Source: Gloeocapsopsis sp. IPPAS B-1203
GTDB taxonomy: Bacteria; Cyanobacteriota; Cyanobacteriia; Cyanobacteriales; Chroococcidiopsidaceae
Assembly (NCBI RefSeq): GCF_002749975.1
Contig: NZ_PEIG01000005.1
Location: 124,001-188,000, forward strand
DNA: 64,000 nt
Direction: 5' to 3'
The position numbers and the translations under genes are program-made. Positions within the stretch are counted from its first letter, which is position 1, and every line of letters starts with the position of its first letter. Below the pieces are notes generated by a model. The model did no database searches, was not told the DNA's origin, and saw only the letters and a program-made list of their open reading frames with translations. Of this stretch, positions 1 to 64,000 are shown in pieces.

Positions 1-13
1 CATTGATAGTTTC

Positions 14-592
14 TCAGTTTAATTCTCCTACTCGATTAGGAGGCCAAAAGCGGACTACTGCACGTCCTATAATGTTGTCGCGCGGGACAAAGCCCCAAAA
101 ATGGCTATCATAACTATTGTTTCGGTTATCACCCAGGACTAAGTAAGAGTCTTCTGGTACGAACACAGGTCCATACAAGTACTGAGGAGGAGCTTCGATG
201 TAGTTCTCTCGTAACGGCTGGTCGTCAATGTAAACTCGTCCACCTCTCACTTCTACCTTATCTCCTGGAAGCCCTACAATTCTTTTGATAAAAGCATCTT
301 TGAGATTTGGGTTTTCTTGAATAATCCCTTCAGTGGGAGAAAATACGACAATATCTCCTCGTTGTGGGTTCGTGAAGCGATAACTCAATTTATCGACAAT
401 CAACTTGTCATACTTTTGTAGCGTTGGTAGCATTGACTCAGAAGGTATCCAACGCGCTTCAGCTACAAAGGTACGAATTCCTAACGCAAGAATAATACTC
501 AAAAAGATTGTTCTTCCTAGTTCGCCAATCCAAGAACCTTCGTTTTCTTGTCGCGAATTTTTATTCGATGCTTGATCTGGCACACGAGACAT
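14..592 (-). CDS. lepB: Signal peptidase I
   Basis: Membrane-anchored serine protease that removes signal peptides from exported proteins at the outer face of the membrane. The 192-residue protein has one N-terminal membrane segment at about residues 28-44. The catalytic serine lies in SESMLPTL (Ser53) and the general-base lysine in FIKRIVGLPGD (Lys103). The later GDNRNNSYDSHFWGFV box is the conserved S26 C-terminal box. The length is usual for cyanobacterial and Gram-positive type enzymes with a single anchor. It is read from an ATG at 592, divergent from the pyrC-like gene across about 430 bases. The assignment rests on several family motifs and is secure. Confidence 0.95.
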   Translation of the reverse strand: MSRVPDQASNKNSRQENEGSWIGELGRTIFLSIILALGIRTFVAEARWIPSESMLPTLQKYDKLIVDKLSYRFTNPQRGDIVVFSPTEGIIQENPNLKDAFIKRIVGLPGDKVEVRGGRVYIDDQPLRENYIEAPPQYLYGPVFVPEDSYLVLGDNRNNSYDSHFWGFVPRDNIIGRAVVRFWPPNRVGELN

Positions 593-1024
593 AGAGCTTT
601 AATTAAAACAACGGAAAGATGTTAATAACTAATCTAACGAGCGAAAATACTTTGATTTATTAATTCTAACTAGAAAAAGCTTACATTAATGTAACACTGG
701 TATCCTGAAAAGTTTTGTTGAATTTTTAGGATTTGAACGAAAGACATGGTAACTGTGTGGTTTTACTGTAGAAGAAGATAGTCACGAAGGAGCGCCCAAA
801 CAACTTGTGTAGCGATGAATGTGGTTAGGACATTACTTAAGCTTATAATTATTGTCTTGTAAAGTTTGCGGGCAATCTAACCTTTGCTGATCTAACTATC
901 TTTTGACTCTGACCCCTGACCCTAACCTCTGCTATATGTGCTGTTTTGTCAGTTTTTATGTAAATCCTGCTATTTTCAAAGTATAGTCACCTGTCACACT
1001 AAACTCCATTCCTTCTGCATTGTC
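593..1024. other. Intergenic region lepB / pyrC-like
   Basis: No convincing gene. It must hold the divergent promoters of lepB and the dihydroorotase gene. At 903-930 there is a short TGACCCCTGACCC-type direct repeat of the kind scattered in this genome (also near 8350 and 52745). An open frame extends upstream of the dihydroorotase from 938, but it encodes no family-like sequence before the ATG at 1025. Confidence 0.5.
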
Positions 1025-2359
1025 ATGTCATCTACAAATCTTTTAATCCGCCACGCCCAAATTCTTTTACCCAATGGTGACTTTTTGAGTGGGGATGTGC
1101 TGATACGCGATCGCCAAATTGCGCAAGTCGCGCCAGAAATTACACCACCAGTGGATGCAACAGATCTTACTGAGATAGACGCAACAGGTTTAACTTTGTT
1201 GCCAGGTGCGATCGATCCTCAAGTCCATTTTCGCGAACCAGGCTTAGAACACAAAGAAGATTTATTTACTGCCAGCTGCGCGTGCGCCAGAGGCGGTGTG
1301 ACTTCCTTTCTAGAAATGCCCAACACTCGCCCATTAACTACCAATCAGCAGGCTTTGGATGATAAACTCCAACGGGCGAAGCAAAAGTGCTTGGTAAATT
1401 ATGGCTTTTTTATCGGAGCTACTGGAGAGAATACACCTGATTTACTGACAGTGAATCCTACCCCAGGAATTAAAATTTTTATGGGTTCGATGCACGGTCA
1501 ATTATTAGTCGATAAAGAAGTTGCCTTAGAGGAAATTTTTTCGCAAGGCGATCGCTTAATTGCAGTTCATGCAGAAGATCAAGCCCGCATTAATCAAAGA
1601 AGACAAGAGTTTGCTGGAATTAAAGATCCAGCAATTCATTCGCAAATTCAAGATGTTACAGCAGCTTTAAATGCGACACAACTTGCGTTAAAACTTTCTA
1701 AAAAATATCAGCGACGATTACATATTTTGCATATGTCAACCGGTGACGAAGCTGAATTGTTGCGTCAGGACAAACCTAGTTGGGTAACAGCAGAAGTTAC
1801 GCCGCAGCATTTATTGTTGAATACTAATGCTTATGCCAAGATTGGGACTTTGGCGCAGATGAATCCACCACTACGATCGCCCCATGATAATGAAGTATTG
1901 TGGCAAGCTTTACTTGATGGTGTGATTGATTTTATTGCGACCGATCACGCACCGCATACGTTAGAGGAAAAAGCTCAAGAATACCCAAATACACCTTCAG
2001 GAATGCCAGGAGTAGAAACATCGTTAGCGTTGATGCTGACGCAAGCTATGCAAGGGCGTTGTACAGTAGCGCAAGTTTCACACTGGATGTCTACTGCAGT
2101 TGCTAAGGCTTACCGGATCCCGAATAAAGGTGCGATCGCTGCTGGTTATGATGCGGATCTTGTCTTAGTCGATCTCAACACCTATCACCCCGTTTTGCGC
2201 GAAGAGTTACAAACCAAGTGTCGCTGGAGTCCTTTTGAAGGGTGGGAACTTACAGGATGGGCTATAACGACAATTGTCGGCGGTCAGATTGTATACAACA
2301 AAGGCAAGCTTGATACAAACGTTAAAGGCGAAGCATTACGGTTTGATGCTCGCCAATAG
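1025..2359 (+). CDS. pyrC: Dihydroorotase-family amidohydrolase (PyrC-like)
   Basis: Metal-dependent amidohydrolase most similar to type I dihydroorotase, which cyclises carbamoyl-aspartate to dihydroorotate in pyrimidine synthesis. I place the start at the ATG at 1025 because the family N-terminus (LLIRHAQILLPNGDF) begins there; the upstream 29 codons look non-coding. The protein has 444 residues. Motifs include PGAIDPQVHFREPG (about 60-73), the lysine segment GIKIFMGS, the histidine HILHMSTGDE, and the aspartate loop FIATDHAPHT. One oddity is that the first metal-ligand histidine of the usual HxH is glutamine (Gln66-Val-His68). Allantoinase or hydantoinase cannot be fully excluded. It stands alone, followed by repeat DNA. 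Confidence 0.85.
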   Translation: MSSTNLLIRHAQILLPNGDFLSGDVLIRDRQIAQVAPEITPPVDATDLTEIDATGLTLLPGAIDPQVHFREPGLEHKEDLFTASCACARGGVTSFLEMPNTRPLTTNQQALDDKLQRAKQKCLVNYGFFIGATGENTPDLLTVNPTPGIKIFMGSMHGQLLVDKEVALEEIFSQGDRLIAVHAEDQARINQRRQEFAGIKDPAIHSQIQDVTAALNATQLALKLSKKYQRRLHILHMSTGDEAELLRQDKPSWVTAEVTPQHLLLNTNAYAKIGTLAQMNPPLRSPHDNEVLWQALLDGVIDFIATDHAPHTLEEKAQEYPNTPSGMPGVETSLALMLTQAMQGRCTVAQVSHWMSTAVAKAYRIPNKGAIAAGYDADLVLVDLNTYHPVLREELQTKCRWSPFEGWELTGWAITTIVGGQIVYNKGKLDTNVKGEALRFDARQ

Positions 2360-2584
2360 AGAGTTTTGAGTTTTGAGTTAAGAAATTCTTTTCATTAGAC
2401 TTCTTGCCTAAGTACTTAAACTGTCATGTTGAACTTTGCGAAACATCTCGCGAGATTCTGCGCTACATGACATTCCGCTGGGAATGACATCCATCATTTT
2501 TCGACTTTTGTAAGAGTTTTATTCAAAACTCAAAATTCAAAACGTGCTAACGCACCGCTACGCTAACAAAACTCAAAACTCTCT
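2359..2584. repeat. Repeat island bounded by inverted TTTTGAG heptamers
   Basis: Immediately after the pyrC-like stop, GAGAGTTTTGAGTTTTGAG is followed about 190 bases later by its inverse (AAAACTCAAAACTCTC, 2569-2584). Inside are further CTCAAAA heptamers (2525-2543) and two nested hairpins: CATTCC-GCTG-GGAATG near 2470-2488, and a TGTCATGT...ACATGACA arm pair. This looks like a short tandem heptamer repeat (STRR type) combined with a palindromic element between convergent genes. A role in transcription termination is inference. Confidence 0.6.
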
Positions 2585-2589
2585 AAAAA

Positions 2590-4650
2590 TTATCCACTAC
2601 GTCGCAACATGCCATTACCTTCAACAATCTTCATAACGCGATCAACGGGGAGATTGTACATTCTTTGAACAACTCCTGAAGACCAATAAACTTCAATTCG
2701 GTCAATGAGGGTATTGTTTTTTAGCCCAAAATGAACACGTTGATGATCTTGACCATATAAGTGCATTCCTCCTCCCTGTTCTCGCACTTGAGTGACACCG
2801 CCTGCTGTTAGTAACACTCTAGTACCAATGCCATCGCGGTTAGATGCTATCCCTTGTAAATCAATTTCCACCCAATGGTTTTGATTGCCAAGGTTACGGA
2901 AGAGTTGATGTGGAGTTCCTGTATAAGTTTTCTGTGTAGCTCTTAATACAGTACTACCCATAAACAAATCCAAAAAACCATCAACGTTATAATCTGCTAC
3001 TGCAACACATGGACCAAAGATAGTTTTTGTCATTTGGGTAACAACATGAAATCCTGGATGACGTCCCGCAGCACCACCTGCATTAGGAACAACTCTAAAA
3101 GTTCCATTACCTAGATTTTCATACAGAACACTTGGTAAGCTGTAAGACTCATAACCCCGTAAGACGTACAAATCAACATCCATATCGTTATCAAAATCTC
3201 CAGCAACAACAGAGTGTGCTAGCAGTGGATTACCAATACCAGATCCTTGCGTGCGATTAACATATTGTTTAGTGGCAGGATTATAAAGAAGTAACACATC
3301 TGGTAAATCGAATTGGGATAGATTAAGTTGACTAAAACCAATTCGATTTAAGTTAGACATTGGTTGAGCCGTTTCTATGACTAAATGAACTAACTTATAC
3401 CGAGGAGAAGAAAGCCGCACTGTCCAAGTCTGAGTAGCTGGTGTATAGCCAATGTATAAGCCAGCATCAACACCAGCAGTATGTGGTTTCATTCCTCTAA
3501 CTGTTGAATCTTGTGGCGATAGCGAAAATCCCAACTTCCCTGGTTGTCTTCCTTGAGAACCAATGAAGATCTCTGGACGACTTATATCTACTGGTCCTTC
3601 TCCTACAGGTGAAGTGCGGAAATCAAATGTGACGTTTCCACTCGTCTTAAAACTGACTCCTACTTCCCGTTGGAAAGCTACTAGCTTCGCCAATGCTAGA
3701 TTTGCATTTGTCTGATGTACGCTAGGAACGCGAATTAAACGATTTCTAGGTAGAAAAACGTCTGGGTACGAGTCGTTGTTGAAGTCAGCAATGACTGAGT
3801 CTGAAGTAAACTGATGAGCGGGTAATCTACCAGTAATATCGCGAAAAGGTAGTGTTGTGGTATCGTATATTTTCTGTGGGTACTTAGCTGCACTATGGAT
3901 CACTATATCCTGTTTGCCATCACCAGACACATCAGCAAGTTGGGCAAAGTCTGAAGCATGGCTTGTTTGTAAACCAACCGCTGCATTGGCATTGTGAAAA
4001 GCACTTTGAAGTCGTCTGAATAAGGTACTGGGTGCTCTTCCATCTGGTCGGATATCATTTAACTGCAAAACATCCAACAGTCCATCTTTATTCCAGTCCA
4101 ACCACAGCGGTGCGCGACCTCTTCCTAGAGGAAAATCTAAACCCCAAGCCGCCGCTTGCTCTTGTAACTTTCCTTGATTATTAACAAGGAAAAAGTTTTT
4201 TTCTTGACCATAGCCAGCCCGTGCCCCTGTCACTACAAATAAATCAGGGTCGCCATCATTATCAAAATCACCCCAAGCTGAACCATGCGAATCACCAGTC
4301 ACGCCACGTTGGGGCCAAACTTGCGAAATGATGTTTTTGAATTTACCACCGCCCATATTGAGATAAAGACTGGGAAATTTTGCTCCTTTAGGCTCATTTG
4401 GGCTTCTGTAGCCATGAGGCGTAATCCATAAATCAGGCTTGCCGTCACTGTTGAAATCTAACCAAGAAACACCGTGAGTTTCATCCTTTGTTGACATAAT
4501 TCCAGCATTGGCAGTGGAATCCTGAAACTTGATTGTAGAATTTACCTGGTTAGTAAAACTATGGCTAACCTTGGTTGTAAGGCTGAAAACTAGTGTTGCT
4601 ATGCCAAAGCATAACAGCATTTTTAGCAGTTTATGAAGTCGCACATGCAC
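2590..4650 (-). CDS. Secreted FG-GAP/VCBS repeat protein with ASPIC/UnbV C-terminus
   Basis: A 686-residue exported protein. The N-terminus has basic residues then a hydrophobic stretch (about 9-28), consistent with a signal peptide. At least seven calcium-binding FG-GAP/VCBS motifs of the form DxNxDGxxD are visible (for example DFNSDGKPDLWI, DFDNDGDPDLFV, DWNKDGLLDVLQ, DFDNDMDVDLYV, DYNVDGFLDLFM), suggesting a beta-propeller. The end, from about residue 590, fits the ASPIC/UnbV (CRTAC1-like) domain (NHWVEIDLQG...HFGL). The middle, about 330-440, lacks the repeats and resembles a carbohydrate- or calcium-binding insert. The GTG at 4650 is preceded by a GGAAGGGG ribosome site; the ATG at 4620 is an alternative. 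The substrate is unknown. Confidence 0.8.
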   Translation of the reverse strand: MHVRLHKLLKMLLCFGIATLVFSLTTKVSHSFTNQVNSTIKFQDSTANAGIMSTKDETHGVSWLDFNSDGKPDLWITPHGYRSPNEPKGAKFPSLYLNMGGGKFKNIISQVWPQRGVTGDSHGSAWGDFDNDGDPDLFVVTGARAGYGQEKNFFLVNNQGKLQEQAAAWGLDFPLGRGRAPLWLDWNKDGLLDVLQLNDIRPDGRAPSTLFRRLQSAFHNANAAVGLQTSHASDFAQLADVSGDGKQDIVIHSAAKYPQKIYDTTTLPFRDITGRLPAHQFTSDSVIADFNNDSYPDVFLPRNRLIRVPSVHQTNANLALAKLVAFQREVGVSFKTSGNVTFDFRTSPVGEGPVDISRPEIFIGSQGRQPGKLGFSLSPQDSTVRGMKPHTAGVDAGLYIGYTPATQTWTVRLSSPRYKLVHLVIETAQPMSNLNRIGFSQLNLSQFDLPDVLLLYNPATKQYVNRTQGSGIGNPLLAHSVVAGDFDNDMDVDLYVLRGYESYSLPSVLYENLGNGTFRVVPNAGGAAGRHPGFHVVTQMTKTIFGPCVAVADYNVDGFLDLFMGSTVLRATQKTYTGTPHQLFRNLGNQNHWVEIDLQGIASNRDGIGTRVLLTAGGVTQVREQGGGMHLYGQDHQRVHFGLKNNTLIDRIEVYWSSGVVQRMYNLPVDRVMKIVEGNGMLRRSG

Positions 4651-5462
4651 CCCCTTCCGCTGGACTTGACAGCAGATTGATGTCGTGTTAGAAATAGAAT
4701 CGGAATTTGATAAATAGCAACGTGTTCCTAGGTAGCAAAGTTTTACCTAAGAGTTGCCTGTAGAGATAGCAGTAAGCCGATCTCAAAAAGGCAGAGAAGT
4801 TAAATAGGTAGCAGATATCTACCTTCCCTAAAAACTTAGGGATAATACAGTTTCTAGTTTCTAGGCAAGATAGAGCTAGAAATGCAAAATTTAGATTAAG
4901 ATAACCAAACTTTTAGTAGGATTTATAGGTTTAAGCTCGAAAGCCCAAACCTTAGCTAATAGAATATAGAAAATCAAACTTATTAGATGCAAATATAGTG
5001 TTAATGTAGCATTAACAACTCCTTTACGTTAAGTCAACTTAAATAGTAGACTAGTACCTTAAAGTTAAGATTATGTCAGCATTTATCTCTTAACTTCTCT
5101 TAATTGAGTTCAACAGGATTACTCCGGATAGTATAATTGTTATTCATGAGCATAAATAGACCACAGAACATAGCATTTATACTTCCTGGATTAATGCCAA
5201 ACTTACTAAAAGTCTTATGCAAGTTAATAAACCGTACATATAAAAGATAGAAATATAATTTCTACCTATATATCTCTTGTAAGCCATTTTAAAAGGTAAA
5301 ATCAACGAACTAAATAGAACTTTACAAAAACAGTATTTAGATACTATTGAGCAAATAGTCACTAAATTTAAACTAAAATATTTGCATCTATCAAAAGTGA
5401 TAAATAGTATTAGTATGAGATTAAAAAGGCGATCGCTATACTACAGCAATAAAAATGTATCT
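4651..5462. other. Long AT-rich intergenic region
   Basis: About 810 bases with no convincing gene. A 61-codon minus-strand frame at 5177-5362 has hydrophobic, low-complexity content, no good ribosome site and no recognisable family, so I do not call it. The region is strongly AT-rich and should contain the promoter of the VCBS gene and the 3' end of tsaE transcription. An undetected small RNA is possible but not supported by any motif I can see. Confidence 0.4.
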
Positions 5463-5933
5463 TCATTTAGTTAAATCTAAGAAGTTGAGTTGAACGCCAA
5501 CAGCAGACAATTCTACTTGACGACCATGAAGATTATGATGACTGAGACGGATGCTGATATAACTTTGTGGTAAGTAAGGCAAGCGTTCTGCCCATTCAAT
5601 CGCCGTGATACCCAAATCCACATCAATACCTTCCCAGTAAACTTCTGGGTGCAATGCAGTAACTTCTTCAGGTTCTAGACGATACAAATCTAGGTGATAA
5701 AGTGGTAAGCGTCCTTCTGTGTACTCATTAATTAAAGTAAAAGTAGGGCTAACAATTGATTCGGTAATTCCTAATCCTTTACCAATACCTTGAACTAAAG
5801 TTGTTTTGCCAGTACCTAAATTGCCTTCTAGTAAAATAACAATTCCAGCCTTTAAATGTTGTCCTAATAAACTACCTAAATGTGCTGTAGCTTCTGTATC
5901 TGTTAGGATAAAATCAAAACGATCAACTATCAT
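5463..5933 (-). CDS. tsaE: tRNA threonylcarbamoyladenosine biosynthesis ATPase TsaE
   Basis: P-loop ATPase of the TsaB-TsaD-TsaE complex that transfers threonylcarbamoyl to A37 of ANN-decoding tRNAs. The 156-residue protein has the Walker A motif GNLGTGKTT (about 37-45), the family segment SPTFTLINEY, the HLDLYRLE segment (about 80-86) and the AIEWAERLP motif. Length and motif order match the YjeE/TsaE family. The start is the ATG at 5933. It is separated from the YvcK-family gene by about 150 AT-rich bases and transcribed in the opposite sense to ruvC. Confidence 0.93.
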   Translation of the reverse strand: MIVDRFDFILTDTEATAHLGSLLGQHLKAGIVILLEGNLGTGKTTLVQGIGKGLGITESIVSPTFTLINEYTEGRLPLYHLDLYRLEPEEVTALHPEVYWEGIDVDLGITAIEWAERLPYLPQSYISIRLSHHNLHGRQVELSAVGVQLNFLDLTK

Positions 5934-6080
5934 AAGTTAGCGCGTAACCTCCGTAGATATTATAAAAATAACCACTACTAAATTTGATAATTATTATAAA
6001 AGAGCTGGTAGATATAAAACTCCATAGTGTAAGGTTAGCAAGGTCATATTTAATAATACTTGTGCAAGCCAATTAGAAGC

Positions 6081-7463
6081 TTATCTATGAGCGCGACCAT
6101 ACCATCGTAGTAATACTCGTGCTAATGCTTGGGGATTATGTCGCACCAGTCCTGTTTCCTCATCCTCATCCATCACATTTGCTAACACAATTCGCCTTCC
6201 TAAGCGGGCGACAACATCGCGATCTAGAAATACAGGATGAGAGTTTTCTTGTGCGTAGCGTAAAAGGCTTTTTTCTGAGGGAGTTCTTCTATGAACTAAG
6301 ACTGCGCTAAATAGTTTTTGTCCACACGCAGCATCGATCGCACGAATATGATCGGAGACAGTATAGCCTTGTGTTTCTCCTGGTTGAGTCATCACGTTGC
6401 ATACATAAATACAAGGAACAGGTGTTTTGCCCCCTTTACAGCGTGCCGCGATCGCCTGCGCAATTTCTGGTACTAATAAATTAGGAATAACGCTTGTATA
6501 AAGACTTCCAGGACCAATAATAATATAGTCAGCTTCATGAATCGCTTGAAGTGCTTTAGGTAATGCTGGCGGTTCGGCGGGAGTACAGCCAATTTTGAGA
6601 ATACAGCCCCCTGCTTTAGTAATATTAGATTCACCTTCAATGCGACGACCATCTGCTAATTCTGCCCATAAACGCACATCACTCAGCGTTGCCGGAAAAA
6701 CTTGTCCGCGAATAGCAAGTACTTGAGAACTTGCTGCGATTCCCTGTTCTAAATCTCCCGTAATTTCACTCATTGCGGTGAGGAATAAATTGCCAAAACT
6801 ATGACCAACTAAACCATCACCAGCCCGAAAGCGGTATTGAAAGAGTTCTGTCAAAAGCTTTTCCTCGGAAGCAAGGGCAGCTAAACAGTTGCGAATATCT
6901 CCTGGGGGAAGAACCCCAATTTCACGCCGCAACCGTCCTGAAGAACCACCATCATCAGCTACAGTGACAATTGCAGTAATATTTGCACTGTATGCCTTGA
7001 GTCCCCGCAGTAACGTTGATAATCCCGTCCCGCCACCAATTGCGACAATTTTCGGTCCACGATGCAAGCGGCGGTGTGTTAACAAGACATCGATGAGTTC
7101 TTCATCGCCACCTTCTGGTCTTAGTACTTCAGTAATTGAACCTACTGTGCGGGTTTGTCCCCAGAAGATCAATAAAGCTCCGATGAGCAACACCAAGGGA
7201 CCGCTAATATAATTAGGAACAACATTAGCGATCGTGCCTACAATGTCCTGCATTAACTGCAAGGCATAAAAAATAGGTGTCAGTTTGACCCAAATTGCCA
7301 AACCCAAGCCAACTAACAACACTCCACCAGCGCTTAAAAGTAACCAGCGTTTGACAAATAGCCCAGGCGCTAACCACTTAAACCACTGACCAACTCGATG
7401 AGGGGCGCGATGGAATGAATCCTGCTTAATGCTTCGTAAGGTTTTGAAAGGAGCAAACGGCAT
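6081..7463 (-). CDS. YvcK/CofD-like gluconeogenesis factor with N-terminal membrane anchor
   Basis: The 460-residue protein has two predicted membrane helices (about 41-58 and 88-103), then a CofD-like nucleotide/UDP-sugar-binding domain. The signature [18 protein letters not shown] is at about 139-156, followed by [12 protein letters not shown] and [11 protein letters not shown]. YvcK proteins in other bacteria affect carbon flux and cell wall metabolism and bind UDP-GlcNAc; the anchored form is common in cyanobacteria. The related enzyme CofD makes coenzyme F420, but there is no F420 context here, so a regulatory role is more likely. The start is the ATG at 7463. The HIP1 palindrome occurs inside the coding sequence. 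Confidence 0.88.
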
Positions 7464-7552
7464 ATGCGACTCTTCAGCAGGGAGATACCAAAATGTATAC
7501 CAAACCCTTGTTACTTTAGTAGGCGATCTAACTTTGTCAAGTAACTTAACTA

Positions 7553-7650
7553 GGTGGGGACACTCTCGTGTGGGGTTTCCCTCATTGAGGAGCCAGTGCC
7601 ATTGCGGGGGGTACCCCTCGTTGTAGCAACTGGCGTAGAAGTGTCTAGTG
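7553..7650. repeat. Palindromic intergenic element centred on GGGGTACCCC
   Basis: Between the YvcK-family gene and ruvC. The palindrome GGGGTACCCC (7608-7617) is flanked symmetrically by GCCAGT (7592-7597) and ACTGGC (7629-7634), and further out by GACACT (7559-7564) and AGTGTC (7640-7645). This would fold into a long imperfect hairpin. It is GC-richer than its AT-rich surroundings, which suggests a mobile palindromic repeat rather than a simple terminator. It lies in the leader side of both divergent genes. The rest of 7464-7818 shows nothing else I can name. Confidence 0.55.
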
Positions 7651-7818
7651 AATTTATAGCTCTAATTTAAGATTAGAGAACTCATAATTTTATGTATTTT
7701 CATGTAATATCGATGGAATTCACCGTATTTGACTAGTACTTTGTCATTAAAGTTGCATCTACTTTTACACAATTTGGGTACTAGGTGTTAATAACAACCT
7801 GGCGATCAGGAAATCAAT

Positions 7819-8382
7819 ATGGAAAAGCGAATTTTAGGAATAGATCCTGGTCTAGCTATTTTGGGATTCGGCACAATTAGCGCAACTTTGCAGCGATTTA
7901 ATGCCTCTGGGGCGATCGCACCCAAAGCTACCAACTCAGAAGTCATCACCAAACGAGAATTAACATTACTTGATTTTGGCGTCATTCAAACTTCAGCCAA
8001 TGTTGAGATGGGAAAGCGGCTGTGTACGATTTACGAAGACTTAAATACTTTACTGGAACAGTCACAACCTGACTTAGTTGCTATTGAAAAGCTGTTTTTC
8101 TACCGAATGGCAAGTACGATTAGTGTAGCTCAAGCTCGTGGTGTGATTATGCTGGTGCTAGCACAGCACGATATCCCTTTTGTTGAGTTTACGCCAGCCC
8201 AAATTAAACAAGCACTCACTGGCTGGGGTAATGCCAAGAAATACGAAGTCCAACAAGCGGTCGCCCAAGAGTTAGATTTAGATTATATTCCACGTCCTGA
8301 TGATGCCGCAGATGCGCTTGCTGTTGCCCTAACAGCGTGGTACAGCAGAGGTCAGGGATCAGAGGTTTGGGATCAGGGTTAA
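7819..8382 (+). CDS. ruvC: Holliday junction resolvase RuvC
   Basis: Endonuclease that cleaves Holliday junctions with RuvAB. The catalytic acidic residues are visible: Asp9 in [13 protein letters not shown], Glu90 in AIEKLFFYR, and Asp162/Asp165 in [12 protein letters not shown]. The spacing between the first two is about 22 residues longer than in E. coli, because of an insert at about 21-48 whose DNA contains the HIP1 octamer. The last dozen residues ([12 protein letters not shown]) are encoded by GGTCAGGGATCAG-type repeat DNA, so the natural C-terminus was probably extended by a repeat. The start is the ATG at 7819. Confidence 0.95.
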
Positions 8383-8492
8383 AATAGAGTATTGCTGTAT
8401 CAGTTATCATCCTATATTGGCTTTACGGTTGTTATGTATGGGTGAGCAGAGTGAGTCTTTCTAATTCATTACCCATGACCCATTACTAATCT

Positions 8493-9778
8493 TTAGTGAG
8501 TATCAAGTTTGCGTAGAATTGGCACAGCATAACCAATGCAACCAGCTAACAACATACACACTGCACACAGCACATACAAAAATGCTATTCCAGATCCGGC
8601 ACTAGTACCGAAAATTGGTTCTAAGTAACGCGCGATCAAATGTTCAGATTGCATCGCAGGTTCAAATACTTTATCCGCCAAGGGACCTGCAAGTAAAACT
8701 GCGATCGCTGAAATAACCTGCAAAGCCAAAGACTGTGCTGCAAATACTTTTCCTTGAATGGCTGGCTCGACTTTTGTCATCCAAATTGCGGTATCGCAAC
8801 TATCCAAAATCGGAAAATTTAAGGAGGAGCAAAACTGTGCAGGTAGCCAAACTTGCGCTCCTCGCCCTAAGCCAAACACAATTTTACTAATTCCTGCCCC
8901 CATCATGCCGCGCAAGACACCATCAATTCGTTGGCGCGGTCCTCCCCATGTACTAATTAACAATGCGCCTGTAACGCCGCCAAGCCCTGCAGCAACGGCT
9001 GTACTTCCAAGGATACGAGCATTGTTTTGCGTTCGCGAAAGAATCAGTGGCAAATAAAGCGAATCACCAATATCGTGCGGTAGCCAGAACAACAAGTTAA
9101 TCATCAACAAGGCAAGTAAGCCGCGATGGTTGAGAATGTAGCGCATCCCAAATTGCAATTCTTGCCATTGTGTAAGAGAGACAGATTTAGAGTTGTGACT
9201 CGGTTGGGGAATGGCGACAAACAGAACAGTTGCGATCGCGACACTAAAAGTGATGATATCGATAAGTGCAATTCCAGCGATGCCGATCGCATAATACAAA
9301 AATCCGGCTAGAGGTGGAGCGATAATTTGCGAAACTCGACCGGATAATGCTCGCATTCCACTGACGCGGATATATTGCTGTTGTGGCACCATCAAGGTAA
9401 TTGAAGCGGAATAAGCGAGTTCTTGTACTTGTTGAAATGCTCCGGCGATCGCACCAATCAGATATAACTCTGCCAGATGTGCAAATTCGCACTTGTGTAA
9501 AGCAGCAAAAATGCAACTGTTGTCAGTACTGTAACCGTATCGCCAACGATCATTAAATACTTCCGCCGCCAGCGGTCGACGATTACACCTGCGATCGGAA
9601 AAATGAGGATACTTGGTAGTAAAGTAAAGAAACTCCACAGCGTGAGTGTTGTTGCTTGTTGTGTTTGCTCCCACACCCAAATTTCAATCGCAAAGCCTGT
9701 CATAATGCTGCCAATTGTTGAGACAAGTTGACCTAGCCAAATAATGATAAAGATACGCACGTTACACTCAATTAGCAA
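8493..9778 (-). pseudogene. MFS exporter (siderophore-export type), frameshifted
   Basis: Major facilitator protein resembling the EntS/MFS_3 exporters that sit in siderophore clusters. Reading begins at the ATG at 9778 (RIFIIIWLGQLVSTIGSIMTGFAIEIWVW, then the loop motif DRWRRKYLM). It runs to about 9468, where the frame is lost at ...LHIWQSYI. The frame that continues the protein (LYLIGAIAGAFQQVQELAYSAS) runs on to 8493. Removing one CT of the CTCT at 9468-9471 (AG on the coding strand) would join W-Q-L-Y-L-I-G in one frame, giving about 425 residues with 10-12 membrane segments. It is either a recent 2-base insertion, hence a pseudogene, or a sequence error. Confidence 0.8.
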
Positions 9779-9841
9779 TTAGCAAGAACTGCCTATTGCC
9801 CTTTTTTGGTAAAATAGAAGCGTGTTTTGAGGGTTGCATTC

Positions 9842-10573
9842 ATGTCTCAATCTGCTACCCCAGAGTCTTTGTTGACGGATATTGACATGGCGCTTTCGTC
9901 TGCGGAGGACACCTCTGCATTATTAGCTGACGATATCGCAGACATTGAATTTCCTCCTAGTGATTTATTAAGTGATGAACCGCCCTTGGAAACAGATTTT
10001 CATCGCGATCAAATTGATTTATTAATTCGTCTACTCAAATGGTGGTGGCGTGAACGAGAAGACTTTTATGTTTCTGGCAACTTGACGATTTACTATAATG
10101 AACGACAACTCAAATCGCGTGACTTCCGAGGACCTGACTTTTTTGTCGTCTTGGGTACGCAAAAAAAAGACCGTAAAAGTTGGATAGTGTGGCATGAAGA
10201 GGGTCAATATCCTAATGTGATTGTCGAGATTTTGTCGGATAAGACAGCAGTTGTTGATAAAGGTTTGAAAAAACAGCTTTATCAAGATACGTTTCGCACG
10301 CCAGAGTATTTTTGGTTTGATCCGGTGAGTTTAGGATTTAAAGGATTTCATCTGCAAAACGGTCAGTATGAAGAAATCGCACCCACACAAGAGGGTAGAT
10401 TATGGAGTCGGCAACTAGAGCTATACTTGGGTGTGCATGAGCGTAAATTGCGCTTGTTTACAGCGGATAACATCTTGATTCCTTCACCAGAGGAGCGAGT
10501 CGAGGAAATGGAGCAGACAATCGAGCGCTTACGAGAACAGTTGCGATCGCAAGGTATTGAACCTGAAAGTTAA
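9842..10573 (+). CDS. Uma2-family (DUF820) predicted endonuclease
   Basis: A 243-residue protein of the Uma2/DUF820 family, a PD-(D/E)XK-like fold that is expanded in cyanobacteria and of unclear function. I choose the ATG at 9842 over the upstream TTG at 9827. The family core is seen in FRGPDFFVVLG, VWHEEGQYPNVIVEILSD and FWFDPVSLGFKGF. The C-terminus (about 220-243, EERVEEMEQTIERLREQL) is a short coiled coil, usual for this family. It is on the plus strand, opposite to the iron-uptake genes that flank it, and its last bases overlap the end of the FecB-like gene by four bases. It looks like an insertion into that cluster. Confidence 0.8.
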   Translation: MSQSATPESLLTDIDMALSSAEDTSALLADDIADIEFPPSDLLSDEPPLETDFHRDQIDLLIRLLKWWWREREDFYVSGNLTIYYNERQLKSRDFRGPDFFVVLGTQKKDRKSWIVWHEEGQYPNVIVEILSDKTAVVDKGLKKQLYQDTFRTPEYFWFDPVSLGFKGFHLQNGQYEEIAPTQEGRLWSRQLELYLGVHERKLRLFTADNILIPSPEERVEEMEQTIERLREQLRSQGIEPES

Positions 10574-11586
10574 GTTTTGCCAACAAGTGGTAACAACAAT
10601 TCGGGCAACTGTTGCAAAATCAACTCATCAGTAATTGGTCCGCGAATATTACTTCCCCAAAGCTGATAATCAACAAAAAATATGCGGTTTTCTTGAAAAG
10701 TTTTCATCGTTTTTAAAAGTGGATGCTGACTCCATGCTTGCTTTAACTCCTTTTCTGGGTTGTATAAACCTTCTGTCCAGCCAATAACAAAAATTAAATC
10801 TGTATCAATCGTGGGTAAAACTTCAAGCGAAATCTGCGCCCATGTATCGGGTGTCGTTGGTATAGGATTAACAATTTCAAATCCGATCGCATTCATTAAT
10901 TCCCCTGCGGTACTATCAGGCGCGACTGAAACTTGACTTGCTAATTGATTCGTACTAATCACAAGAACGCGAGGGTACGCCGCAACCACAGGAGCTAATT
11001 TTTCACGCGCAGTTGCTAACTGTTGGGGAAATGCTGCAAGTAATTTTTTTGCAGCAGCTTCACGATCGAGTGCTTGAGCAATTCCTGTGATATCGTTTGT
11101 CCAATGCTGATTCTCACCTTTCGTATCGTCAAAAAGAAGCGTTGGGGCAATTTTTGAGAAAAGTTGGTATCGATCTTGATGCAACCAACTTTCGCCGATA
11201 ATGACATCAGGTTTGAGTTGCACCAAAGTCTCTAAAGATGGGTTTTGGCGATCGCCTAAATTAACTGGTTGTGTTGTCATACGATTTCCTAAATGAGGAA
11301 TTTGTGTTGCTGGGTTGTCAAAACGCGGTAAATTTAATCGCACCGTCTCAGCATACGCCGCAGGTTGCACGCCCAAAGCCAAAATACTATCTAAAATATG
11401 CGGACTCAGCGCCGCAACTTTTTCAGGTTGACCACAAACTTGCGTTTCACCCATTTCGTGTTTTACTAAGCGACATCCTGATGATGCAACTGAAACTGCA
11501 CTTGGTGGCGATTGACTACTACAAGCTGTAATGAACAGGAATGCTAGCAATCCTAAAAACCAAGATTTGATGCGGTATTTACTCAT
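10570..11586 (-). CDS. Iron-siderophore ABC transporter substrate-binding lipoprotein (FecB/FepB type)
   Basis: Periplasmic binding protein delivering ferric siderophore to an inner-membrane ABC transporter. A lipoprotein signal is seen at the N-terminus (hydrophobic stretch then FLFITACSS, Cys22). The class III binding protein fold is indicated by VAALSPHILDSILALGVQPAAY, the segment SLETLVQLKPDVIIGESW, and the late Trp-rich segment. It has 338 residues, normal for the family. It lies directly downstream of the TonB-dependent receptor on the same strand, across an 80-base spacer made of TAATTGG-type heptamers. Iron control through Fur and the AraC regulator upstream is expected from the family, but no clear Fur box was recognised. 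Confidence 0.88.
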   Translation of the reverse strand: MSKYRIKSWFLGLLAFLFITACSSQSPPSAVSVASSGCRLVKHEMGETQVCGQPEKVAALSPHILDSILALGVQPAAYAETVRLNLPRFDNPATQIPHLGNRMTTQPVNLGDRQNPSLETLVQLKPDVIIGESWLHQDRYQLFSKIAPTLLFDDTKGENQHWTNDITGIAQALDREAAAKKLLAAFPQQLATAREKLAPVVAAYPRVLVISTNQLASQVSVAPDSTAGELMNAIGFEIVNPIPTTPDTWAQISLEVLPTIDTDLIFVIGWTEGLYNPEKELKQAWSQHPLLKTMKTFQENRIFFVDYQLWGSNIRGPITDELILQQLPELLLPLVGKT

Positions 11587-11660
11587 TGGTAATTGGTAAC
11601 TGGTGATTGGTAATTGGTAATTGAAAAGAAGCCCTATTCCCTATTACCCATTACCGATTC
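11584..11660. repeat. TAATTGG / CCCATTA heptamer tandem repeats
   Basis: The spacer between the FecB-like gene and the TonB receptor gene consists mainly of GGTAATTGGTAACTGGTGATTGG copies followed by CCCTATTACCCATTACC. The same repeat type occurs at about 15530-15583 and, remarkably, inside priA at about 32940-32985. Confidence 0.7.
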
Positions 11661-11666
11661 CTCACA

Positions 11667-14111
11667 TCAAAACTCAAAGAAAATACTACCAACAATATTC
11701 AATGGCGCACCTGGATATACAATGTCATAGCCTTGCGCGGTTTGGTAATACTCGGTATCAAATAAGTTTTGAACGTTAATTTGCGCCCGCCAGTTGTCGC
11801 GTCGGTAAAATAAAGCGATATCTGTACGCAAGTAGCTTGGTAGTCTAAAGTTAGGAGGATCGAAAGCTACTGAACCTGGGCGATCGCCTACATAAAGCAA
11901 CCCTAATCCAAATCCTAACCCTTGAAGATTACCATTTTGGATTTCGTAAGTTGTCCATAAACTTGCGGTATTTTCGGCGACATTGGCAAGCCGACTACCA
12001 ACGGGTAACTCGTTATCTTCTGTCACTTCGGCATCGGTGTAAGCATACGCAGCAATGACATTCCAACCTGGTAAAATTTCACCTGCAACATTGAGTTCAA
12101 TTCCCTGGCTGCGCTGTTCGCCCACCTGAATCGAAAAGTCTGGATCGTTGAGATCGGTAGTTAGCACATTAGTTTTTGTTAAATGATACGCAGCAAGTGT
12201 TGCAGAGAGATTAGTCGCTAAATCAGCTTTAATTCCTACCTCGTATTGTGTTCCGCGTTCAGGCTCAAAGGTAGAATTATCCGCAGCCCGACCAATTACA
12301 GGCAAAAATGAGCGACTAAAACTTGCATAAAGCGAAATCGGTTCGATGGGTTGATAGACAATACCAACACGCGGACTAAATGCAGTGTCTGACTGCGAGT
12401 TACTCGCGTCATCGAGAATGATCGTTTGATTTTGTTCGGTAAAGTCGAAACGTCCACCAACGAGTAGTTTTAAGTTATCGAGTAACGCGATTTGATCTTG
12501 AAGATAAAACCCTAAAGCATTGGTGCGCGTCACGGCGCTGTATCTTGGTTCAAGTTCAGTTGGAACGTCGATATCGTATACGGGGTTGAAAATATCGAGT
12601 AGTGGTAAACTGACAGCTTGTGATTTATAGCTGTCTGTAACGCGGTTTAAATCGAAACCTACGAGTAGTTGATGCTCAATTGTACCTGTGGCGAAGTTAC
12701 CGATGATGTCGGTTTGGAAACCGTAGTTTTCTGTAATAGCATCATCATCTCTCAGTTCTCTAGAAATAAACTGATCGTCAATCAATCCGCCATCGAGATC
12801 GGAACGCGCCCCTCCCTGTTCAACGGAACTGATCGATAATGCATTACGTATTCGCCAATTGTCACTAAACTGATGCTCAAACGTTAATCCACCGCGATAA
12901 ACTTCTGTCGCAAAGTCATCTAACTGCGGATAACCTAAAAATCGGTTAATTGGTAGTACAAATGAGCCATCGCTGAGTGTCACTATCCCGCGATCAAATA
13001 CTGGATCGTCATATAAATACTCAAAATCAAATGTTAGGGAAGTGCGATCGCTAATATTCCATTGCAAAACTGGCGCGATAAACCATCTTTCGGTATTAAC
13101 TTGATCGCGGAAACTTCCAGAGTTTTCATACGCCACGTTCAAGCGATACAATACGCTATTGTCATCGGTTAGTGGACCCGAAAGATCGATTGTCGGTCGA
13201 TAAAAGCTAAATTGTCCAGCTTGGAGATTTACCGAAGAATACGGTGACTCTAGAGGTTGCTTGGTAACGATATTAACAATTCCTCCTGGCTGCACTTGAC
13301 CGTATAACACCGAGGCGGGACCGCGTAAAATCTCAGTTTGGGCAACGTTTGCCGTTTCCGGAATTGAGTAAAAATTGCTAACTCGAAACCCGTTTCTAAA
13401 TGTAATATCTTGCGAGAAACCACGGATAATTAAAGATCCGGCTCCGGTGTTGCCATAGTTACCATCTAATGTCGCACCAGCAAAATTTTGTACCGCCTCG
13501 AGCAGTCCAACTGTACCGCGATCTTCTAGCGTTTGTTCGGGAATAACCTGAATTGAAGCAGGAATATCACGCAATGGCGTCTCGATTCTCGTTGCAGTAG
13601 CAGCTTGTGAGGGGTTATAGCCTTCTTGTTCGCCAGTGACGACAATTTCAATCTCTTCATCGGCTAATGTGTCACTGCCTGGAGTCACACTGAGAGTAAA
13701 CTGTGGTGTAGTGGTAACTTCAACTACTGGTGGTGCGTCTAAACCAACAATTTCTACTCGCACCAAATTCCCAACACGAGTTACACTCACAAGCGCAATG
13801 TCTTCAGTTGGGTTAACTTGCCGAAATTCTCCGCCATCAGGTAACGCTAATACCGCATTGGGAATATCGACAATCAGTGTATTATCTGCAACTGATGTTG
13901 TAGGCGAAGGTAGTTGCCCTATTGAGTCAAAAATAACTTCGATTCCAGCCGCAGTAGGATTTATGCGTATTCCTGTCACTTGCGCCGCAGCGAGATTCTG
14001 CGTTACGTATTTGGCTGCATCTGATGCGATCGCCACATCAATCCCCGCCGGAATGCTCAACGCGATCGCCATACTTGTAACTAGAATTGACAAAACTTCT
14101 TTTTTATGCAT
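11667..14111 (-). CDS. TonB-dependent siderophore receptor with N-terminal AMIN domain
   Basis: Outer-membrane receptor for a ferric siderophore. I prefer the start ATG at 14111 (MHKKEVLSILV), which begins a proper signal peptide, over the upstream GTG/ATG codons to 14135. After the signal comes an AMIN domain (about 45-130, VTGIRINPTAAGIEVIFD), typical of cyanobacterial receptors and probably contacting peptidoglycan. Then come a plug domain (about 180-290, TPLRDIPASIQVIPEQTL and VLYGQVQPGGIVNIVTKQPL) and a beta-barrel ending in an aromatic residue (...SIFFEF). The total of about 814 residues is normal. It sits between the AraC regulator and the binding protein, forming a regulator-receptor-binding protein-exporter cluster for siderophore use. 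Confidence 0.93.
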   Translation of the reverse strand: MHKKEVLSILVTSMAIALSIPAGIDVAIASDAAKYVTQNLAAAQVTGIRINPTAAGIEVIFDSIGQLPSPTTSVADNTLIVDIPNAVLALPDGGEFRQVNPTEDIALVSVTRVGNLVRVEIVGLDAPPVVEVTTTPQFTLSVTPGSDTLADEEIEIVVTGEQEGYNPSQAATATRIETPLRDIPASIQVIPEQTLEDRGTVGLLEAVQNFAGATLDGNYGNTGAGSLIIRGFSQDITFRNGFRVSNFYSIPETANVAQTEILRGPASVLYGQVQPGGIVNIVTKQPLESPYSSVNLQAGQFSFYRPTIDLSGPLTDDNSVLYRLNVAYENSGSFRDQVNTERWFIAPVLQWNISDRTSLTFDFEYLYDDPVFDRGIVTLSDGSFVLPINRFLGYPQLDDFATEVYRGGLTFEHQFSDNWRIRNALSISSVEQGGARSDLDGGLIDDQFISRELRDDDAITENYGFQTDIIGNFATGTIEHQLLVGFDLNRVTDSYKSQAVSLPLLDIFNPVYDIDVPTELEPRYSAVTRTNALGFYLQDQIALLDNLKLLVGGRFDFTEQNQTIILDDASNSQSDTAFSPRVGIVYQPIEPISLYASFSRSFLPVIGRAADNSTFEPERGTQYEVGIKADLATNLSATLAAYHLTKTNVLTTDLNDPDFSIQVGEQRSQGIELNVAGEILPGWNVIAAYAYTDAEVTEDNELPVGSRLANVAENTASLWTTYEIQNGNLQGLGFGLGLLYVGDRPGSVAFDPPNFRLPSYLRTDIALFYRRDNWRAQINVQNLFDTEYYQTAQGYDIVYPGAPLNIVGSIFFEF

Positions 14112-14135
14112 TCCTTCGCACCACATCGTAACCAC

Positions 14136-14520
14136 AGCAAAAATCTGCCGCCTCTAGTTGCACTACTGAGGGGCTTTGCTGCGATCGCTGTCAAATTTTC
14201 AGATTAGATTGAGAAAACTTGTTAATAAGATTACAGCTAATCGAGTGCAATGTTACAACTGACACCCAACCACAAACGGATTTTTTTGAGTACCTAAACG
14301 GATCTTTTGCCTCGAATTGCATTCCTGTACAGCAGGGCGAATAAATTCGCCGCTATATAAACGAAGTCCACGGAGGTGGACTTATTTATCAAATTCTTAC
14401 TTTAGTGTGCGGAGGCACACTTTGTTTGAGTAGCCCCAACTTCAGTCGTAGGGCATCTCGGTTTAGAGGTAATTTTTTTGATATGGCAGGCTACACATAA
14501 AATTTTATCAGGAGTTTCAG
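14136..14520. repeat. Regulatory gap with dispersed hairpin repeat module
   Basis: The region upstream of the receptor gene. The distal half holds a mosaic repeat: GGCGAAT-AA-ATTCGCC (about 14337-14352), AAGTCCAC-GGAG-GTGGACTT (14364-14383) and AGTGTGC-GGAG-GCACACT (14404-14421). The last two are hairpins with the same GGAG loop. The first two modules recur at 38997-39043. The receptor-proximal half (14136-14260) must hold the promoter and any AraC or Fur sites; I could not identify them by eye. Confidence 0.65.
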
Positions 14521-15477
14521 CTATCGTTTCCCTGTGCGATATGCTTGCGGGCTAACACCAAATCTTTGCTTGAAGGCGATCGCAAAGCGTCTAGAGTTGG
14601 TATAACCCACTTTTTGTCCTATCTCCTTAACACTCAGTTGATTGCATTCGAGAAGCGATCGCGCTTGTTCCATGCGGTAACTATGCAAATATCCAAATGC
14701 AGTTGTGCCAAATAGTTGGCGAAAACCGAGTTTCAGTTTGTAGTCATTTAAACCAACTTGTCGCGCTAAATTGACAAGTGAAGGTGGATTATCTGCATGA
14801 TTGAGAAGAATATCTTTCGCGTGATAAATTCGTTCGATATCGTCTGGGTTCAAACGCTTGCAATCTGATTTAGTATTATCTGCGATCGCTTGCTCTAGTC
14901 TTAAGGCAACAAGTTCTAGAACTTTGCTTTCGAGATAGATTGCTCGTGTCAAACCTTGATAAGGACAATTGAAAATTTGATGCAACACGACTTGCATTGT
15001 GGGCGTGGTTGTATTGACTTGAAAGTAACTTTGTTGCTGCGCGATCGCCCGACTGATCGAAACTGAACGTTCCGCTAAATCGACAACGATTGAATCATAA
15101 AGCGGTTGATTGATGTGAACATCAAGCTTTAAGATCTGTTGTCCTGCTTGCCATTCTACAAAGCCTCCTGCACTCCAACCAACCTCCAAAAAGTTTTGCC
15201 CACTATAAACTTGCTCGTTTGTATTATTACCACAAATCATAAAACTAAACTCTGAGCAGTGCGACTCATTTGGTAAATTAGGGACTCGCGTGTCTACAAT
15301 CAGATTTTCCTGTAGCGTATAGTTATCGATTAGAAGATTTAATCCAGGACGCAAGTCTTGCGATCGCCGATACCCTTGGCTTTGTCCTGCGGGGTCGTGT
15401 ACTAGAATTTCGTAGTTTTGTGACGAGTTATCTTGCTGCTGGTTGAGGAATTCGGGAACGGAAAGGATCAGGGTCAT
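14521..15477 (-). CDS. AraC-family transcriptional regulator (PchR-like)
   Basis: Likely activator of the adjacent siderophore receptor gene. The start is set at the ATG at 15477 (MTLILSVPEFLNQQ); 13 upstream codons are possible but lie in repeat-like DNA. The protein has 318 residues. The C-terminal 100 residues hold two helix-turn-helix units (PPSLVNLARQVGLNDYKLKLGF and LSVKEIGQKVGYTNSRRFAIAF) and the AraC signature ending FGVSPQAYR. The N-terminal half is a ligand-binding domain with no recognised motif. PchR-type regulators in other bacteria use the ferric siderophore as co-inducer; that is an inference here, from position and from the LFGTTAFGYLHSYRMEQA segment shared by that group. Confidence 0.85.
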   Translation of the reverse strand: MTLILSVPEFLNQQQDNSSQNYEILVHDPAGQSQGYRRSQDLRPGLNLLIDNYTLQENLIVDTRVPNLPNESHCSEFSFMICGNNTNEQVYSGQNFLEVGWSAGGFVEWQAGQQILKLDVHINQPLYDSIVVDLAERSVSISRAIAQQQSYFQVNTTTPTMQVVLHQIFNCPYQGLTRAIYLESKVLELVALRLEQAIADNTKSDCKRLNPDDIERIYHAKDILLNHADNPPSLVNLARQVGLNDYKLKLGFRQLFGTTAFGYLHSYRMEQARSLLECNQLSVKEIGQKVGYTNSRRFAIAFKQRFGVSPQAYRTGKR

Positions 15478-15529
15478 TGCGCTGTTTTTAATGAAAAATA
15501 ATATCATTAAACGCAAACAAATAATGGGT

Positions 15530-15583
15530 AATCAGTACCCCAATTACCCATTACCAATTACCCATTACCAATTACCCATCACT
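15530..15583. repeat. CCCATTACCAATTA heptamer repeat
   Basis: Alternating CCCATTA and CCAATTA heptamers between the AraC gene and argD. The plus-strand translation of one frame reads ...LPITHYQLPIT, the same peptide that appears inside PriA. This identifies a common origin for the two sequences. Confidence 0.7.
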
Positions 15584-16842
15584 TTTTCCAACACTTGCAA
15601 TGCAGTATCAATCTCTTGTGCTGAGACAATTAATGGTGGGACAAAGCGGATCACTTTTGGTCCTGCGGGAACGAGTAGCAAACCTTTGGCGATCGCCGCT
15701 TTGACAACATCCGCAGAAGTGAGAGAACTATCAGCTTTCAATTCCATACCATTGATTAGACCCCAGCCGCGCACCTCGGCGATGTGTTCGGGATATTTAG
15801 CTGCGATCGCACTCAAACCTGCGCGGAGTTGTTCGCCGCGTTGCTGGACATTTTCTAAGATATTTTCGCGTTCTAACGTTTCGCAGACACTAAGCGCAGT
15901 AGCACACGCAAACGGATTACCACCAAATGTACTTGCATGATCTCCAGGTTGAAACAAATTGCAGAACGCTTTACACATCACTGCACCAATCGGGATACCA
16001 CCACCTAAGCCTTTCGCACTCGTAAAGATATCTGGCTCAATACCAAGGTTTTCATAGCCCCAGTATTTACCACTGCGTCCCATCCCGACTTGTACTTCAT
16101 CAAGGATTAACAAAATCCCTGTTTCGTCGCACATCCGGCGAATTTCCTGGAAATAAGCTTTGTCACCAGGACGCACACCGCCTTCACCTTGGAGAGGTTC
16201 GAGCAAAATTGCAGCGACAGCGCGATCGCCCTCATCAAGTTCAGAAATCGCAGCTGCGATTGCCTTAATATCGTTATACGGTACATAATGAAAACCAGGT
16301 ACAAGTGGGCTAAAGTCTTTTTGATACTTTGGTTGTCCTGTCGCGGTAATTGTTGCGAGTGTCCGCCCGTGAAAACTCGCGTGTGCGGTTAAAATAATCG
16401 GCTGATCGATTTTTAATACTTGATGCGCGTATTTCCGTGCTAGTTTAATTGCACCTTCGTTCGCTTCTGCACCAGAATTGCAGAAAAAGACGCGATCGGC
16501 ACACGAATGCTCAATTAGCCATTTAGCAAGTTGTGCTTGTTCAGGGATGTAGTACAAGTTAGAAACATGATGCAGCTTTTGAATTTGCTGTGTCACAGTT
16601 TCCACCATCGCAGGGTGTGCGTGTCCTAAAGTGCAAGTTGCGATTCCTGCAACAAAATCAAGATACTCTTTACCTTGAGTATCCCAAACACGACAGCCCG
16701 ATCCGCGTTCTAAAGCTAGAGGAAACCGTCCATAAGTTGTCATCACACTTTGATCGAAGCCAGCAGCATCGTATGGATCGGATAATACTGCTCCTGCTTC
16801 GGCTGGTATTGCTGGATCTTGAATAAGTGTTTCTATACTCAC
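15565..16842 (-). CDS. argD: Acetylornithine aminotransferase
   Basis: PLP-dependent class III aminotransferase converting N-acetylglutamate semialdehyde and glutamate to N-acetylornithine in arginine synthesis. The 425-residue protein shows the PLP-binding region NSGAEANEGAIKLARKYA (about 122-139), the ILLILDEVQVGMGRSGKYW segment with Asp248, and the Schiff-base lysine in SAKGLGGG (Lys277). The start codon is GTG at 16842, supported by a GAGGAG ribosome site six bases upstream. The C-terminus (VLEKVMGNW) abuts and partly runs into the CCCATTA repeat, so the last residues may be repeat-derived. Function is well supported; a broader role in succinyl-diaminopimelate transamination is possible. 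Confidence 0.93.
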   Translation of the reverse strand: MSIETLIQDPAIPAEAGAVLSDPYDAAGFDQSVMTTYGRFPLALERGSGCRVWDTQGKEYLDFVAGIATCTLGHAHPAMVETVTQQIQKLHHVSNLYYIPEQAQLAKWLIEHSCADRVFFCNSGAEANEGAIKLARKYAHQVLKIDQPIILTAHASFHGRTLATITATGQPKYQKDFSPLVPGFHYVPYNDIKAIAAAISELDEGDRAVAAILLEPLQGEGGVRPGDKAYFQEIRRMCDETGILLILDEVQVGMGRSGKYWGYENLGIEPDIFTSAKGLGGGIPIGAVMCKAFCNLFQPGDHASTFGGNPFACATALSVCETLERENILENVQQRGEQLRAGLSAIAAKYPEHIAEVRGWGLINGMELKADSSLTSADVVKAAIAKGLLLVPAGPKVIRFVPPLIVSAQEIDTALQVLEKVMGNW

Positions 16843-16924
16843 TCGTTACTCCTCAAAAATTTTTAATTATTTGCTAGCTTAATCAAATTCTGCAAAATCT
16901 TTTGTCGCATCTGAATCAGATTGT

Positions 16925-17068
16925 AAAGGGTAGTAGGGTAGTAGGGTAGGCGGGTAGATGGGTAGATGGGTAGTAGTAGTGAACAATAGCAATTAAATCT
17001 CTCACTCTCTAGAAACTCGCCCACACTCCCACACTCCTACTTCTTCACTAATCACTCTTCTACTAGCC
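16925..17068. repeat. Dispersed repeat, GGGTAG / CTCCCACACTCC type (copy A)
   Basis: A run of GGGTAGTAGGGTAG-type units is followed by GAACAATAGCAATTAAATCTCTC, then CCCACACTCCCACACTCC. Related copies are at about 18741-18816 and 41688-41779. The G-rich left arm and C-rich right arm could pair. It occupies most of the 280-base gap between argD and the antiporter gene, so the latter's promoter must lie within about 60 bases of its start or inside the repeat. Confidence 0.65.
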
Positions 17069-17122
17069 ACTACAGAGGCAAGGTCAAGAATTTTAAGATA
17101 CTATTTATCGATAATAATAGCT

Positions 17123-18736
17123 TTGTGGGAATGCTTGACTAACAATTATCTACCGATTCAGGAAACTACTTTGCAGCCTCCAGGCAATTTTGCTGAGTTA
17201 GTTATTGGGCTAATTATTCTGTTGTTAGTTGCCACAGGCGTTGCTTTATTGTCGCGTCGATTTCGAGTTCCTTATGTTACTGGCTTAGTTTTAGCCGGAC
17301 TCGTATTTACTGAAATTTTACCGCGCCAGTTTGGTTTAGATCCGGCTTTAGTTTTAAATCTTTTCTTGCCGATTCTCATTTTTGAAGCGGGAATCAACAC
17401 TGACATTAGTCGCTTACGCAGCACATTCAAGGCGATCGCACTTTTGGCAGGTCCAGGGGCGATGATGGCTACAGGGATAATTGCCATTTTATTGAAATTT
17501 GGGCTGGGATTAGCTTGGATACCAGCTTTACTTGCGGGAGTATTTTTAGCAAACACTGATACAGTGTCTGTTTTAGCTGTATTTAAAGAAATTCCTGTAC
17601 CTTCCCGTTTGTCAACGATTGTGGAAGGAGAAACGCTATTCAACGATGCGGTAGCGTTGGTTTTGTTCAACTTAATTTTGAATGTCTATTCTACTGGTTC
17701 ATTTACTTTTTTGGGAGGACTTCAAGAATTAGTCGTTGTTTCCGTAGGCGGTACTGTTGTCGGATTAATCTTGGGATACCTCAGTGTCGGTTTATTTAAG
17801 CGTTTAGACGATCCTCTCAGTAGTATCTTACTCACCGTTGCTATTGCTTTAGGAACGTTTCAAGCTGGGCAATTTTTAAATGTATCGGGGGCTGTAGCTG
17901 TAGTTGTTGCGGGATTGATTTTTGGCAATATTGGGCTTTCGCGTAATATTTCAGCTTCTAGCCGCATCACTTTGTTGAGTTTTTGGGAATATGCAGGTTT
18001 TGGAGTTAACACGTTTATTTTTCTATTGATTGGTGTAGAAATTAACCTGACAATTTTTTGGCAAACGCTACCTGGTGTGCTTCTAGCAGTTTTAGCTTTT
18101 CAAGCTGGACGACTGCTAACGGTTTATCCGTTATTGGCAATTGTTAAATGGTTTGATCGTCCAGTACCGATACGTTGGCAACACGTATTATTTTTCGGCA
18201 ATATTAAGGGTTCGCTTTCGATGGCGCTTCCTCTTAGTTTACCGCTCGCATTGGCAGGACGCGAGCAATTAATTGCTTTGGTATTTGGTGCTGTTTTTTT
18301 ATCATTGGTAGTTCAAGCAACAAGTTTACCCTGGATCGTCAAACGGTTAAAAATTGCTCAGGTTTCCTCTTCTCAACAGCAAGTCGAGGAGTTACAAGCC
18401 CAACTTATGACTGCTAAAGCTGCGCAAGATGAGTTAGAAACTTTACTCAAGGGAGGAGTTTTACCCAAGGCTATCTATGAAGAACTACGCGCGGCGTATC
18501 AGGTGCGAGTCGCTGGCGCAGAAAAAGCTTTGCGAAACTTGTATAACCGCCGTCCCGATCAGTTCGCAATTACTGGTAACGACCATACTAAACTCGATGC
18601 GATTCGACGCCGCTTGCTTTTAGCAGAAAAGGGAACGTTGAACGAAGCATTGCGCAAACGCATTCTCTCAGAGGAAGTTGTGCGAGAACGGCTGAAAGTG
18701 ATTGACGAACAGTTGCTGCGACTTGAAGATGATTAA
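17123..18736 (+). CDS. CPA1-family Na+/H+ (monovalent cation/proton) antiporter
   Basis: Integral membrane exchanger with about 12 hydrophobic segments (about residues 25-420), followed by a charged cytoplasmic tail predicted as coiled coil (about 420-537, rich in E, K, L, R). Family features include RFRVPYVTGLVLAGL, ILIFEAGINTDISRLR, the cation site region VFLANTDTVSVLAVFKE and the EGETLFNDAVALVLF motif (about 170-184). There is no ATG near the N-terminus. Possible starts are TTG at 17123, TTG at 17135 and TTG at 17171, so the exact start is uncertain. It lies near a TrkA-N protein and a K+ channel, pointing to ion and pH homeostasis. Confidence 0.85.
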   Translation: MWECLTNNYLPIQETTLQPPGNFAELVIGLIILLLVATGVALLSRRFRVPYVTGLVLAGLVFTEILPRQFGLDPALVLNLFLPILIFEAGINTDISRLRSTFKAIALLAGPGAMMATGIIAILLKFGLGLAWIPALLAGVFLANTDTVSVLAVFKEIPVPSRLSTIVEGETLFNDAVALVLFNLILNVYSTGSFTFLGGLQELVVVSVGGTVVGLILGYLSVGLFKRLDDPLSSILLTVAIALGTFQAGQFLNVSGAVAVVVAGLIFGNIGLSRNISASSRITLLSFWEYAGFGVNTFIFLLIGVEINLTIFWQTLPGVLLAVLAFQAGRLLTVYPLLAIVKWFDRPVPIRWQHVLFFGNIKGSLSMALPLSLPLALAGREQLIALVFGAVFLSLVVQATSLPWIVKRLKIAQVSSSQQQVEELQAQLMTAKAAQDELETLLKGGVLPKAIYEELRAAYQVRVAGAEKALRNLYNRRPDQFAITGNDHTKLDAIRRRLLLAEKGTLNEALRKRILSEEVVRERLKVIDEQLLRLEDD

Positions 18737-18740
18737 GATG

Positions 18741-18816
18741 GTAGTTGGGTTATTGAGTATTAAAGAGCAATAATCATCAAATCTCTCCCACACTCCCACA
18801 CTCCCACTAGCCACTA
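18741..18816. repeat. Dispersed repeat, CTCCCACACTCC type (copy B)
   Basis: Contains GAGCAATAATCATCAAATCTCTCCC, then the triple CACACTCCCACACTCCCAC and ACTAGCCACTAA. It is a shorter version of the repeats at 16925-17068 and 41688-41779, lying between the convergent antiporter and DUF3124 genes. Confidence 0.65.
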
Positions 18817-19404
18817 AGAAGGAGCTGACGAGCAAGTATAGTTAGTTTGATTTTGAATTACTTTAGCGGGACTAATATAAGAAATTCCCTGCTGGAAGCC
18901 AGTCCCGATCATTACTGCTTCAATTATTGGTTCAGAAACATCTGTTTGAGCTACCCAATCGACAATAAAGTTTGCGCCTAAACCTCCAGTATTGTCAGAT
19001 GTACTAATGAAAAAATCGGTAGAAGCTAAGGCGGCAAGTTGAATAGGATTCTCTAAATACTGCTGCACTAATTGACCCTCCGAATCATAGTAGCGTACGC
19101 AGGTAATAATAATTGGGTTAGCTAAATCAGTATTGCGAATACTCAGAGTCGTTGCTAAATTGAAAAGTCGTTTTTGATCGTCATGATAGATGTACGAATA
19201 TACTGGGACATAAAGCGTTTGACCAGTCACTATTTTAGAATTTTCATCTAAAATTACCTGTTGTGCTTGATTGGCGGGGGTTTGATCGCCTTGTCCCTGT
19301 GGTGTTGTAGGTGGGGTACACGCACTCAGCACAATTATGGCGGTGATTGCGCATAGCGCAGCGCTGGGAGCGATCGCCAAAAAACGAGATATTGTCTCAG
19401 ACAT
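18814..19404 (-). CDS. DUF3124 lipoprotein
   Basis: A 196-residue protein with an N-terminal hydrophobic segment ending in IIVLSACTPP, a lipobox with Cys at about position 29, so a membrane lipoprotein facing the periplasm. The mature part matches the conserved DUF3124 pattern (GQTLYVPVYSYIYHDDQK, LATTLSIRNTD, IDADYY-like segments, VEAVMIGTG-like end) of unknown function. The ATG at 19404 is preferred; a GTG at 19407 shares one base with the stop codon of the upstream TrkA-N gene. The two genes are therefore translationally coupled, which suggests a membrane or ion-transport related role. Confidence 0.75.
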   Translation of the reverse strand: MSETISRFLAIAPSAALCAITAIIVLSACTPPTTPQGQGDQTPANQAQQVILDENSKIVTGQTLYVPVYSYIYHDDQKRLFNLATTLSIRNTDLANPIIITCVRYYDSEGQLVQQYLENPIQLAALASTDFFISTSDNTGGLGANFIVDWVAQTDVSEPIIEAVMIGTGFQQGISYISPAKVIQNQTNYTCSSAPS

Positions 19405-19406
19405 CA

Positions 19407-20081
19407 CTAGCAGCCTTCGATAAAATCAATCATTTGGTGCAACGATCCTGGTTTGGTCACAATCAGTACGGTGGAACCAGGTTCGAGTACGGTACTGCCA
19501 TTGGGAATCTTCAAGTCTTCATGAGGATGCGCTTGATAGCCAATAATTAACGATCCACGCGGAAAACGCAAATCTTGCGCGACTTCTGCAACGCTTTTCC
19601 CTGAAACATTACAGCGTTCTGGTATGGAAAGCTTTAAGACTTCGATTTGTCCTTGCTCAAAATGCATCATTGATTCGACTTGCGGATACTCAATTGCGTT
19701 TACCATTGTGGAAACCGCAAGTTCAACAGTACTGACAATGTGATTTGCTCCGACAAGGCGTAGTGGTTCGGCAAAATCACGATGGCGCATCCGCGTCAAA
19801 ATGTGGGGAACTCCGTAGTGTTTGGCAAGCGTTACTAGTGCTAAATTCAACGCATCGTGTCTTAAAACGGCTGCTACTGAGTCGGCTTTGCGAATTCCGG
19901 CTTCTAATAAAACTTCGGTACTCACTGCGCTACCTTCAAACGCCATGACTCCTACTTGTTCGCGGGCATAACGACAAGCTGTAGGATCGATATCAATCAC
20001 TGCAACAGTGTGTCCTAGTTCGATCAGTCTTTGTGCCAAACTCAAGCCCACGAGTCCTGCGCCACCAATGAGTACATACAT
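19407..20081 (-). CDS. TrkA-N/TrkA-C potassium uptake regulatory protein
   Basis: Cytoplasmic RCK-type protein that gates a K+ transporter according to the NAD(H)/ATP state. The N-terminal Rossmann nucleotide-binding motif IGGAGLVGLSLAQRL (about 5-19) is followed by the acidic end of beta-2 (VAVIDID), then GDA-like and ADSVAAVLRHDALN segments. The C-terminal domain (about 140-220) is TrkA-C-like (SGKSVAEVAQDLRFPRGSLIIG). The length of 224 residues is typical of TrkA/KtrA single-unit subunits. It is coupled to the DUF3124 gene. The partner membrane channel is not adjacent unless it is the K+ channel across the tnpB insertion. Confidence 0.88.
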   Translation of the reverse strand: MYVLIGGAGLVGLSLAQRLIELGHTVAVIDIDPTACRYAREQVGVMAFEGSAVSTEVLLEAGIRKADSVAAVLRHDALNLALVTLAKHYGVPHILTRMRHRDFAEPLRLVGANHIVSTVELAVSTMVNAIEYPQVESMMHFEQGQIEVLKLSIPERCNVSGKSVAEVAQDLRFPRGSLIIGYQAHPHEDLKIPNGSTVLEPGSTVLIVTKPGSLHQMIDFIEGC

Positions 20082-20177
20082 TGCTTTTGTTTATAAGCTT
20101 CAGTTTTACTTTAGTGTATTCGCTTTGAGTTATGTATCTCGGTCAAAATCGCTATCTTAAATGGAGCAAGAGGACTC

Positions 20178-20199
20178 CCGCCACAACGAATTTTGGCGG
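20178..20199. repeat. Hairpin near the left side of the TnpB element
   Basis: CCGCCA (20178-20183) pairs perfectly with TGGCGG (20194-20199) around a ten-base loop. IS200/IS605-type elements carry subterminal hairpins recognised by the transposase. This may mark the left end of the decayed element, but the exact cleavage site cannot be read. The remainder of 20082-20351 has no other gene. Confidence 0.4.
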
Positions 20200-20351
20200 T
20201 GGGATGGGCAGTTGTCTCAAGTCGGGAAACACAGCGTAGACACTGCCTTCATGAATTGCGACCCAATAAACAACATCGCGGAGCGATACATCTACACGAT
20301 TGATCTAATTGTGTAGAAAAGCATAATATAAAGGAAAGTATTGAGGTCGAA

Positions 20352-21553
20352 ATGCTTACCCTGACTTACGAGTACAAATTAATCCCAACGCAGCAGCAGG
20401 TTCTGGAAATTGAGAACATCCTAACCGTTTGCCGTAAAGTTTGGAATTTTGCCTTACGCGAAAGGAAGGACTGGGTTAACAGTCGTAAGTGTAGGATAGA
20501 GGCTTGTTCTTTGGAGCAAGAATACATAACACAACCGGATGTACCGTTCCCTAACTACCACATTCAAGCCAAAAATTTGACTGAAGCCAAGAAGGTTATC
20601 TCCGAATTGCAATTGGTTAATGCCCAAGTTTTACAACAAGTTCTCAGAACTTTGGATAGAGCTTGGGATGATATTTGGAAGAGAGGATTTGGCTTCCCTC
20701 GTTTCAAAAAACATTTTAGAATGAGGTATGAATGTTTTCCCACAACTTAAAGGGAAAATTGTTAAAGCAAATCGCCTAAAGCTTCCTCAATTAGGTTGGG
20801 TAAAATTTCATATTTCTAGACCGATTCCAGATGGGTTTAAGGTTAAACAAGCTAGGGTAGTTAGAAGGGCTTCTGGTTACTTTGTCATGCTGTCTTTGCA
20901 GCTAGATGTCAATGTACCTGAAGTACCTTACAGTGGTCATCCACTAGGTATCGATATCGGACTGGAAAGCTTCTTAGCTACCTCTGATTCTGAGCTAGTA
21001 GCTAGACCCAAATTCTTTAATCCACTTCATAGCAAGCTGGAATCGCTGCAAAGAAGATTGAAGCATTAAGAAACTAGGTTCTAATAACCGCCGCAAACTC
21101 AATCAGAAAATAGCAAGACTTCACCAACAGATATCAGATACTAGGAAGGATTTTCACTGGAAATTGGCTCATCATCTCTGTGACTCTTCGGGGGCAGTTT
21201 TTGTTGAAGACATTGATTTTAAAACTTGGGCTAAAGGTATGTTTGGTAAACATAACTTAGATGCAAGCTTTGGGCAGTTCTTCAATATTCTTAGCTTTGT
21301 TTGTTGGAAAAGAGGAGTGTTCTTTGCCAAAGTAAGTAAAGATTACACGTCACAAATTTGTCCTGAGTGTGGCACACTAACAGGGAAGAAAAAACTTTCC
21401 TCTCGTGAACATAATTGTCCTGAATGTGGGTACAAAACCCATCGAGATGTAGCAGCAGCTCAAGTAATTAGAAATCGCGGTATCCTTGCGGTCGGGCAGC
21501 CCGTAGGGTTAAAAATTGCTTCTGGAGACGTACTGACGGGGGCTTCGGTCTAG
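20352..21553 (+). pseudogene. tnpB: IS200/IS605-family TnpB (RNA-guided nuclease), two frameshifts
   Basis: A TnpB gene split over three frames. Part 1 is 20352-20750 (MLTLTYEYKLIPTQQQ, the N-terminal helix-turn-helix). Part 2 continues from about 20728 (VFPQLKGKIVKANRLKLPQLGW) to 21069 and includes the first RuvC motif GIDIGLESFL. Part 3 resumes near 21070 (KKLGSNNRRKLNQKIARLHQQ) and runs to 21553, with the second RuvC motif VEDIDFKTW, the zinc finger CPECG...CPECG and the third motif THRDVAAAQ. All domains of an approximately 400-residue TnpB are present, so only two small indels disrupt it (near 20728-20735 and 21063-21073). No TnpA is present. It sits between the TrkA-N gene and the K+ channel gene. 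Confidence 0.88.
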
Positions 21554-21559
21554 TTAAGT

Positions 21560-21718
21560 GTCTGTGAAAGAAGAATCTCCCGCAAAAGCGTGCAGACTTA
21601 GCGGTGAGAGTGTCAAACTAATACCGTTTGGAAGAAAGATGTGGGCTTGATGCGATCGCTAGTGAACTATTCACGAAGTCATCGGACAGCGCCCCGTCGT
21701 TGTACGGCGGGGTCTCTC
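21560..21718 (+). ncRNA. Probable reRNA (omega RNA) and right end of the TnpB element
   Basis: The omega RNA of TnpB elements overlaps the 3' end of tnpB and ends at the transposon right end, carrying the guide. Here the sequence after the tnpB stop is structured. A GC-rich hairpin CCCCGtCG-TTGTA-CGgCGGGG lies at about 21686-21706, just before the AT-rich DNA that leads into the K+ channel gene. The position and hairpin type fit the right end; the true terminus and guide start are inference. Since tnpB is broken, the RNA may be relic. Confidence 0.4.
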
Positions 21719-21758
21719 TGACAATTTTTCAATCCAAAATGGTATACGGCTCGACTTA

Positions 21759-22847
21759 GTGAGTACAGTTAATGTGTTTAGTTCGCAAGCAGAAATTGAG
21801 CAGAAATATCGACGTATTCGCCGAGAACTCACCTTATCTGTCATTGGTCTTGGGGTTGTTCTCCTCGTTGGGACTCTCTGGTACTGGTTGATTGAAGGCT
21901 GGTCGTGGATCGATGCAGCATACATGACGGTGATTACGCTAGCAACCGTTGGTTATAGTGAAACTCGTCCGTTGGGCGATCGCGGTCGCTTGTTTACTGT
22001 AACTCTGATTATCATGGGAGTAATCAGTATCGGTTACATCGTTAATCGATTTACTGATGCTTTAGTTCAGGGCTATTTTCAAATTGGTTTTCAACTTCGG
22101 CAACAGCGACAATTGATAGATTCTTTATCGGATCACTATATTATCTGTGGCTTTGGACGTACTGGTCGGCAAATTGCTTTAGAGTTTGCGACTGAGGCGA
22201 TTCCTTTTGTGACGGTTGACTCTGATCCTGAATCGGTGCAAGCCGCGCAGCAACTCGGTTATACCGTCGTTGAAGGTGATGCTACGCTTGATGAGGTTTT
22301 ATTGAAGGTGGGTGTCGAACGTGCCACTTGTTTAGTTGCTGCTCTTCCTTCTGATGCTGAAAATCTTTATACCGTACTATCCGCAAAAGCACTGAACCCA
22401 CAAATTCGGGCAATCGCTAGAGCTAGCACACAAGAAGCTCTACAAAAATTGCAACGTGCGGGTGCAGATGCAGTTGTTTCTCCCTATATTACAGGTGGTA
22501 GGCGCATGGCAGCCGCTGCTTTAAGACCACAAGTGATGGATTTTGTCGATGGAATTCTCACGGGTGCAGGTCGCGAATTATACATGGAAGAAGTCCGACT
22601 CGATCCTGATACTTGTCCGTGTATTGGTCAAAGTCTAGGTGCAGCCCGATTGCGATCGCAAACTGGAGCATTAGTTCTCGCCATTCGTCGCGATGATGGA
22701 ACTTTAATTGGTGGTCCTACTGCTGATACGCAGTTGATGTCTGGAGATTTACTCATTTGTATGGGTACAGCAGAACAACTACGACGCCTCAATCAAATTC
22801 TTGGTCCAATTAATTCTAAGCCTCCCCGCCCACCAAAACACCTGTAA
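21759..22847 (+). CDS. Two-TM potassium channel with RCK (TrkA-N/TrkA-C) domains
   Basis: A 362-residue protein of the MthK/Kch type. The N-terminus has two membrane helices (about 24-44 and 74-96) around a pore loop with the selectivity filter TVGYSE (63-68). Next is an RCK NAD-binding domain with GFGRTGRQIALEFA (about 131-144) and the acidic VDSDPESVQAAQ, then a TrkA-C domain (about 270-350). It forms tetramers in the membrane with RCK gating rings, opened by a ligand such as calcium or nucleotide in relatives. The start is GTG at 21759 (GTG AGT ACA), 40 bases after the TnpB right-end hairpin, so its promoter may be element-derived. It belongs with the nearby TrkA-N and antiporter genes. 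Confidence 0.9.
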   Translation: MSTVNVFSSQAEIEQKYRRIRRELTLSVIGLGVVLLVGTLWYWLIEGWSWIDAAYMTVITLATVGYSETRPLGDRGRLFTVTLIIMGVISIGYIVNRFTDALVQGYFQIGFQLRQQRQLIDSLSDHYIICGFGRTGRQIALEFATEAIPFVTVDSDPESVQAAQQLGYTVVEGDATLDEVLLKVGVERATCLVAALPSDAENLYTVLSAKALNPQIRAIARASTQEALQKLQRAGADAVVSPYITGGRRMAAAALRPQVMDFVDGILTGAGRELYMEEVRLDPDTCPCIGQSLGAARLRSQTGALVLAIRRDDGTLIGGPTADTQLMSGDLLICMGTAEQLRRLNQILGPINSKPPRPPKHL

Positions 22848-23048
22848 ATGTATGGTGTTGTTAACAGTATCATCTGGGCGCTATTTCTACTTATTGGTCA
22901 ATTAAGGTCTATTTCTTGATTAAACGCCCATTTTTTGTCGTGATTCCTTCTTTTGGCAGAAGTAGAGGAACGTAACCATAGTACATTAAATAATGTTACA
23001 ACTTTGTCACTAACTCATCTCACTTCTACAAAAAGCTAATTATCAAGA

Positions 23049-23264
23049 ATGCAACAAGCTGCTACCGACTGGTGGGTGGAAATAACGACACTTTCACCAC
23101 GCTGTGTTTATTATTTTGGACCATTTGCAACAAAGGACGAAGCTAAAGCAGCTTACCCAGGATATGTGAAAGATCTCGATGGTGAAGGCGCAAAAGGAAT
23201 TATTGTTGTGATTCAACGCTGTCAGCCTAAAGAACTGACGATATGTGAAGAAGATGAGAGGTAA
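23049..23264 (+). CDS. DUF1816 small protein
   Basis: A 71-residue protein of the cyanobacterial DUF1816 family, similar in size and fold to CpcD-like linker domains. Recognisable features are the WWVEITTLSPRCVYYFGPF start and the FATKDEAKAAYPGYVKDL segment, followed by the IIVVIQRCQP strand. The function is not established. It is preceded by about 200 bases with no other gene and ends five bases before the convergent Argonaute gene. The start is the ATG at 23049; no strong ribosome site is seen. Confidence 0.75.
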   Translation: MQQAATDWWVEITTLSPRCVYYFGPFATKDEAKAAYPGYVKDLDGEGAKGIIVVIQRCQPKELTICEEDER

Positions 23265-23269
23265 AAACT

Positions 23270-25486
23270 TTATAACCACGGTTGGCGATCGCCCGTCAAC
23301 ACTCCGCTAAAATTTATGCCGTTTAATCGTAAATAAGCAATGCGATCCGAACCGTGAAGAACCATCGGTAAACGAGGCTCTTTTAACGCTCCGTAGTGCA
23401 ATAATGTGAGTTTTAGAGTAGTTTCTACAACATTCTCAATTGATGTTTGATGTCCTTGTGGATGTATTCTCAAACGCAGCGGACGAGCTAAGCCCACACT
23501 AGAATGCACTTTGGTGGTGACGATAATTGCTTCATGTGATGAGAGTCGTAGGGCTAATCCTGGTATTGGTGCTGAGATTGTTTTATTTGTTTTATTAAAG
23601 TTATACAAACGAGGATTTCCAGACTTAAGACACTCTACCAAGATAAAGTTTGCACTGATCGCCTTAGCCCACTCAACTAAATTATGAACTTCTTGACCGC
23701 GAAATGGTCCATCGCGGTAAATTAAAATAGTTTTATTCCTGAGTTCAGCTACCGGAAGTAAACTTTCTAAAATTCGTCGTGGAATTTCTTCACCTTCAAT
23801 CAAAGCGTCTTCTAATTGGTAGCGAATAAATTCACCTTGTCTGCCATAAAGACGAATACTAGCACAAGCATTCAATGTTCCTGGTAATTTTGCTTTAGAA
23901 ACCCTCGATACATCCAACCCAATAATATAGTCTGCAATTTCTAATGGTTGGGCTAAAACAAAAGGTAAATTGCCTAATTTGCCGAGAATTCCTGGAATAA
24001 CGGAGTTTAGTATATTTCTCGAATCAACACTTTCTAAAGTATCAGCGTAAACAAATTGGCTAGCAATTCCACGTCGCAATAATTGTGAGTATATTTGATA
24101 GTAAAGACTACCACTTTCATCACTATCAGCAGTGCGATCACTCTCTGGTAGAAATACTAAAACAATATCCGGTGGAACTATGATGAGTTCGTTGACAGCT
24201 TGTTCAACTTCTGATCTTAAACTAGCACCCGCCAATTTTTGAAGTTCTAAAGCTTTTTTATTAACAATATCACTAGCAAATTTATATTGTTTGAGACGTT
24301 GTTTAGTTTCCTCTAAAAAAGGATTTAATTTAAAATCACACAGCTTCAGTGCTGCAGTTCTAATACTTCTTGATTCATCGCTAAAATCATCGTGTCGGCG
24401 ATAAACACCACCCTTAGATAATCCTTGAAGAATTTTGCCTCTTACTCCCGTAAATCCGTTACCAAAAAGCAATGGAGTTTCTTCGATCGGCGTTGCTGGT
24501 TGCCAAAATAAATTGGGATACTCTCTACTGTTAATACTACGCTCTAGTTGAAAACCATAAGCATTTAAAGTATCTTGAGCAATTTGCTTATAGGAGCTTA
24601 ATAAGTTTTGTCGCTCTTGATTAGAGACTTTTGTTTTTTTAAGTAACTCTCCATAATCGACTTGAAATTGACCTGCGGTTTCAGCCGTGACGCAGGGACG
24701 TAGTGCAGCTAACGGATAGCGAAATTGCTTTTTGTTTTTACCAAATTGCACTGCAACTACAGGTTGATCTGCTGATACTTCTTCTAGCTTTCGTTTACTA
24801 ATTGAACCTTGAACTAATGCTAATAGTTCTTCTCGTTGTTCTCCCACAGTTCCAGTAATACCAAGAATATTACAAGTATTACCATGCTCGATTTCTTTAA
24901 CTTTAAGTCCAACTAAAGTTTGTTCGGGTTCGTGTCTATATGGATGATTGTTAAAGAAATCTGCTAAATCACATTTAGGCACAATACTACTACGAATCGT
25001 TAAGGTCATTGCTGGTAGTGTTGCTGATAACCATTCAACTGTTTCAGCCCAAAACTTTACTTCTCGAATAACTTCTACTAAATTTTGTGAAAATACAGTA
25101 ATAGAGGATAAAGAACGATTTATTTTTAATATCTGTACAGCAAGTTGCGCCAGAATGAGAGGCGTTGGTGATGGCTGACGTACCCACTGAATTGAATAGC
25201 AGCGATCGCCAATATCGTTATGCAACTCATCTTGAATTTCTGCTAGTGCGTTTCGCCATTCATTTTGGTTAGGTAGTTGTTTGATTGCTCCAACTATCCA
25301 AAAATGTCCTTCTTGCCATATAGCGACAACTTTGGGGAACTTTAAACTAAAACGAAAAGCAAATCTATTGCCTAATTCCCGCTCTATTTCTGGTATTAAT
25401 CGAAAACACATCAAGTTCTGATTTGATACACTTAGCGGTAAAATTTCACTTAAAAATGTTTCAGTTTGGGAAACAGTAGCTGTCAT
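23270..25486 (-). CDS. Prokaryotic Argonaute (long, catalytically competent type)
   Basis: Guide-directed nucleic-acid nuclease implicated in defence against plasmids and phage, and in chromosome replication in related cyanobacteria. The 738-residue protein has an N-terminal half with N/PAZ-like regions of low similarity, a MID domain (about 430-520) and a PIWI domain (about 515-738). The catalytic tetrad is inferred as Asp525 (IIGLDVSRV), Glu566 (EGEEIPR), Asp592 (YRDGPFRGQE) and Asp714 (HGSDRIAYL). The MID 5'-phosphate pocket has Tyr462, Gln477 and Lys503; the usual lysine four residues after the first position appears to be Tyr466. The start is the ATG at 25486, overlapping the upstream nuclease gene by four bases (ATGA). 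It most resembles long-A pAgos of cyanobacteria. Confidence 0.93.
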   Translation of the reverse strand: MTATVSQTETFLSEILPLSVSNQNLMCFRLIPEIERELGNRFAFRFSLKFPKVVAIWQEGHFWIVGAIKQLPNQNEWRNALAEIQDELHNDIGDRCYSIQWVRQPSPTPLILAQLAVQILKINRSLSSITVFSQNLVEVIREVKFWAETVEWLSATLPAMTLTIRSSIVPKCDLADFFNNHPYRHEPEQTLVGLKVKEIEHGNTCNILGITGTVGEQREELLALVQGSISKRKLEEVSADQPVVAVQFGKNKKQFRYPLAALRPCVTAETAGQFQVDYGELLKKTKVSNQERQNLLSSYKQIAQDTLNAYGFQLERSINSREYPNLFWQPATPIEETPLLFGNGFTGVRGKILQGLSKGGVYRRHDDFSDESRSIRTAALKLCDFKLNPFLEETKQRLKQYKFASDIVNKKALELQKLAGASLRSEVEQAVNELIIVPPDIVLVFLPESDRTADSDESGSLYYQIYSQLLRRGIASQFVYADTLESVDSRNILNSVIPGILGKLGNLPFVLAQPLEIADYIIGLDVSRVSKAKLPGTLNACASIRLYGRQGEFIRYQLEDALIEGEEIPRRILESLLPVAELRNKTILIYRDGPFRGQEVHNLVEWAKAISANFILVECLKSGNPRLYNFNKTNKTISAPIPGLALRLSSHEAIIVTTKVHSSVGLARPLRLRIHPQGHQTSIENVVETTLKLTLLHYGALKEPRLPMVLHGSDRIAYLRLNGINFSGVLTGDRQPWL

Positions 25487-26295
25487 GCAGTAACCTCAAT
25501 CTTAGAAAAACTGCAAACTGATTTAAATTGACAATATTGACACTGAATACCAGGATTTGGTGGAAAAATTTGGTTAAAAGCTTCGATATTTCTCCTATAT
25601 CGCTGGAGGTCATGCTGATGTTTCTTAGCAATTTGCGCGATCTCGGTTTGAACTGCTTTTAATTGAGACACTGTTGCTGAAATTGGCTTTGACCATTTGC
25701 CAGTTTCTAAGTTATAAAACGAGGCAATAGCCGGTAGTTTTGGATATAGATAACTAACTGCTAATAGATAAACAAATCCTTGTCGGAGATCAAAGTCTGT
25801 TTTACCCGTTTTAAAATCTAAAATGTATAAAATATCATCTTCTGTAAAAATACAATCAATTGCTGCATATAAATTGAATAAATAATTACCTTGTTGAATT
25901 TGAATTGGTTGGGGAAATCCTTCATCACCGCGTGTGAGATGAATGATATGTTTATCCTTGAGAATAGGATTCTCTTGATATTTTCTCAAAATCAAGCGCA
26001 CGCGTTCTTGGACTTCCTCTTTTTCTTGATTCAATTGCAAAGTTTCGGCGATTGTTTGCACTGCATTGCTGCAATTCAACATCGAATGGTCTTGATGAAA
26101 CTCGTATACTCCTCTTTGTGCTAAATGACCAATTCGCTGAGGAATGTTATCTTGCTTTAATATTTGTGCGATCGCTGTTTCTTTTCCACGTGCTTTAGTG
26201 AAACCTCGTTTCATGTCGCAATGCCAGTTTTCTTGTCCAACAGCTGGTGCAAATAGTGACCACAAGTTATAACTGGCGAAAGGAAGCCACGTCAT
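25483..26295 (-). CDS. Cas4/RecB-like PD-(D/E)XK nuclease with Fe-S cluster, Argonaute partner
   Basis: A 270-residue nuclease in an operon with the Argonaute; its stop overlaps the Argonaute start (ATGA). It has the fold marks of RecB/Cas4 nucleases. Asp147 (AAIDCIF) and Asp160-Phe-Lys162 (YILDFKTGK) form the PD-(D/E)XK site, followed by Gln172 in DLRQGFVYLLA. Four cysteines are placed as in Cas4/AddB: Cys26 upstream, then Cys252, Cys255 and Cys261 (QCQYCQFKSVC), expected to hold a 4Fe-4S cluster. Such proteins are known neighbours of long pAgos, where they may process DNA ends or supply guides; that role is inference. The start is the ATG at 26295. Confidence 0.88.
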   Translation of the reverse strand: MTWLPFASYNLWSLFAPAVGQENWHCDMKRGFTKARGKETAIAQILKQDNIPQRIGHLAQRGVYEFHQDHSMLNCSNAVQTIAETLQLNQEKEEVQERVRLILRKYQENPILKDKHIIHLTRGDEGFPQPIQIQQGNYLFNLYAAIDCIFTEDDILYILDFKTGKTDFDLRQGFVYLLAVSYLYPKLPAIASFYNLETGKWSKPISATVSQLKAVQTEIAQIAKKHQHDLQRYRRNIEAFNQIFPPNPGIQCQYCQFKSVCSFSKIEVTA

Positions 26296-26771
26296 GTGTA
26301 TTGTTAACAGTTACATTGATTTTTTTAACGCAAAAAATAATAACTCAATATTGATTTTTTCGTCAAGAACGAATATGATATGTAAATTACGTAAAAGTAA
26401 AAAACGTGTTTCAAAGCTTTGGTCAGATGCTTTGCCGAGTGCATAAAAATAAGAAATACACTCACTGTGAGATAGGATTGGTATTAGATTTCACATACTT
26501 GCCTAAATTAGAGAGCGATCGCTGGCACAGAAATGAGATTTAAACGCAGAAGAATTAATTTTTTTAGCAAGGCGGATTCCATAGCATGATGAAGATCTTC
26601 TCAAGCAATGCCTGCTTTTCGGCGAAGGCAAGAGAACCCATTTGCTCAGAAAGTCTTCCGCGCTGCGCCATTAGATAGCGAGGAGTATTGATGTCTACAC
26701 CAATTGAACGCTGACAAGCTTTTAGAATGAAGAATGTAAATAGATACTAATCTTAACTTGCGTTTCTTTTA
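26296..26771. other. Intergenic region upstream of the Argonaute operon
   Basis: About 475 bases between the nuclease gene and tRNA-Ala. The promoter of the Argonaute operon must lie in the AT-rich part at about 26296-26450. On the minus strand 26564-26743 is an uninterrupted frame with codon use like a gene (internal ATG at 26671, MAQRGRLSEQMGSL..., 35 residues to the stop). It has no usable start further up, so it may be a gene remnant. No CRISPR-like repeats and no tRNA 3'-end duplicate (attachment site) were seen. Confidence 0.4.
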
Positions 26772-26844
26772 TGGAGGTAAGCGGACTCGAACCGCTGACA
26801 TCCTGCTTGCAAAGCAGGCGCTCTACCAACTGAGCTATACCCCC
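26772..26844 (-). tRNA. tRNA-Ala (anticodon TGC)
   Basis: The minus strand gives a 73-base cloverleaf. The acceptor arm GGGGGTA pairs with TACCTCC (with a G-T type pair), the D arm reads GCTCAGTTGGTAGAGC, and the anticodon arm CCTGC-TTTGCAA-GCAGG has TGC as anticodon. The T arm is AGCGG-TTCGAGT-CCGCT, and the discriminator is A. The 3' CCA is not encoded. It is an isolated tRNA gene between the Argonaute operon's upstream region and trhO. Confidence 0.97.
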
Positions 26845-26946
26845 GATTTGAGAAGTGGCTTGATTGATTTGCCTTTGCTATTCTAACCTATAGATTCAAA
26901 TTAAATCAAGTACTTTGTTGAGCAAATTTCGACAATTGTCAGAACG

Positions 26947-27852
26947 ATGACCCAAATTGTTGCAACGTTTTATAAGTTTGTCAGTTTACCAGACGCGGCG
27001 GAAATACAAGAACCTTTGCTGTCTTATTGCTTAGCACATCATGTCAAGGGAACAATTCTGCTTGCACCGGAAGGAATTAACGGTACAATTGCCGCTACAC
27101 GCGATCGCATTGATGCAGTTTTAGCGTTTCTTTGCGCCGATCCTCGTTTTACCGATTTAGAGTATAAAGAATCTACGGCAGATTCTCCACCCTTCGAGCG
27201 CATGAAGGTACGCCTCAAAAAAGAAATTGTGACGCTAGGCGTGCCAGAAGTCGACCCCAACGAGCAAGCAGGAACTTATATATCTCCTCAAGAATGGAAT
27301 GCTTTAATTAGCGATCCTGAGGTGACTGTGATTGATACCCGCAACGATTACGAAGTAGATATTGGTAGTTTTAAAGGTGCGCAAAATCCGCAGACGCGAT
27401 CGTTTCGCGAATTTCCTGAATACGTTAATCAAAACCTCGATCCGAGCAAGCACAAAAAAGTTGCCATGTTTTGTACAGGTGGTATTCGCTGCGAAAAAGC
27501 TTCTTCTTTTTTATTAACCCAAGGTTTCGCTGAAGTTTATCACCTCAAAGGCGGTATTCTGAAATATTTAGAGGAAGTTCCAGCCGCAGAGAGTTTGTGG
27601 GAAGGCGAGTGTTTTGTCTTTGACGAACGAGTTGCAGTAGTTCACGATTTAGAACTGGGAACGCATGACATGTGTCGTAGCTGTGGACATCCGATTTCTG
27701 AAGCTGATAAAGCATCGACACAGTATGAAGAAGGGATTTCTTGTCCTTACTGTTTTGCGGATCTCACTGAAGAAAAACGCAAGCGTCAGCAAGAAAAACA
27801 AAAACAGATTGAGTTAGCTAAGAGTAAAACTAATGTTATTTCCTCAGATTGA
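26947..27852 (+). CDS. trhO: tRNA uridine(34) hydroxylase TrhO (YceA, rhodanese family)
   Basis: Oxygen-dependent hydroxylase that makes 5-hydroxyuridine at the wobble position of tRNA, the first step to cmo5U. The 301-residue protein has the N-terminal acylphosphatase-like domain ([14 protein letters not shown] at about 37-50), then a rhodanese domain (about 110-215) with the active cysteine in [13 protein letters not shown] (Cys176, Cys182). A C-terminal metal-binding CRSC...CPYC segment follows. The start is the ATG at 26947. It is next to tRNA-Ala(TGC), whose wobble U34 is a known class of substrate, although that adjacency is probably incidental. Confidence 0.93.
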
Positions 27853-27892
27853 AGTGATTAGTAATTAGTGGCTAGTTACTAGTTGCAATGAC

Positions 27893-28594
27893 TTAATATA
27901 TAGTCTGGCTATTTTTATCGAATATGATATGAGAGCGTTTCCAAGCTAAAGTCAATCCATCACCAATTGGAATTAAGCTGATAGCAACTCGCGAATCTTG
28001 ATGCAGTTTTTGATTGAAAGCGCGAATTTTATTCGTTCGATTATCCTGAACTTGAGGATCGGCAACTCTTCCTGACCACAATACATTATCAACCGCAATT
28101 AACCCACCAGGGCGAATTAATTGCAATGCTAGCTCATAATAAGTGTCGTAGTTGCTTTTATCGGCATCAATCAAGGCAAAATCAAAGCTATTGGCTGCAC
28201 CTGTTGCAAGTAATTGTGTCAGGGTATCCTGGGCAGGCGCAATATGCAACTCAATCTTATCAGCAACACCAGCTTGGTTCCACCAATGACGCGCGATACT
28301 GGTATATTCCTCGCTAATATCACACGCCACAACTTTACCTGTAGGCGGTAAGGCTAATGCTACAGCAAGTGCACTATAGCCAGTAAACACGCCGATATCA
28401 AGGGTTTTTTGAGCTTGCATTAGTTGCACAAGTAACGCGATAAATTGTCCTTGTTCTGGTGCAATTTGCATATTACCCATAGGATGCTTGGCAGTTTCTT
28501 GTCGCAGTTGAGTTAATACTTCTGCTTCGTTTAAAGAAACCGATCGCATATAGTTGTAAAGCTGTTCGTCAAGTTGCAGCGTTTGAACACCCAT
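27893..28594 (-). CDS. SAM-dependent O-methyltransferase (family 3, CCoAOMT-like)
   Basis: A 233-residue class I methyltransferase. The start is the ATG at 28594 (MGVQTLQLDEQL) rather than a TTG at 28615. It shows the SAM-binding motif LDIGVFTGYSALAVALAL, VVACDISEEY as motif II, FALIDADKSNYDTYYELAL and GGLIAVDNVLWSGRV, the typical features of the metal-dependent catechol O-methyltransferase-like family, common in cyanobacteria. The substrate is unknown. It is convergent with trhO, separated by a short repeat-like spacer. Confidence 0.88.
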   Translation of the reverse strand: MGVQTLQLDEQLYNYMRSVSLNEAEVLTQLRQETAKHPMGNMQIAPEQGQFIALLVQLMQAQKTLDIGVFTGYSALAVALALPPTGKVVACDISEEYTSIARHWWNQAGVADKIELHIAPAQDTLTQLLATGAANSFDFALIDADKSNYDTYYELALQLIRPGGLIAVDNVLWSGRVADPQVQDNRTNKIRAFNQKLHQDSRVAISLIPIGDGLTLAWKRSHIIFDKNSQTIY

Positions 28595-28708
28595 TTTGCT
28601 TGTACTTAAAGACAATAATAAAAAGGGGCTAGTTGATTGGTAGCGATCGTCGGATTTCTACTAGCTCCTGATTTTGTGATTTTGACGATCCTGAATTTTA
28701 AAATGAGT

Positions 28709-28915
28709 TTAATCGAGCTTGAGAGCATTGACTGGTACTTCATCCCAAGAATTAACTGTGCGGATGCGCGCGATCCAACCTGCTGCTTTTTGCGTGTCAG
28801 TCAAATTACGCTCGTAGGAAACATGACAATCGTTTGCTTGCTCTTCGTTAGCACAAGCAATACAAGCATGAATCATACCTGATGGATCGATTTGCTCATT
28901 TACCCAGATTTTCAT
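28709..28915 (-). CDS. Small conserved hypothetical protein
   Basis: A 68-residue protein with no recognised domain. I call it because the start at 28915 has a strong GGAGGAG ribosome site ten bases upstream, and codon use is like its neighbours. It has two cysteine pairs (CIACANEEQANDC), so metal binding is possible. The first half contains a HACIACANEE motif and a later WIARIRTVNSWDEV segment. It is probably cyanobacterium-specific. Confidence 0.65.
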   Translation of the reverse strand: MKIWVNEQIDPSGMIHACIACANEEQANDCHVSYERNLTDTQKAAGWIARIRTVNSWDEVPVNALKLD

Positions 28916-29006
28916 CAGATAGCTCCTCCACTTGGAAAATCAATGATTAAAACCTGCTCATTGTATAGCTTACTGCCTTGCAAAGTTATGAATTATAAAT
29001 TTTAAA

Positions 29007-29501
29007 TTATGAATCGGTATTTGCAATTGAGGCGATCGCCTCTCCAGTGACGCGACAAATGCGCCAATCTGGTAAAATTGATGCTCCCATCCGGCGATAA
29101 AATGCGATCGCTGGTTCATTCCAATCCAAAACACTCCACTCTAGTCGTCCACAACCTCGCTTTACAGCTATTTGTGCTAAATACTTAATCAAAGCTTTGC
29201 CTATACCTTGACGTCGATATTCCGGCATTATAAATAAGTCTTCTAGATAGATTCCAGGCTGAGTTAGAAAAGTTGAGTAATTGTGAAAGAACAACGCAAA
29301 GCCCACTGCTTGCTCTCGTATTTCGGCGATAATAGCTTCTACATACGGTTGGTCACTAAACAGGTGTTCTTGCAACGCTTCAGCGCTACCTGTCACAGCA
29401 TGAGATAGTTTTTCATATTCAGCGAGTGCTTGAATTAAATAAAACAGCTCTGGTACATCGTCTGGAGTTGCAGGACGTAACGTTAGTTCAGAATTTATCA
29501 C
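29007..29501 (-). CDS. GNAT-family N-acetyltransferase
   Basis: A 164-residue acetyltransferase. The acetyl-CoA site is in IYLEDLFIMPEYRRQGIGKALIKYLAQ (R/QxxGxG/A as RRQGIGKA, about 98-106). The end matches the family (GCGRLEWSVLDWNEPAIAFYRRMGA). It resembles diamine acetyltransferase-type GNATs; the acceptor is unknown. The start is GTG at 29501. It lies 160 bases downstream of the sigma gene on the same strand, with a terminator in between. Confidence 0.88.
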   Translation of the reverse strand: MINSELTLRPATPDDVPELFYLIQALAEYEKLSHAVTGSAEALQEHLFSDQPYVEAIIAEIREQAVGFALFFHNYSTFLTQPGIYLEDLFIMPEYRRQGIGKALIKYLAQIAVKRGCGRLEWSVLDWNEPAIAFYRRMGASILPDWRICRVTGEAIASIANTDS

Positions 29502-29581
29502 GCTTTAGCTTCTCAGGGTAAAAAACCGAATTATTTAACAATGTGTCAAGACAAGTGGTTAGCTTTGAGCCAAACACATAT

Positions 29582-29611
29582 AAAAAAATAGAGCAGTTAA
29601 TTAACTACTCT
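29582..29611 (-). terminator. Rho-independent terminator after the sigma factor gene
   Basis: On the minus strand a near-perfect hairpin AGAGTAGTT-AATT-AACTGCTCT (29590-29611, one mismatch) is followed by a TTTTTTT tract (29582-29588). It lies about 55 bases beyond the stop of the sigma gene, the position expected for its terminator. Confidence 0.7.
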
Positions 29612-29664
29612 CAAACACTCACTATACTACTTTCTCTAGCACAGCATGAACTAGCTAAGTACTT

Positions 29665-30810
29665 CTAAAACAACCACCCTTTCAAGCGTTTGGCAATTTG
29701 AGGGCGACGCAGTTTCCGCATTGCTTTACTTTGGATTTGGCGTACTCTTTCGCGTGAAAGATTAAATATACTGCCTACTTCTTCTAAAGTACATGGTTCA
29801 CTTGTAATCAAACCGTAGCGTAGCGAAATGACATCTTTTTCTCTAGGAGTTAAAACATCTCCTAAAACATCCCAAATCTCCTGACGCATCATAGTTTCGC
29901 TCATCTGTTGCTCTGGAGATTGACTGTCTTCGTCTTCCAACAAATCTACTAGTTCAGTGTCTTCCTCTTTACCAACTCGATGATTTAAAGAAAGTGATTT
30001 ACGTCGTAATTGTAGTAGCTGGCGTAAATGCTCTGCTGAAATTTCTAGAACTTGAGCTAATTCTACTTCCGAAGGGTTGCGTTGGAGTTGTTGTTTAAGT
30101 TCTCTTTGTGCTTTTTTAAGCTTATTTAATTTTTCTACAATGTGAATTGGCAATCGAATTGTCCGTGCATCATTAGCGATCGCTCTTGTAATTGCTTGTC
30201 TAATCCACCAATATGCATAAGTTGAAAACTTGTATCCTTTATCAGGATCAAATTTTTCAGCTGCTCGGTTTAATCCCATTGCGCCTTCTTGAATTAAATC
30301 TAGGAAAGGCAAACCTCGATTTAAATATCGCTTAGCAATCGATACTACTAATCTTAGATTAGAGCGAATCATCTTTCGCTTTGCCACACGTCCTTGATAA
30401 AGACGATATTCTAACTGTCGCTCCGAAATTCCTAGCAAATTTGCAATTTCTACTTTACTTGGCTTGCGATTTATTTCTGCTTGCAGACGTTGCTGCATTT
30501 CTTCAAACTCTACGATAAACTTTACTCGCCTTGCTAGTTCTACTTCTTCATCTGGTTTTAGCAGAGGGTAACGTGCCATTTCTTTAAAAAAGGCACCTAC
30601 AGCATCATCAGATTTTGTTTTCTGATATCCTGAAGGTTTTGCTACAGCTAGCTCATCTTTGTCTTCTATTTCTATTTGATCTATTGGTGCTATGTCTGGT
30701 ACTACTGCTAAATTTTCTGGAGTTGGTTCTTCTAAATCAGCACCGTTAATATCACTATCTTTTGCTGTTGTTAATAAGGAATCGATTGCGTCTAATTCAG
30801 CAATATTCAT
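29665..30810 (-). CDS. Group 2 RpoD-type sigma factor (SigC-like)
   Basis: A non-essential sigma-70 relative that directs RNA polymerase to alternative promoters. The 381-residue protein has a long acidic N-terminus (about 1-70), region 1.2 (VGAFFKEMARYPLLKPDEE), region 2 (LRLVVSIAKRYLNRGLPFLDL and FSTYAYWWIRQAITRAIA), region 3, and region 4 (EEVGSIFNLSRERVRQIQSKA). The FFKEMARYPLLKPDEE segment is closest in my memory to cyanobacterial SigC, which responds to nitrogen/carbon limitation and stationary phase or heat; the subtype is not certain. The start is the ATG at 30810. It has a terminator downstream and a long leader region. Confidence 0.88.
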   Translation of the reverse strand: MNIAELDAIDSLLTTAKDSDINGADLEEPTPENLAVVPDIAPIDQIEIEDKDELAVAKPSGYQKTKSDDAVGAFFKEMARYPLLKPDEEVELARRVKFIVEFEEMQQRLQAEINRKPSKVEIANLLGISERQLEYRLYQGRVAKRKMIRSNLRLVVSIAKRYLNRGLPFLDLIQEGAMGLNRAAEKFDPDKGYKFSTYAYWWIRQAITRAIANDARTIRLPIHIVEKLNKLKKAQRELKQQLQRNPSEVELAQVLEISAEHLRQLLQLRRKSLSLNHRVGKEEDTELVDLLEDEDSQSPEQQMSETMMRQEIWDVLGDVLTPREKDVISLRYGLITSEPCTLEEVGSIFNLSRERVRQIQSKAMRKLRRPQIAKRLKGWLF

Positions 30811-31546
30811 ACTTTATATTAGTTTCAGGACTGACAGATGATTGGCTTGCTAAGTTTTGCTGTTTTGCTTTTTTAGTTAAAGAGGAAATATGCCTAAAAT
30901 TTTGTTTGTTTTACGTTGAGTATTTCATGTCTATTCAATATTTTTTCCTCTTTAATTACTTCATACTGATTTTTTCATAGCTGGTGTTGCTTTTTATTTT
31001 TGGTAGTAATAAATCCTTTTATTTATGTTAACAAATTAAATTTATGTTGGCAGAATTAAGTAAGTTAAAATAATAAAACTAATATTTGCTTACTCTCTAG
31101 CTTATTTGTTTAAGCTCTGAATATGTACTCGAATTCAAATTTTGCTACTCTAGGCTGACAAAGGTAACTTTTTTGCAGCCTTCGCGTGAGATACTTAAGT
31201 TATAAATCTTTGTTAACTTATTGAGAATTTATTGAGGTATTCTCCACCATGAAGCAAGGATCTCATATTCTGTGATTGTTTGTTGTCTATCAATAGGGAG
31301 AAAATGCTGTGTAGAACACCTATGTTGCAAGAGTGAGACTAGGTATACTAAATAACAAAAAAACTTAGCATAATATTATGAGTGTACTAGGCTACACAAA
31401 GATGCTGATTCAATGAATCAGTACCAATACAGTCAAAGCACTAGTCAATAAAAATCAGGTAGTACTAGTATAAGCGACAACATAGTAATCACCGTTTTGT
31501 ATCCTCGGTGTTTAAATAATTTTATTTGAACTTTAGAATGTGTTCT
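30811..31546. other. Long AT-rich region between the sigma gene and priA
   Basis: About 715 bases without a convincing gene. The part next to the sigma gene (30811-31010) is T-rich. A plus-strand frame at 30762-30980 overlaps the sigma gene in antisense and encodes hydrophobic low-complexity sequence, so it is not called. The region holds the sigma-gene and priA promoters, possibly with a long 5' leader for the sigma gene. No hairpin of note was found. Confidence 0.4.
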
Positions 31547-34057
31547 ATGTATTCTCCTGGCTTGGAAACATCGATTGTAGTAGCAGAACCAAGAGTTCCT
31601 TTTCAATTCTCTTCAGGTTGGATTGAAGCGTTAGTAGATTGTCCAGGAGTGCAAGGTATTTATACTTATAAATTACCTGCCGAGTTAAATGTACAACCAG
31701 GAGATATTTTGAGTGTACCATTTGGTACGTCTCAAGTAGGGGCGATCGCGATTCGTTTATCACAACCACCAGCAGATTTAGCCCAAGACAAAATCAAAGA
31801 AGTGACAGATGTTGTCAGTGCAGGCTTTTTTCCTAGTGGATATTGGCAATTACTCAATCGCATTGCTGATTACTACTACACGCCATTAATGCAGGTGATT
31901 CGAGTCGCTTTACCGCCAGGGTTACTCGGGCGATCGCAGCGACGCATTCGGCTGATTAAAAAAACAGAGTCCTCAAATCAATTTTTAACTCCCGCAGCGC
32001 GACAAATTCTCGAACTGTTGCAATCTCAAAGTCAAGGAGACTATAGCTTTACCTATATCCAACGCCAAGTTAAAGGCGCGTATCGCGGAGTACGCGAACT
32101 ATTGCGATCGCATTTAGTAGAAAGTTACTTAGAACCGCCACGATTGTCTAAACCGAAGCAACAAAAAGCTGTAACTCTGGTAGATACTGGGCTTGAAGGC
32201 GATGTATCTTCTCGCCAACGTGAAATTTTAGAAGTCTTACGCCGCCGTGGTGGTGATATGTGGTTAAGTGAGTTGTTGCAGATTTGTAGTACGAGTTCAG
32301 CAACGCTCAAAGCACTAGAGCAAAAAGGTTATGTCGTTATTCAAGAGCGTGAAGTCTTACGCATAGAACGCGATTCTATTGCACAAGAGCAACCAAAAAC
32401 TCTAACACCAGCGCAGTCACAAGCTTTAGAAAGAATTATTAAGTTGGAGGGCTACGCCCAAGTCTTGCTGCATGGAGTCACTGGTTCAGGAAAAACCGAA
32501 GTTTATTTACAGGCGATCGCGCCACTACTCAATCAAGGTAAATCTGCTTTAGTTCTCGTTCCCGAAATTGGGTTAACACCACAATTAACAGATCGTTTTC
32601 GCGCGCGTTTTGGTAATAAAGTTTGCGTCTATCATAGTGCCTTATCAGATGGCGAACGTTATGACACCTGGCGACAAATGCTTGCAGGCGAGCCGCAAGT
32701 CGTGATTGGGACTCGTTCGGCGGTATTTGCTCCTTTACCACATTTAGGCTTAATTATCCTCGATGAAGAACACGATAGCAGCTTTAAACAAGACCAACCA
32801 ATTCCTACCTATCATGCGCGTACTGTAGCAACTTGGAGAGCAGAATTAGAAAACTGTCCCATAGTCTTAGGTTCGGCGACTCCTTCTTTGGAAACTTGGG
32901 TAGAGGTGAGGAGTGAGGAGACAAAAAGACGAGAGGAATCGCCTCCAATTACCGATTACCAATTACCCATCACCCATTACCTATCGCTTCCCGAACGCAT
33001 TCAATCGCGCCCTCTCCCACCAGTAGAAATAGTCGATATGCGCCAAGAGTTGCAACAGGGAAATCGTTCAATTTTTAGCCGATCGCTACAAAGTGCTTTA
33101 GAACAATTGCAAGAACGCGAACAGCAGGGAATTCTATTTATCCACCGTCGGGGACACAGTACGTTTGTTTCTTGTCGTAGTTGCGGATATGTGATTGAGT
33201 GTCCGCACTGTGATGTTTCGTTGGCGTATCACCAAACCGAGGAAAAAGCGCCAGAAATCTTGCGGTGTCACTACTGTAATTATGCGCAGTCACATCCACG
33301 CAATTGTCCGGAATGTGGTTCGCCTTACTTAAAGTTTTTTGGGAGTGGAACGCAGCGAGTTACACAAGAGTTAACGCGACAGTTTCCTCAACTACGAATA
33401 ATTCGGTTTGATAGTGACACAACTCGTACCAAAGGATCGCATCGCACGCTATTGACACGATTTGCTAACCGAGAAGCTGATTTATTGGTAGGAACGCAAA
33501 TGCTAACGAAAGGACTCGATTTACCACAAGTTACTTTAGTTGGTGTTGTTGCTGCGGATGGATTGTTACATCTTGCCGATTATCGCGCTGCTGAACGTGC
33601 ATTTCAAACCTTGACACAAGTCGCAGGTCGTGCTGGTCGCGGGGAAGATCCAGGAAGAGTGATTGTTCAAACATATTCACCAGAACATCCTGTGATTCAA
33701 GCAGTGCAACAACACGGCTACGAAGCCTTTACCGAAGCAGAATTAGAACAACGCGCAGCACTGAATTATCCGCCTTATGGAAGATTGATTTTATTACGTT
33801 TGAGTAGCACTGATCCAGCTATGGTAGAAAGTACAGCCCAGCAGATTGCAACGCAGTTAAACACTATCTCGAATTGCGAGATTTTAGGACCCGCGCCAGC
33901 AAGTGTCTTTCGAGTCTCTAACCGCTACCGCTGGCAAATCTTACTTAAGTTCTTACCCACTGCACAAATTGAATTACCCGATTGGGAAGATGTGCGATCG
34001 CAGATTCCACCGTCAGTCAGTCTCACCATTGATGTCGAGCCACTGAATTTTATGTAA
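31547..34057 (+). CDS. priA: Primosomal protein N' (helicase PriA)
   Basis: Replication-restart helicase. The start is uncertain among ATG codons at 31538 and 31547; I use 31547. The domains in order are a 3'-DNA-binding domain, a winged helix, helicase core 1 with Walker A GVTGSGKTEVYL and Walker B LIILDEEHDSSFK, and a zinc-binding insert with the cysteine array (CRSCGYVIECPHCD, LRCHYCNY, CPECGSPYL). Core 2 follows with VGTQMLTKGLDLPQVTLV and VAGRAGRGEDPGRV. After LGSATPSLETW there is an extra segment, about residues 461-490 counted from 31526, that is encoded by CCAATTACCGATTACC repeats (ITDYQLPITHYL). It heads an operon with the DUF4258, DUF2283 and GNAT genes. Confidence 0.94.
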   Translation: MYSPGLETSIVVAEPRVPFQFSSGWIEALVDCPGVQGIYTYKLPAELNVQPGDILSVPFGTSQVGAIAIRLSQPPADLAQDKIKEVTDVVSAGFFPSGYWQLLNRIADYYYTPLMQVIRVALPPGLLGRSQRRIRLIKKTESSNQFLTPAARQILELLQSQSQGDYSFTYIQRQVKGAYRGVRELLRSHLVESYLEPPRLSKPKQQKAVTLVDTGLEGDVSSRQREILEVLRRRGGDMWLSELLQICSTSSATLKALEQKGYVVIQEREVLRIERDSIAQEQPKTLTPAQSQALERIIKLEGYAQVLLHGVTGSGKTEVYLQAIAPLLNQGKSALVLVPEIGLTPQLTDRFRARFGNKVCVYHSALSDGERYDTWRQMLAGEPQVVIGTRSAVFAPLPHLGLIILDEEHDSSFKQDQPIPTYHARTVATWRAELENCPIVLGSATPSLETWVEVRSEETKRREESPPITDYQLPITHYLSLPERIQSRPLPPVEIVDMRQELQQGNRSIFSRSLQSALEQLQEREQQGILFIHRRGHSTFVSCRSCGYVIECPHCDVSLAYHQTEEKAPEILRCHYCNYAQSHPRNCPECGSPYLKFFGSGTQRVTQELTRQFPQLRIIRFDSDTTRTKGSHRTLLTRFANREADLLVGTQMLTKGLDLPQVTLVGVVAADGLLHLADYRAAERAFQTLTQVAGRAGRGEDPGRVIVQTYSPEHPVIQAVQQHGYEAFTEAELEQRAALNYPPYGRLILLRLSSTDPAMVESTAQQIATQLNTISNCEILGPAPASVFRVSNRYRWQILLKFLPTAQIELPDWEDVRSQIPPSVSLTIDVEPLNFM
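32909..32990 (+). repeat. CCAATTA-type heptamer repeat inside the priA coding sequence
   Basis: The stretch contains GAGGAGTGAGGAGAC followed by CCAATTACCGATTACCAATTACCCATCACCCATTACC. It is the same repeat as at 11584-11660 and 15530-15583, but here in frame within priA. It encodes a peptide (ITDYQLPITHY) without similarity to PriA, between the SATPSLETW motif and LPERIQ. Confidence 0.75.
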
Positions 34058-34333
34058 GTGAATTTTGAACTTTCTATCCATGTTTATGAGCGGTTAGAGG
34101 AACGAGACATTCCTATCCAAATTTTACAGATTCTCTTGGAAACACCAGAGCAAATTCTTGTACAAGAAGACGGAACAAAAGTTTATCAGTCAAGGTTTTT
34201 AGCAGCGAATGGTAAAACCTACTTACTAAGAGCATTCATTAACGATAGCGTTGATCCACCACGAGTTAAATCGCTATACAAAACAAGTAAGCTCAAAAAG
34301 TATTGGAGGGAAGGGGATGAAAGCAACTTATAA
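34058..34333 (+). CDS. DUF4258 protein, possible toxin partner
   Basis: A 91-residue protein of the DUF4258 family (HVYERLEERDIPIQILQILL, KVYQSRFLAANGKTYLLRAF). Its GTG start directly follows the priA stop codon (TAAGTG), so it is in the same transcript. DUF4258 proteins usually pair with DUF2283 proteins and are suspected toxin-antitoxin modules related to RelE-like folds; activity is unproven. Its 3' end overlaps the DUF2283 start by 17 bases. Confidence 0.8.
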   Translation: MNFELSIHVYERLEERDIPIQILQILLETPEQILVQEDGTKVYQSRFLAANGKTYLLRAFINDSVDPPRVKSLYKTSKLKKYWREGDESNL

Positions 34334-34541
34334 CCAAGAAGATGATGTACTGTGGATTCGTTGGAGTAATGAGATTGATGAGAGCGATGAAACTGAACCT
34401 GGTATTATTGTGGATTATGACAAGCAAGGCAATGTCGTAGGGCTGGAAATTTTAGATGCCTCAAAACGAATTAAAAACTTTCCTCAATCTGTTGCTGACT
34501 CTACTTCAGTAATCAATGCTAAGTCTTTTGCAAAAGAATGA
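34317..34541 (+). CDS. DUF2283 protein, possible antitoxin partner
   Basis: A 74-residue protein beginning at the ATG at 34317 with a GGGAAGGGG ribosome site just upstream; the open frame further upstream is not used. The sequence has the DUF2283 signature (MKATYNQEDDVLWIRW, GIIVDYDKQGNVVGLEILDASK). It overlaps the DUF4258 gene (17 bases) and its stop overlaps the start of the GNAT gene (ATGA). Pairing with DUF4258 suggests a two-gene module. Confidence 0.85.
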   Translation: MKATYNQEDDVLWIRWSNEIDESDETEPGIIVDYDKQGNVVGLEILDASKRIKNFPQSVADSTSVINAKSFAKE

Positions 34542-35032
34542 TTTTAGCTTTACGCCCTACTGCTACAGAAGATCTTGATTTTGTGCTGACGACAGAACAG
34601 AATCGAGAAAACAGTTCATTTATACAGCAGTGGACACCACAACAACACGCTGATGCTTTATGCGATCGCGATCTATCTCATTTGATAATTGAGCGTACAA
34701 CTCCAAAGCTTTCTGTAGGATATATCATTCTTGCAGGGCTAGAAAATCCACATTGCAGCATTGAACTACGACGCCTCGTTGTCAAAGATAAGGGTAAAGG
34801 ATATGGCACGGCTGCTTTACGCTTAATTAAAAAGTTGGCTTTTGAACAACTCCACGCCCATCGACTGTGGTTGGATGTCAAAGATTTTAACTATATAGCA
34901 CGGCGATTGTATGAAAAAGAGGGTTTTGTTGTTGAGGGAATCTTACGCGAGTGTCTTAAAGTGGGCGATCGCTTCGAGTCTTTAGTTTTAATGTCGATGC
35001 TACAAAGTGAATACAAAGCAAATTCAGAATGA
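34538..35032 (+). CDS. GNAT-family acetyltransferase (RimJ/RimL-like)
   Basis: A 164-residue acetyltransferase with the acetyl-CoA motif VVKDKGKGYGTAALRLIKKLAF (about 87-108) and the family end RRLYEKEGFVVEGILRECLKV. It is translationally coupled to the DUF2283 gene through an ATGA overlap, making it the last gene of the priA operon. The substrate is not predictable; ribosomal protein N-termini or small metabolites are family precedents. Confidence 0.88.
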   Translation: MILALRPTATEDLDFVLTTEQNRENSSFIQQWTPQQHADALCDRDLSHLIIERTTPKLSVGYIILAGLENPHCSIELRRLVVKDKGKGYGTAALRLIKKLAFEQLHAHRLWLDVKDFNYIARRLYEKEGFVVEGILRECLKVGDRFESLVLMSMLQSEYKANSE

Positions 35033-35752
<720 letters not shown>

Positions 35753-35773
35753 CCATAATTGTCATATACACTT

Positions 35774-36448
35774 ATGAAACTAAATGAAGTTGTGCCTTGG
35801 GGCAGAACGCTGGAAGAATACAAATTAATGTTTAATCTGTCAGAAGCAGATTTGAACCCCAAAATTATTGGATGTGGCGATGGTCCGGCTAGCTTCAACG
35901 CTGAGATGACGCAACTTGGATATTCTGTTGTGTCCGTTGATCCCATCTACCAATTCTCTGCTGAGCAAATCAAACAGAGAATCCAAGAAACCTATGAGCC
36001 AGTTATCTCACAGGTTAAGCAAAATGCAAACCGTTATCTGTGGAAGAACTTCGGCGATGCAGATGAACTCGGTCATGCCCGAATTGCTGCAATGGAAAAT
36101 TTTTTATTGGACTATGAAGCTGGTAAAGCAGCAGGACGCTATTTGCCCCAATCTTTACCGAGTTTAGAACTGTTTGACAACCAATTTGAGCTATGCGTGT
36201 GTTCCCATTTGCTCTTTCTGTACTCCGAACAGTTATCACTCGATTTTCACATCGCATCCATCCATGAACTCCTGCGAATCTCTCCAGATGTTCGGATTTT
36301 CCCCTTGTTAAATCTTGATGGTAAACCATCACCCTATGTTGAGTCAGTTATCCAAGAGCTTTCCAGCAGAGGTTTTAATGTACAGGTTCAACCAGTTGGT
36401 TACGAGTTTCAAAAAGGTGGCAACCAGATGTTGAAGATTAATAAATAA
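35774..36448 (+). CDS. SAM-dependent methyltransferase-like protein
   Basis: A 224-residue protein beginning at the ATG at 35774. The SAM-binding motif is IIGCGDGPASFNAEM (about 30-44), with the acidic VSVDPIYQF after it; the motif-IV-like region is FELCVCSHLLFLYSEQLSL. It belongs to a group of bacterial hypothetical methyltransferases with no known substrate. It is immediately downstream of the trpS remnant and probably unrelated to it in function. A role in small-molecule methylation cannot be inferred further. Confidence 0.75.
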   Translation: MKLNEVVPWGRTLEEYKLMFNLSEADLNPKIIGCGDGPASFNAEMTQLGYSVVSVDPIYQFSAEQIKQRIQETYEPVISQVKQNANRYLWKNFGDADELGHARIAAMENFLLDYEAGKAAGRYLPQSLPSLELFDNQFELCVCSHLLFLYSEQLSLDFHIASIHELLRISPDVRIFPLLNLDGKPSPYVESVIQELSSRGFNVQVQPVGYEFQKGGNQMLKINK

Positions 36449-36610
36449 GCAGTCAGGGGCGCACTTAATTGTTAGGGTGTGCCCTAAATCAACTAATAAG
36501 TTTTAATCTACTCAATTTAAATTGAGTTAAAACAATCAGTACCTCATTCGCCTGTTCAAAGAGCGAAATTGATCAAATTGCGTTGCACTTTCCCAACCTC
36601 TGGGCGTGCC

Positions 36611-36958
36611 ATGAACACTTTACAAGAGACTGCACTCATGATTACATTCGACGAGTTCAATAAATTAGACATTAGGATAGGAACAGTTTTATCCGCGACC
36701 AAAGTCGCAGGAACAGATAAACTTTTGCACCTTGAGATCGATATAGGGAGCAAGACACTCAGCATTGTTACGGGAATGGCTGAGTATATTGAACCTAAAT
36801 ATTTTATTGGTAAACAAGTTCCCATCGTTGTCAATCTTGCACCTCGAAAACTCAGGGGTATTGAAAGTCAGGGAATGCTTCTAGCGATAGACGTTGACGG
36901 TCATCCCGTTCTTTTGCATCCTGAGCATAATGTCCTCCCTGGTAGCATTGTTCGATGA
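36611..36958 (+). CDS. CsaA-like tRNA-binding (EMAP) domain protein
   Basis: A small protein with a tRNA-binding OB-fold. The core is from about residue 10 (ITFDEFNKLDIRIGTVLSATKV) through the signature GMAEYIEPKYFIGKQVPIVVNLAPRKLRG and SQGMLLAIDVDG. Two ATG starts (36611 and 36638) are possible; family members start near the second (MITFDEF). CsaA proteins have chaperone-like activity and bind tRNA; the closest use here is unknown. It stands alone in the eroded region. Confidence 0.82.
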   Translation: MNTLQETALMITFDEFNKLDIRIGTVLSATKVAGTDKLLHLEIDIGSKTLSIVTGMAEYIEPKYFIGKQVPIVVNLAPRKLRGIESQGMLLAIDVDGHPVLLHPEHNVLPGSIVR

Positions 36959-37075
36959 GGTTCAGACGGGTTCTTGGTAGTATTGTTCCACAAGCCAAAT
37001 GGTACTAACCTAATCAAGCGCGCTACCTTCTCGCGGTAGAACAAAACTCATGCTTCCTGTAGATCAAATCTTGTT

Positions 37076-37654
37076 ATGGCAATTGACGATTTAGAAACCT
37101 TTCAAGCTCAAGATCGCCAACAGTGGCGGGAATGGCTAGAGAAAAATCATGACACTTCTAGCGGTATTTGGCTGATTTACTACAAAGTAAAAAGTGGTAA
37201 GCCAAGCATTCAATATAGTGAAGCAGTAAAAGAAGCTTTATGCTTTGGTTGGATTGACAGTAAAGTGAGATCTTTAAATGAAGAATCTTATATGCAGATC
37301 TTCACACCTCGAAAACCAAAAAGTGTGTGGTCAAAATTAAATAAGCAGTATATCGAAGAATTGATAGAACAAAATTTGATGACTGAAGCTGGTCTTAAAA
37401 AGATTGAAACTGCAAAACAAGACGGTTCATGAACAACATTAGATGCAAGTGAATCTTTGATAATTCCGGCAGATTTGCAACAAGCACTATCAGCCAATGA
37501 AACTGCTGATAAATGTTTTACAGCCTTTAGTAATACAACTAAAAAGAATATACTCTTTTGGATTACCAGTGCTAAACGTTTAGAAACAAGATTGAAACGA
37601 ATCGAGCAAACTATCAACTCAGCAGCACAAAACAAAAATCCTCTAGCACGATGA
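37076..37654 (+). pseudogene. YdeI/OmpD-associated family protein with internal stop
   Basis: The reading frame at 37076-37429 (ETFQAQDRQQWREWLEKNH, KEALCFGWIDSKV, IFTPRKPKSVWSKLNKQYI) ends at the TGA at 37430-37432. It resumes in the same frame to 37654 (TTLDASESLIIPADLQQAL, FSNTTKKNILFWI). The family usually reads KQDGSW at this point, so a single TGG-to-TGA change removed a tryptophan codon. All else is intact, totalling 192 residues, which suggests recent inactivation or, less likely, stop read-through. YdeI-type proteins protect against bacteriocins or peptides in some bacteria. Confidence 0.85.
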
Positions 37655-37843
37655 CTGTAGCGATCGCATCTAGCTGTATATTTGCTTGTCGCTTTAATAT
37701 CCAAAAATTTCTAAAATTTTGATTTGTTCTGTTTCAAACTAGATCAGTTCAACGCAATTCAGTTACTATCGAATACATCTCAATCCAAAATCCAAAATAG
37801 TATAAGCTATAAAGCTGAGTAAAATTTTGTGCTGATGTAGTTT

Positions 37844-38458
37844 GTGATTCTCTATCTGCTGGATCTTTTAGGTGTCGCTGTTTTTGCCGTTAGTGGAGCG
37901 CTAGCAGCAGGGCGTAAAAGCTTGGATTTATTGGGTGTCGCTGCGATCGCCATCGTCACAGCTATCGGTGGAGGTACACTGCGAGATGTTCTGCTAGACA
38001 ATCCAGTATTTTGGATTCAAGATTCTATTTATTTAGTAGTCATTCTATTCTCTGCCGCGTTGACGCTGATTTATACTCGGTTTCGTCAACCACCTGCTAA
38101 AGCACTCTTAATTGCTGATGCGTTAGGGCTAAGCTTTTTTGCGATTAGTGGCGCTCAAGGTGTGGAACAAGCAGATTTATCGCGCATTATTGTTGTCTTA
38201 ATGGGGACGATTACAGGTGTTGTTGGAGGCGTTTTGCGCGACGTCTTATTAGCCGAAATTCCTTTAATTCTGCGGCGAGGAAATCTCTATGCAACAGCGG
38301 CGATCGCTGGCATTATTGTCTATCTAATTCTGCAACAGTTCGGCATGATGCGATCGCTTGCGGCTTTATTAGGAATGGCAACAATTACAGCCGTAAGACT
38401 TGCTTCGATCATTTGGGGATTATCCCTTCCAGTTTATAGTCTGCAAGAGCGTAAGTAA
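37844..38458 (+). CDS. TRIC-type cation channel family protein (UPF0126, YadS-like)
   Basis: A 204-residue protein of seven membrane segments in two inverted repeats, each with the [10 protein letters not shown] / [11 protein letters not shown] signature (about 46-55 and 127-137). Bacterial TRIC homologues form trimeric cation channels; some close relatives may transport glycine or other solutes. The start is GTG at 37844; no ATG is available. The stop TAA shares its last base with the ATG of the next gene (TAATG), so the two are co-translated. Confidence 0.88.
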
Positions 38459-38922
38459 TGTTCGCGTTTCACCGAGTTGATGAGAGTCATGCACGTGCTA
38501 TTCTCAGTTGGCGATATGAGCCACCATTAGATTTCTACAACTTACAGAAGAACACTGAAATAGATTATTTTCTGCACCCACAGCACAACTTCTATAGTAT
38601 TTTGGATCAAAATAGCGAGCTAGTAGCTTACTGTTCGTTTGGGCAGGATGGACAGGTCACTGGTGGTGATTACCGTGATGAAGCATTAGATATTGGTTTT
38701 GGGATTCGTCCTGATTTGACGGGAAAAGGAAAAGGTGTTGAGTATGCTAATGCCGTTTTAGAGTTTGCAGACACTTTATTTAAACCGAAGGCGTTTCGAG
38801 TTACCATCGCCGCATTTAACAAGCGTGCAATACGGGTATGGCAGAAATTGGAATTTGAGCATCAGCAGTCGTTTGAGCGAGACAGTGATGCAATGCAGTT
38901 TATTGTTTTAATGCTATCATAG
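38458..38922 (+). CDS. GNAT-family acetyltransferase
   Basis: A 154-residue protein starting at the ATG overlapping the stop of the TRIC gene. It has an acetyl-CoA motif DIGFGIRPDLTGKGKGVEYA (about 80-99) and a C-terminal ITIAAFNKRAIRVWQKLEFE-like helix-strand typical of RimJ/RimL-type acetyltransferases. The substrate is unknown. Confidence 0.85.
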   Translation: MFAFHRVDESHARAILSWRYEPPLDFYNLQKNTEIDYFLHPQHNFYSILDQNSELVAYCSFGQDGQVTGGDYRDEALDIGFGIRPDLTGKGKGVEYANAVLEFADTLFKPKAFRVTIAAFNKRAIRVWQKLEFEHQQSFERDSDAMQFIVLMLS

Positions 38923-39043
38923 GTGCCCTCCGACTGTAAGTCGGGGCTACGCAAGCAAAATGTACAAAGATACACTAAAACAAGCCTTTTCGCAGTAAGT
39001 CCACGGAGGTGGACTTTGTATGTGTAGCAGCGAATTCATTCGC
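38923..39043. repeat. Dispersed hairpin repeat, second copy
   Basis: Contains CCGACT-GTA-AGTCGG near 38930-38945, AAGTCCAC-GGAG-GTGGACTT at 38997-39016 and GCGAAT-TC-ATTCGC at 39030-39043. The last two modules are those at 14337-14383, in the other order. The repeat overlaps the end of the guanine deaminase gene, so its last codons are repeat-derived. Confidence 0.7.
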
Positions 39044-40370
39044 ACGCTTCTCCCATAATATACGTGGCATGAATGGCACGATCGCCACCTAGCACGATCA
39101 GTGCAAAAACTTGTTCTGCAAGTTCTTTTAATGAAGTTGGAGTTGTCGCAGAATTCCGTAGTGCCATTAATGGAGTTGCTTGCAGATCTAGAACCACAAA
39201 GTCAGCTTCTTTCCCGACATCGAAGTTACCAATTTTATCTTCTAAAGACAAGGCTTTTGCACCACCAAGCGTTGCTAAAAAGAGTGCTTGAAATGGAGAT
39301 AGCTTCTGATGCTGAAGTTGTGCGACTTTATATGCTTCACTAGTAGTGTCCAAAAGTGAAAAGCTTGTTCCTGCACCGACATCGGTTCCTAAACCAAGTT
39401 TTACCGGATGTTCTACGCACTTAGCCTTTTGCAGCTTGAAAAGTCCACTTCCTAAAAATAAATTAGACGTTGGACAAAATGCGATCGCTGAGTTGGCTTG
39501 TGATAACCGCTGGAATTCTGCATCTGTAAGTTGCACTCCGTGCGCAAACACTGAGCGATCGCCAACTAATCCGGCGCGATCGTAAACATCTAAATACCCC
39601 TGACTTTCAGGAAATAGCTGTTTTACCCACGCGACTTCATTGACATTCTCTGATAAATGTGTATGCAAATAAACATCTGGAAACTCGGCTAAAAGCTTTC
39701 CTGCCAAATTTAATTGTTCAGGAGTTGATGTAATCGCAAATCGAGGCGTGACAGCATACAGCAAACGCTCTTTTTTATGCCACTTTTGAATCAGTCGCTT
39801 ACTTTCTTGATAGGATGTTTCAGCAGTATCTGAAAGGTTGTTTGGTGCATTACGATCCATCATCACTTTACCAGCAATCATGCGGAGATTACGACGACTC
39901 GCTTCTTCAAAAAAAGCATCAACTGATTGCGGATGAACTGTGGCGAAAACAAGTGCTGTTGTTGTACCATTCTTTAGTAATTCATCAAGAAAAAATGCGG
40001 CAATCTTTTGCGCGTAAGCTTTATCGTTAAATTTTGCTTCAGTTGGAAATACATACTGATTCAACCATTCTAAAAGCTGCTCGCCATACGCAGCAATCAT
40101 TTCTGTTTGAGGAAAATGGATATGTGTATCAATAAAACCTGGCATGATTAACATTCCAGGATAAGCAATTATTGGAACTTCTGCGTATTTATCTTGTAAG
40201 TTTTGGTATTGTCCTAATTCTTTAATTTTGCCATTTTCGACAACGAGTAAACCATCTGCAATGTAGCGAATACTTTCTGCTTCAGCAACATAAAACGGAT
40301 CGTCAATAAAGTCGAGAAAAGCACAACGGAAAACTTTGAGCGATGTAGATAATTGCTTCTGTGCCAACAT
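39036..40370 (-). CDS. guaD: Guanine deaminase
   Basis: Amidohydrolase converting guanine to xanthine. The 444-residue protein has the metal-binding HxH in MPGFIDTHIHFPQTEMIAAYG (about 75-96), a further histidine in VYLHTHLSEN, the HGVQLTDAEF segment with histidine, and the aspartate in LGLGTDVGAGTSFSLLDT. FAHGVQL, PTSNLFLGSGLFKL and the SLLDTTSEAYK stretch are typical of guanine deaminase. The start is the ATG at 40370. The last codons (IMGEACE) lie on the dispersed repeat DNA, so the natural end may have been altered. No purine catabolism genes are adjacent. Confidence 0.92.
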   Translation of the reverse strand: MLAQKQLSTSLKVFRCAFLDFIDDPFYVAEAESIRYIADGLLVVENGKIKELGQYQNLQDKYAEVPIIAYPGMLIMPGFIDTHIHFPQTEMIAAYGEQLLEWLNQYVFPTEAKFNDKAYAQKIAAFFLDELLKNGTTTALVFATVHPQSVDAFFEEASRRNLRMIAGKVMMDRNAPNNLSDTAETSYQESKRLIQKWHKKERLLYAVTPRFAITSTPEQLNLAGKLLAEFPDVYLHTHLSENVNEVAWVKQLFPESQGYLDVYDRAGLVGDRSVFAHGVQLTDAEFQRLSQANSAIAFCPTSNLFLGSGLFKLQKAKCVEHPVKLGLGTDVGAGTSFSLLDTTSEAYKVAQLQHQKLSPFQALFLATLGGAKALSLEDKIGNFDVGKEADFVVLDLQATPLMALRNSATTPTSLKELAEQVFALIVLGGDRAIHATYIMGEACE

Positions 40371-40502
40371 TCAGCAAAAATATTATGTTTTCATGAATAA
40401 ACTCATTGTAGGCGATTGACTAATAATAACTTTTATCAAATCGACATTTGAGTTTTATCTAAATTACAAGAAACCACAATTTAATTATGTTGCCTGTAAA
40501 CA

Positions 40503-41639
40503 TTAAGCAACTTGCACATCTTGTAATCGCGAAGTCATAAATCGATCCATCCAACTTACTAAAAATGCCCGATTCGCTGCTTGCTCTTCAGAGACAGTTG
40601 TATCAAGTGGATGCGGCATCAAGCCTATAATGGCTGCGTTGGTAACACAAAACATCGACTTTTGGAAACTAACACAAATCTGTACTCGTAAATCGTCTTC
40701 TCCCCGACGACTGCGCTTTTGATAGAGTTCGTGTAAGTAATCTGGAACGAAATGACGCATATCTTGCATTAACAATGTAGGTGGAATCCCCGCACCACCA
40801 ACAGGTAGAGGATCGGCATAGAGTGCGCCATAAGCAAATCGCGCTTGATCGGGAGGAATTTGATGTGCTTGGGCATTGTAGGAAACTGTGCCTTGAAATG
40901 GCGTACCGCGAAAGAATACTGCTTCAACGTAAGGTATTGCTGTATCAGCAAGAAATGTTAAGCCAACAGATTTGGGAACAATATCGTAGACTTTACCGCG
41001 AATTTTGACCGCATAAGTAATTGGTATTGCCGCAGCAGCGACTAAGCCTGCTTTAATATGCTCTACAACTTGAGGGATAGTTTTGATTTCTCCTTGATCG
41101 TAGAGATCTGACAAAGCAAGGAACATATCGCTCATGACGCGCCAAAATTGACCTAGCGCACTGTAATAAGATAAGACGCGGACTTGTTCGGTCAGAAATT
41201 CAGGAAATAGTTGATTCAGTCCCAACATTAATGGGTTATTTTTGAATTTAGCTTGAATTGCTGCTGCTGCTCGCGTTCTAAATTCATCTGAATCTAAATA
41301 ACTATCTAAGCCACCACCACCATGCCAAAGCATAGCTTTCATGCAGTATTCAGCATATTCAAAGTTGATGCGATCGTGCCACCAGTGTCGTAGGAGTTTT
41401 TGTAAGGAAATATCCCCGTTAAAGTATTTGAAGAAGGGAAACAAAACAAGAAATTGATTTTCAGAAATGTAGATTAGATTTTTAGAGTAAGCGTCCAGGA
41501 CAATGCCATAGCTTTTGAGGATACCGACAACATCAAGAACATTCTCTGAAGAATCAGGAAGCAGTGTTTTTCCGGTTTCGATGCGAGTGATATATGCAGC
41601 TAAGGGATGGTTGATGGGCTTATTGGTGATGCTGACCAT
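40503..41639 (-). CDS. CO2 hydration protein (ChpX/ChpY, CupA/CupB family)
   Basis: Cyanobacterial protein that works with specialised NDH-1 complexes to convert CO2 to bicarbonate at the thylakoid. I set the start at the ATG at 41639 (MVSITNKPINHPLAAYI) because an AGGAG site lies just upstream and the family begins here; upstream codons are in repeat DNA. The protein has 378 residues, usual length. The family signatures YAEYCMKAMLWHGGGGLDSYL, QFWRVMSDMFLALSDLYDQ and AQAHQIPPDQARFAYGALYADPLPVGGAGIPPTLLM are present (the last across the conserved Zn-site region). It follows ndhD on the same strand. The absence of cupS downstream favours the constitutive CupB/ChpX type. Confidence 0.9.
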   Translation of the reverse strand: MVSITNKPINHPLAAYITRIETGKTLLPDSSENVLDVVGILKSYGIVLDAYSKNLIYISENQFLVLFPFFKYFNGDISLQKLLRHWWHDRINFEYAEYCMKAMLWHGGGGLDSYLDSDEFRTRAAAAIQAKFKNNPLMLGLNQLFPEFLTEQVRVLSYYSALGQFWRVMSDMFLALSDLYDQGEIKTIPQVVEHIKAGLVAAAAIPITYAVKIRGKVYDIVPKSVGLTFLADTAIPYVEAVFFRGTPFQGTVSYNAQAHQIPPDQARFAYGALYADPLPVGGAGIPPTLLMQDMRHFVPDYLHELYQKRSRRGEDDLRVQICVSFQKSMFCVTNAAIIGLMPHPLDTTVSEEQAANRAFLVSWMDRFMTSRLQDVQVA

Positions 41640-41687
41640 CTCTAGTTCTCCTAATACCTTTTTACTTTCATAGTTGATACAAAGTAG

Positions 41688-41779
41688 AGGGTAGGCGGGT
41701 AGTTGGGTAGTAAAGAACAATAATAATCAAATCTCTCCCACACTCCTACTCTCCCACACTCCCACTAGTCACTAGCCAC
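41688..41779. repeat. Dispersed repeat, GGGTAG / CTCCCACACTCC type (copy C)
   Basis: GTAGAGGGTAGGCGGGTAGTTGGGTAG is followed by GAACAATAATAATCAAATCTCTCCC, then CACACTCC units and CTAGTCACTAGCCACT. It is nearly the same order as 16925-17068. It fills the whole gap between the hydration protein gene and ndhD and reaches into the 3' end of ndhD, adding repeat-derived codons there. Confidence 0.7.
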
Positions 41780-43272
41780 TCTTGATTGCTTACTAACTGT
41801 GTTCGCTGGGCAATGACTGGAATTGCACTCATAGCTGTCGTTGCGGGTTCACTCCAACGGATTAACCAAGTTGGCTGCAATCCGAAAACGACAATTAAAA
41901 CTGCTAAGACAACAGCAGGGGCGCGATCGCGAAAATATACGCGGGGTAAATCGATAACTTGTGGTGAAAGGCGACCAAAAAACACGCGGTTAATGAGTAG
42001 TAAAAAGTAAACCGCAGTTAAGCCAGTTCCAACCATTGATAACAAAGTTTCTGTAGGAAATACGGAAAAACTACCCCGAAATACGAGAAATTCAGATATG
42101 AATCCTACCATGCCAGGAATACCTGCGCTCGCCATCACACCTAACACCATTAAACTTCCAATCAGAGGTAAACCGCGTTCAGGGTTGAGTAAACCACACA
42201 AAGTTTCAATATCGCGACTGCCAGTTTTTTTGTAGACAACGCCCACTAAAAGAAACAGTAATGCAGAAATTAAGCCGTGGCTGACCATTTGCAAAACACT
42301 TGCCAAGATACTCAGTGGAGTTGCAGCGGCGGCGGCTAAGAGAATGTAGCCCATATGTCCAATTGAACTGTAGGCAACCATTTTCTTCATGTCAGTTTGA
42401 GCGATCGCACACGAAGCACCATACAATACACTCACAACTGCCCAAATCGCTAAAGCTGGTGCTAATACTTCCCATGCTTGCGGCAATAAGCCTAAACCAA
42501 AGCGCAGTAAGCCATATGTCCCTAACTTTAGAAGCACACCTGCCAGTAAAACAGATATTGGTGTAGAAGCTTCAACGTGAGCATCTGGTAGCCAGGTATG
42601 CAAGGGCACTAACGGAATCTTAATTCCGAAAGCGAGTAAAATTCCCCCTAGGAGAATAACCTGCGTTGCTAATGGTAATGCATTAGTGTCTAAAGTAGCT
42701 AACGCAAAACTGGAAGCACCACTTAACCAAACCAAGCCCAAGAAACTAGCTAAAAGTAATATTCCAGAAGTTGCGGTATAAATTAAAAACTTCGTTGCAG
42801 CATAACCGCGCCGTTGTCCTCCCCAAATGGCAATCAACAAGTACAGCGGAATAAGTTCTATTTCATAAAAGAGGAAAAACAAAAGCAAATCTTGTGCCAA
42901 AAATGCTCCGCTAACTGCTGCACTTAAAATTAGGACGAGTGAGTAGTAAAAGCGCGAACGGTGGACATCTTCATCGCTGCTGTAGATTGCAATACAGGTA
43001 AGTAGACCATTTAATACCAGTAGTGGTAACGATAAACCATCAACTCCCAAGTGATAGTTTAAGCCAATGACAGTAATCCAAGGTATAAATTCGGAAAATT
43101 GTTGGCTGATGTTGGTAGGATTAAACTGAGATGCCAGGACAACTGTCAGTAAGAATGGAATACTAGCGAAGATTAAAGCGATGTTACGAGAACTATTAGG
43201 TGCGATCGCTTTAGGGAAAAATCCGACAATTGCTGCACCAATCAGCGGCACTAAAATCAAAGCACTTAGCAT
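41746..43272 (-). CDS. ndhD: NDH-1 subunit NdhD of the CO2-uptake type
   Basis: Proton-pumping antiporter-like subunit of photosynthetic NDH-1. The 508-residue, roughly 14-helix protein has the conserved lysine segments (FGIKIPLVPLHTWLPDAHVEASTPISVLLAG, about 215-245, and QTDMKKMVAYSSIGHMGYILL, about 290-310). The nearby hydration protein and paired NdhF place it in the NDH-1MS/MS' CO2-uptake complexes. It is probably the NdhD4-NdhF4-CupB set because no cupS follows and the operon adjoins the carboxysome genes; the D3 version cannot be excluded. The last residues (NQEWLVTSGSVGE) overlap repeat DNA. Confidence 0.9.
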   Translation of the reverse strand: MLSALILVPLIGAAIVGFFPKAIAPNSSRNIALIFASIPFLLTVVLASQFNPTNISQQFSEFIPWITVIGLNYHLGVDGLSLPLLVLNGLLTCIAIYSSDEDVHRSRFYYSLVLILSAAVSGAFLAQDLLLFFLFYEIELIPLYLLIAIWGGQRRGYAATKFLIYTATSGILLLASFLGLVWLSGASSFALATLDTNALPLATQVILLGGILLAFGIKIPLVPLHTWLPDAHVEASTPISVLLAGVLLKLGTYGLLRFGLGLLPQAWEVLAPALAIWAVVSVLYGASCAIAQTDMKKMVAYSSIGHMGYILLAAAAATPLSILASVLQMVSHGLISALLFLLVGVVYKKTGSRDIETLCGLLNPERGLPLIGSLMVLGVMASAGIPGMVGFISEFLVFRGSFSVFPTETLLSMVGTGLTAVYFLLLINRVFFGRLSPQVIDLPRVYFRDRAPAVVLAVLIVVFGLQPTWLIRWSEPATTAMSAIPVIAQRTQLVSNQEWLVTSGSVGE

Positions 43273-43352
43273 TGATAAACGAGATCCTTAAACATAAATG
43301 GTTGTTAGTGGCTGGTGTTCATAGTGTCTAACAACTAGTCACTAGTGTTTGT

Positions 43353-45230
43353 TTAGCCCCTAATTGTCTCCCAAAATAGTTGCCAGTGATCGAGTAGACC
43401 AAAAGACCAGCTAATCAAAAAACCCAAAAGACTCACTCCAAAGACAATTGTGAGCAGATTAAGCTGTGATTGCCCAAAACTACTGTATTTCAAACCTTGT
43501 CCGCTAATAATTGTCGCGATACCAACCAAATTGACGAAACCATCAACTAAGTAGCGATCAACCCACGAACTCAGTCGCGACATAAAGTCAACAGCACCCA
43601 CAACAGTTAAGCGATATAAACGATCAACATAAAAGTCGTAGCCTAATAAGTCTTGGATGAATCTCCACGGTAGCTGAATCGATCTCGACCATGCTTTGTG
43701 AAGGTAAATTGTTGAGCCAACGATTAATCCTAAGACACTCGATAGAACAAGAACTAACACTGCATACCAATTCACGTTTTCCCAACTAGGCAGTAGTTGC
43801 CACTGTTGCAACAAAAGCGGTACTAATAGTGTTGACACCGTTAAACTCACCATTGGTACTGCCATTTGCCACCCAACTTCTGGTGCACGACGCGTTTTTG
43901 GTTGTGGTTCGCCCCAAAACACTAATCGGAACACGCGGGTAAGGTTCAAGGTTGTTAACCCATTTGTTAAAAATAGAATTCCGACTACCCAAGGATTGCT
44001 GTTCCAAAAACCATCAGCCCACTGCAGTTTTGCCCAAAAACTCCCTAAAGGTAGTAGCGTAACCATTCCTGCGGCTCCTACAATGTAAGCTGTTGTTGTA
44101 GCGGGCATCCGCGACCACAAACCGCCCATTTCGGTTAAATCTTGAGTTTGTGTTGTCAAAATGACTGAGCCTGCACTCATAAACAATAATGCTTTAGCGA
44201 TCGCATGGGTAAATAATAGTACCAGTGCTACTCCGCCTTGCTCCATACCTACTGCGATGAAAACTAACCCCATGTACGCGCTAGTGGAATGCGATAATGC
44301 TCTTTTGATATCGATTTGTGCTAGCGAAACTAGCGATGCACCAACCGCAGTAACTGTGCCTAGAATCACTAAAGTATCGAGTGCAACTGGTGACAATACC
44401 AAAATGGGTTGTAATTTAAACAATACGTAAGCGCCACCTGCTACAACCATTGAGTTCCGCAATACCGAAGCAGGGTTAGGACCTTCCATTGCTTCGTCCA
44501 ACCACAGATGCAGTGGAAACTGCGCGCATTTACCTGCAGGTCCTGCAATTAATGCTAAACCTAACAATGTCGCAGTTAATGGAGATAGTTCGGCAGTTTG
44601 TGCCCACTGGTTTAATTCAGAAAAGTTCAAGCTACCTGCCATGACGGAGAGCGTCACCACTCCCATCAATAAGAGAATATCTCCAACACGTTTAGTTAAG
44701 AACGCATCGCGCGCTGCGGTAACAACAAGAGGCTGTGCATACCAAAATCCTACTAACAAATAAGTTGAAAGTGTGAGCAATTCCAACAATACATAACTGA
44801 GAAATAAGGAATCACTCAATGCCAAACCACTCAATGCCGCTTCAAAAAAACCAATCAGCGCGAAAAATCGGGCTAAAGCCCAATCTTTTTCCATGTATCC
44901 CAAAGCATACACTTGAGCTAAAAGGCTCAAACCCGCGATTAAAACGGCTGCTCCCATAGTTACGGGAGACAGTTCTACTGCGATCGATAAATCTAAATCT
45001 GCAGCTTTAAGCCAGGTAAATAGCAAAATCTGTGGTTCTTGATTCCAGATGTCTTTCCAAACAAATAAACTATGTAGAAAAGCAACCCCTGTCATCAACA
45101 AATTTAAGTAAGCCGCAGGTCGAGGACCTGTTCGCCGCACTATTCCAGTTGCCCAAGGTAGTGTCAAAATAGCGCCAATTAATCCATAAAATGGCACCCA
45201 CCAACTTGTTAAAAATAATGTCTGATTCAT
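43353..45230 (-). CDS. ndhF: NDH-1 subunit NdhF of the CO2-uptake type
   Basis: A 625-residue membrane protein, a partner of NdhD in the NDH-1 CO2-uptake complex. The conserved antiporter segments are LLELLTLSTYLLVGFWYAQPLVV and the lysine site GPAGKCAQFPLHLWLDEAMEGPNPASVL (about 225-252), followed by DIKRALSHSTSAYMGLVFIAVGM. The C-terminal part contains the extended amphipathic helix that links it to NdhD in complex I structures. It is the first gene of the ndhF-ndhD-chp operon, divergent from ccmK across a 578-base control region. Confidence 0.92.
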   Translation of the reverse strand: MNQTLFLTSWWVPFYGLIGAILTLPWATGIVRRTGPRPAAYLNLLMTGVAFLHSLFVWKDIWNQEPQILLFTWLKAADLDLSIAVELSPVTMGAAVLIAGLSLLAQVYALGYMEKDWALARFFALIGFFEAALSGLALSDSLFLSYVLLELLTLSTYLLVGFWYAQPLVVTAARDAFLTKRVGDILLLMGVVTLSVMAGSLNFSELNQWAQTAELSPLTATLLGLALIAGPAGKCAQFPLHLWLDEAMEGPNPASVLRNSMVVAGGAYVLFKLQPILVLSPVALDTLVILGTVTAVGASLVSLAQIDIKRALSHSTSAYMGLVFIAVGMEQGGVALVLLFTHAIAKALLFMSAGSVILTTQTQDLTEMGGLWSRMPATTTAYIVGAAGMVTLLPLGSFWAKLQWADGFWNSNPWVVGILFLTNGLTTLNLTRVFRLVFWGEPQPKTRRAPEVGWQMAVPMVSLTVSTLLVPLLLQQWQLLPSWENVNWYAVLVLVLSSVLGLIVGSTIYLHKAWSRSIQLPWRFIQDLLGYDFYVDRLYRLTVVGAVDFMSRLSSWVDRYLVDGFVNLVGIATIISGQGLKYSSFGQSQLNLLTIVFGVSLLGFLISWSFGLLDHWQLFWETIRG

Positions 45231-45808
45231 TCTGGCTTTCCAAACAAATTTGTAATTTAAATGTTAATTTAAAGTGAATTAACATAATTAAACAACTAAA
45301 ATAATTGCGGAATATCAATTACAATTAATTTGCTATATCATTGCTTTTAATCTACATAAACCTCTTCGGTAGTTTTTTAGCTAAAGTGAGACTATTCAGT
45401 TTTATTAAAACTTTTGTTATCTCGATCAAAGTATACTTTGTTCAAAGAACGATTCAGACGAAGCCTTTTAGACAGCGAATATTTTTCTCCTGTCATACCG
45501 CTACAGACTGAAGGTTTGGTTTTATCATTTTGTCTGATCCCAAAGTAATAAAGAAATTATAAAACAGAAGTTACACCTCTAGAAACAGAGAAACTTCAAT
45601 GAAGTAAAAGCAACTAATCATGAGGTGTTAAGTTTTTTTAAAGTATCCTATTTTAAATTATAATAGAAATTAATATTGTCAAGAGAGCCAAGCTTTCCTA
45701 TGCTTAATTTGGAGATGCTTTTGTAGGTTACAAATGGCATCCCCGTCAAATTTTCTGTAACAGCCTGATTGGTACTAGTTATTGCTTTAATTACATAGGA
45801 GGTCTGCG
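45231..45808. promoter_or_regulatory. Divergent control region between the NDH-1 CO2-uptake operon and the ccm operon
   Basis: A long AT-rich region with promoters for ndhF (minus) and ccmK (plus). The sequence TTAACATAATTAA at 45279-45291 fits TTA-N7-TAA, the loose recognition form of CmpR-type LysR regulators, but in such AT-rich DNA it can occur by chance. A strong ribosome site AGGAGGT (45797-45803) precedes the first ccmK. No other gene was found. Confidence 0.45.
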
Positions 45809-46117
45809 ATGCCAATTGCAGTGGGAATGATTGAGACGAAGGGCTTTCCAGCAGTGGTGGAAGCAGCCGACGCAATGGTGAAAGCTGCTCGTGTTACACT
45901 TGTCGGTTACGAAAAGATTGGTAGTGCTCGTGTCACAGTGATTGTGCGAGGAGATGTTTCTGAAGTACAAGCCTCTGTTGCGGCTGGAGTTGATGCTGCA
46001 AGACGAGTAAATGGAGGTGAAGTTCTCTCAACTCACATTATTGCGCGTCCTCACGAAAACTTGGAGTACGTACTGCCGATTCGTTATACCGAAGCGGTAG
46101 AACAGTTCCGAATGTAA
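45809..46117 (+). CDS. ccmK: Carboxysome shell protein CcmK (CcmK2-like)
   Basis: Hexameric bacterial microcompartment (BMC) shell protein that tiles the carboxysome facets. The 102-residue protein has the full BMC fold ([62 protein letters not shown]-like end), with the Lys36-containing [12 protein letters not shown] pore side. It ends in EQFRM, the short form typical of CcmK2. The AGGAGGT ribosome site at 45797-45803 is strong. First gene of the carboxysome operon, followed 64 bases later by a second ccmK. Confidence 0.97.
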
Positions 46118-46181
46118 CTTACGGAATTGTGTTTGAGGTGTGTCAGTTTTTTTTGCTAAATACATTTAAGGAGTAAAACCG

Positions 46182-46526
46182 ATGTCAATCGCCGTCGGAA
46201 TGATAGAAACATTAGGTTTCCCAGCAGTAGTAGAAGCAGCCGATAGCATGGTGAAAGCTGCTCGTGTTACACTTGTGGGCTACGAAAAAATCGGTAGTGG
46301 GCGCGTCACAGTGATTGTGCGGGGAGATGTTTCTGAAGTACAAGCTTCAGTTGCTGCTGGGGTTGACAATGTCAAGCGCGTTAATGGCGGTCAGGTGCTA
46401 TCAACCCATATTATTGCCCGCCCTCACGAAAACTTAGAGTATGTTCTACCAATCCGTTACACCGAAGCAGTAGAACAATTCCGCGAAAGTACAAATGCGA
46501 TTCGCCCTTACGGAAATAGAATGTGA
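46182..46526 (+). CDS. ccmK: Carboxysome shell protein CcmK (CcmK1-like)
   Basis: Second CcmK paralogue, 114 residues, over 90 percent similar to the first by eye, but with an extended C-terminus ([14 protein letters not shown]) like CcmK1. The same BMC hexamer fold is present ([22 protein letters not shown], then [21 protein letters not shown]). It probably co-assembles with the first copy in the shell. An AGGAG ribosome site is 10 bases before the ATG. It is followed by ccmL after only 11 bases, in a tightly packed operon. Confidence 0.97.
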
Positions 46527-46537
46527 TGTAAGGCGTA

Positions 46538-46840
46538 ATGCAAATTGCAAAAGTTCGTGGTAACGTAGTCAGCACTCAAAAAGAACCCAGTCTTCGAGGG
46601 GCAAAACTGCTTTTGTTACAACTTGTAGACGAAGAAGGAAATCCTTTACCGAAATACGAAGTTGCAGCGGACAACGTAGGTGCAGGAGTAGACGAATGGG
46701 TATTGGTGAGTTGCGGTAGTGCTGCTCGCATTGTTCAGGGAAACGAGCAACGACCGCTTGATGCTGTGGTAGTAGCGATTATTGATAGTGTCCGCGTTGA
46801 AGATCGTTTAATTTACAGCAAAAAGGATCAATACCGTTAA
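46538..46840 (+). CDS. ccmL: Carboxysome pentameric vertex protein CcmL
   Basis: Pentameric shell protein that closes the twelve vertices of the carboxysome. The 100 residues match the EutN/CcmL family (MQIAKVRGNVVSTQKEPSLRGAKLLLLQ, VAADNVGAGVDEWVLVSCGSAARI, VVVAIIDSVRVEDRLIY). The start is the ATG at 46538, 11 bases after the CcmK1 stop. The ccm order K-K-L-M-N is that of other beta-cyanobacteria. Confidence 0.97.
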   Translation: MQIAKVRGNVVSTQKEPSLRGAKLLLLQLVDEEGNPLPKYEVAADNVGAGVDEWVLVSCGSAARIVQGNEQRPLDAVVVAIIDSVRVEDRLIYSKKDQYR

Positions 46841-46944
46841 GTAAAGCGCTTTGGATGAACGACGAATACAGAATGACAGATACTTCGCTTGTAGGTTCTG
46901 CATTCTGAATTCTAAGTTCTGCAGTAATTAGGAGGAAATTACCG

Positions 46945-48588
46945 ATGGTAGTCCGCAGCCCGGCTGCCCCCCCGAAACCTTGGTCAAATTCAGTGGAGCC
47001 GAAGATTGAACCAAGTGCATACGTGCATTCACTGTCTAACTTGAGTGGAGATGTAACTATTGGAGCAAATGTAGTCATTGCTCCTGGAACTTCTATCATT
47101 GCTGATGAAGGCGCTCCTTTCCATATCGGTGAAGGAACTAATATACAAGATGGTGTTGTCGTTCATGGTCTAGAACAAGGTCGCGTTATCGGGGACGACG
47201 AAAAACAGTACTCTGTGTGGATTGGGAAAAATACCTCGATTACTCACATGTCACTGATTCATGGTCCTGCTTATATCGGAGATAACTGTTTTATTGGCTT
47301 TCGTTCGACAGTGTTTAACGCCCGAGTCGGTCATGGCTGCATTATTATGATGCACGCCTTGATTCAAGATGTAGAAATTCCTGCAGGTAAGTACGTCCCT
47401 TCAGGCGCAGTTATCACGAACCAACAGCAAGCCGATTACCTGCCCGATGTTGAATCAGAAGATATGGAGTTCACCAGTCTTGTGGTGGGTATGAATGATG
47501 CCTTAAAAGCAGGATATGAACGTGCTAGCGAAAGCACTACACCAATTCGTAACGAGCTTGTCAGCACCTCAAGCTCAACTAATTCAAATGGTTCCAGCCG
47601 CAGTTTTTCTACTTCTTCTATGATGACAAGTCCTTACCTTAGCCAAGACACAGTAGCACAAGTCCGACAATTATTACAGCAAGGCTATAAAATCGGTACC
47701 GAACACGTTAATGAACGAAAATTCCGCACAGGTTCTTGGCAAAGCTGTAGTCCAATTAATACCAATCGCGAAGCTGAAGTGATCGCCGAACTCGAAGCTT
47801 GCATGGAAAATCATGCCGGCGAGTACGTGCGGATGTTTGGCATTGATCCAAAAGGCAAGCGCCGTGTAATGGAAAGCATTATCCAGCGCCCCGATGGTTC
47901 GCAAGTCGCAAAACCAGCGGCAATGGCAAAAGGAAGCAGTTACCAATCATCAGTTGGCTCGATAGCATCGAGTAGACATATAAATCAATATACAGCTTCA
48001 CAAGTCCGACATTTAATTCAGCAAGGCTATAAAATCGGTACCGAACACGTTGATGAACGGAGATTCCGCACAGGTTCTTGGCAAAGCTGTACTCCAATTA
48101 CTGCCAGCAGTGAATCACAAGCGATCGCCGAACTCGAAACATGTATGGCAAATCATACAGGCGAGTATGTGCGGATGTTTGGTATTGATCCAAAAGGCAA
48201 GCGCCGCGTGATGGAAAGCATTATTCAACGCCCCAACAGTAAAGAAGTACAGCCAGCTAGCTCAAGTCATAGCAGCGATCGCCAGCGGCAACCAGCACCA
48301 GCTTATAACAAACAATCATCAGCCAGTACGCGTTTACAGCCAGAAGTTGTTGAACAAATTCGTCAACTGATTGCTCAAGGCAATCGAGTCAGTGCTGAAC
48401 ACGTTGATCAACGGCGCTTCCGTACAGGTTCCTGGGCAAGTTGTGGACAGGTTGACAGCACCAATGCATCTGCAGCGATCGCGGCAATTGAATCATTTTT
48501 ATCTGAGTATGAAGGAGAATACGTCCGCTTAATTGGTATTGATGCAAATAAGCGACGGATCTTAGAAACGATTATTCAGCGTCCTTAA
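46945..48588 (+). CDS. ccmM: Carboxysome assembly protein CcmM (gamma-carbonic anhydrase domain plus three RuBisCO small-subunit-like repeats)
   Basis: Organises RuBisCO in the carboxysome core. The 547-residue protein begins with a gamma-carbonic anhydrase left-handed helix (about 15-200) retaining metal-site histidines His74, His101 and His106. It is followed by a Ser/Thr-rich linker and three small-subunit-like domains (starting about 234, 352 and 463; each has the [24 protein letters not shown] pattern). The first two repeats are more alike than the third. An internal ATG pair at codons 226-227 (47620, 47623) could give a roughly 35 kDa short form, as in other species. The redox cysteine pair reported near 194-200 in an active relative is absent. 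The start has an AGGAGG site. Confidence 0.96.
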
Positions 48589-48651
48589 ACTAAGTGTCGG
48601 CTACAACAAGTGACAATTCCGTTAGACTTGTGGGTAGCTTGAACCAGCTTA

Positions 48652-49329
48652 GTGACATTTTATCCGGCGATCGAGGTTCCAATTCCAATGTATGTGCCGC
48701 CACTGCGTCCGCCTAATTATGATGATACCTACATCAGTGGCGAAGTAACCATTGATCCGAGTGCGGCGATCGCACCAGGAGTGCTCTTGCAAGCAAGTCC
48801 CAATTGCCAGATTATTATTGGTGCTGGGGTTTGTATTGGTATGGGTTCAATTCTTCACGCTTATGAAGGCATATTAGAAATAGAGACAGGAGCAAATTTA
48901 GGCTCTGGTGTTTTAATACTAGGCAAAGGAAAAATTGGGGCAAATGCATGTATTGGTTCCACAGCTACTATCCTTAATTCTTCTATCGAACCACAACAAG
49001 TCGTCTTACCAGGTTCGCTGATTGGAGACAAAAGTCGTGTAGTTGTGGCACACACATCTGTGGCGGGCATTGATACAATCAATGAAACCGCCTCCCTTTC
49101 TCTTGAAGAAACAAATGGTGATAATTCTCCTGCGATGAATAACTCACCGTCGTCAACGCCAGAACCTCCTGAATCTGAACCTAGTGAGACAACACCTTTG
49201 CAGCAACCTACAAGTCAAAAAGTCTATGGACAAGCACAATTAAATCGTATGCTGTCAACAATGTTTCCTTACCGCCAAGCCTTGAACCGCCCTATACAAG
49301 ATGGTCAGTCTCCTTCTGATCAGCCTTAA
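48652..49329 (+). CDS. ccmN: Carboxysome assembly protein CcmN
   Basis: Adaptor that links CcmM to the CcmK shell. The 225-residue protein starts at GTG 48652; ATG 48688 (MYVPPLRPPNYDD) is an alternative that matches family starts. The N-terminal part has left-handed beta-helix hexapeptide repeats (about 30-130; VTIDPSAAIAPGVLLQ, IIIGAGVCIGMGSILHA, KIGANACIGSTATIL). After a Pro/Ser/Glu-rich linker (about 145-185) comes the amphipathic encapsulation peptide KVYGQAQLNRMLSTMFPYRQ (about 188-207), which binds the shell. Confidence 0.95.
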   Translation: MTFYPAIEVPIPMYVPPLRPPNYDDTYISGEVTIDPSAAIAPGVLLQASPNCQIIIGAGVCIGMGSILHAYEGILEIETGANLGSGVLILGKGKIGANACIGSTATILNSSIEPQQVVLPGSLIGDKSRVVVAHTSVAGIDTINETASLSLEETNGDNSPAMNNSPSSTPEPPESEPSETTPLQQPTSQKVYGQAQLNRMLSTMFPYRQALNRPIQDGQSPSDQP

Positions 49330-49364
49330 TTCTATATTCTGGTCTGTTCACATGGAGGTCTAAG

Positions 49365-50162
49365 ATGGAGACACCAAACCAAGGATACGCTCCCAGGGAG
49401 CAGTTCAGTAAAAAAGATGATCTCCGAGAAAGTGCCTTGGGTTTAGTTTCAACTTTAAGCTTTCCGGCAATTATCCAAACTGCTGATGCCATGCTGAAGT
49501 CCTCTGAAGTGACTTTAGTAGGATTTGAGAAAATTGGCAGTGGTCACTGTACTGCGATCGTACGTGGTAAAGTTGCTAGCATTCGCTTGGCAGTGGAAGC
49601 AGGAGCACAAACAGCTGCAGAATTTGGTCAGCTTGTTTCAACGTTGGTCATACCACGACCTCTACCCAATTTGGACGTTGTTTTTCCGATTGGTAATCGC
49701 TTGTCTGATCTAGCTCAGTTTGAGCGCGACATTCGCGTTAGTAGTCAAGCAATCGGTTTATTGGAAACACGCGGTTTTCCAGTTATGGTTGGGGCAGCTG
49801 ATGCCATGCTCAAAGCTGCTGACGTGAAACTCATGTCTTACGAAAAGATTGGCGCGGGACTATGTACCGCAATCATTCGCGGAGCAGTTGCCGATGTTGT
49901 GGTAGCAGTAGAAGCAGGAATGCAGGAAGCATTACGCATTGACGCAAATTCGTTAAATGCAGTGACAGTCATCCCCAGACCTTTAGATGATTTAGAGCAA
50001 AGCCTACCTCTAGCAAGCTGCTTGCTTGAAGATCAGCCTAAGCCCTTGAAACTACCAGTAGCAATTAAAGATAAAACACCCGAAGCAGAGTTGATTAAGC
50101 TACCAGATTTGGCAACTATTCCGGTAGAAATTAATCAAGCAGAAATTAATCAAGAGGAGTAA
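49365..50162 (+). CDS. ccmO: Carboxysome shell protein CcmO (tandem BMC domains)
   Basis: Trimeric shell protein with two BMC domains in one chain. The 265 residues hold domain 1 (about 22-108; ALGLVSTLSFPAIIQTADAM, VTLVGFEKIGSGHCTAIVRG) and domain 2 (about 125-210; AIGLLETRGFPVMVGAADAM, KLMSYEKIGAGLCTAIIRG). A lysine-rich linker/tail (about 220-265) follows. It is located 35 bases after ccmN with a TGGAGGTC ribosome site, extending the operon to ccmKKLMNO. Confidence 0.96.
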   Translation: METPNQGYAPREQFSKKDDLRESALGLVSTLSFPAIIQTADAMLKSSEVTLVGFEKIGSGHCTAIVRGKVASIRLAVEAGAQTAAEFGQLVSTLVIPRPLPNLDVVFPIGNRLSDLAQFERDIRVSSQAIGLLETRGFPVMVGAADAMLKAADVKLMSYEKIGAGLCTAIIRGAVADVVVAVEAGMQEALRIDANSLNAVTVIPRPLDDLEQSLPLASCLLEDQPKPLKLPVAIKDKTPEAELIKLPDLATIPVEINQAEINQEE

Positions 50163-50535
50163 ATTTTATAACGTCTATAGTACAATCTCCTTTTCTATAA
50201 TGTTTGCTTGTTGGTGGAGTCAAACCGAAGTAACAGCCTTGTATCGGATTTGATTGGTACCCTGGATGCCAAAACAAGAAAAGCGCTGCACACTGATAGT
50301 ATGATGAGAGTAGCATCTCTGAGTGTGGTCAAAAACCACAAACGCAGATGGGAAAGTAGTTATGGCTCGCATAGCAAACTATTTAAATGTACAACGCTGT
50401 GACAGAAGGGATCTTACGCTCTTGTTGTTGTTTTGATAATAACCGCAAATTCTTATAAAGAAAAGCCATTATTTCTAATAGTAAGAATAGAATGTGCTCT
50501 ATAGATCCTCCTTGAACTTTGAAGGAGAGGGAACC
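50163..50535. other. Intergenic region between ccmO and the LysR-type gene
   Basis: About 370 bases. A 64-codon frame at 50208-50402 starts at TTG, has no ribosome site and matches no family I know, so it is not called. The sequence has the direct pattern CTTGTTGTTGTTTTG at about 50420. Just before the LysR gene lies GGAGAGGG, the ribosome site supporting its TTG start at 50536. Confidence 0.4.
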
Positions 50536-51459
50536 TTGAAGCAAGCAACGCTTCATCAGTTAAAGGTATTTGAAGCCGCTGCACGACATGGTAGCTTTAC
50601 ACGGGCAGCAGAAGAATTATTTCTGACTCAACCTACTGTCTCGATGCAGGTTAAACAACTGACAAAAGCAATAGGTTTACCACTGTTTGAGCAAGTCGGT
50701 AAACGTCTTTACTTGACAGAAGCCGGCAAAGAATTATTTACGACTTGTCGAGCCATATTTGAGGAATTAGCTCAGTTGGAAATGACTGTGGCTGATCTCA
50801 AGGGCTTAAAGCAAGGACAATTACGCCTAGCCGTTATTACAACTGCTAAGTACTTTGTACCTCGTCTATTAGGACCATTTTGCCAGCGCTATCCTGGCAT
50901 TGATATTGCGTTACAAGTCACTAATCACTCCGGCATTCTCGAACGATTAACGGATAATTTGGATGATTTGTATGTCATGAGCCAGGTTCCAGAACATTTA
51001 GATGTCGTGTTTCAACCGTTTTTGGATAATCCTCTTGTCGTGTTGGCACCGGTAAATCATCCTTTAGCTCATGAAAAAAATATTTCGCTCTCACGGCTTG
51101 CTGAAGAACCTTTTATTATGCGCGAACCAGGTTCAGGAACGCGTAAAGCAGTTCAACAACTCTTTGCTACACATGAAACTACAGTGAAAGTCAAGTTGGA
51201 ACTAGGCAGTAACGAAGCAATTAAACAAGCGATCGCCGGTGGTTTGGGACTTTCTGTCTTATCTCGTCATACCTTGACCCCAGACGGAGCAAACAGTGAA
51301 TTGAAGGTATTGGATGTAGAACATTTTCCCATTCATCGTAACTGGTACGTTGTCTATCCCAACGGTAAGCAACTCTCGGTTGTAGCGCGTACTTACTTAG
51401 AATATTTGCTCGATGCTGCTAAACAATTTTCTACTTCAGCATCGAGTTCATCAGATTAG
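50536..51459 (+). CDS. LysR-type transcriptional regulator (CmpR/RbcR family)
   Basis: Regulator of CO2-fixation or inorganic-carbon genes. The 307-residue protein starts at TTG 50536 (Leu/Met-KQATLHQLKVFEAAARHGSF), which matches CmpR/RbcR starts and has GGAGAGGG five bases upstream; codons above it are not family-like. The N-terminal winged helix (about 1-65; FTRAAEELFLTQPTVSMQ) is followed by a substrate-binding domain (about 90-300; YFVPRLLGPFCQRYPGIDI, FLDNPLVVLAP, NEAIKQAIAGGLGLSVLSRHT). CmpR and NdhR/CcmR use 2-phosphoglycolate, RuBP or 2-oxoglutarate as ligands. It probably controls the ccm operon and the divergent NDH-1 CO2-uptake operon. Confidence 0.85.
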   Translation: MKQATLHQLKVFEAAARHGSFTRAAEELFLTQPTVSMQVKQLTKAIGLPLFEQVGKRLYLTEAGKELFTTCRAIFEELAQLEMTVADLKGLKQGQLRLAVITTAKYFVPRLLGPFCQRYPGIDIALQVTNHSGILERLTDNLDDLYVMSQVPEHLDVVFQPFLDNPLVVLAPVNHPLAHEKNISLSRLAEEPFIMREPGSGTRKAVQQLFATHETTVKVKLELGSNEAIKQAIAGGLGLSVLSRHTLTPDGANSELKVLDVEHFPIHRNWYVVYPNGKQLSVVARTYLEYLLDAAKQFSTSASSSSD

Positions 51460-51683
51460 TCTTAGAAATCTCAATCTGTAGTGGCATAGCTTGAGTTGTT
51501 TTCGCTAAAATGCCTACTAACCAATTTATATATCTACACCCCAGTTGTTATTTTGGTCAGAAAATAAATTCAGGTGCTGATCTCTTATTAAAGTTGTAGG
51601 TTTTGTTTAACCGATTGCTAAGGATTTACTTGATTAAACAGCTATATTAAATATGATTAAATACTGAGATTAATCCATCTATA

Positions 51684-51716
51684 AATAAGCAGACTAGGCA
51701 CACATGTCTGCTTATT
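51684..51716 (-). terminator. Strong hairpin downstream of rpsU
   Basis: AATAAGCAGAC (51684-51694) is paired exactly with GTCTGCTTATT (51706-51716) around an 11-base loop, six bases after the rpsU stop. On the minus strand it is followed by a short T-rich stretch (ATTTATAG). An 11-pair perfect stem is a good terminator or 3' end stabiliser, possibly bidirectional with respect to the LysR gene. Confidence 0.65.
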
Positions 51717-51721
51717 ATCAA

Positions 51722-51910
51722 TTAACTTCTACCACGAAAACGGCGCTTACGTCTTCTAGCCACTTCTTTGCGCTTCCGCTTTTCAATGGGAGTTTCAAAG
51801 TGACGTTTACTCTTGATATCTGGTAAAATCCCTGCTTTAGAGACTTGACGTTTAAATCTCCTTAGTGCTGACTCAAAATTTTCATTTTCACCGACTACAA
51901 CTTGGGTCAT
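51722..51910 (-). CDS. rpsU: 30S ribosomal protein S21
   Basis: The 62-residue protein has the S21 signature ([20 protein letters not shown], then [21 protein letters not shown]) and a very basic tail ([16 protein letters not shown]). S21 helps initiation of translation on the 30S subunit. The start is the ATG at 51910. It is downstream of the RNA-binding protein gene on the same strand, a pairing known in Anabaena (rbp-rpsU), where both respond to cold. Confidence 0.96.
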
Positions 51911-52306
51911 TCTATTTCCTCTTAACTACAATGCATAGCATTTATGACAATCTCAATTCAAAAAAATCAGTTATGACGTCAGTGCTATTCAATTCTTATA
52001 AATAGGTTCTCAATGACGAATAACAAAATATGAAAAAACTCTAGCTATAGTTAATTAACTGAATTGAATTGGGTATAATTTCTGAAAAGGATAGTGTCTA
52101 ATAATAAAAAATGAAAGGTAGTAAAATAACTAGAGAGCCTTTCTCTCTTATCTTTACTTTTCAGAAGACATTCAATTTTTGAACTTTCAATAATATCATG
52201 TATCAGTGGCATTTGCAACTGTTGCAAATACACTCCTTGGCATTACTGCTGATATCAGCGTATTTAACTCAGTTACTTAAGTTAACTTCTGCAAGAGTAT
52301 CAAGAC
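51911..52306. other. Long spacer between rbp and rpsU
   Basis: About 395 bases. No gene; small frames at 52051-52233 and 52198-52383 lack family similarity and a ribosome site. It is probably transcribed as the leader of rpsU or read through from rbp. The sequence is AT-rich with weak hairpins; no clear terminator follows rbp. Confidence 0.4.
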
Positions 52307-52612
52307 TTAGTAGCGTTTTGAATAATTCTGGTTTCTGTCACCCCAGTTTCCACCACCTGAACGTCTGTCCTCACGTGGTTTAGCTTTGTTGACTTTCATT
52401 GTTCTTCCCATCCATTCTGCACCATCGAGAGCTTCGATTGCGCTAGTTTCGGCAGCTTCACTTTCCATTTCTACAAATCCGAAGCCTCGAGGAAGACCAG
52501 TTTCACGATCTGTTGGTAATTGTACGCGCTTCACAGTACCATATTCAGCAAAGATACTGCTAAGATCTTCTTGTGTAACTTCAAAGGACAAGTTACCCAC
52601 GTAAATTGACAT
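52307..52612 (-). CDS. RRM-type RNA-binding protein (cold-responsive Rbp)
   Basis: A 101-residue single RNA-recognition-motif protein. RNP2 (IYVGNLS at the N-terminus, residues 3-9) and RNP1 (RGFGFVEM, about 43-50) are both present, then a glycine-rich tail (RRSGGGNWGDRNQNYSKRY). Similar cyanobacterial proteins accumulate at low temperature and bind mRNA. The start is the ATG at 52612. The gene has a long 5' leader (52613-52909 region) typical of cold-controlled genes and is linked with rpsU. Confidence 0.94.
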   Translation of the reverse strand: MSIYVGNLSFEVTQEDLSSIFAEYGTVKRVQLPTDRETGLPRGFGFVEMESEAAETSAIEALDGAEWMGRTMKVNKAKPREDRRSGGGNWGDRNQNYSKRY

Positions 52613-52909
52613 TGAATCTCTCCTGCATCGACTTTTGTAGAGAGTTCGATCCGGAGAGGCGCTTGTGAATTAAGAACAAACAACTACCGCCGAATTTACT
52701 TCTCGCTTACCAGCTTAACATACAACTTATATATGTAGAGATCAGGGGTCAGGGGTCAGAGATGAGAATGAAATTGGTTCTGAGCTTCTAGAGTGTCCTA
52801 ATTTTTGCAGGTAGATGAGCTTAGTTCAACGATGCTGGTAATTGAGTCAAGATTAACAGCACACAAGAACTGATGGAGTTGATCATAATGAGAATAAAAA
52901 CTCATATCT
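52613..52909. promoter_or_regulatory. Divergent leader region of rbp and the isochorismatase gene
   Basis: Includes GATCAGGGGTCAGGGGTCAGAG at 52741-52762, a tandem TCAGGGG repeat of the type also at 903-930 and 8351-8378. A long 5' leader of rbp is likely but no specific cold-box element could be identified by eye. Confidence 0.4.
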
Positions 52910-53935
52910 ATGAATACTCATCAATTACCAACCCCGACTTTTTTTGCTCCTAGTAAAGTTAATGAAATATGGCGTGTTCCTTACGAACAACGCGCGCAAG
53001 AAGCAGCATCATGGGCGCAAGAGTACAACATTACACCAGCCAGCAAAGATAAAATTCGCATTGGGTTGCTTTTGATTGATGTCCAGAATACCTTTTGTAT
53101 TCCTGGATTTGAATTATTTGTTGGTGGTAGATCTGGTACAGGCGCGGTTGAAGATAATGCACGTTTGTGTGAATTTATCTATCGCCATTTAGGTGTGATT
53201 AGTGCGATCGCCGCCACAATGGATACTCATACTGCAATGCAAATTTTCCATCCTGTATTTTGGGTTAACTCCTCTGGTACTCATCCCGCACCTGCAACAT
53301 TAATTACACCTGATGAAGTAGAGCAAGGTATCTGGAAAGTCAATCCTGCTGTCGCGGCGAGTATTAGTAGCAAAGATCATCAAGCACTACAAAACCACGC
53401 TTTACACTATGTTAATCAACTAACACATCACGGTAAATATCCTTTAACCGTATGGCCTTACCATGCCATGCTAGGTGGTATTAGTCATGCTTTGGTTTCT
53501 GCGGTAGAAGAAGCCGTGTTTTTCCATACAATTGCCCGTAATACTCAAGCAAGATTTGAAATTAAAGGTAACAATCCATTAACCGAAAATTATTCAGTAC
53601 TGCATCCTGAAGTATTAACAGGTGTTGATGGTCGAGCGATCGCGCGAAAAAATACAGAGTTAATTCAGTATTTATTAGAATTTGACAAACTTATTATTGC
53701 AGGTCAAGCGAAAAGTCACTGCGTCGCTTGGACAATTGATGATTTATTAACAGAAATTAAATCGGTTAATTCCAGCCTGGCACAAAAAATTTATTTACTA
53801 GAAAATTGCACATCTCCCGTTGTTATTCCTGATGTAGTAGATTACACCGAACAGGCTGAAGCAGCTTTTGAACGCTTTGCGGCGGCGGGAATGCATTTGG
53901 TTAAATCGAGTGAAGCGGGTGATTGGTTATTGTAA
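52910..53935 (+). CDS. Isochorismatase-like cysteine hydrolase
   Basis: The 341-residue protein belongs to the isochorismatase/nicotinamidase superfamily. Catalytic residues are the aspartate in IGLLLIDVQNTFCIPGF (about residue 59), a later lysine, and the cysteine in AGQAKSHCVAWTIDDLL (about 272). The N-terminal 50 residues and the insert between (about 120-200) are longer than in nicotinamidases, so the substrate may differ; nicotinamide or another amide is the family guess. Its stop overlaps the start of the DMT permease (TAATG), so the two are co-translated and may function together. Confidence 0.85.
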   Translation: MNTHQLPTPTFFAPSKVNEIWRVPYEQRAQEAASWAQEYNITPASKDKIRIGLLLIDVQNTFCIPGFELFVGGRSGTGAVEDNARLCEFIYRHLGVISAIAATMDTHTAMQIFHPVFWVNSSGTHPAPATLITPDEVEQGIWKVNPAVAASISSKDHQALQNHALHYVNQLTHHGKYPLTVWPYHAMLGGISHALVSAVEEAVFFHTIARNTQARFEIKGNNPLTENYSVLHPEVLTGVDGRAIARKNTELIQYLLEFDKLIIAGQAKSHCVAWTIDDLLTEIKSVNSSLAQKIYLLENCTSPVVIPDVVDYTEQAEAAFERFAAAGMHLVKSSEAGDWLL

Positions 53936-54852
53936 TGCAAATTTGGCAAGCATCGAAATCTTGGCAGGTTGGGTTAGTTTTAATCATCGGAGTATTTGGT
54001 ACTTCAGCTGCATCAATTTTTGTGCGGTTAGCATTTGCAGCAGTACCAGGTGTTCCTAGTGTTGGATTTAGTCTTGTTCTATCCGCAGCGCGTTTGACAA
54101 TTTCTGCGATACTACTACTACCAGCTTGGCATCATCTGCGCTCATCTCCACCTAGACGTATATCTATATACTATGCATTAGTAGCAGGTATTTGCTTAGC
54201 GCTACACTTTGCAACGTGGATCACTTCGCTTGCTTTTACCTCAATTGCTGCTGCATCGACTTTAGTAAATAGTACACCAATTTGGGTGGCGCTACTTTCG
54301 TGGTTATGGCTGCGTGAAAAGCTATCATATATGACTCTTGTAGGAATCGGTGTTGCACTTGCAGGCGGTATTGTTATTGCATTAGGAGGTGCTGGGGTAG
54401 ATTCTTTTGCAAGTAACTCCCTACTGGGAAATTTTCTGGCACTTTTTGGTGCTTGGATGTACAGTTTGTATCTACTCCTCGGACGTCAAGCTCAACAAGA
54501 AGGATTAGGATTAGGCAGCTATATTACAATTGCTTACACTACAGGAGCTTTAGTATTACTGCCGTTGCCAGGAGTGTTGGGTGTATCTTATACAGGCTAT
54601 CCATCTATCGTCTATGCTTACATACTACTAATCGCGCTTTTCTCGCAAATGATCGGGCATACTAGCCTGAACTGGGGAATGCGCTGGCTTTCACCAACGT
54701 TTGTCACGCTTGCTGCTTTATTTGAACCTGTTGGTGCTAGTTTTCTCGCTTATTTCCTGCTGGATGAATTACCAGGGCGTTTAACAATTGTAGGTGCAGC
54801 TATTTTATTAGTGGGAGTAGCTTGTGCGATCGTGGGAGCGAGGCAAAAATAA
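53935..54852 (+). CDS. EamA/DMT-family permease
   Basis: A 305-residue integral membrane protein starting at the ATG at 53935. Ten hydrophobic segments in two five-helix EamA repeats are visible (first about 12-140, second about 150-300). EamA motifs WLWLREKLSYMTLVGIGVALAGGIVIALGG and LNWGMRWLSPTFVTLAALFEPVGASF are present. It probably exports or imports a small metabolite linked to the upstream hydrolase; the substrate is unknown. Confidence 0.9.
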   Translation: MQIWQASKSWQVGLVLIIGVFGTSAASIFVRLAFAAVPGVPSVGFSLVLSAARLTISAILLLPAWHHLRSSPPRRISIYYALVAGICLALHFATWITSLAFTSIAAASTLVNSTPIWVALLSWLWLREKLSYMTLVGIGVALAGGIVIALGGAGVDSFASNSLLGNFLALFGAWMYSLYLLLGRQAQQEGLGLGSYITIAYTTGALVLLPLPGVLGVSYTGYPSIVYAYILLIALFSQMIGHTSLNWGMRWLSPTFVTLAALFEPVGASFLAYFLLDELPGRLTIVGAAILLVGVACAIVGARQK

Positions 54853-54939
54853 ATTAAATCGAGCTAATGAAACCAAGATGAAGCTTTTTCATCTCGGTAT
54901 TATCTATTTATTAATGAAGTGTGGCAAGGATTGTGATAC

Positions 54940-56103
54940 TTAGTATTTTGCTCGTTTTGAGTTTGTATTCGACATTGGCTCAACTGTTGCTATAACCTCT
55001 CCTGTTTGGCTAGTGTCGTATCCACCTAATGCTTCTAGTTGCGAGAGAACTCGCCGATGCCCTAATGTACTAAGTAATTGTTGCACAGGAGCTTCATCTA
55101 GGTAAGGTTTAAGAATAACTAAATCATATCGGGAACGATGCAGTGGTAGAAATTCCAAACCAAAGGCAGCAGCGACTGATGCAGTGCTGACTCCTGCGGT
55201 TACTTTACCTGTTGCGATCGCGTGAGCAACCTCTAGATGTCCGCGTACAATCTGTTCAAAACCCTTGACAGATTTAACATTAATGCCTGCTTGCTGAAGC
55301 GATCGCTCTAACAACTGGCGGCTACCAGATCCTATTTCTCGGTTCACAATTGTAACTCCAGGTAAAGTTAAATCCTCTACAGATTTGAGGTTGAGTGGAT
55401 TTCCTGGCTGAATCATTAATCCCTCTTCCCAACTTCCCAAATTAATCAAAACAGCTGTGTTATTTTGTAAAACAGCTTGCACGAAAGTAACATTGTGTTC
55501 CTGAGTAGCAGAATCATATAAATGCATCCCTGCAATGTGAACTTCCCCTCGACAGAGCCGATGCAACGCAGTCATACTGTTGTCAGATGTCCAATGAACG
55601 CGCAATTCGGGATGCCAACGTTCTGCTGCCCGTGCCCATAGTGAGAGGGCTGGCGTGCAGCCTGCCAAAACGACCGTATGATGCAGTTTTTCTAGATCGT
55701 CTAGTAACTTAACTTGTGTCGAGGAAGATGAATCATACTTGCCTTCTCCATCAGCAGGAATCATCTCCATGCGAAAGGCATCATTGCCCAACAACGGATA
55801 AGCTATCCAGCGATCGCCGACTCGCGCTAGGCTTAAGCGTAGTGCTTTGCCAGTAGGAGTATGCTGTGCCGGAACTGCTTCAATTTGAGGAGTATCTTGT
55901 TCCAACCAGAATAAATCTTCGACTTGACATCCCAATGCCTTTGCCAAGCGGAGTGCTACGGTAGTTGATGGGGCATATTGTCCAGATTCCACACCACCAA
56001 TGGTTTGTCGAGAGACACCTGCAATCACAGCTAAGTCTTGCTGACTCATACCTAGGCGCAGCCGAATTTGCTTTAAGTTGTTGTAAAGATCGTGTTGCTT
56101 CAC
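54940..56103 (-). CDS. XRE-type HTH plus PBP-like (molybdate-binding-like) transcriptional regulator
   Basis: A 387-residue regulator with an N-terminal Cro/XRE helix-turn-helix (about 6-65; RLRLGMSQQDLAVIAGVSRQTIGGVESG) and a C-terminal periplasmic-binding-protein-like domain (about 90-365) of the kind found in PBP-domain regulators near molybdate genes. Segments seen include LAGCTPALSLWARAAERWHPEL, NREIGSGSRQLLERSLQQAGI and AHAIATGKVTAGVSTASVAAAFGL. It lies next to modABC on the same strand, suggesting it senses molybdate and controls the operon in place of ModE. The start is GTG at 56103. Ligand specificity is inference. Confidence 0.8.
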   Translation of the reverse strand: MKQHDLYNNLKQIRLRLGMSQQDLAVIAGVSRQTIGGVESGQYAPSTTVALRLAKALGCQVEDLFWLEQDTPQIEAVPAQHTPTGKALRLSLARVGDRWIAYPLLGNDAFRMEMIPADGEGKYDSSSSTQVKLLDDLEKLHHTVVLAGCTPALSLWARAAERWHPELRVHWTSDNSMTALHRLCRGEVHIAGMHLYDSATQEHNVTFVQAVLQNNTAVLINLGSWEEGLMIQPGNPLNLKSVEDLTLPGVTIVNREIGSGSRQLLERSLQQAGINVKSVKGFEQIVRGHLEVAHAIATGKVTAGVSTASVAAAFGLEFLPLHRSRYDLVILKPYLDEAPVQQLLSTLGHRRVLSQLEALGGYDTSQTGEVIATVEPMSNTNSKRAKY

Positions 56104-56431
56104 ACTGCTTGATTAAATTCCTTGAGAACTGGCACGCAGCTGTAGTTAACATAAGTAGTTTTGGCATCTGTTACCCAAACCTGCATTTACATTACCAGAT
56201 TTCACATAGGCTGAAAGCTATCAATGGTTATTGTTGATAACTCAATAATAGACCTCCTGCATGAATCGAAAAACTACCCTTGTCATTCTGAACCCTTCGC
56301 TGGCGCTCAAGGGCAGGTTCCACGCAGTGGAGTGTTCGCGCAGCGTTGCCGTAGGCTAGAATCTCAAGAGATGTTTCAGGTATTCCCGCAGGAAGTCTAA
56401 TGAATTCTTTACGCGGATTGTAACGGTTGTG
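56104..56431. other. Intergenic region between modC and the XRE-PBP regulator
   Basis: About 330 bases. The segment at about 56281-56400 (TCATTCTGAACCCTTCGCTGG...) is of the TCATTCTGA-type hairpin repeat seen in many cyanobacteria, with similarity to 2425-2490. No gene. The promoter of the regulator gene would lie in the half next to 56103. Confidence 0.5.
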
Positions 56432-57496
56432 TCAATCGTTGAGTAAAAATAATCGACGTGAATCTAGGCAAGCAAACCACGGTAAGGGACGGACTTTCAG
56501 GCGTTCCCAATTGTCCTTAAAGACTTCTGCCTGAAGGTTATAATCGTCTGTGTTAATAGGTGGTTCTTGCAACTTCAGATACAAAGTCATACGATGGGGC
56601 GTTTCACTTGTCCAAACTAACCAACAGGGAAACGTATTTTCCTGATGTTGATCTGGAAAGGTAATTTGATGGGCACGAATACCCACATGGGTATGCAGCG
56701 AAGACATAGGTTCAGGGGATTTAAGGGTACAGTTCCAATCCAGCGCTTGAAGTGTCTGAAAGTCTATCAGTTGAATTCTCGAAATATTTTTACAGCCTGT
56801 TAGTTGGGCAACAGTTAGTGTGTTAGGGTTTTCAAAAACGGTTTGTTTATGTCCATCCGCAACAATCTTACCAGCAGAGAGAACAATTAATTTCTGGCAA
56901 ATTCGGTAAGCTTCCTCTAGATTATGGCTGACAAATAAAGTTAATCCTTGGTAGCTAGACAAGGTTTTAATCAATTGCTTTTCTAGTTCGCTGCGTAAAT
57001 GAGTGTCAAGGGCAGAAAATGGCTCATCTAATAGCAAAATTTCTGGATGAGTTGCTAATGCTCTAGCTAGCGCCACCCGTTGTTGTTGTCCACCAGATAG
57101 CTGATAGGGATAGCGATGCTCAAATCCTACTAGTTTGACCTGTTCTATTTGAGTGGCGACGTGTTTCGCTTGCAACTTCTTAGATAAGCCTTTTAGACCA
57201 TAGGCAATGTTTTGGGCAATAGTAAGATGAGGAAACAGAGCATAGTTTTGAAAAAGGAAACCGACGCGGCGATCGCGACTAGGCAGATTAATTCCCTTAC
57301 GGGAGTCATATAAAATCCGGTCATTTAGCACGATGACTCCACTGGTGGGTGTTTCAATTCCTGCAATACAGCGGAGGGTCATACTTTTGCCTGAACCCGA
57401 ACTACCTAAAATTCCTAGCACTTCTCGCTCAACGGTAAAAGCGACTGCTAGAGAATAACTGGGAAGTTGCTTTTGAATATCGACGATGAGTTGCAT
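56432..57496 (-). CDS. modC: Molybdate ABC transporter ATP-binding protein ModC
   Basis: A 354-residue ATPase of the molybdate importer, cytoplasmic. Walker A LGSSGSGKSMTLRCIAG (about 31-47), signature LSGGQQQRVALARALA (about 133-148) and Walker B EILLLDEPFSALDTHL (about 152-167) are all intact, followed by the H-loop. The C-terminal part contains a short regulatory segment. The start ATG at 57496 lies inside the 3' part of modB, with a 68-base overlap in a different frame; cyanobacteria often have a fused modBC gene, so the split may be a frameshift or natural overlap. Confidence 0.93.
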   Translation of the reverse strand: MQLIVDIQKQLPSYSLAVAFTVEREVLGILGSSGSGKSMTLRCIAGIETPTSGVIVLNDRILYDSRKGINLPSRDRRVGFLFQNYALFPHLTIAQNIAYGLKGLSKKLQAKHVATQIEQVKLVGFEHRYPYQLSGGQQQRVALARALATHPEILLLDEPFSALDTHLRSELEKQLIKTLSSYQGLTLFVSHNLEEAYRICQKLIVLSAGKIVADGHKQTVFENPNTLTVAQLTGCKNISRIQLIDFQTLQALDWNCTLKSPEPMSSLHTHVGIRAHQITFPDQHQENTFPCWLVWTSETPHRMTLYLKLQEPPINTDDYNLQAEVFKDNWERLKVRPLPWFACLDSRRLFLLND

Positions 57497-58175
57497 TGAA
57501 TGCTTGCAGTTTCTTGTGCTGTTGTTGACTCTGGGGTTGTTGTGATTCTAGATATCGCACCCACCAAAGCAAAGCAAAGGCGATCGCACTCATGATGAGC
57601 ACCATGATGTTTGCTAATTCATACCGTTGCATTTGTACTGCATCATAGATAGCTAAGGGCAATGTTTGCGTTCTTCCAGGGATACTACCTGCAACCATTA
57701 AGGTGGCTCCAAATTCTCCGAGTCCTCGCGCCACACTCAACCCAAATCCAGCTAAAATGCCTCGATAAGCCACAGGAATTGCAATCCGCCAGAGGACTTC
57801 TAGTTCTGTTGAACCGAGGGTACGGGCTGCTGCTTCTAATTCAGGATCGACATTGGCGATCGCGGCTCTGGTTGATTCAACCATTAAAGGAAATGCGACA
57901 ATAGCAGAGGCGATCGCTCCAGCTTGCCAGGTAAATAATAAATCAATACCAAACCATTCTTTGATCGGGCTGCCTCTTCCCAATACCAGCAACAAGAAAT
58001 AGCCTACGACACTCGGTGGCAATACTAACGGCAAATTCAGCAGTGTGGAAACAATAATCTGCCCTGAAAATTGTTTTCTTGCCAGCAAGATTCCTATGCT
58101 TAGACCAAATACCAGAATCAAAATGCTGGCAACGATTGTGACTTGCAAAGACAAAATAAACGGCTGCCAGATCAT
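57429..58175 (-). CDS. modB: Molybdate ABC transporter permease ModB
   Basis: A 248-residue inner-membrane permease. The start is the ATG at 58175 (MIWQPFILSLQVTIVASILIL); upstream codons belong to the modA region. The six hydrophobic segments and the EAA loop (EAAARTLGSTELEVLWRIAIPVAYRGILAG) are typical of the family. It overlaps the modA stop in ATGA fashion and modC by 68 bases. The last 30 residues after WWVRYLESQQPQSQQQHKKLQ are not family-like, which fits a lost fusion to ModC. Confidence 0.9.
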   Translation of the reverse strand: MIWQPFILSLQVTIVASILILVFGLSIGILLARKQFSGQIIVSTLLNLPLVLPPSVVGYFLLLVLGRGSPIKEWFGIDLLFTWQAGAIASAIVAFPLMVESTRAAIANVDPELEAAARTLGSTELEVLWRIAIPVAYRGILAGFGLSVARGLGEFGATLMVAGSIPGRTQTLPLAIYDAVQMQRYELANIMVLIMSAIAFALLWWVRYLESQQPQSQQQHKKLQAFNATHRRYSKATSQLFSSSRFYR

Positions 58176-58987
58176 GATAACGGTTCCTCTCCTGGTAAAA
58201 CAAAGCCATATTTGCGCATCAAAGGTCTTCCCTGTTCGCCATTGATAAAAGCGGCGAATTGCTTGGCTACCTCTGGATGACGGGCATTTTTGGGAACTGC
58301 TAGCATTTGTTCGAGTGGTTGATGTAAATTGGCAGGAAGCAAAATCCACTTGCCTGGTTTATTGATACTGATGGAAAGCGCGGCGATCGCGATATCTGCA
58401 TTTCCTGTTTCTGCATATTGCTGTGTTTGTCTGATATTTTCTCCAAAAACAAGCTTCGGTTGCAGTTCTTCCCAAATGCCTGCCGATTGCAGGGCTTCTT
58501 GTGCTGCGACACCATAGGGTGCGTGGTTGGGATTGGCGATCGCGACTCGCTGAATCTGCGGTTGAGTTAAGTCTTTGATGTTTTGAATATTCAGGGGGCT
58601 ATCTTCTCTGTGCCAAAGTGTAATGCGTCCTATCCCGTACAATGCCTTTGTTTCTGGTAGAATTAATCCTTTTTGGTCTAAATCATTGACAAATTGCTTA
58701 TTAGCTGCTGCAAACAAATCGACAGGTGCACCCCGCTCAATTTGCTGGGCAAGTTGCCCTGTTGATCCCAAGTTAAACGTTACCTGATTTCCTGTTTCTT
58801 GTTCCCACAGCTTACCAATCTCTGGAAAGACGTCGTTTAAATCTGCGGCTGCGGACACAGTCAAGGAGATTGTCTCAGCCGGAGGTGAGGGAGAAGTCAC
58901 TAAAGTAGGCGTACTGACAGTAGAAACTCCACATGCTGTTAAACAACCGATGAGAGCGAGAACTAAAAACCACAAGTGCTTTTTCAT
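58172..58987 (-). CDS. modA: Molybdate-binding protein ModA
   Basis: A 271-residue periplasmic lipoprotein (lipobox LTAC, Cys19) binding molybdate/tungstate for the ModBC importer. The family pattern VSAAADLNDVFPEIGKLWEQETGNQVTF (about 44-71), GSTGQLAQQIERGAPVDLFAAA and GKWILLPANLHQPLEQ is present. It is the first gene of modA-modB-modC. The XRE-PBP regulator lies downstream on the same strand. The promoter is in the 58988-59383 gap; no ModE-type palindrome was recognised there. Confidence 0.94.
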   Translation of the reverse strand: MKKHLWFLVLALIGCLTACGVSTVSTPTLVTSPSPPAETISLTVSAAADLNDVFPEIGKLWEQETGNQVTFNLGSTGQLAQQIERGAPVDLFAAANKQFVNDLDQKGLILPETKALYGIGRITLWHREDSPLNIQNIKDLTQPQIQRVAIANPNHAPYGVAAQEALQSAGIWEELQPKLVFGENIRQTQQYAETGNADIAIAALSISINKPGKWILLPANLHQPLEQMLAVPKNARHPEVAKQFAAFINGEQGRPLMRKYGFVLPGEEPLS

Positions 58988-59383
58988 GATTTGCTCACAA
59001 TGTCGCTATCACTGCAGACAAGGCAAGTATTATCTATACAATGCCAATATACTTGCATAATTTTATGTTCTACTTAGCAGTGCCACAGTTGTTCACAGTT
59101 AATGGCTAGCAGGTGCAAATGCAAATATGTATTGCTCAAGCTTGGAACAATCAACGTATAGCTATGGAAATGAGGCTCGTAGTTCTCTTAAAGGCAATGT
59201 CAAAGCCTTTGTTGCTGGAGCTATTTTATAGCGCGATCGCCCTCGTTGCCACGGGCTAAGTAAATTTTTTTGCTCCAATTTGTCACAATTGATGCGGCAT
59301 CTAAATATAAGGAGGCGATCGCGCTAGCCAATTTAATTCATGTTAACTTCAGATCGCCTACCTAAAAGTTCGTTCTATTGTGC
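58988..59383. other. Intergenic region between metF-like gene and modA
   Basis: About 395 bases with no gene. It contains HIP1-type GCGATCGC palindromes (for example near 59235 and 59315) and the modA promoter on the minus strand, including several AT-rich stretches; no clear regulatory palindrome was seen. Confidence 0.4.
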
Positions 59384-60325
59384 TTATGTTGTCATTGACA
59401 TGACAGGCTCTTTTTTGACTGGTGCAACACCAGCTAAGTCTAAAATTTGTGGAATCAAATCTTCGCGCTTAACTGCCATCATATGGACACCTTGACATAA
59501 TTCGCGAGCGATTTGGACTTGCTCTGCTGCAATTTTGACTCCTTCTTGGAGAGGATCTTGCGCTTGTTCTAAACGGTCAATAATATGTTGTGGAATATTG
59601 ACTCCAGGAACACAGCGATTAATAAATTGGGCATTTTTAGCAGATTTTAATAAAAAGATACCCGCCATGATTGGCTTACCACAGCCATTGGCGATTTTAT
59701 CCATAAATTTTTCTAGACGATCAAAATCTGTAATGAGTTGACTTTGGAAAAACTGCGCCCCAGCTTCAAGTTTACGGTCAAATCGACTTTGTAACCCTGA
59801 CCAGCTTGCGAGTTGTGGATCGACTGCTGCACCAGGAAATAAATCTGTTGCACCATCAGTGAGAGGTTGATCGCAACAATCCATCCCAGAGTTCATTTTA
59901 TGAATTAATTTGAGCAGTCGGATAGATTCGAGGTCAAACACACTTTTGGCATCTACATGATCGCCTGCTTTTACAGGGTCGCCCGTGAGCGCTAAAATAT
60001 TGCGGATGCCGAGAGCATAAGCACCCATAAGATCTGCTTGGAGTCCAATACGGTTGCGATCGCGACAGGCAATTTGACAAATTGGCTCAATTCCGTACTG
60101 TAACAATATCACCGAAGCCGCTAGCGAAGACATCCGCAGCACTGCCCTACTACCATCAGTAATATTCACCGCGTGGACGCGATCTTTGAGTTGTTGTGCC
60201 ATTTGCACCATATGCGCTGGATTGCTACCTTTGGGTGGTGCAACTTCAGCCGTGATTAAAAAGTCACCCTGAATAATGGCAGTGCGTAATGAGTTTAAAG
60301 AAGTTCCGTTTAAATTATTTAGCAT
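59384..60325 (-). CDS. Methylenetetrahydrofolate reductase family protein (MetF-like)
   Basis: Flavoprotein family that reduces methylene-tetrahydrofolate to methyl-tetrahydrofolate for methionine synthesis. The 313-residue protein starts at the ATG at 60325 (MLNNLNGTSL). Motifs ITAEVAPPKGSNPAHMVQMA (about 24-43), VNITDGSRAVLRMSSLAAS, CQIACRDRNRIGLQADLMGA and NILALTGDPVKAGDH are characteristic of MTHFR. The C-terminal part differs from E. coli MetF and resembles the bifunctional homocysteine methyltransferase partner type of other phyla. It is cytoplasmic, co-directional with the trpS gene 40 bases upstream. Confidence 0.88.
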   Translation of the reverse strand: MLNNLNGTSLNSLRTAIIQGDFLITAEVAPPKGSNPAHMVQMAQQLKDRVHAVNITDGSRAVLRMSSLAASVILLQYGIEPICQIACRDRNRIGLQADLMGAYALGIRNILALTGDPVKAGDHVDAKSVFDLESIRLLKLIHKMNSGMDCCDQPLTDGATDLFPGAAVDPQLASWSGLQSRFDRKLEAGAQFFQSQLITDFDRLEKFMDKIANGCGKPIMAGIFLLKSAKNAQFINRCVPGVNIPQHIIDRLEQAQDPLQEGVKIAAEQVQIARELCQGVHMMAVKREDLIPQILDLAGVAPVKKEPVMSMTT

Positions 60326-60362
60326 TAGATCGTGCAAATTAAATTTTATATTTTTCTAGCAA

Positions 60363-61370
60363 TTACACTGGCATAGAATAGCCCAAAGATGATTTCACTT
60401 TGTTCAGGGTTTGGTTCGCGATCGCTTCTGCTTTTTCTCGTCCTGAACGTAAGACCGACTCTAAATAGCCTTTATCGTTCATGACTGCATGATATTTGTC
60501 TTGGATTGGTTTAAGGGCTGCGATCGCTGTTTCTGCGAGTAGCGGTTTAAATTGTCCCCAGCCCATATCTTGACACTCAGCCGCAACTTCTTGCTTTGAC
60601 TTGCCCGAAAGCAGCATATAGAGTGTTAACAAATTATGACATTCAGGGCGTTCTGGGTCATCAAACGTTAAACCCTTGATTGGATCAGTTTTACAGCGCT
60701 TAATCTTTTGTTGAATTTGTTCTGGAGTATCGAGTAAATTAATCCGACTAGCATCTGACGGATCGGATTTAGACATTTTGCGCGTACCATCTGTCAAACT
60801 CATCACCCGCGCACCTTCTTTGCGAATGAGTGGATCTGGTAACTTAAGTACTGGATTTTCTCTGGCAAATTGATAGTTGAACCGCGCTGCAATATCGCGG
60901 GTAAGTTCTAAGTGTTGCTTTTGATCCTCACCGACAGGTACTTTATCTGCTTGATACAGCAAAATATCTGCTGCCATTAATACGGGATAATCAAGTAAGC
61001 CTGTACTGACATTTTCTCCTTGCTTGATTGCCTTTTCCTTAAACTGGATCATGTCTTGCAGCCAGTTCAAGGGCGTAATGCAATTGAGTAGCCATGTCAA
61101 CTCACTATGGGCGCAAATGTGGGATTGGACAAATATAGTCGAATGATTTATGTCAAGACCACTCGCCAGATATATAGCAGCCATATTATACGTATTAGTT
61201 GCTAGTGTTGCTGGATCGTGCGGTACGGTTATAGCGTGTAAGTCTGCTATGAATAAGAAGTTCTCGTATTCGCTTTGCCCTTCTACCCAATTGCGAATTG
61301 CACCTAGATAATTACCTAAGTGTAAATTACCAGTTGATTGAATCCCAGATAGAACGCGCTGCTTAGCCAT
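60363..61370 (-). CDS. trpS: Tryptophanyl-tRNA synthetase
   Basis: A 335-residue class I synthetase charging tRNA-Trp. I set the start at the ATG at 61370 (MAKQRVLSGIQSTGNLHLGNYLGA). Both signature motifs are intact: the HIGH variant LHLGNYLG and RKMSKSDPSD. Typical segments include MVQSH-like IFVQSHICAHSEL, TQPLNWLQDMIQFKEKA-like NWLQDMIQFKEKAIKQ and LLYQADKVPVGEDQKQH. It is the functional trpS of this genome, in contrast to the remnant at 35439. It lies 38 bases before the MetF-like gene, and divergent from a cyanobacterial small protein. Confidence 0.95.
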   Translation of the reverse strand: MAKQRVLSGIQSTGNLHLGNYLGAIRNWVEGQSEYENFLFIADLHAITVPHDPATLATNTYNMAAIYLASGLDINHSTIFVQSHICAHSELTWLLNCITPLNWLQDMIQFKEKAIKQGENVSTGLLDYPVLMAADILLYQADKVPVGEDQKQHLELTRDIAARFNYQFARENPVLKLPDPLIRKEGARVMSLTDGTRKMSKSDPSDASRINLLDTPEQIQQKIKRCKTDPIKGLTFDDPERPECHNLLTLYMLLSGKSKQEVAAECQDMGWGQFKPLLAETAIAALKPIQDKYHAVMNDKGYLESVLRSGREKAEAIANQTLNKVKSSLGYSMPV

Positions 61371-61446
61371 TGATTTTAATTGATTGTTTACGCAATAACT
61401 GCCCAAAAATTATAGTAGGTATCTTTTTAGTTACTAGTTTCCAATT

Positions 61447-61746
61447 ATGACTCAATCTTCCCCAAATCCGATGACTCTGCTGCGCCAATGCCTCAAATTA
61501 GCGCAAGAAGTTTCTACCCATGCTCAAGCAAATGAAGAATTTACCCAACTGCGTGATGGTATCGCAGCAACAAACCCCCAAGCAGCAGAATTGATGGATA
61601 TACTCTGGCAAGATGTTATTGCTGCACGACGTTCAGCAGAGTTTTGGCACGAGATGAGCAACGTAGAAAAAGACTTAAGTAACCGGATGATGGAAAATAT
61701 GGCACAATTACGCCAAAATTACTTACGTCTGATGCAGGAGATGTAG
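61447..61746 (+). CDS. Conserved cyanobacterial small protein
   Basis: A 99-residue protein with no named domain, but of a well-conserved cyanobacterial type. It is largely helical, with charged heptad-like segments (LRQCLKLAQEVSTHAQANEEF and VEKDLSNRMMENMAQLRQNY), so a coiled-coil or bundle is likely. The start is the ATG at 61447, divergent from trpS across 76 bases. No function can be inferred. Confidence 0.7.
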   Translation: MTQSSPNPMTLLRQCLKLAQEVSTHAQANEEFTQLRDGIAATNPQAAELMDILWQDVIAARRSAEFWHEMSNVEKDLSNRMMENMAQLRQNYLRLMQEM

Positions 61747-61754
61747 AGAAGAGA

Positions 61755-61830
61755 GCAGAGGAAGCAGAGGGGAATACTTTTTTCTATCTACTCAAAACTC
61801 ATAATTCAAAACTCAAAACTAGCCACTCAC
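61755..61830. repeat. ACTCAAAACTC heptamer repeat
   Basis: CTACTCAAAACTCATAATTCAAAACTCAAAACTAGCCACTCACC is a short tandem heptamer repeat of the type at 2525-2584, in the gap before the radical SAM gene. Confidence 0.55.
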
Positions 61831-61977
61831 CACACTTCATGAACAAATTTTTATAAATATTGATATTGGTGAATTTTTAGTACTTTTTGACACCAGTGGC
61901 AGTAAGTTTAGGTAATTGATCCCCCATGCAGGGACTATATCCCTTCAACATTCTTTGCCAATTTGGAGTACGTGCCC

Positions 61978-63531
61978 ATGAAAGCATTACTGCTATGGCC
62001 CGTTATGCCTAATTCTTTCTGGTCGTACCAGGAAACATTAAATTTAGCAGGTTTGCGCTCAACAAATCCACCGCTTGGTTTAATTACGATCGCCGCAATG
62101 TTGCCAGCTGAGTGGGAAATTCGCTTTGTAGACCGCAATATCCGCTTTGAAACGGAGGATGACTGGGCTTGGTGCGACTTGGTCATCATATCAGCAATGA
62201 TTATCCAAAAACAAGACTTTCGCGAACTCATCCAAAAAGGGGTTGCGTTAGGGAAGAAAGTTGCTGTAGGTGGTCCATACCCGACATCTGTACCAAAGAT
62301 TGCATTAGATGCAGGAGCGCATTATCTTATTTTGGATGAAGGGGAATGCACAATTCCCATGTTTTTAGAAGCTTTAGCACGTGGCGAAGCCTGTGGGATA
62401 TTCCGATCGCCAGAAAAACCTGATGTAACGCAAACACCAATTGCACGGTACGACTTACTTGATTTAAACGCCTACTTAGCAGTTACAGTTCAGTTTTCCC
62501 GTGGTTGTCCTTTTCAGTGCGAATTCTGTGACATTATTAACTTGTACGGACGCAAGCCTCGCACAAAAACCCCAGAGCAAATGTTGCAAGAATTTCAAGT
62601 TCTTTATGACTTGGGTTGGCGGCGATACGTATTTGTTGTTGATGATAATTTTATTGGCAATAAACGGAATGCAAAAGTATTTTTAAAGGCATTGATTCCG
62701 TGGATGGAAGCGCATGATTATCCCTTCATTTTATTAACTGAAGCTTCGCTAAATTTAGCTGAAGATGATGAATTAGTTGAACTCATGGTAAAAGCTGGTT
62801 TTACTATGGTGTTTATGGGGATTGAAACTCCGGATACAGATAGTTTAGTAGGCATTCATAAATTACAAAATACTCGTCAAGATTTGATTGAATCTTGTCA
62901 TAAAATTACCCGTGCCGGACTGCAAATTATGTCTGGTTTTATTATGGGATTTGATAACGAACGTCCTGGTGCAGGAAAACGAATTCAAACATTCATTGAA
63001 GAAACAGGAATTCCACAGTGTCAATTTAGTTTATTGCAAGCATTACAAAATACAGCAATGTGGAATCGCCTGCAAAAAGAAGGGCGACTAGTTGACGGTT
63101 TAGGGACGATTCACCAAGGTGCAATTATGAATTTTGTGCCGACTCGTCCGGTAGAAGAGTTAACGGAAGAATATATCGATGCCTTCTGGAATATTTATGA
63201 ACCAATGCCATATTTGAAACGTACGTTTCGTCACTTTCGGATGATGAATGGCTGGCGGGGTAAAACAAAACGCCCAGTAACAATGACTGAATTGCAGTTA
63301 TTTGCTGCGCTTTGTTGGCGACAGGGTTTGTTGCGTTCGACGCGATTTCGTTTTTGGTGGCAATTAGGGGCGATCGCACTGACAAAACCACGTCTGGTAT
63401 ATGATTACTTAGTTGCCTTAGGTGCAGGCGAACACTTTTTCCACTACCGCTACCAAGTGCGAGAACAATTGCAAGTACAACTGAGTACAATCAAACAAGC
63501 AAAGCAACAGGAGTTATTAGCTGTTAGCTAA
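61978..63531 (+). CDS. B12-binding domain radical SAM protein (DUF4070)
   Basis: A 517-residue protein starting at the ATG at 61978 (MKALLLWPVMPNSFWS); the TTG at 61963 is possible. An N-terminal cobalamin-binding-like domain (about 1-140) precedes the radical SAM core with the cluster motif C177-x3-C181-x2-C184 (FSRGCPFQCEFCDI). The core continues through FVDDNFIGNKRNAKVFL and VFMGIETPDTDSLV. A DUF4070-type C-terminal part (about 370-517) follows. Related hopanoid-methylase HpnP/HpnR proteins have the same architecture, but the substrate here is not known. It is possibly involved in lipid or cofactor methylation. Confidence 0.9.
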   Translation: MKALLLWPVMPNSFWSYQETLNLAGLRSTNPPLGLITIAAMLPAEWEIRFVDRNIRFETEDDWAWCDLVIISAMIIQKQDFRELIQKGVALGKKVAVGGPYPTSVPKIALDAGAHYLILDEGECTIPMFLEALARGEACGIFRSPEKPDVTQTPIARYDLLDLNAYLAVTVQFSRGCPFQCEFCDIINLYGRKPRTKTPEQMLQEFQVLYDLGWRRYVFVVDDNFIGNKRNAKVFLKALIPWMEAHDYPFILLTEASLNLAEDDELVELMVKAGFTMVFMGIETPDTDSLVGIHKLQNTRQDLIESCHKITRAGLQIMSGFIMGFDNERPGAGKRIQTFIEETGIPQCQFSLLQALQNTAMWNRLQKEGRLVDGLGTIHQGAIMNFVPTRPVEELTEEYIDAFWNIYEPMPYLKRTFRHFRMMNGWRGKTKRPVTMTELQLFAALCWRQGLLRSTRFRFWWQLGAIALTKPRLVYDYLVALGAGEHFFHYRYQVREQLQVQLSTIKQAKQQELLAVS

Positions 63532-63535
63532 TTGT

Positions 63536-64000
63536 TTACTCGCTTAAACGTTGACGCAGCCATAAAGCGAAAAAGGGAAGTGCTAAACGATAATTCTGTT
63601 CAGAACCGTAGATCAAGCCTTTTTGCTGTAATCCTATCAATGCACCTTGTAGACTTCCACCACGAGAAAGCCCGTGTTTTTGAATATACTCTCGGCTTTG
63701 TGGTTTACTTGTAGGATCTAACGCAAGACATTCTAAAAGTTGCACTTGACTTGCAGGTAAAAGCATGAGTAATGACTCGAAGGTGATTGACAAATCCTGT
63801 AATAACTCTTGAATTACTTGATGTACTTGTTCATCGCCAATGAACTCATCGGTACGACGGCTGACAAGGCGACGAATCAGTGTCATCGCATCGCCAATGT
63901 GTCCTTGAACTGCATCAATGAAAACGTCTATCGCTTGCGATCGTGAATCAAATGTTAGCCCCTGGGTATGTAAAATTTCTCTTGCCCATACTGCCAACAC
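63536..64000 (-). CDS. C-terminal part of an ATPase/winged-helix protein (cut by window edge)
   Basis: The last 154 residues of a protein that begins beyond the window. Visible features include AVWAREILHTQGLTFD, the helix-rich QAIDVFIDAVQGHIGDAMTLIRRLV, and a winged-helix-like end (ASQVQLLECLALDPTSKPQSREYIQKHGLSRGGS and ALIGLQQKGLIYG). It matches the C-terminal region of prokaryotic AAA-type ATPases of the STAND/ATP-binding group; the ATP-binding part lies off the window, so identity is only tentative. Confidence 0.6.
   Translation of the reverse strand: MLAVWAREILHTQGLTFDSRSQAIDVFIDAVQGHIGDAMTLIRRLVSRRTDEFIGDEQVHQVIQELLQDLSITFESLLMLLPASQVQLLECLALDPTSKPQSREYIQKHGLSRGGSLQGALIGLQQKGLIYGSEQNYRLALPFFALWLRQRLSE

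Follow-up and report, generated by a model that had tools for sequence, protein, structure and literature searches.

A Gloeocapsopsis Argonaute–Cas4-like nuclease operon and the probable loss of an XRE–M78 switch carried by most related loci

To our knowledge, how active prokaryotic Argonautes spare the chromosome of their own cell, and when they are made, is still largely open. This question is raised by a locus of Gloeocapsopsis sp. IPPAS B-1203 in which a long Argonaute gene is joined to a gene encoding a Cas4-like nuclease, and which lies in the 64,000-nt stretch of DNA analysed here (the window). We consider it likely that the pair forms a working guided-defence operon of a kind that is switch-controlled in most relatives, and that Gloeocapsopsis has lost the switch and kept the pair. 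The features of the pair are as follows.

25483..26295, minus strand: ORF of a Cas4-like PD-(D/E)XK nuclease of 270 aa, first gene of the operon and located upstream of ago
25483..25486, minus strand: ATGA overlap between the nuclease stop and the ago start, as read from the sequence
23270..25486, minus strand: ORF of a long prokaryotic Argonaute of 738 aa with intact D525/E566/D592/D714

The sharing of ATGA by the two minus-strand ORFs, already described in the initial annotation of this DNA, is confirmed, and the same 4-nt overlap was found in ca. 45 of 62 related loci, so that the coupling of the nuclease to ago is conserved and not due to chance. The catalytic residues proposed in that annotation also stand. 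For the Argonaute DEDD site, an alignment of 13 sequences showed no variation at D525, E566 and D592 and a conservation of at least 90% at D714; in the profile alignment, D525 and D592 correspond to the Ala positions of the solved CbAgo chain, and D592 to the D-to-A position that distinguishes the two CpAgo chains. The PIWI region thus carries the DEDX tetrad expected of a long, catalytically active pAgo. Full-length N-PAZ-MID-PIWI organization is indicated by matches to the PADLOC model pAgo_II (PDLC02380, over the full length, 1209.9 bits) and to PDB 9iad (residues 6-738, 928.7 bits), PIWI being the only domain scored separately (Pfam Piwi, 4.7e-12). Residues 1-269 of the nuclease match the PADLOC model Aga_Cas4-like_Nuc (PDLC02405, 465 bits), and this family profile together with the PD-(D/E)XK motif places the protein in that family, of which close homologues have solved structures (PDB 9iab and 9iac). 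Asp147, Asp160 and Lys162, proposed as its PD-(D/E)XK residues, occur in 41/41 sequences, as do C252, C255 and C261, and C26 occurs in all 40 sequences that cover this position. The four cysteines are thus kept throughout and may hold an Fe-S cluster; their description as being of Cas4 type holds only loosely, since the Cas4 equivalog TIGR00372 gave 16.9 bits with the window protein against a cut-off of 65, and by this score the nuclease is regarded as Cas4-like and not as Cas4 proper. The loss of catalytic residues that had been named as evidence against the module was not seen, the residues of the Argonaute being intact.

Linkage of the two genes was assessed in a phylum scan of 291 cyanobacterial genomes and in a separate set of 66 named loci. 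An Argonaute of the window's clade occurs in 16 of the 291 genomes, with the nuclease adjacent in 16/16; the five other Argonaute matches in these genomes are ca. 30% identical or are fragments, and none (0/5) has the nuclease next to it. In the named set, the nuclease is directly upstream of ago in 62/66 loci, and the four without an adjacent nuclease have only partial Argonautes. Adjacency at chance level, the other outcome held to speak against the module, is not what was observed, and with its residues intact and its genes adjacent in both sets the two-component Argonaute and Cas4-like nuclease module is well supported. Argonautes of the window's clade are truncated or frame-broken in several relatives (L046/L081, L099, L107, L114, L149, L156 and L157), so that loss of the Argonaute seems to be common.

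The proposal that the nuclease is always linked to an Argonaute was rejected. The nuclease was found in 41 of the 291 genomes, at 44 loci, and 28 of these 44 have no adjacent Argonaute. These solo copies form a single clade (support 99/93), mostly share one conserved chromosomal place and retain the catalytic and cysteine residues; they do not contradict the linkage of the remaining copies, because they belong to one clade with a largely fixed location. The window's genome also has a copy of this clade, with 57% identity. The solo paralogues (L053-L080, and G000:C1:679764-680555 in L003) come from Gloeocapsopsis and one other family and are mostly divergent from a phosphoglucosamine-mutase-like gene.

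In 44 of the 62 pair loci, a cassette composed of an XRE (CapH-like) gene and an ImmA/IrrE (CapP-like) gene lies upstream of the nuclease and in divergent orientation. Where present, the cassette is always upstream and divergent, its adjacency spans many families, and none was found in the downstream flanks of the 62 loci. In the phylum scan, a homologue of the M78 peptidase occurs in 12/16 genomes having an Argonaute of the clade versus 17/275 others (p = 1e-10, a value that, like the others given here, overstates the support and is indicative only, related loci not being independent events), and it adjoins the pair in all 12 genomes of the clade that have it. M78 and XRE cassettes were also found without an Argonaute and hence are not an Argonaute-only part. 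The regulator is absent from 16/62 loci, one of which has insufficient upstream sequence; most of the 16 display no relic, so that some lineages may never have been regulated in this way. In four regulator-less loci of Leptolyngbyaceae type (L112, L113, L121 and L146), genes for a 489-aa XRE-like protein and a protein of ca. 148 aa were found upstream of the nuclease and divergent from it; they are possibly a replacement regulator.

The peptidase matches the Pfam M78 profile, and its HExGH motif, of HEXXH type, and E115, the third conserved Glu, are invariant in 22 sequences. Its best PADLOC match is capP (7.5e-14) and its best PDB sequence match is CapP (7t5t, 1.1e-6), while the best fold matches of its predicted model (pLDDT 84) are CapP, IrrE and PprI, including a PprI–ssDNA complex. 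The XRE protein matches capH in PADLOC (2.2e-8), with HTH_VI scoring higher and related models matching too, and CapH in the PDB (7t5u, 4e-4), with other XRE proteins scoring better; the fold matches of its predicted model include CapH and DdrO, with SinR and restriction controllers equal or better. It thus fits several HTH families about equally well as CapH. In the relatives, the placing of an XRE HTH gene beside the promoter of an immune operon agrees with what defines CapH/CapP regulators, a statement that applies to these relatives and not to the window.

A palindrome, GTTGA-N8/9-TCAAC, is common to the intergenic regions that separate the XRE gene from the nuclease. With up to one mismatch it was detected in 42/44 of these regions (shuffle mean 1.1) and in its exact form in 31/44 (shuffle mean 0); the 14.2 kb of intergenic DNA contain 45 exact copies, whereas the downstream flanks, 314 kb in total, have none. 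Of the 44 regulator-bearing loci, 23 have an exact copy no more than 300 nt from the nuclease start, versus 0 of the 19 regulator-less ones (p = 3e-5, again indicative only). In an independent test on 17 cassettes unlinked to an Argonaute, the palindrome, with up to one mismatch, was present in 15, in each case at most 250 nt upstream of the XRE gene, from which we conclude that the motif travels with this gene; no exact copy was found elsewhere, in 167 kb. Single matches at other places were not interpreted, because an exact copy is found about once per 280 kb in the window's genome. A universal promoter layout, with the operator as the -35 box and a -10 box behind it, was observed in only 18/42 loci under a strict rule and is not claimed. 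At L189-L205, the XRE–M78 cassette and the palindrome are located beside other divergent genes, which encode either a protein of ca. 88 aa and one of ca. 233 aa or two proteins of 330-380 aa, with no Pfam match where tested, and which apparently form a second operon that such a switch would control. A conserved ORF of ca. 73 aa ('...LCFSIGRPLPLLLEEVQK...AIYEILTK') was noticed between the operator and the nuclease, in the same direction as the latter, in at least nine loci (L106, L107, L110, L126, L130, L132, L133, L140 and L144; see also L085:8179-8430); it is a possible third member of the operon.

The window itself holds what appear to be the remains of this arrangement, at the following positions.

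26314..26329, minus strand: position of candidate operator site 2, degenerate, GTTAAAAAAATCAATG, by comparison with GTTGATTAAAAAGCCAAC of Aliterella (L094)
26337..26366, minus strand: predicted nuclease-ago promoter, TTGACG-18-TATTAT, 10/12 consensus
26350..26367, minus strand: candidate operator site 1, decayed, CTTGACGAAAAAATCAAT, two mismatches to GTTGA-N8-TCAAC
26400..26655, plus strand: pseudogene relic of the XRE (CapH-like) repressor, divergent, in three frames with stops
26656..26946, no strand assigned: position of the ImmA/IrrE (CapP-like) peptidase gene of the relatives, the peptidase being absent here
26772-26844, minus strand: tRNA-Ala, within the place of the relatives' peptidase gene

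An XRE profile matches the relic, located between the nuclease and the gene that follows, in three successive frames (1.2e-7, 2.4e-7 and 5e-3), and at the nucleotide level the relic matches the Aliterella XRE gene and its upstream region with a score of 108 versus a shuffle maximum of 28. A search of the window's own genome gave matches within the relic at 26409-26522 and 26519-26608; apart from the relic, this genome has a single XRE match, confined to the HTH and with 38% identity. No M78 (Peptidase_M78) domain was found across the whole genome, which is 99.9% complete, and intact repressor and peptidase genes of the CapH/CapP type are lacking from the window. A promoter scan of the window is by itself at chance level (2 found versus 1.9 expected); the promoter-like sequence listed above is at the position of the operator and promoter of the relatives and overlaps the decayed site 1. 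G. crepidinum (L093) has the same XRE relic, and its site 1 is a one-mismatch form, CTTGACGAAAAAATCAAC. Besides Gloeocapsopsis, relics were detected in two cassette-less loci, L114 and, with weaker evidence, L108.

The label for presence of the regulator changes seven times on the Argonaute tree. The two Gloeocapsopsis copies are nested among regulator-bearing loci with 99% support, which indicates that the absence of the regulator in this genus is a loss. Between the two Gloeocapsopsis genomes, dN/dS is 0.25 for ago and 0.19 for the nuclease versus 0.18 for a neighbouring gene, values indicating that both genes are still under purifying selection without the switch. The window also has an IS605 OrfB/TnpB-type gene broken into three ORFs (20352-21553, plus strand; HTH_OrfB, OrfB and a Cas12f1-like TNB zinc domain) and a 71-aa ORF (23049-23264, plus strand) that is convergent with the end of ago and is kept beside ago in G. 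crepidinum (L093:8217-8432).

Taken from its sequence, the window probably encodes a working DNA-guided defence operon. As judged from the families involved, the Cas4-like nuclease would attack invading or broken DNA and supply or trim short fragments, which the co-translated Argonaute would load as guides for cutting matching DNA. In most relatives, and by analogy with CapH/CapP and DdrO/PprI, the XRE (CapH-like) repressor would bind GTTGA-N8/9-TCAAC near the operon promoter and keep the operon off, until the ImmA/IrrE (CapP-like) metallopeptidase, probably on sensing single-stranded DNA, cleaves it, by which the nuclease and the Argonaute would be switched on. In Gloeocapsopsis, the pair should be constitutive or under other control, because the peptidase is gone, the repressor is a pseudogene and the pair is kept.

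Other explanations bear on different parts of this reading. The pair could be a plain Argonaute and Cas4-like module for which the XRE and peptidase genes of the relatives are an unrelated neighbour, such as a toxin-antitoxin-like or mobile element, as would suit the intact pairs retained in regulator-less loci and the cassettes found beside unrelated genes. We regard this as unlikely given an adjacency that recurs in 44/62 loci and many families, always upstream and divergent, and palindromes that are specific to the shared intergenic region and whose exact form is missing from the regulator-less loci. An alternative of more weight competes with one step only, in that the nuclease would act solely after the Argonaute, degrading the cut DNA with no part in guide supply. 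The order of action is not readable from the sequence, the same nuclease also occurs in a solo clade with no adjacent Argonaute, and the favouring of RSF1010 plasmids by loss of ago or of a cas4-like gene in S. elongatus is compatible with either order (PMC10653904); we consider this alternative quite possible, though less likely than not.

For Gloeocapsopsis, the locus could be decaying, the switch having been lost first and the pair being on its way out, so that it would have ceased to work as a defence. In each of the two Gloeocapsopsis genomes, ago and the nuclease gene have intact reading frames that retain every key residue, and their dN/dS of 0.25 and 0.19 resemble that of a housekeeping neighbour, whereas the repressor is a dead gene in the two genomes, so that we find such a decay very improbable, even with the decay of the operator and repressor and with the truncated or frame-broken Argonautes of several relatives in its favour. 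There is about equally little to be said for a loss compensated in trans by another repressor on the partly retained operator: site 1 is partly kept and overlaps the promoter-like sequence, and the genome has one other XRE gene with a weak match, but this match is confined to the HTH at 38% identity, the M78 peptidase was not found in the genome and operator site 2 is degenerate.

On balance, we favour the broader view that cyanobacterial Argonaute–Cas4-like systems are inducible by ssDNA via a dedicated switch of CapH/CapP type, Gloeocapsopsis being a natural constitutive mutant. If so, guide supply and Argonaute synthesis would be tied to DNA damage or invasion, both nucleases would be turned on by a repressor–protease switch that acts through operators of its own, and a guide-directed defence would be added to the systems under control of the CapH/CapP type. 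Such a dedicated switch, for which a candidate operator is defined, would also provide a regulon motif for finding more genes, and Aliterella or Microcystis, in which the switch is kept, and Gloeocapsopsis, in which it is lost, offer matched lineages for comparing regulated and unregulated Argonautes.

Cyanobacterial Argonautes and Cas4-family nucleases have reportedly been found to cooperate in a paper of 2025. The solved proteins (PDB 9iad and 9iab/9iac), which may stem from that work ('ACE1'), belong over their full length to the same two families as the window pair but are different proteins, about 55-60% alike. Both window proteins match over their full length the PADLOC models of the Argonaute class II pair, whereas the upstream genes of the relatives match HTH_VI, capH and capP and not models named for Argonaute. 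In S. elongatus, the Argonaute SeAgo is an active long-A protein, and a transposon screen showed that loss of ago or of a cas4-like gene favours RSF1010 plasmids (PMC10653904). The pair itself is thus already known and not new, since PADLOC has models for both proteins, members of both families are in the PDB, and that Cas4-like nucleases are associated with pAgos was pointed out in 2009, with Microcystis named (PMC2743648), and again in 2018 (PMC6299218). A literature search, outside of which the 2025 paper on the pair lies, retrieved no paper in which ImmA or IrrE is paired with a prokaryotic Argonaute, so that the XRE–M78 switch on an Argonaute pair looks unreported.

DdrO/PprI controls the DNA-damage response and not a local defence operon. 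This Deinococcus system, whose protease is also named IrrE, is likewise a switch made of an XRE repressor and an M78 protease with sensing of ssDNA, to which PprI binds (PMC10904395). CapH and CapP regulate CBASS, Bub and other immune operons with ssDNA as the trigger: ssDNA activates CapP, by which CapH is cleaved (PMC13373217). Like CapH/CapP, the cassette of the relatives combines an XRE-type repressor with an M78 peptidase and lies upstream of an immune operon; among proteins of solved structure, the closest to the peptidase is CapP, and those related to the repressor include CapH. The cassette differs from CapH/CapP in that, in the relatives, it would control a nuclease and an Argonaute, from which it is divergently oriented, and in that it has been lost from the window.
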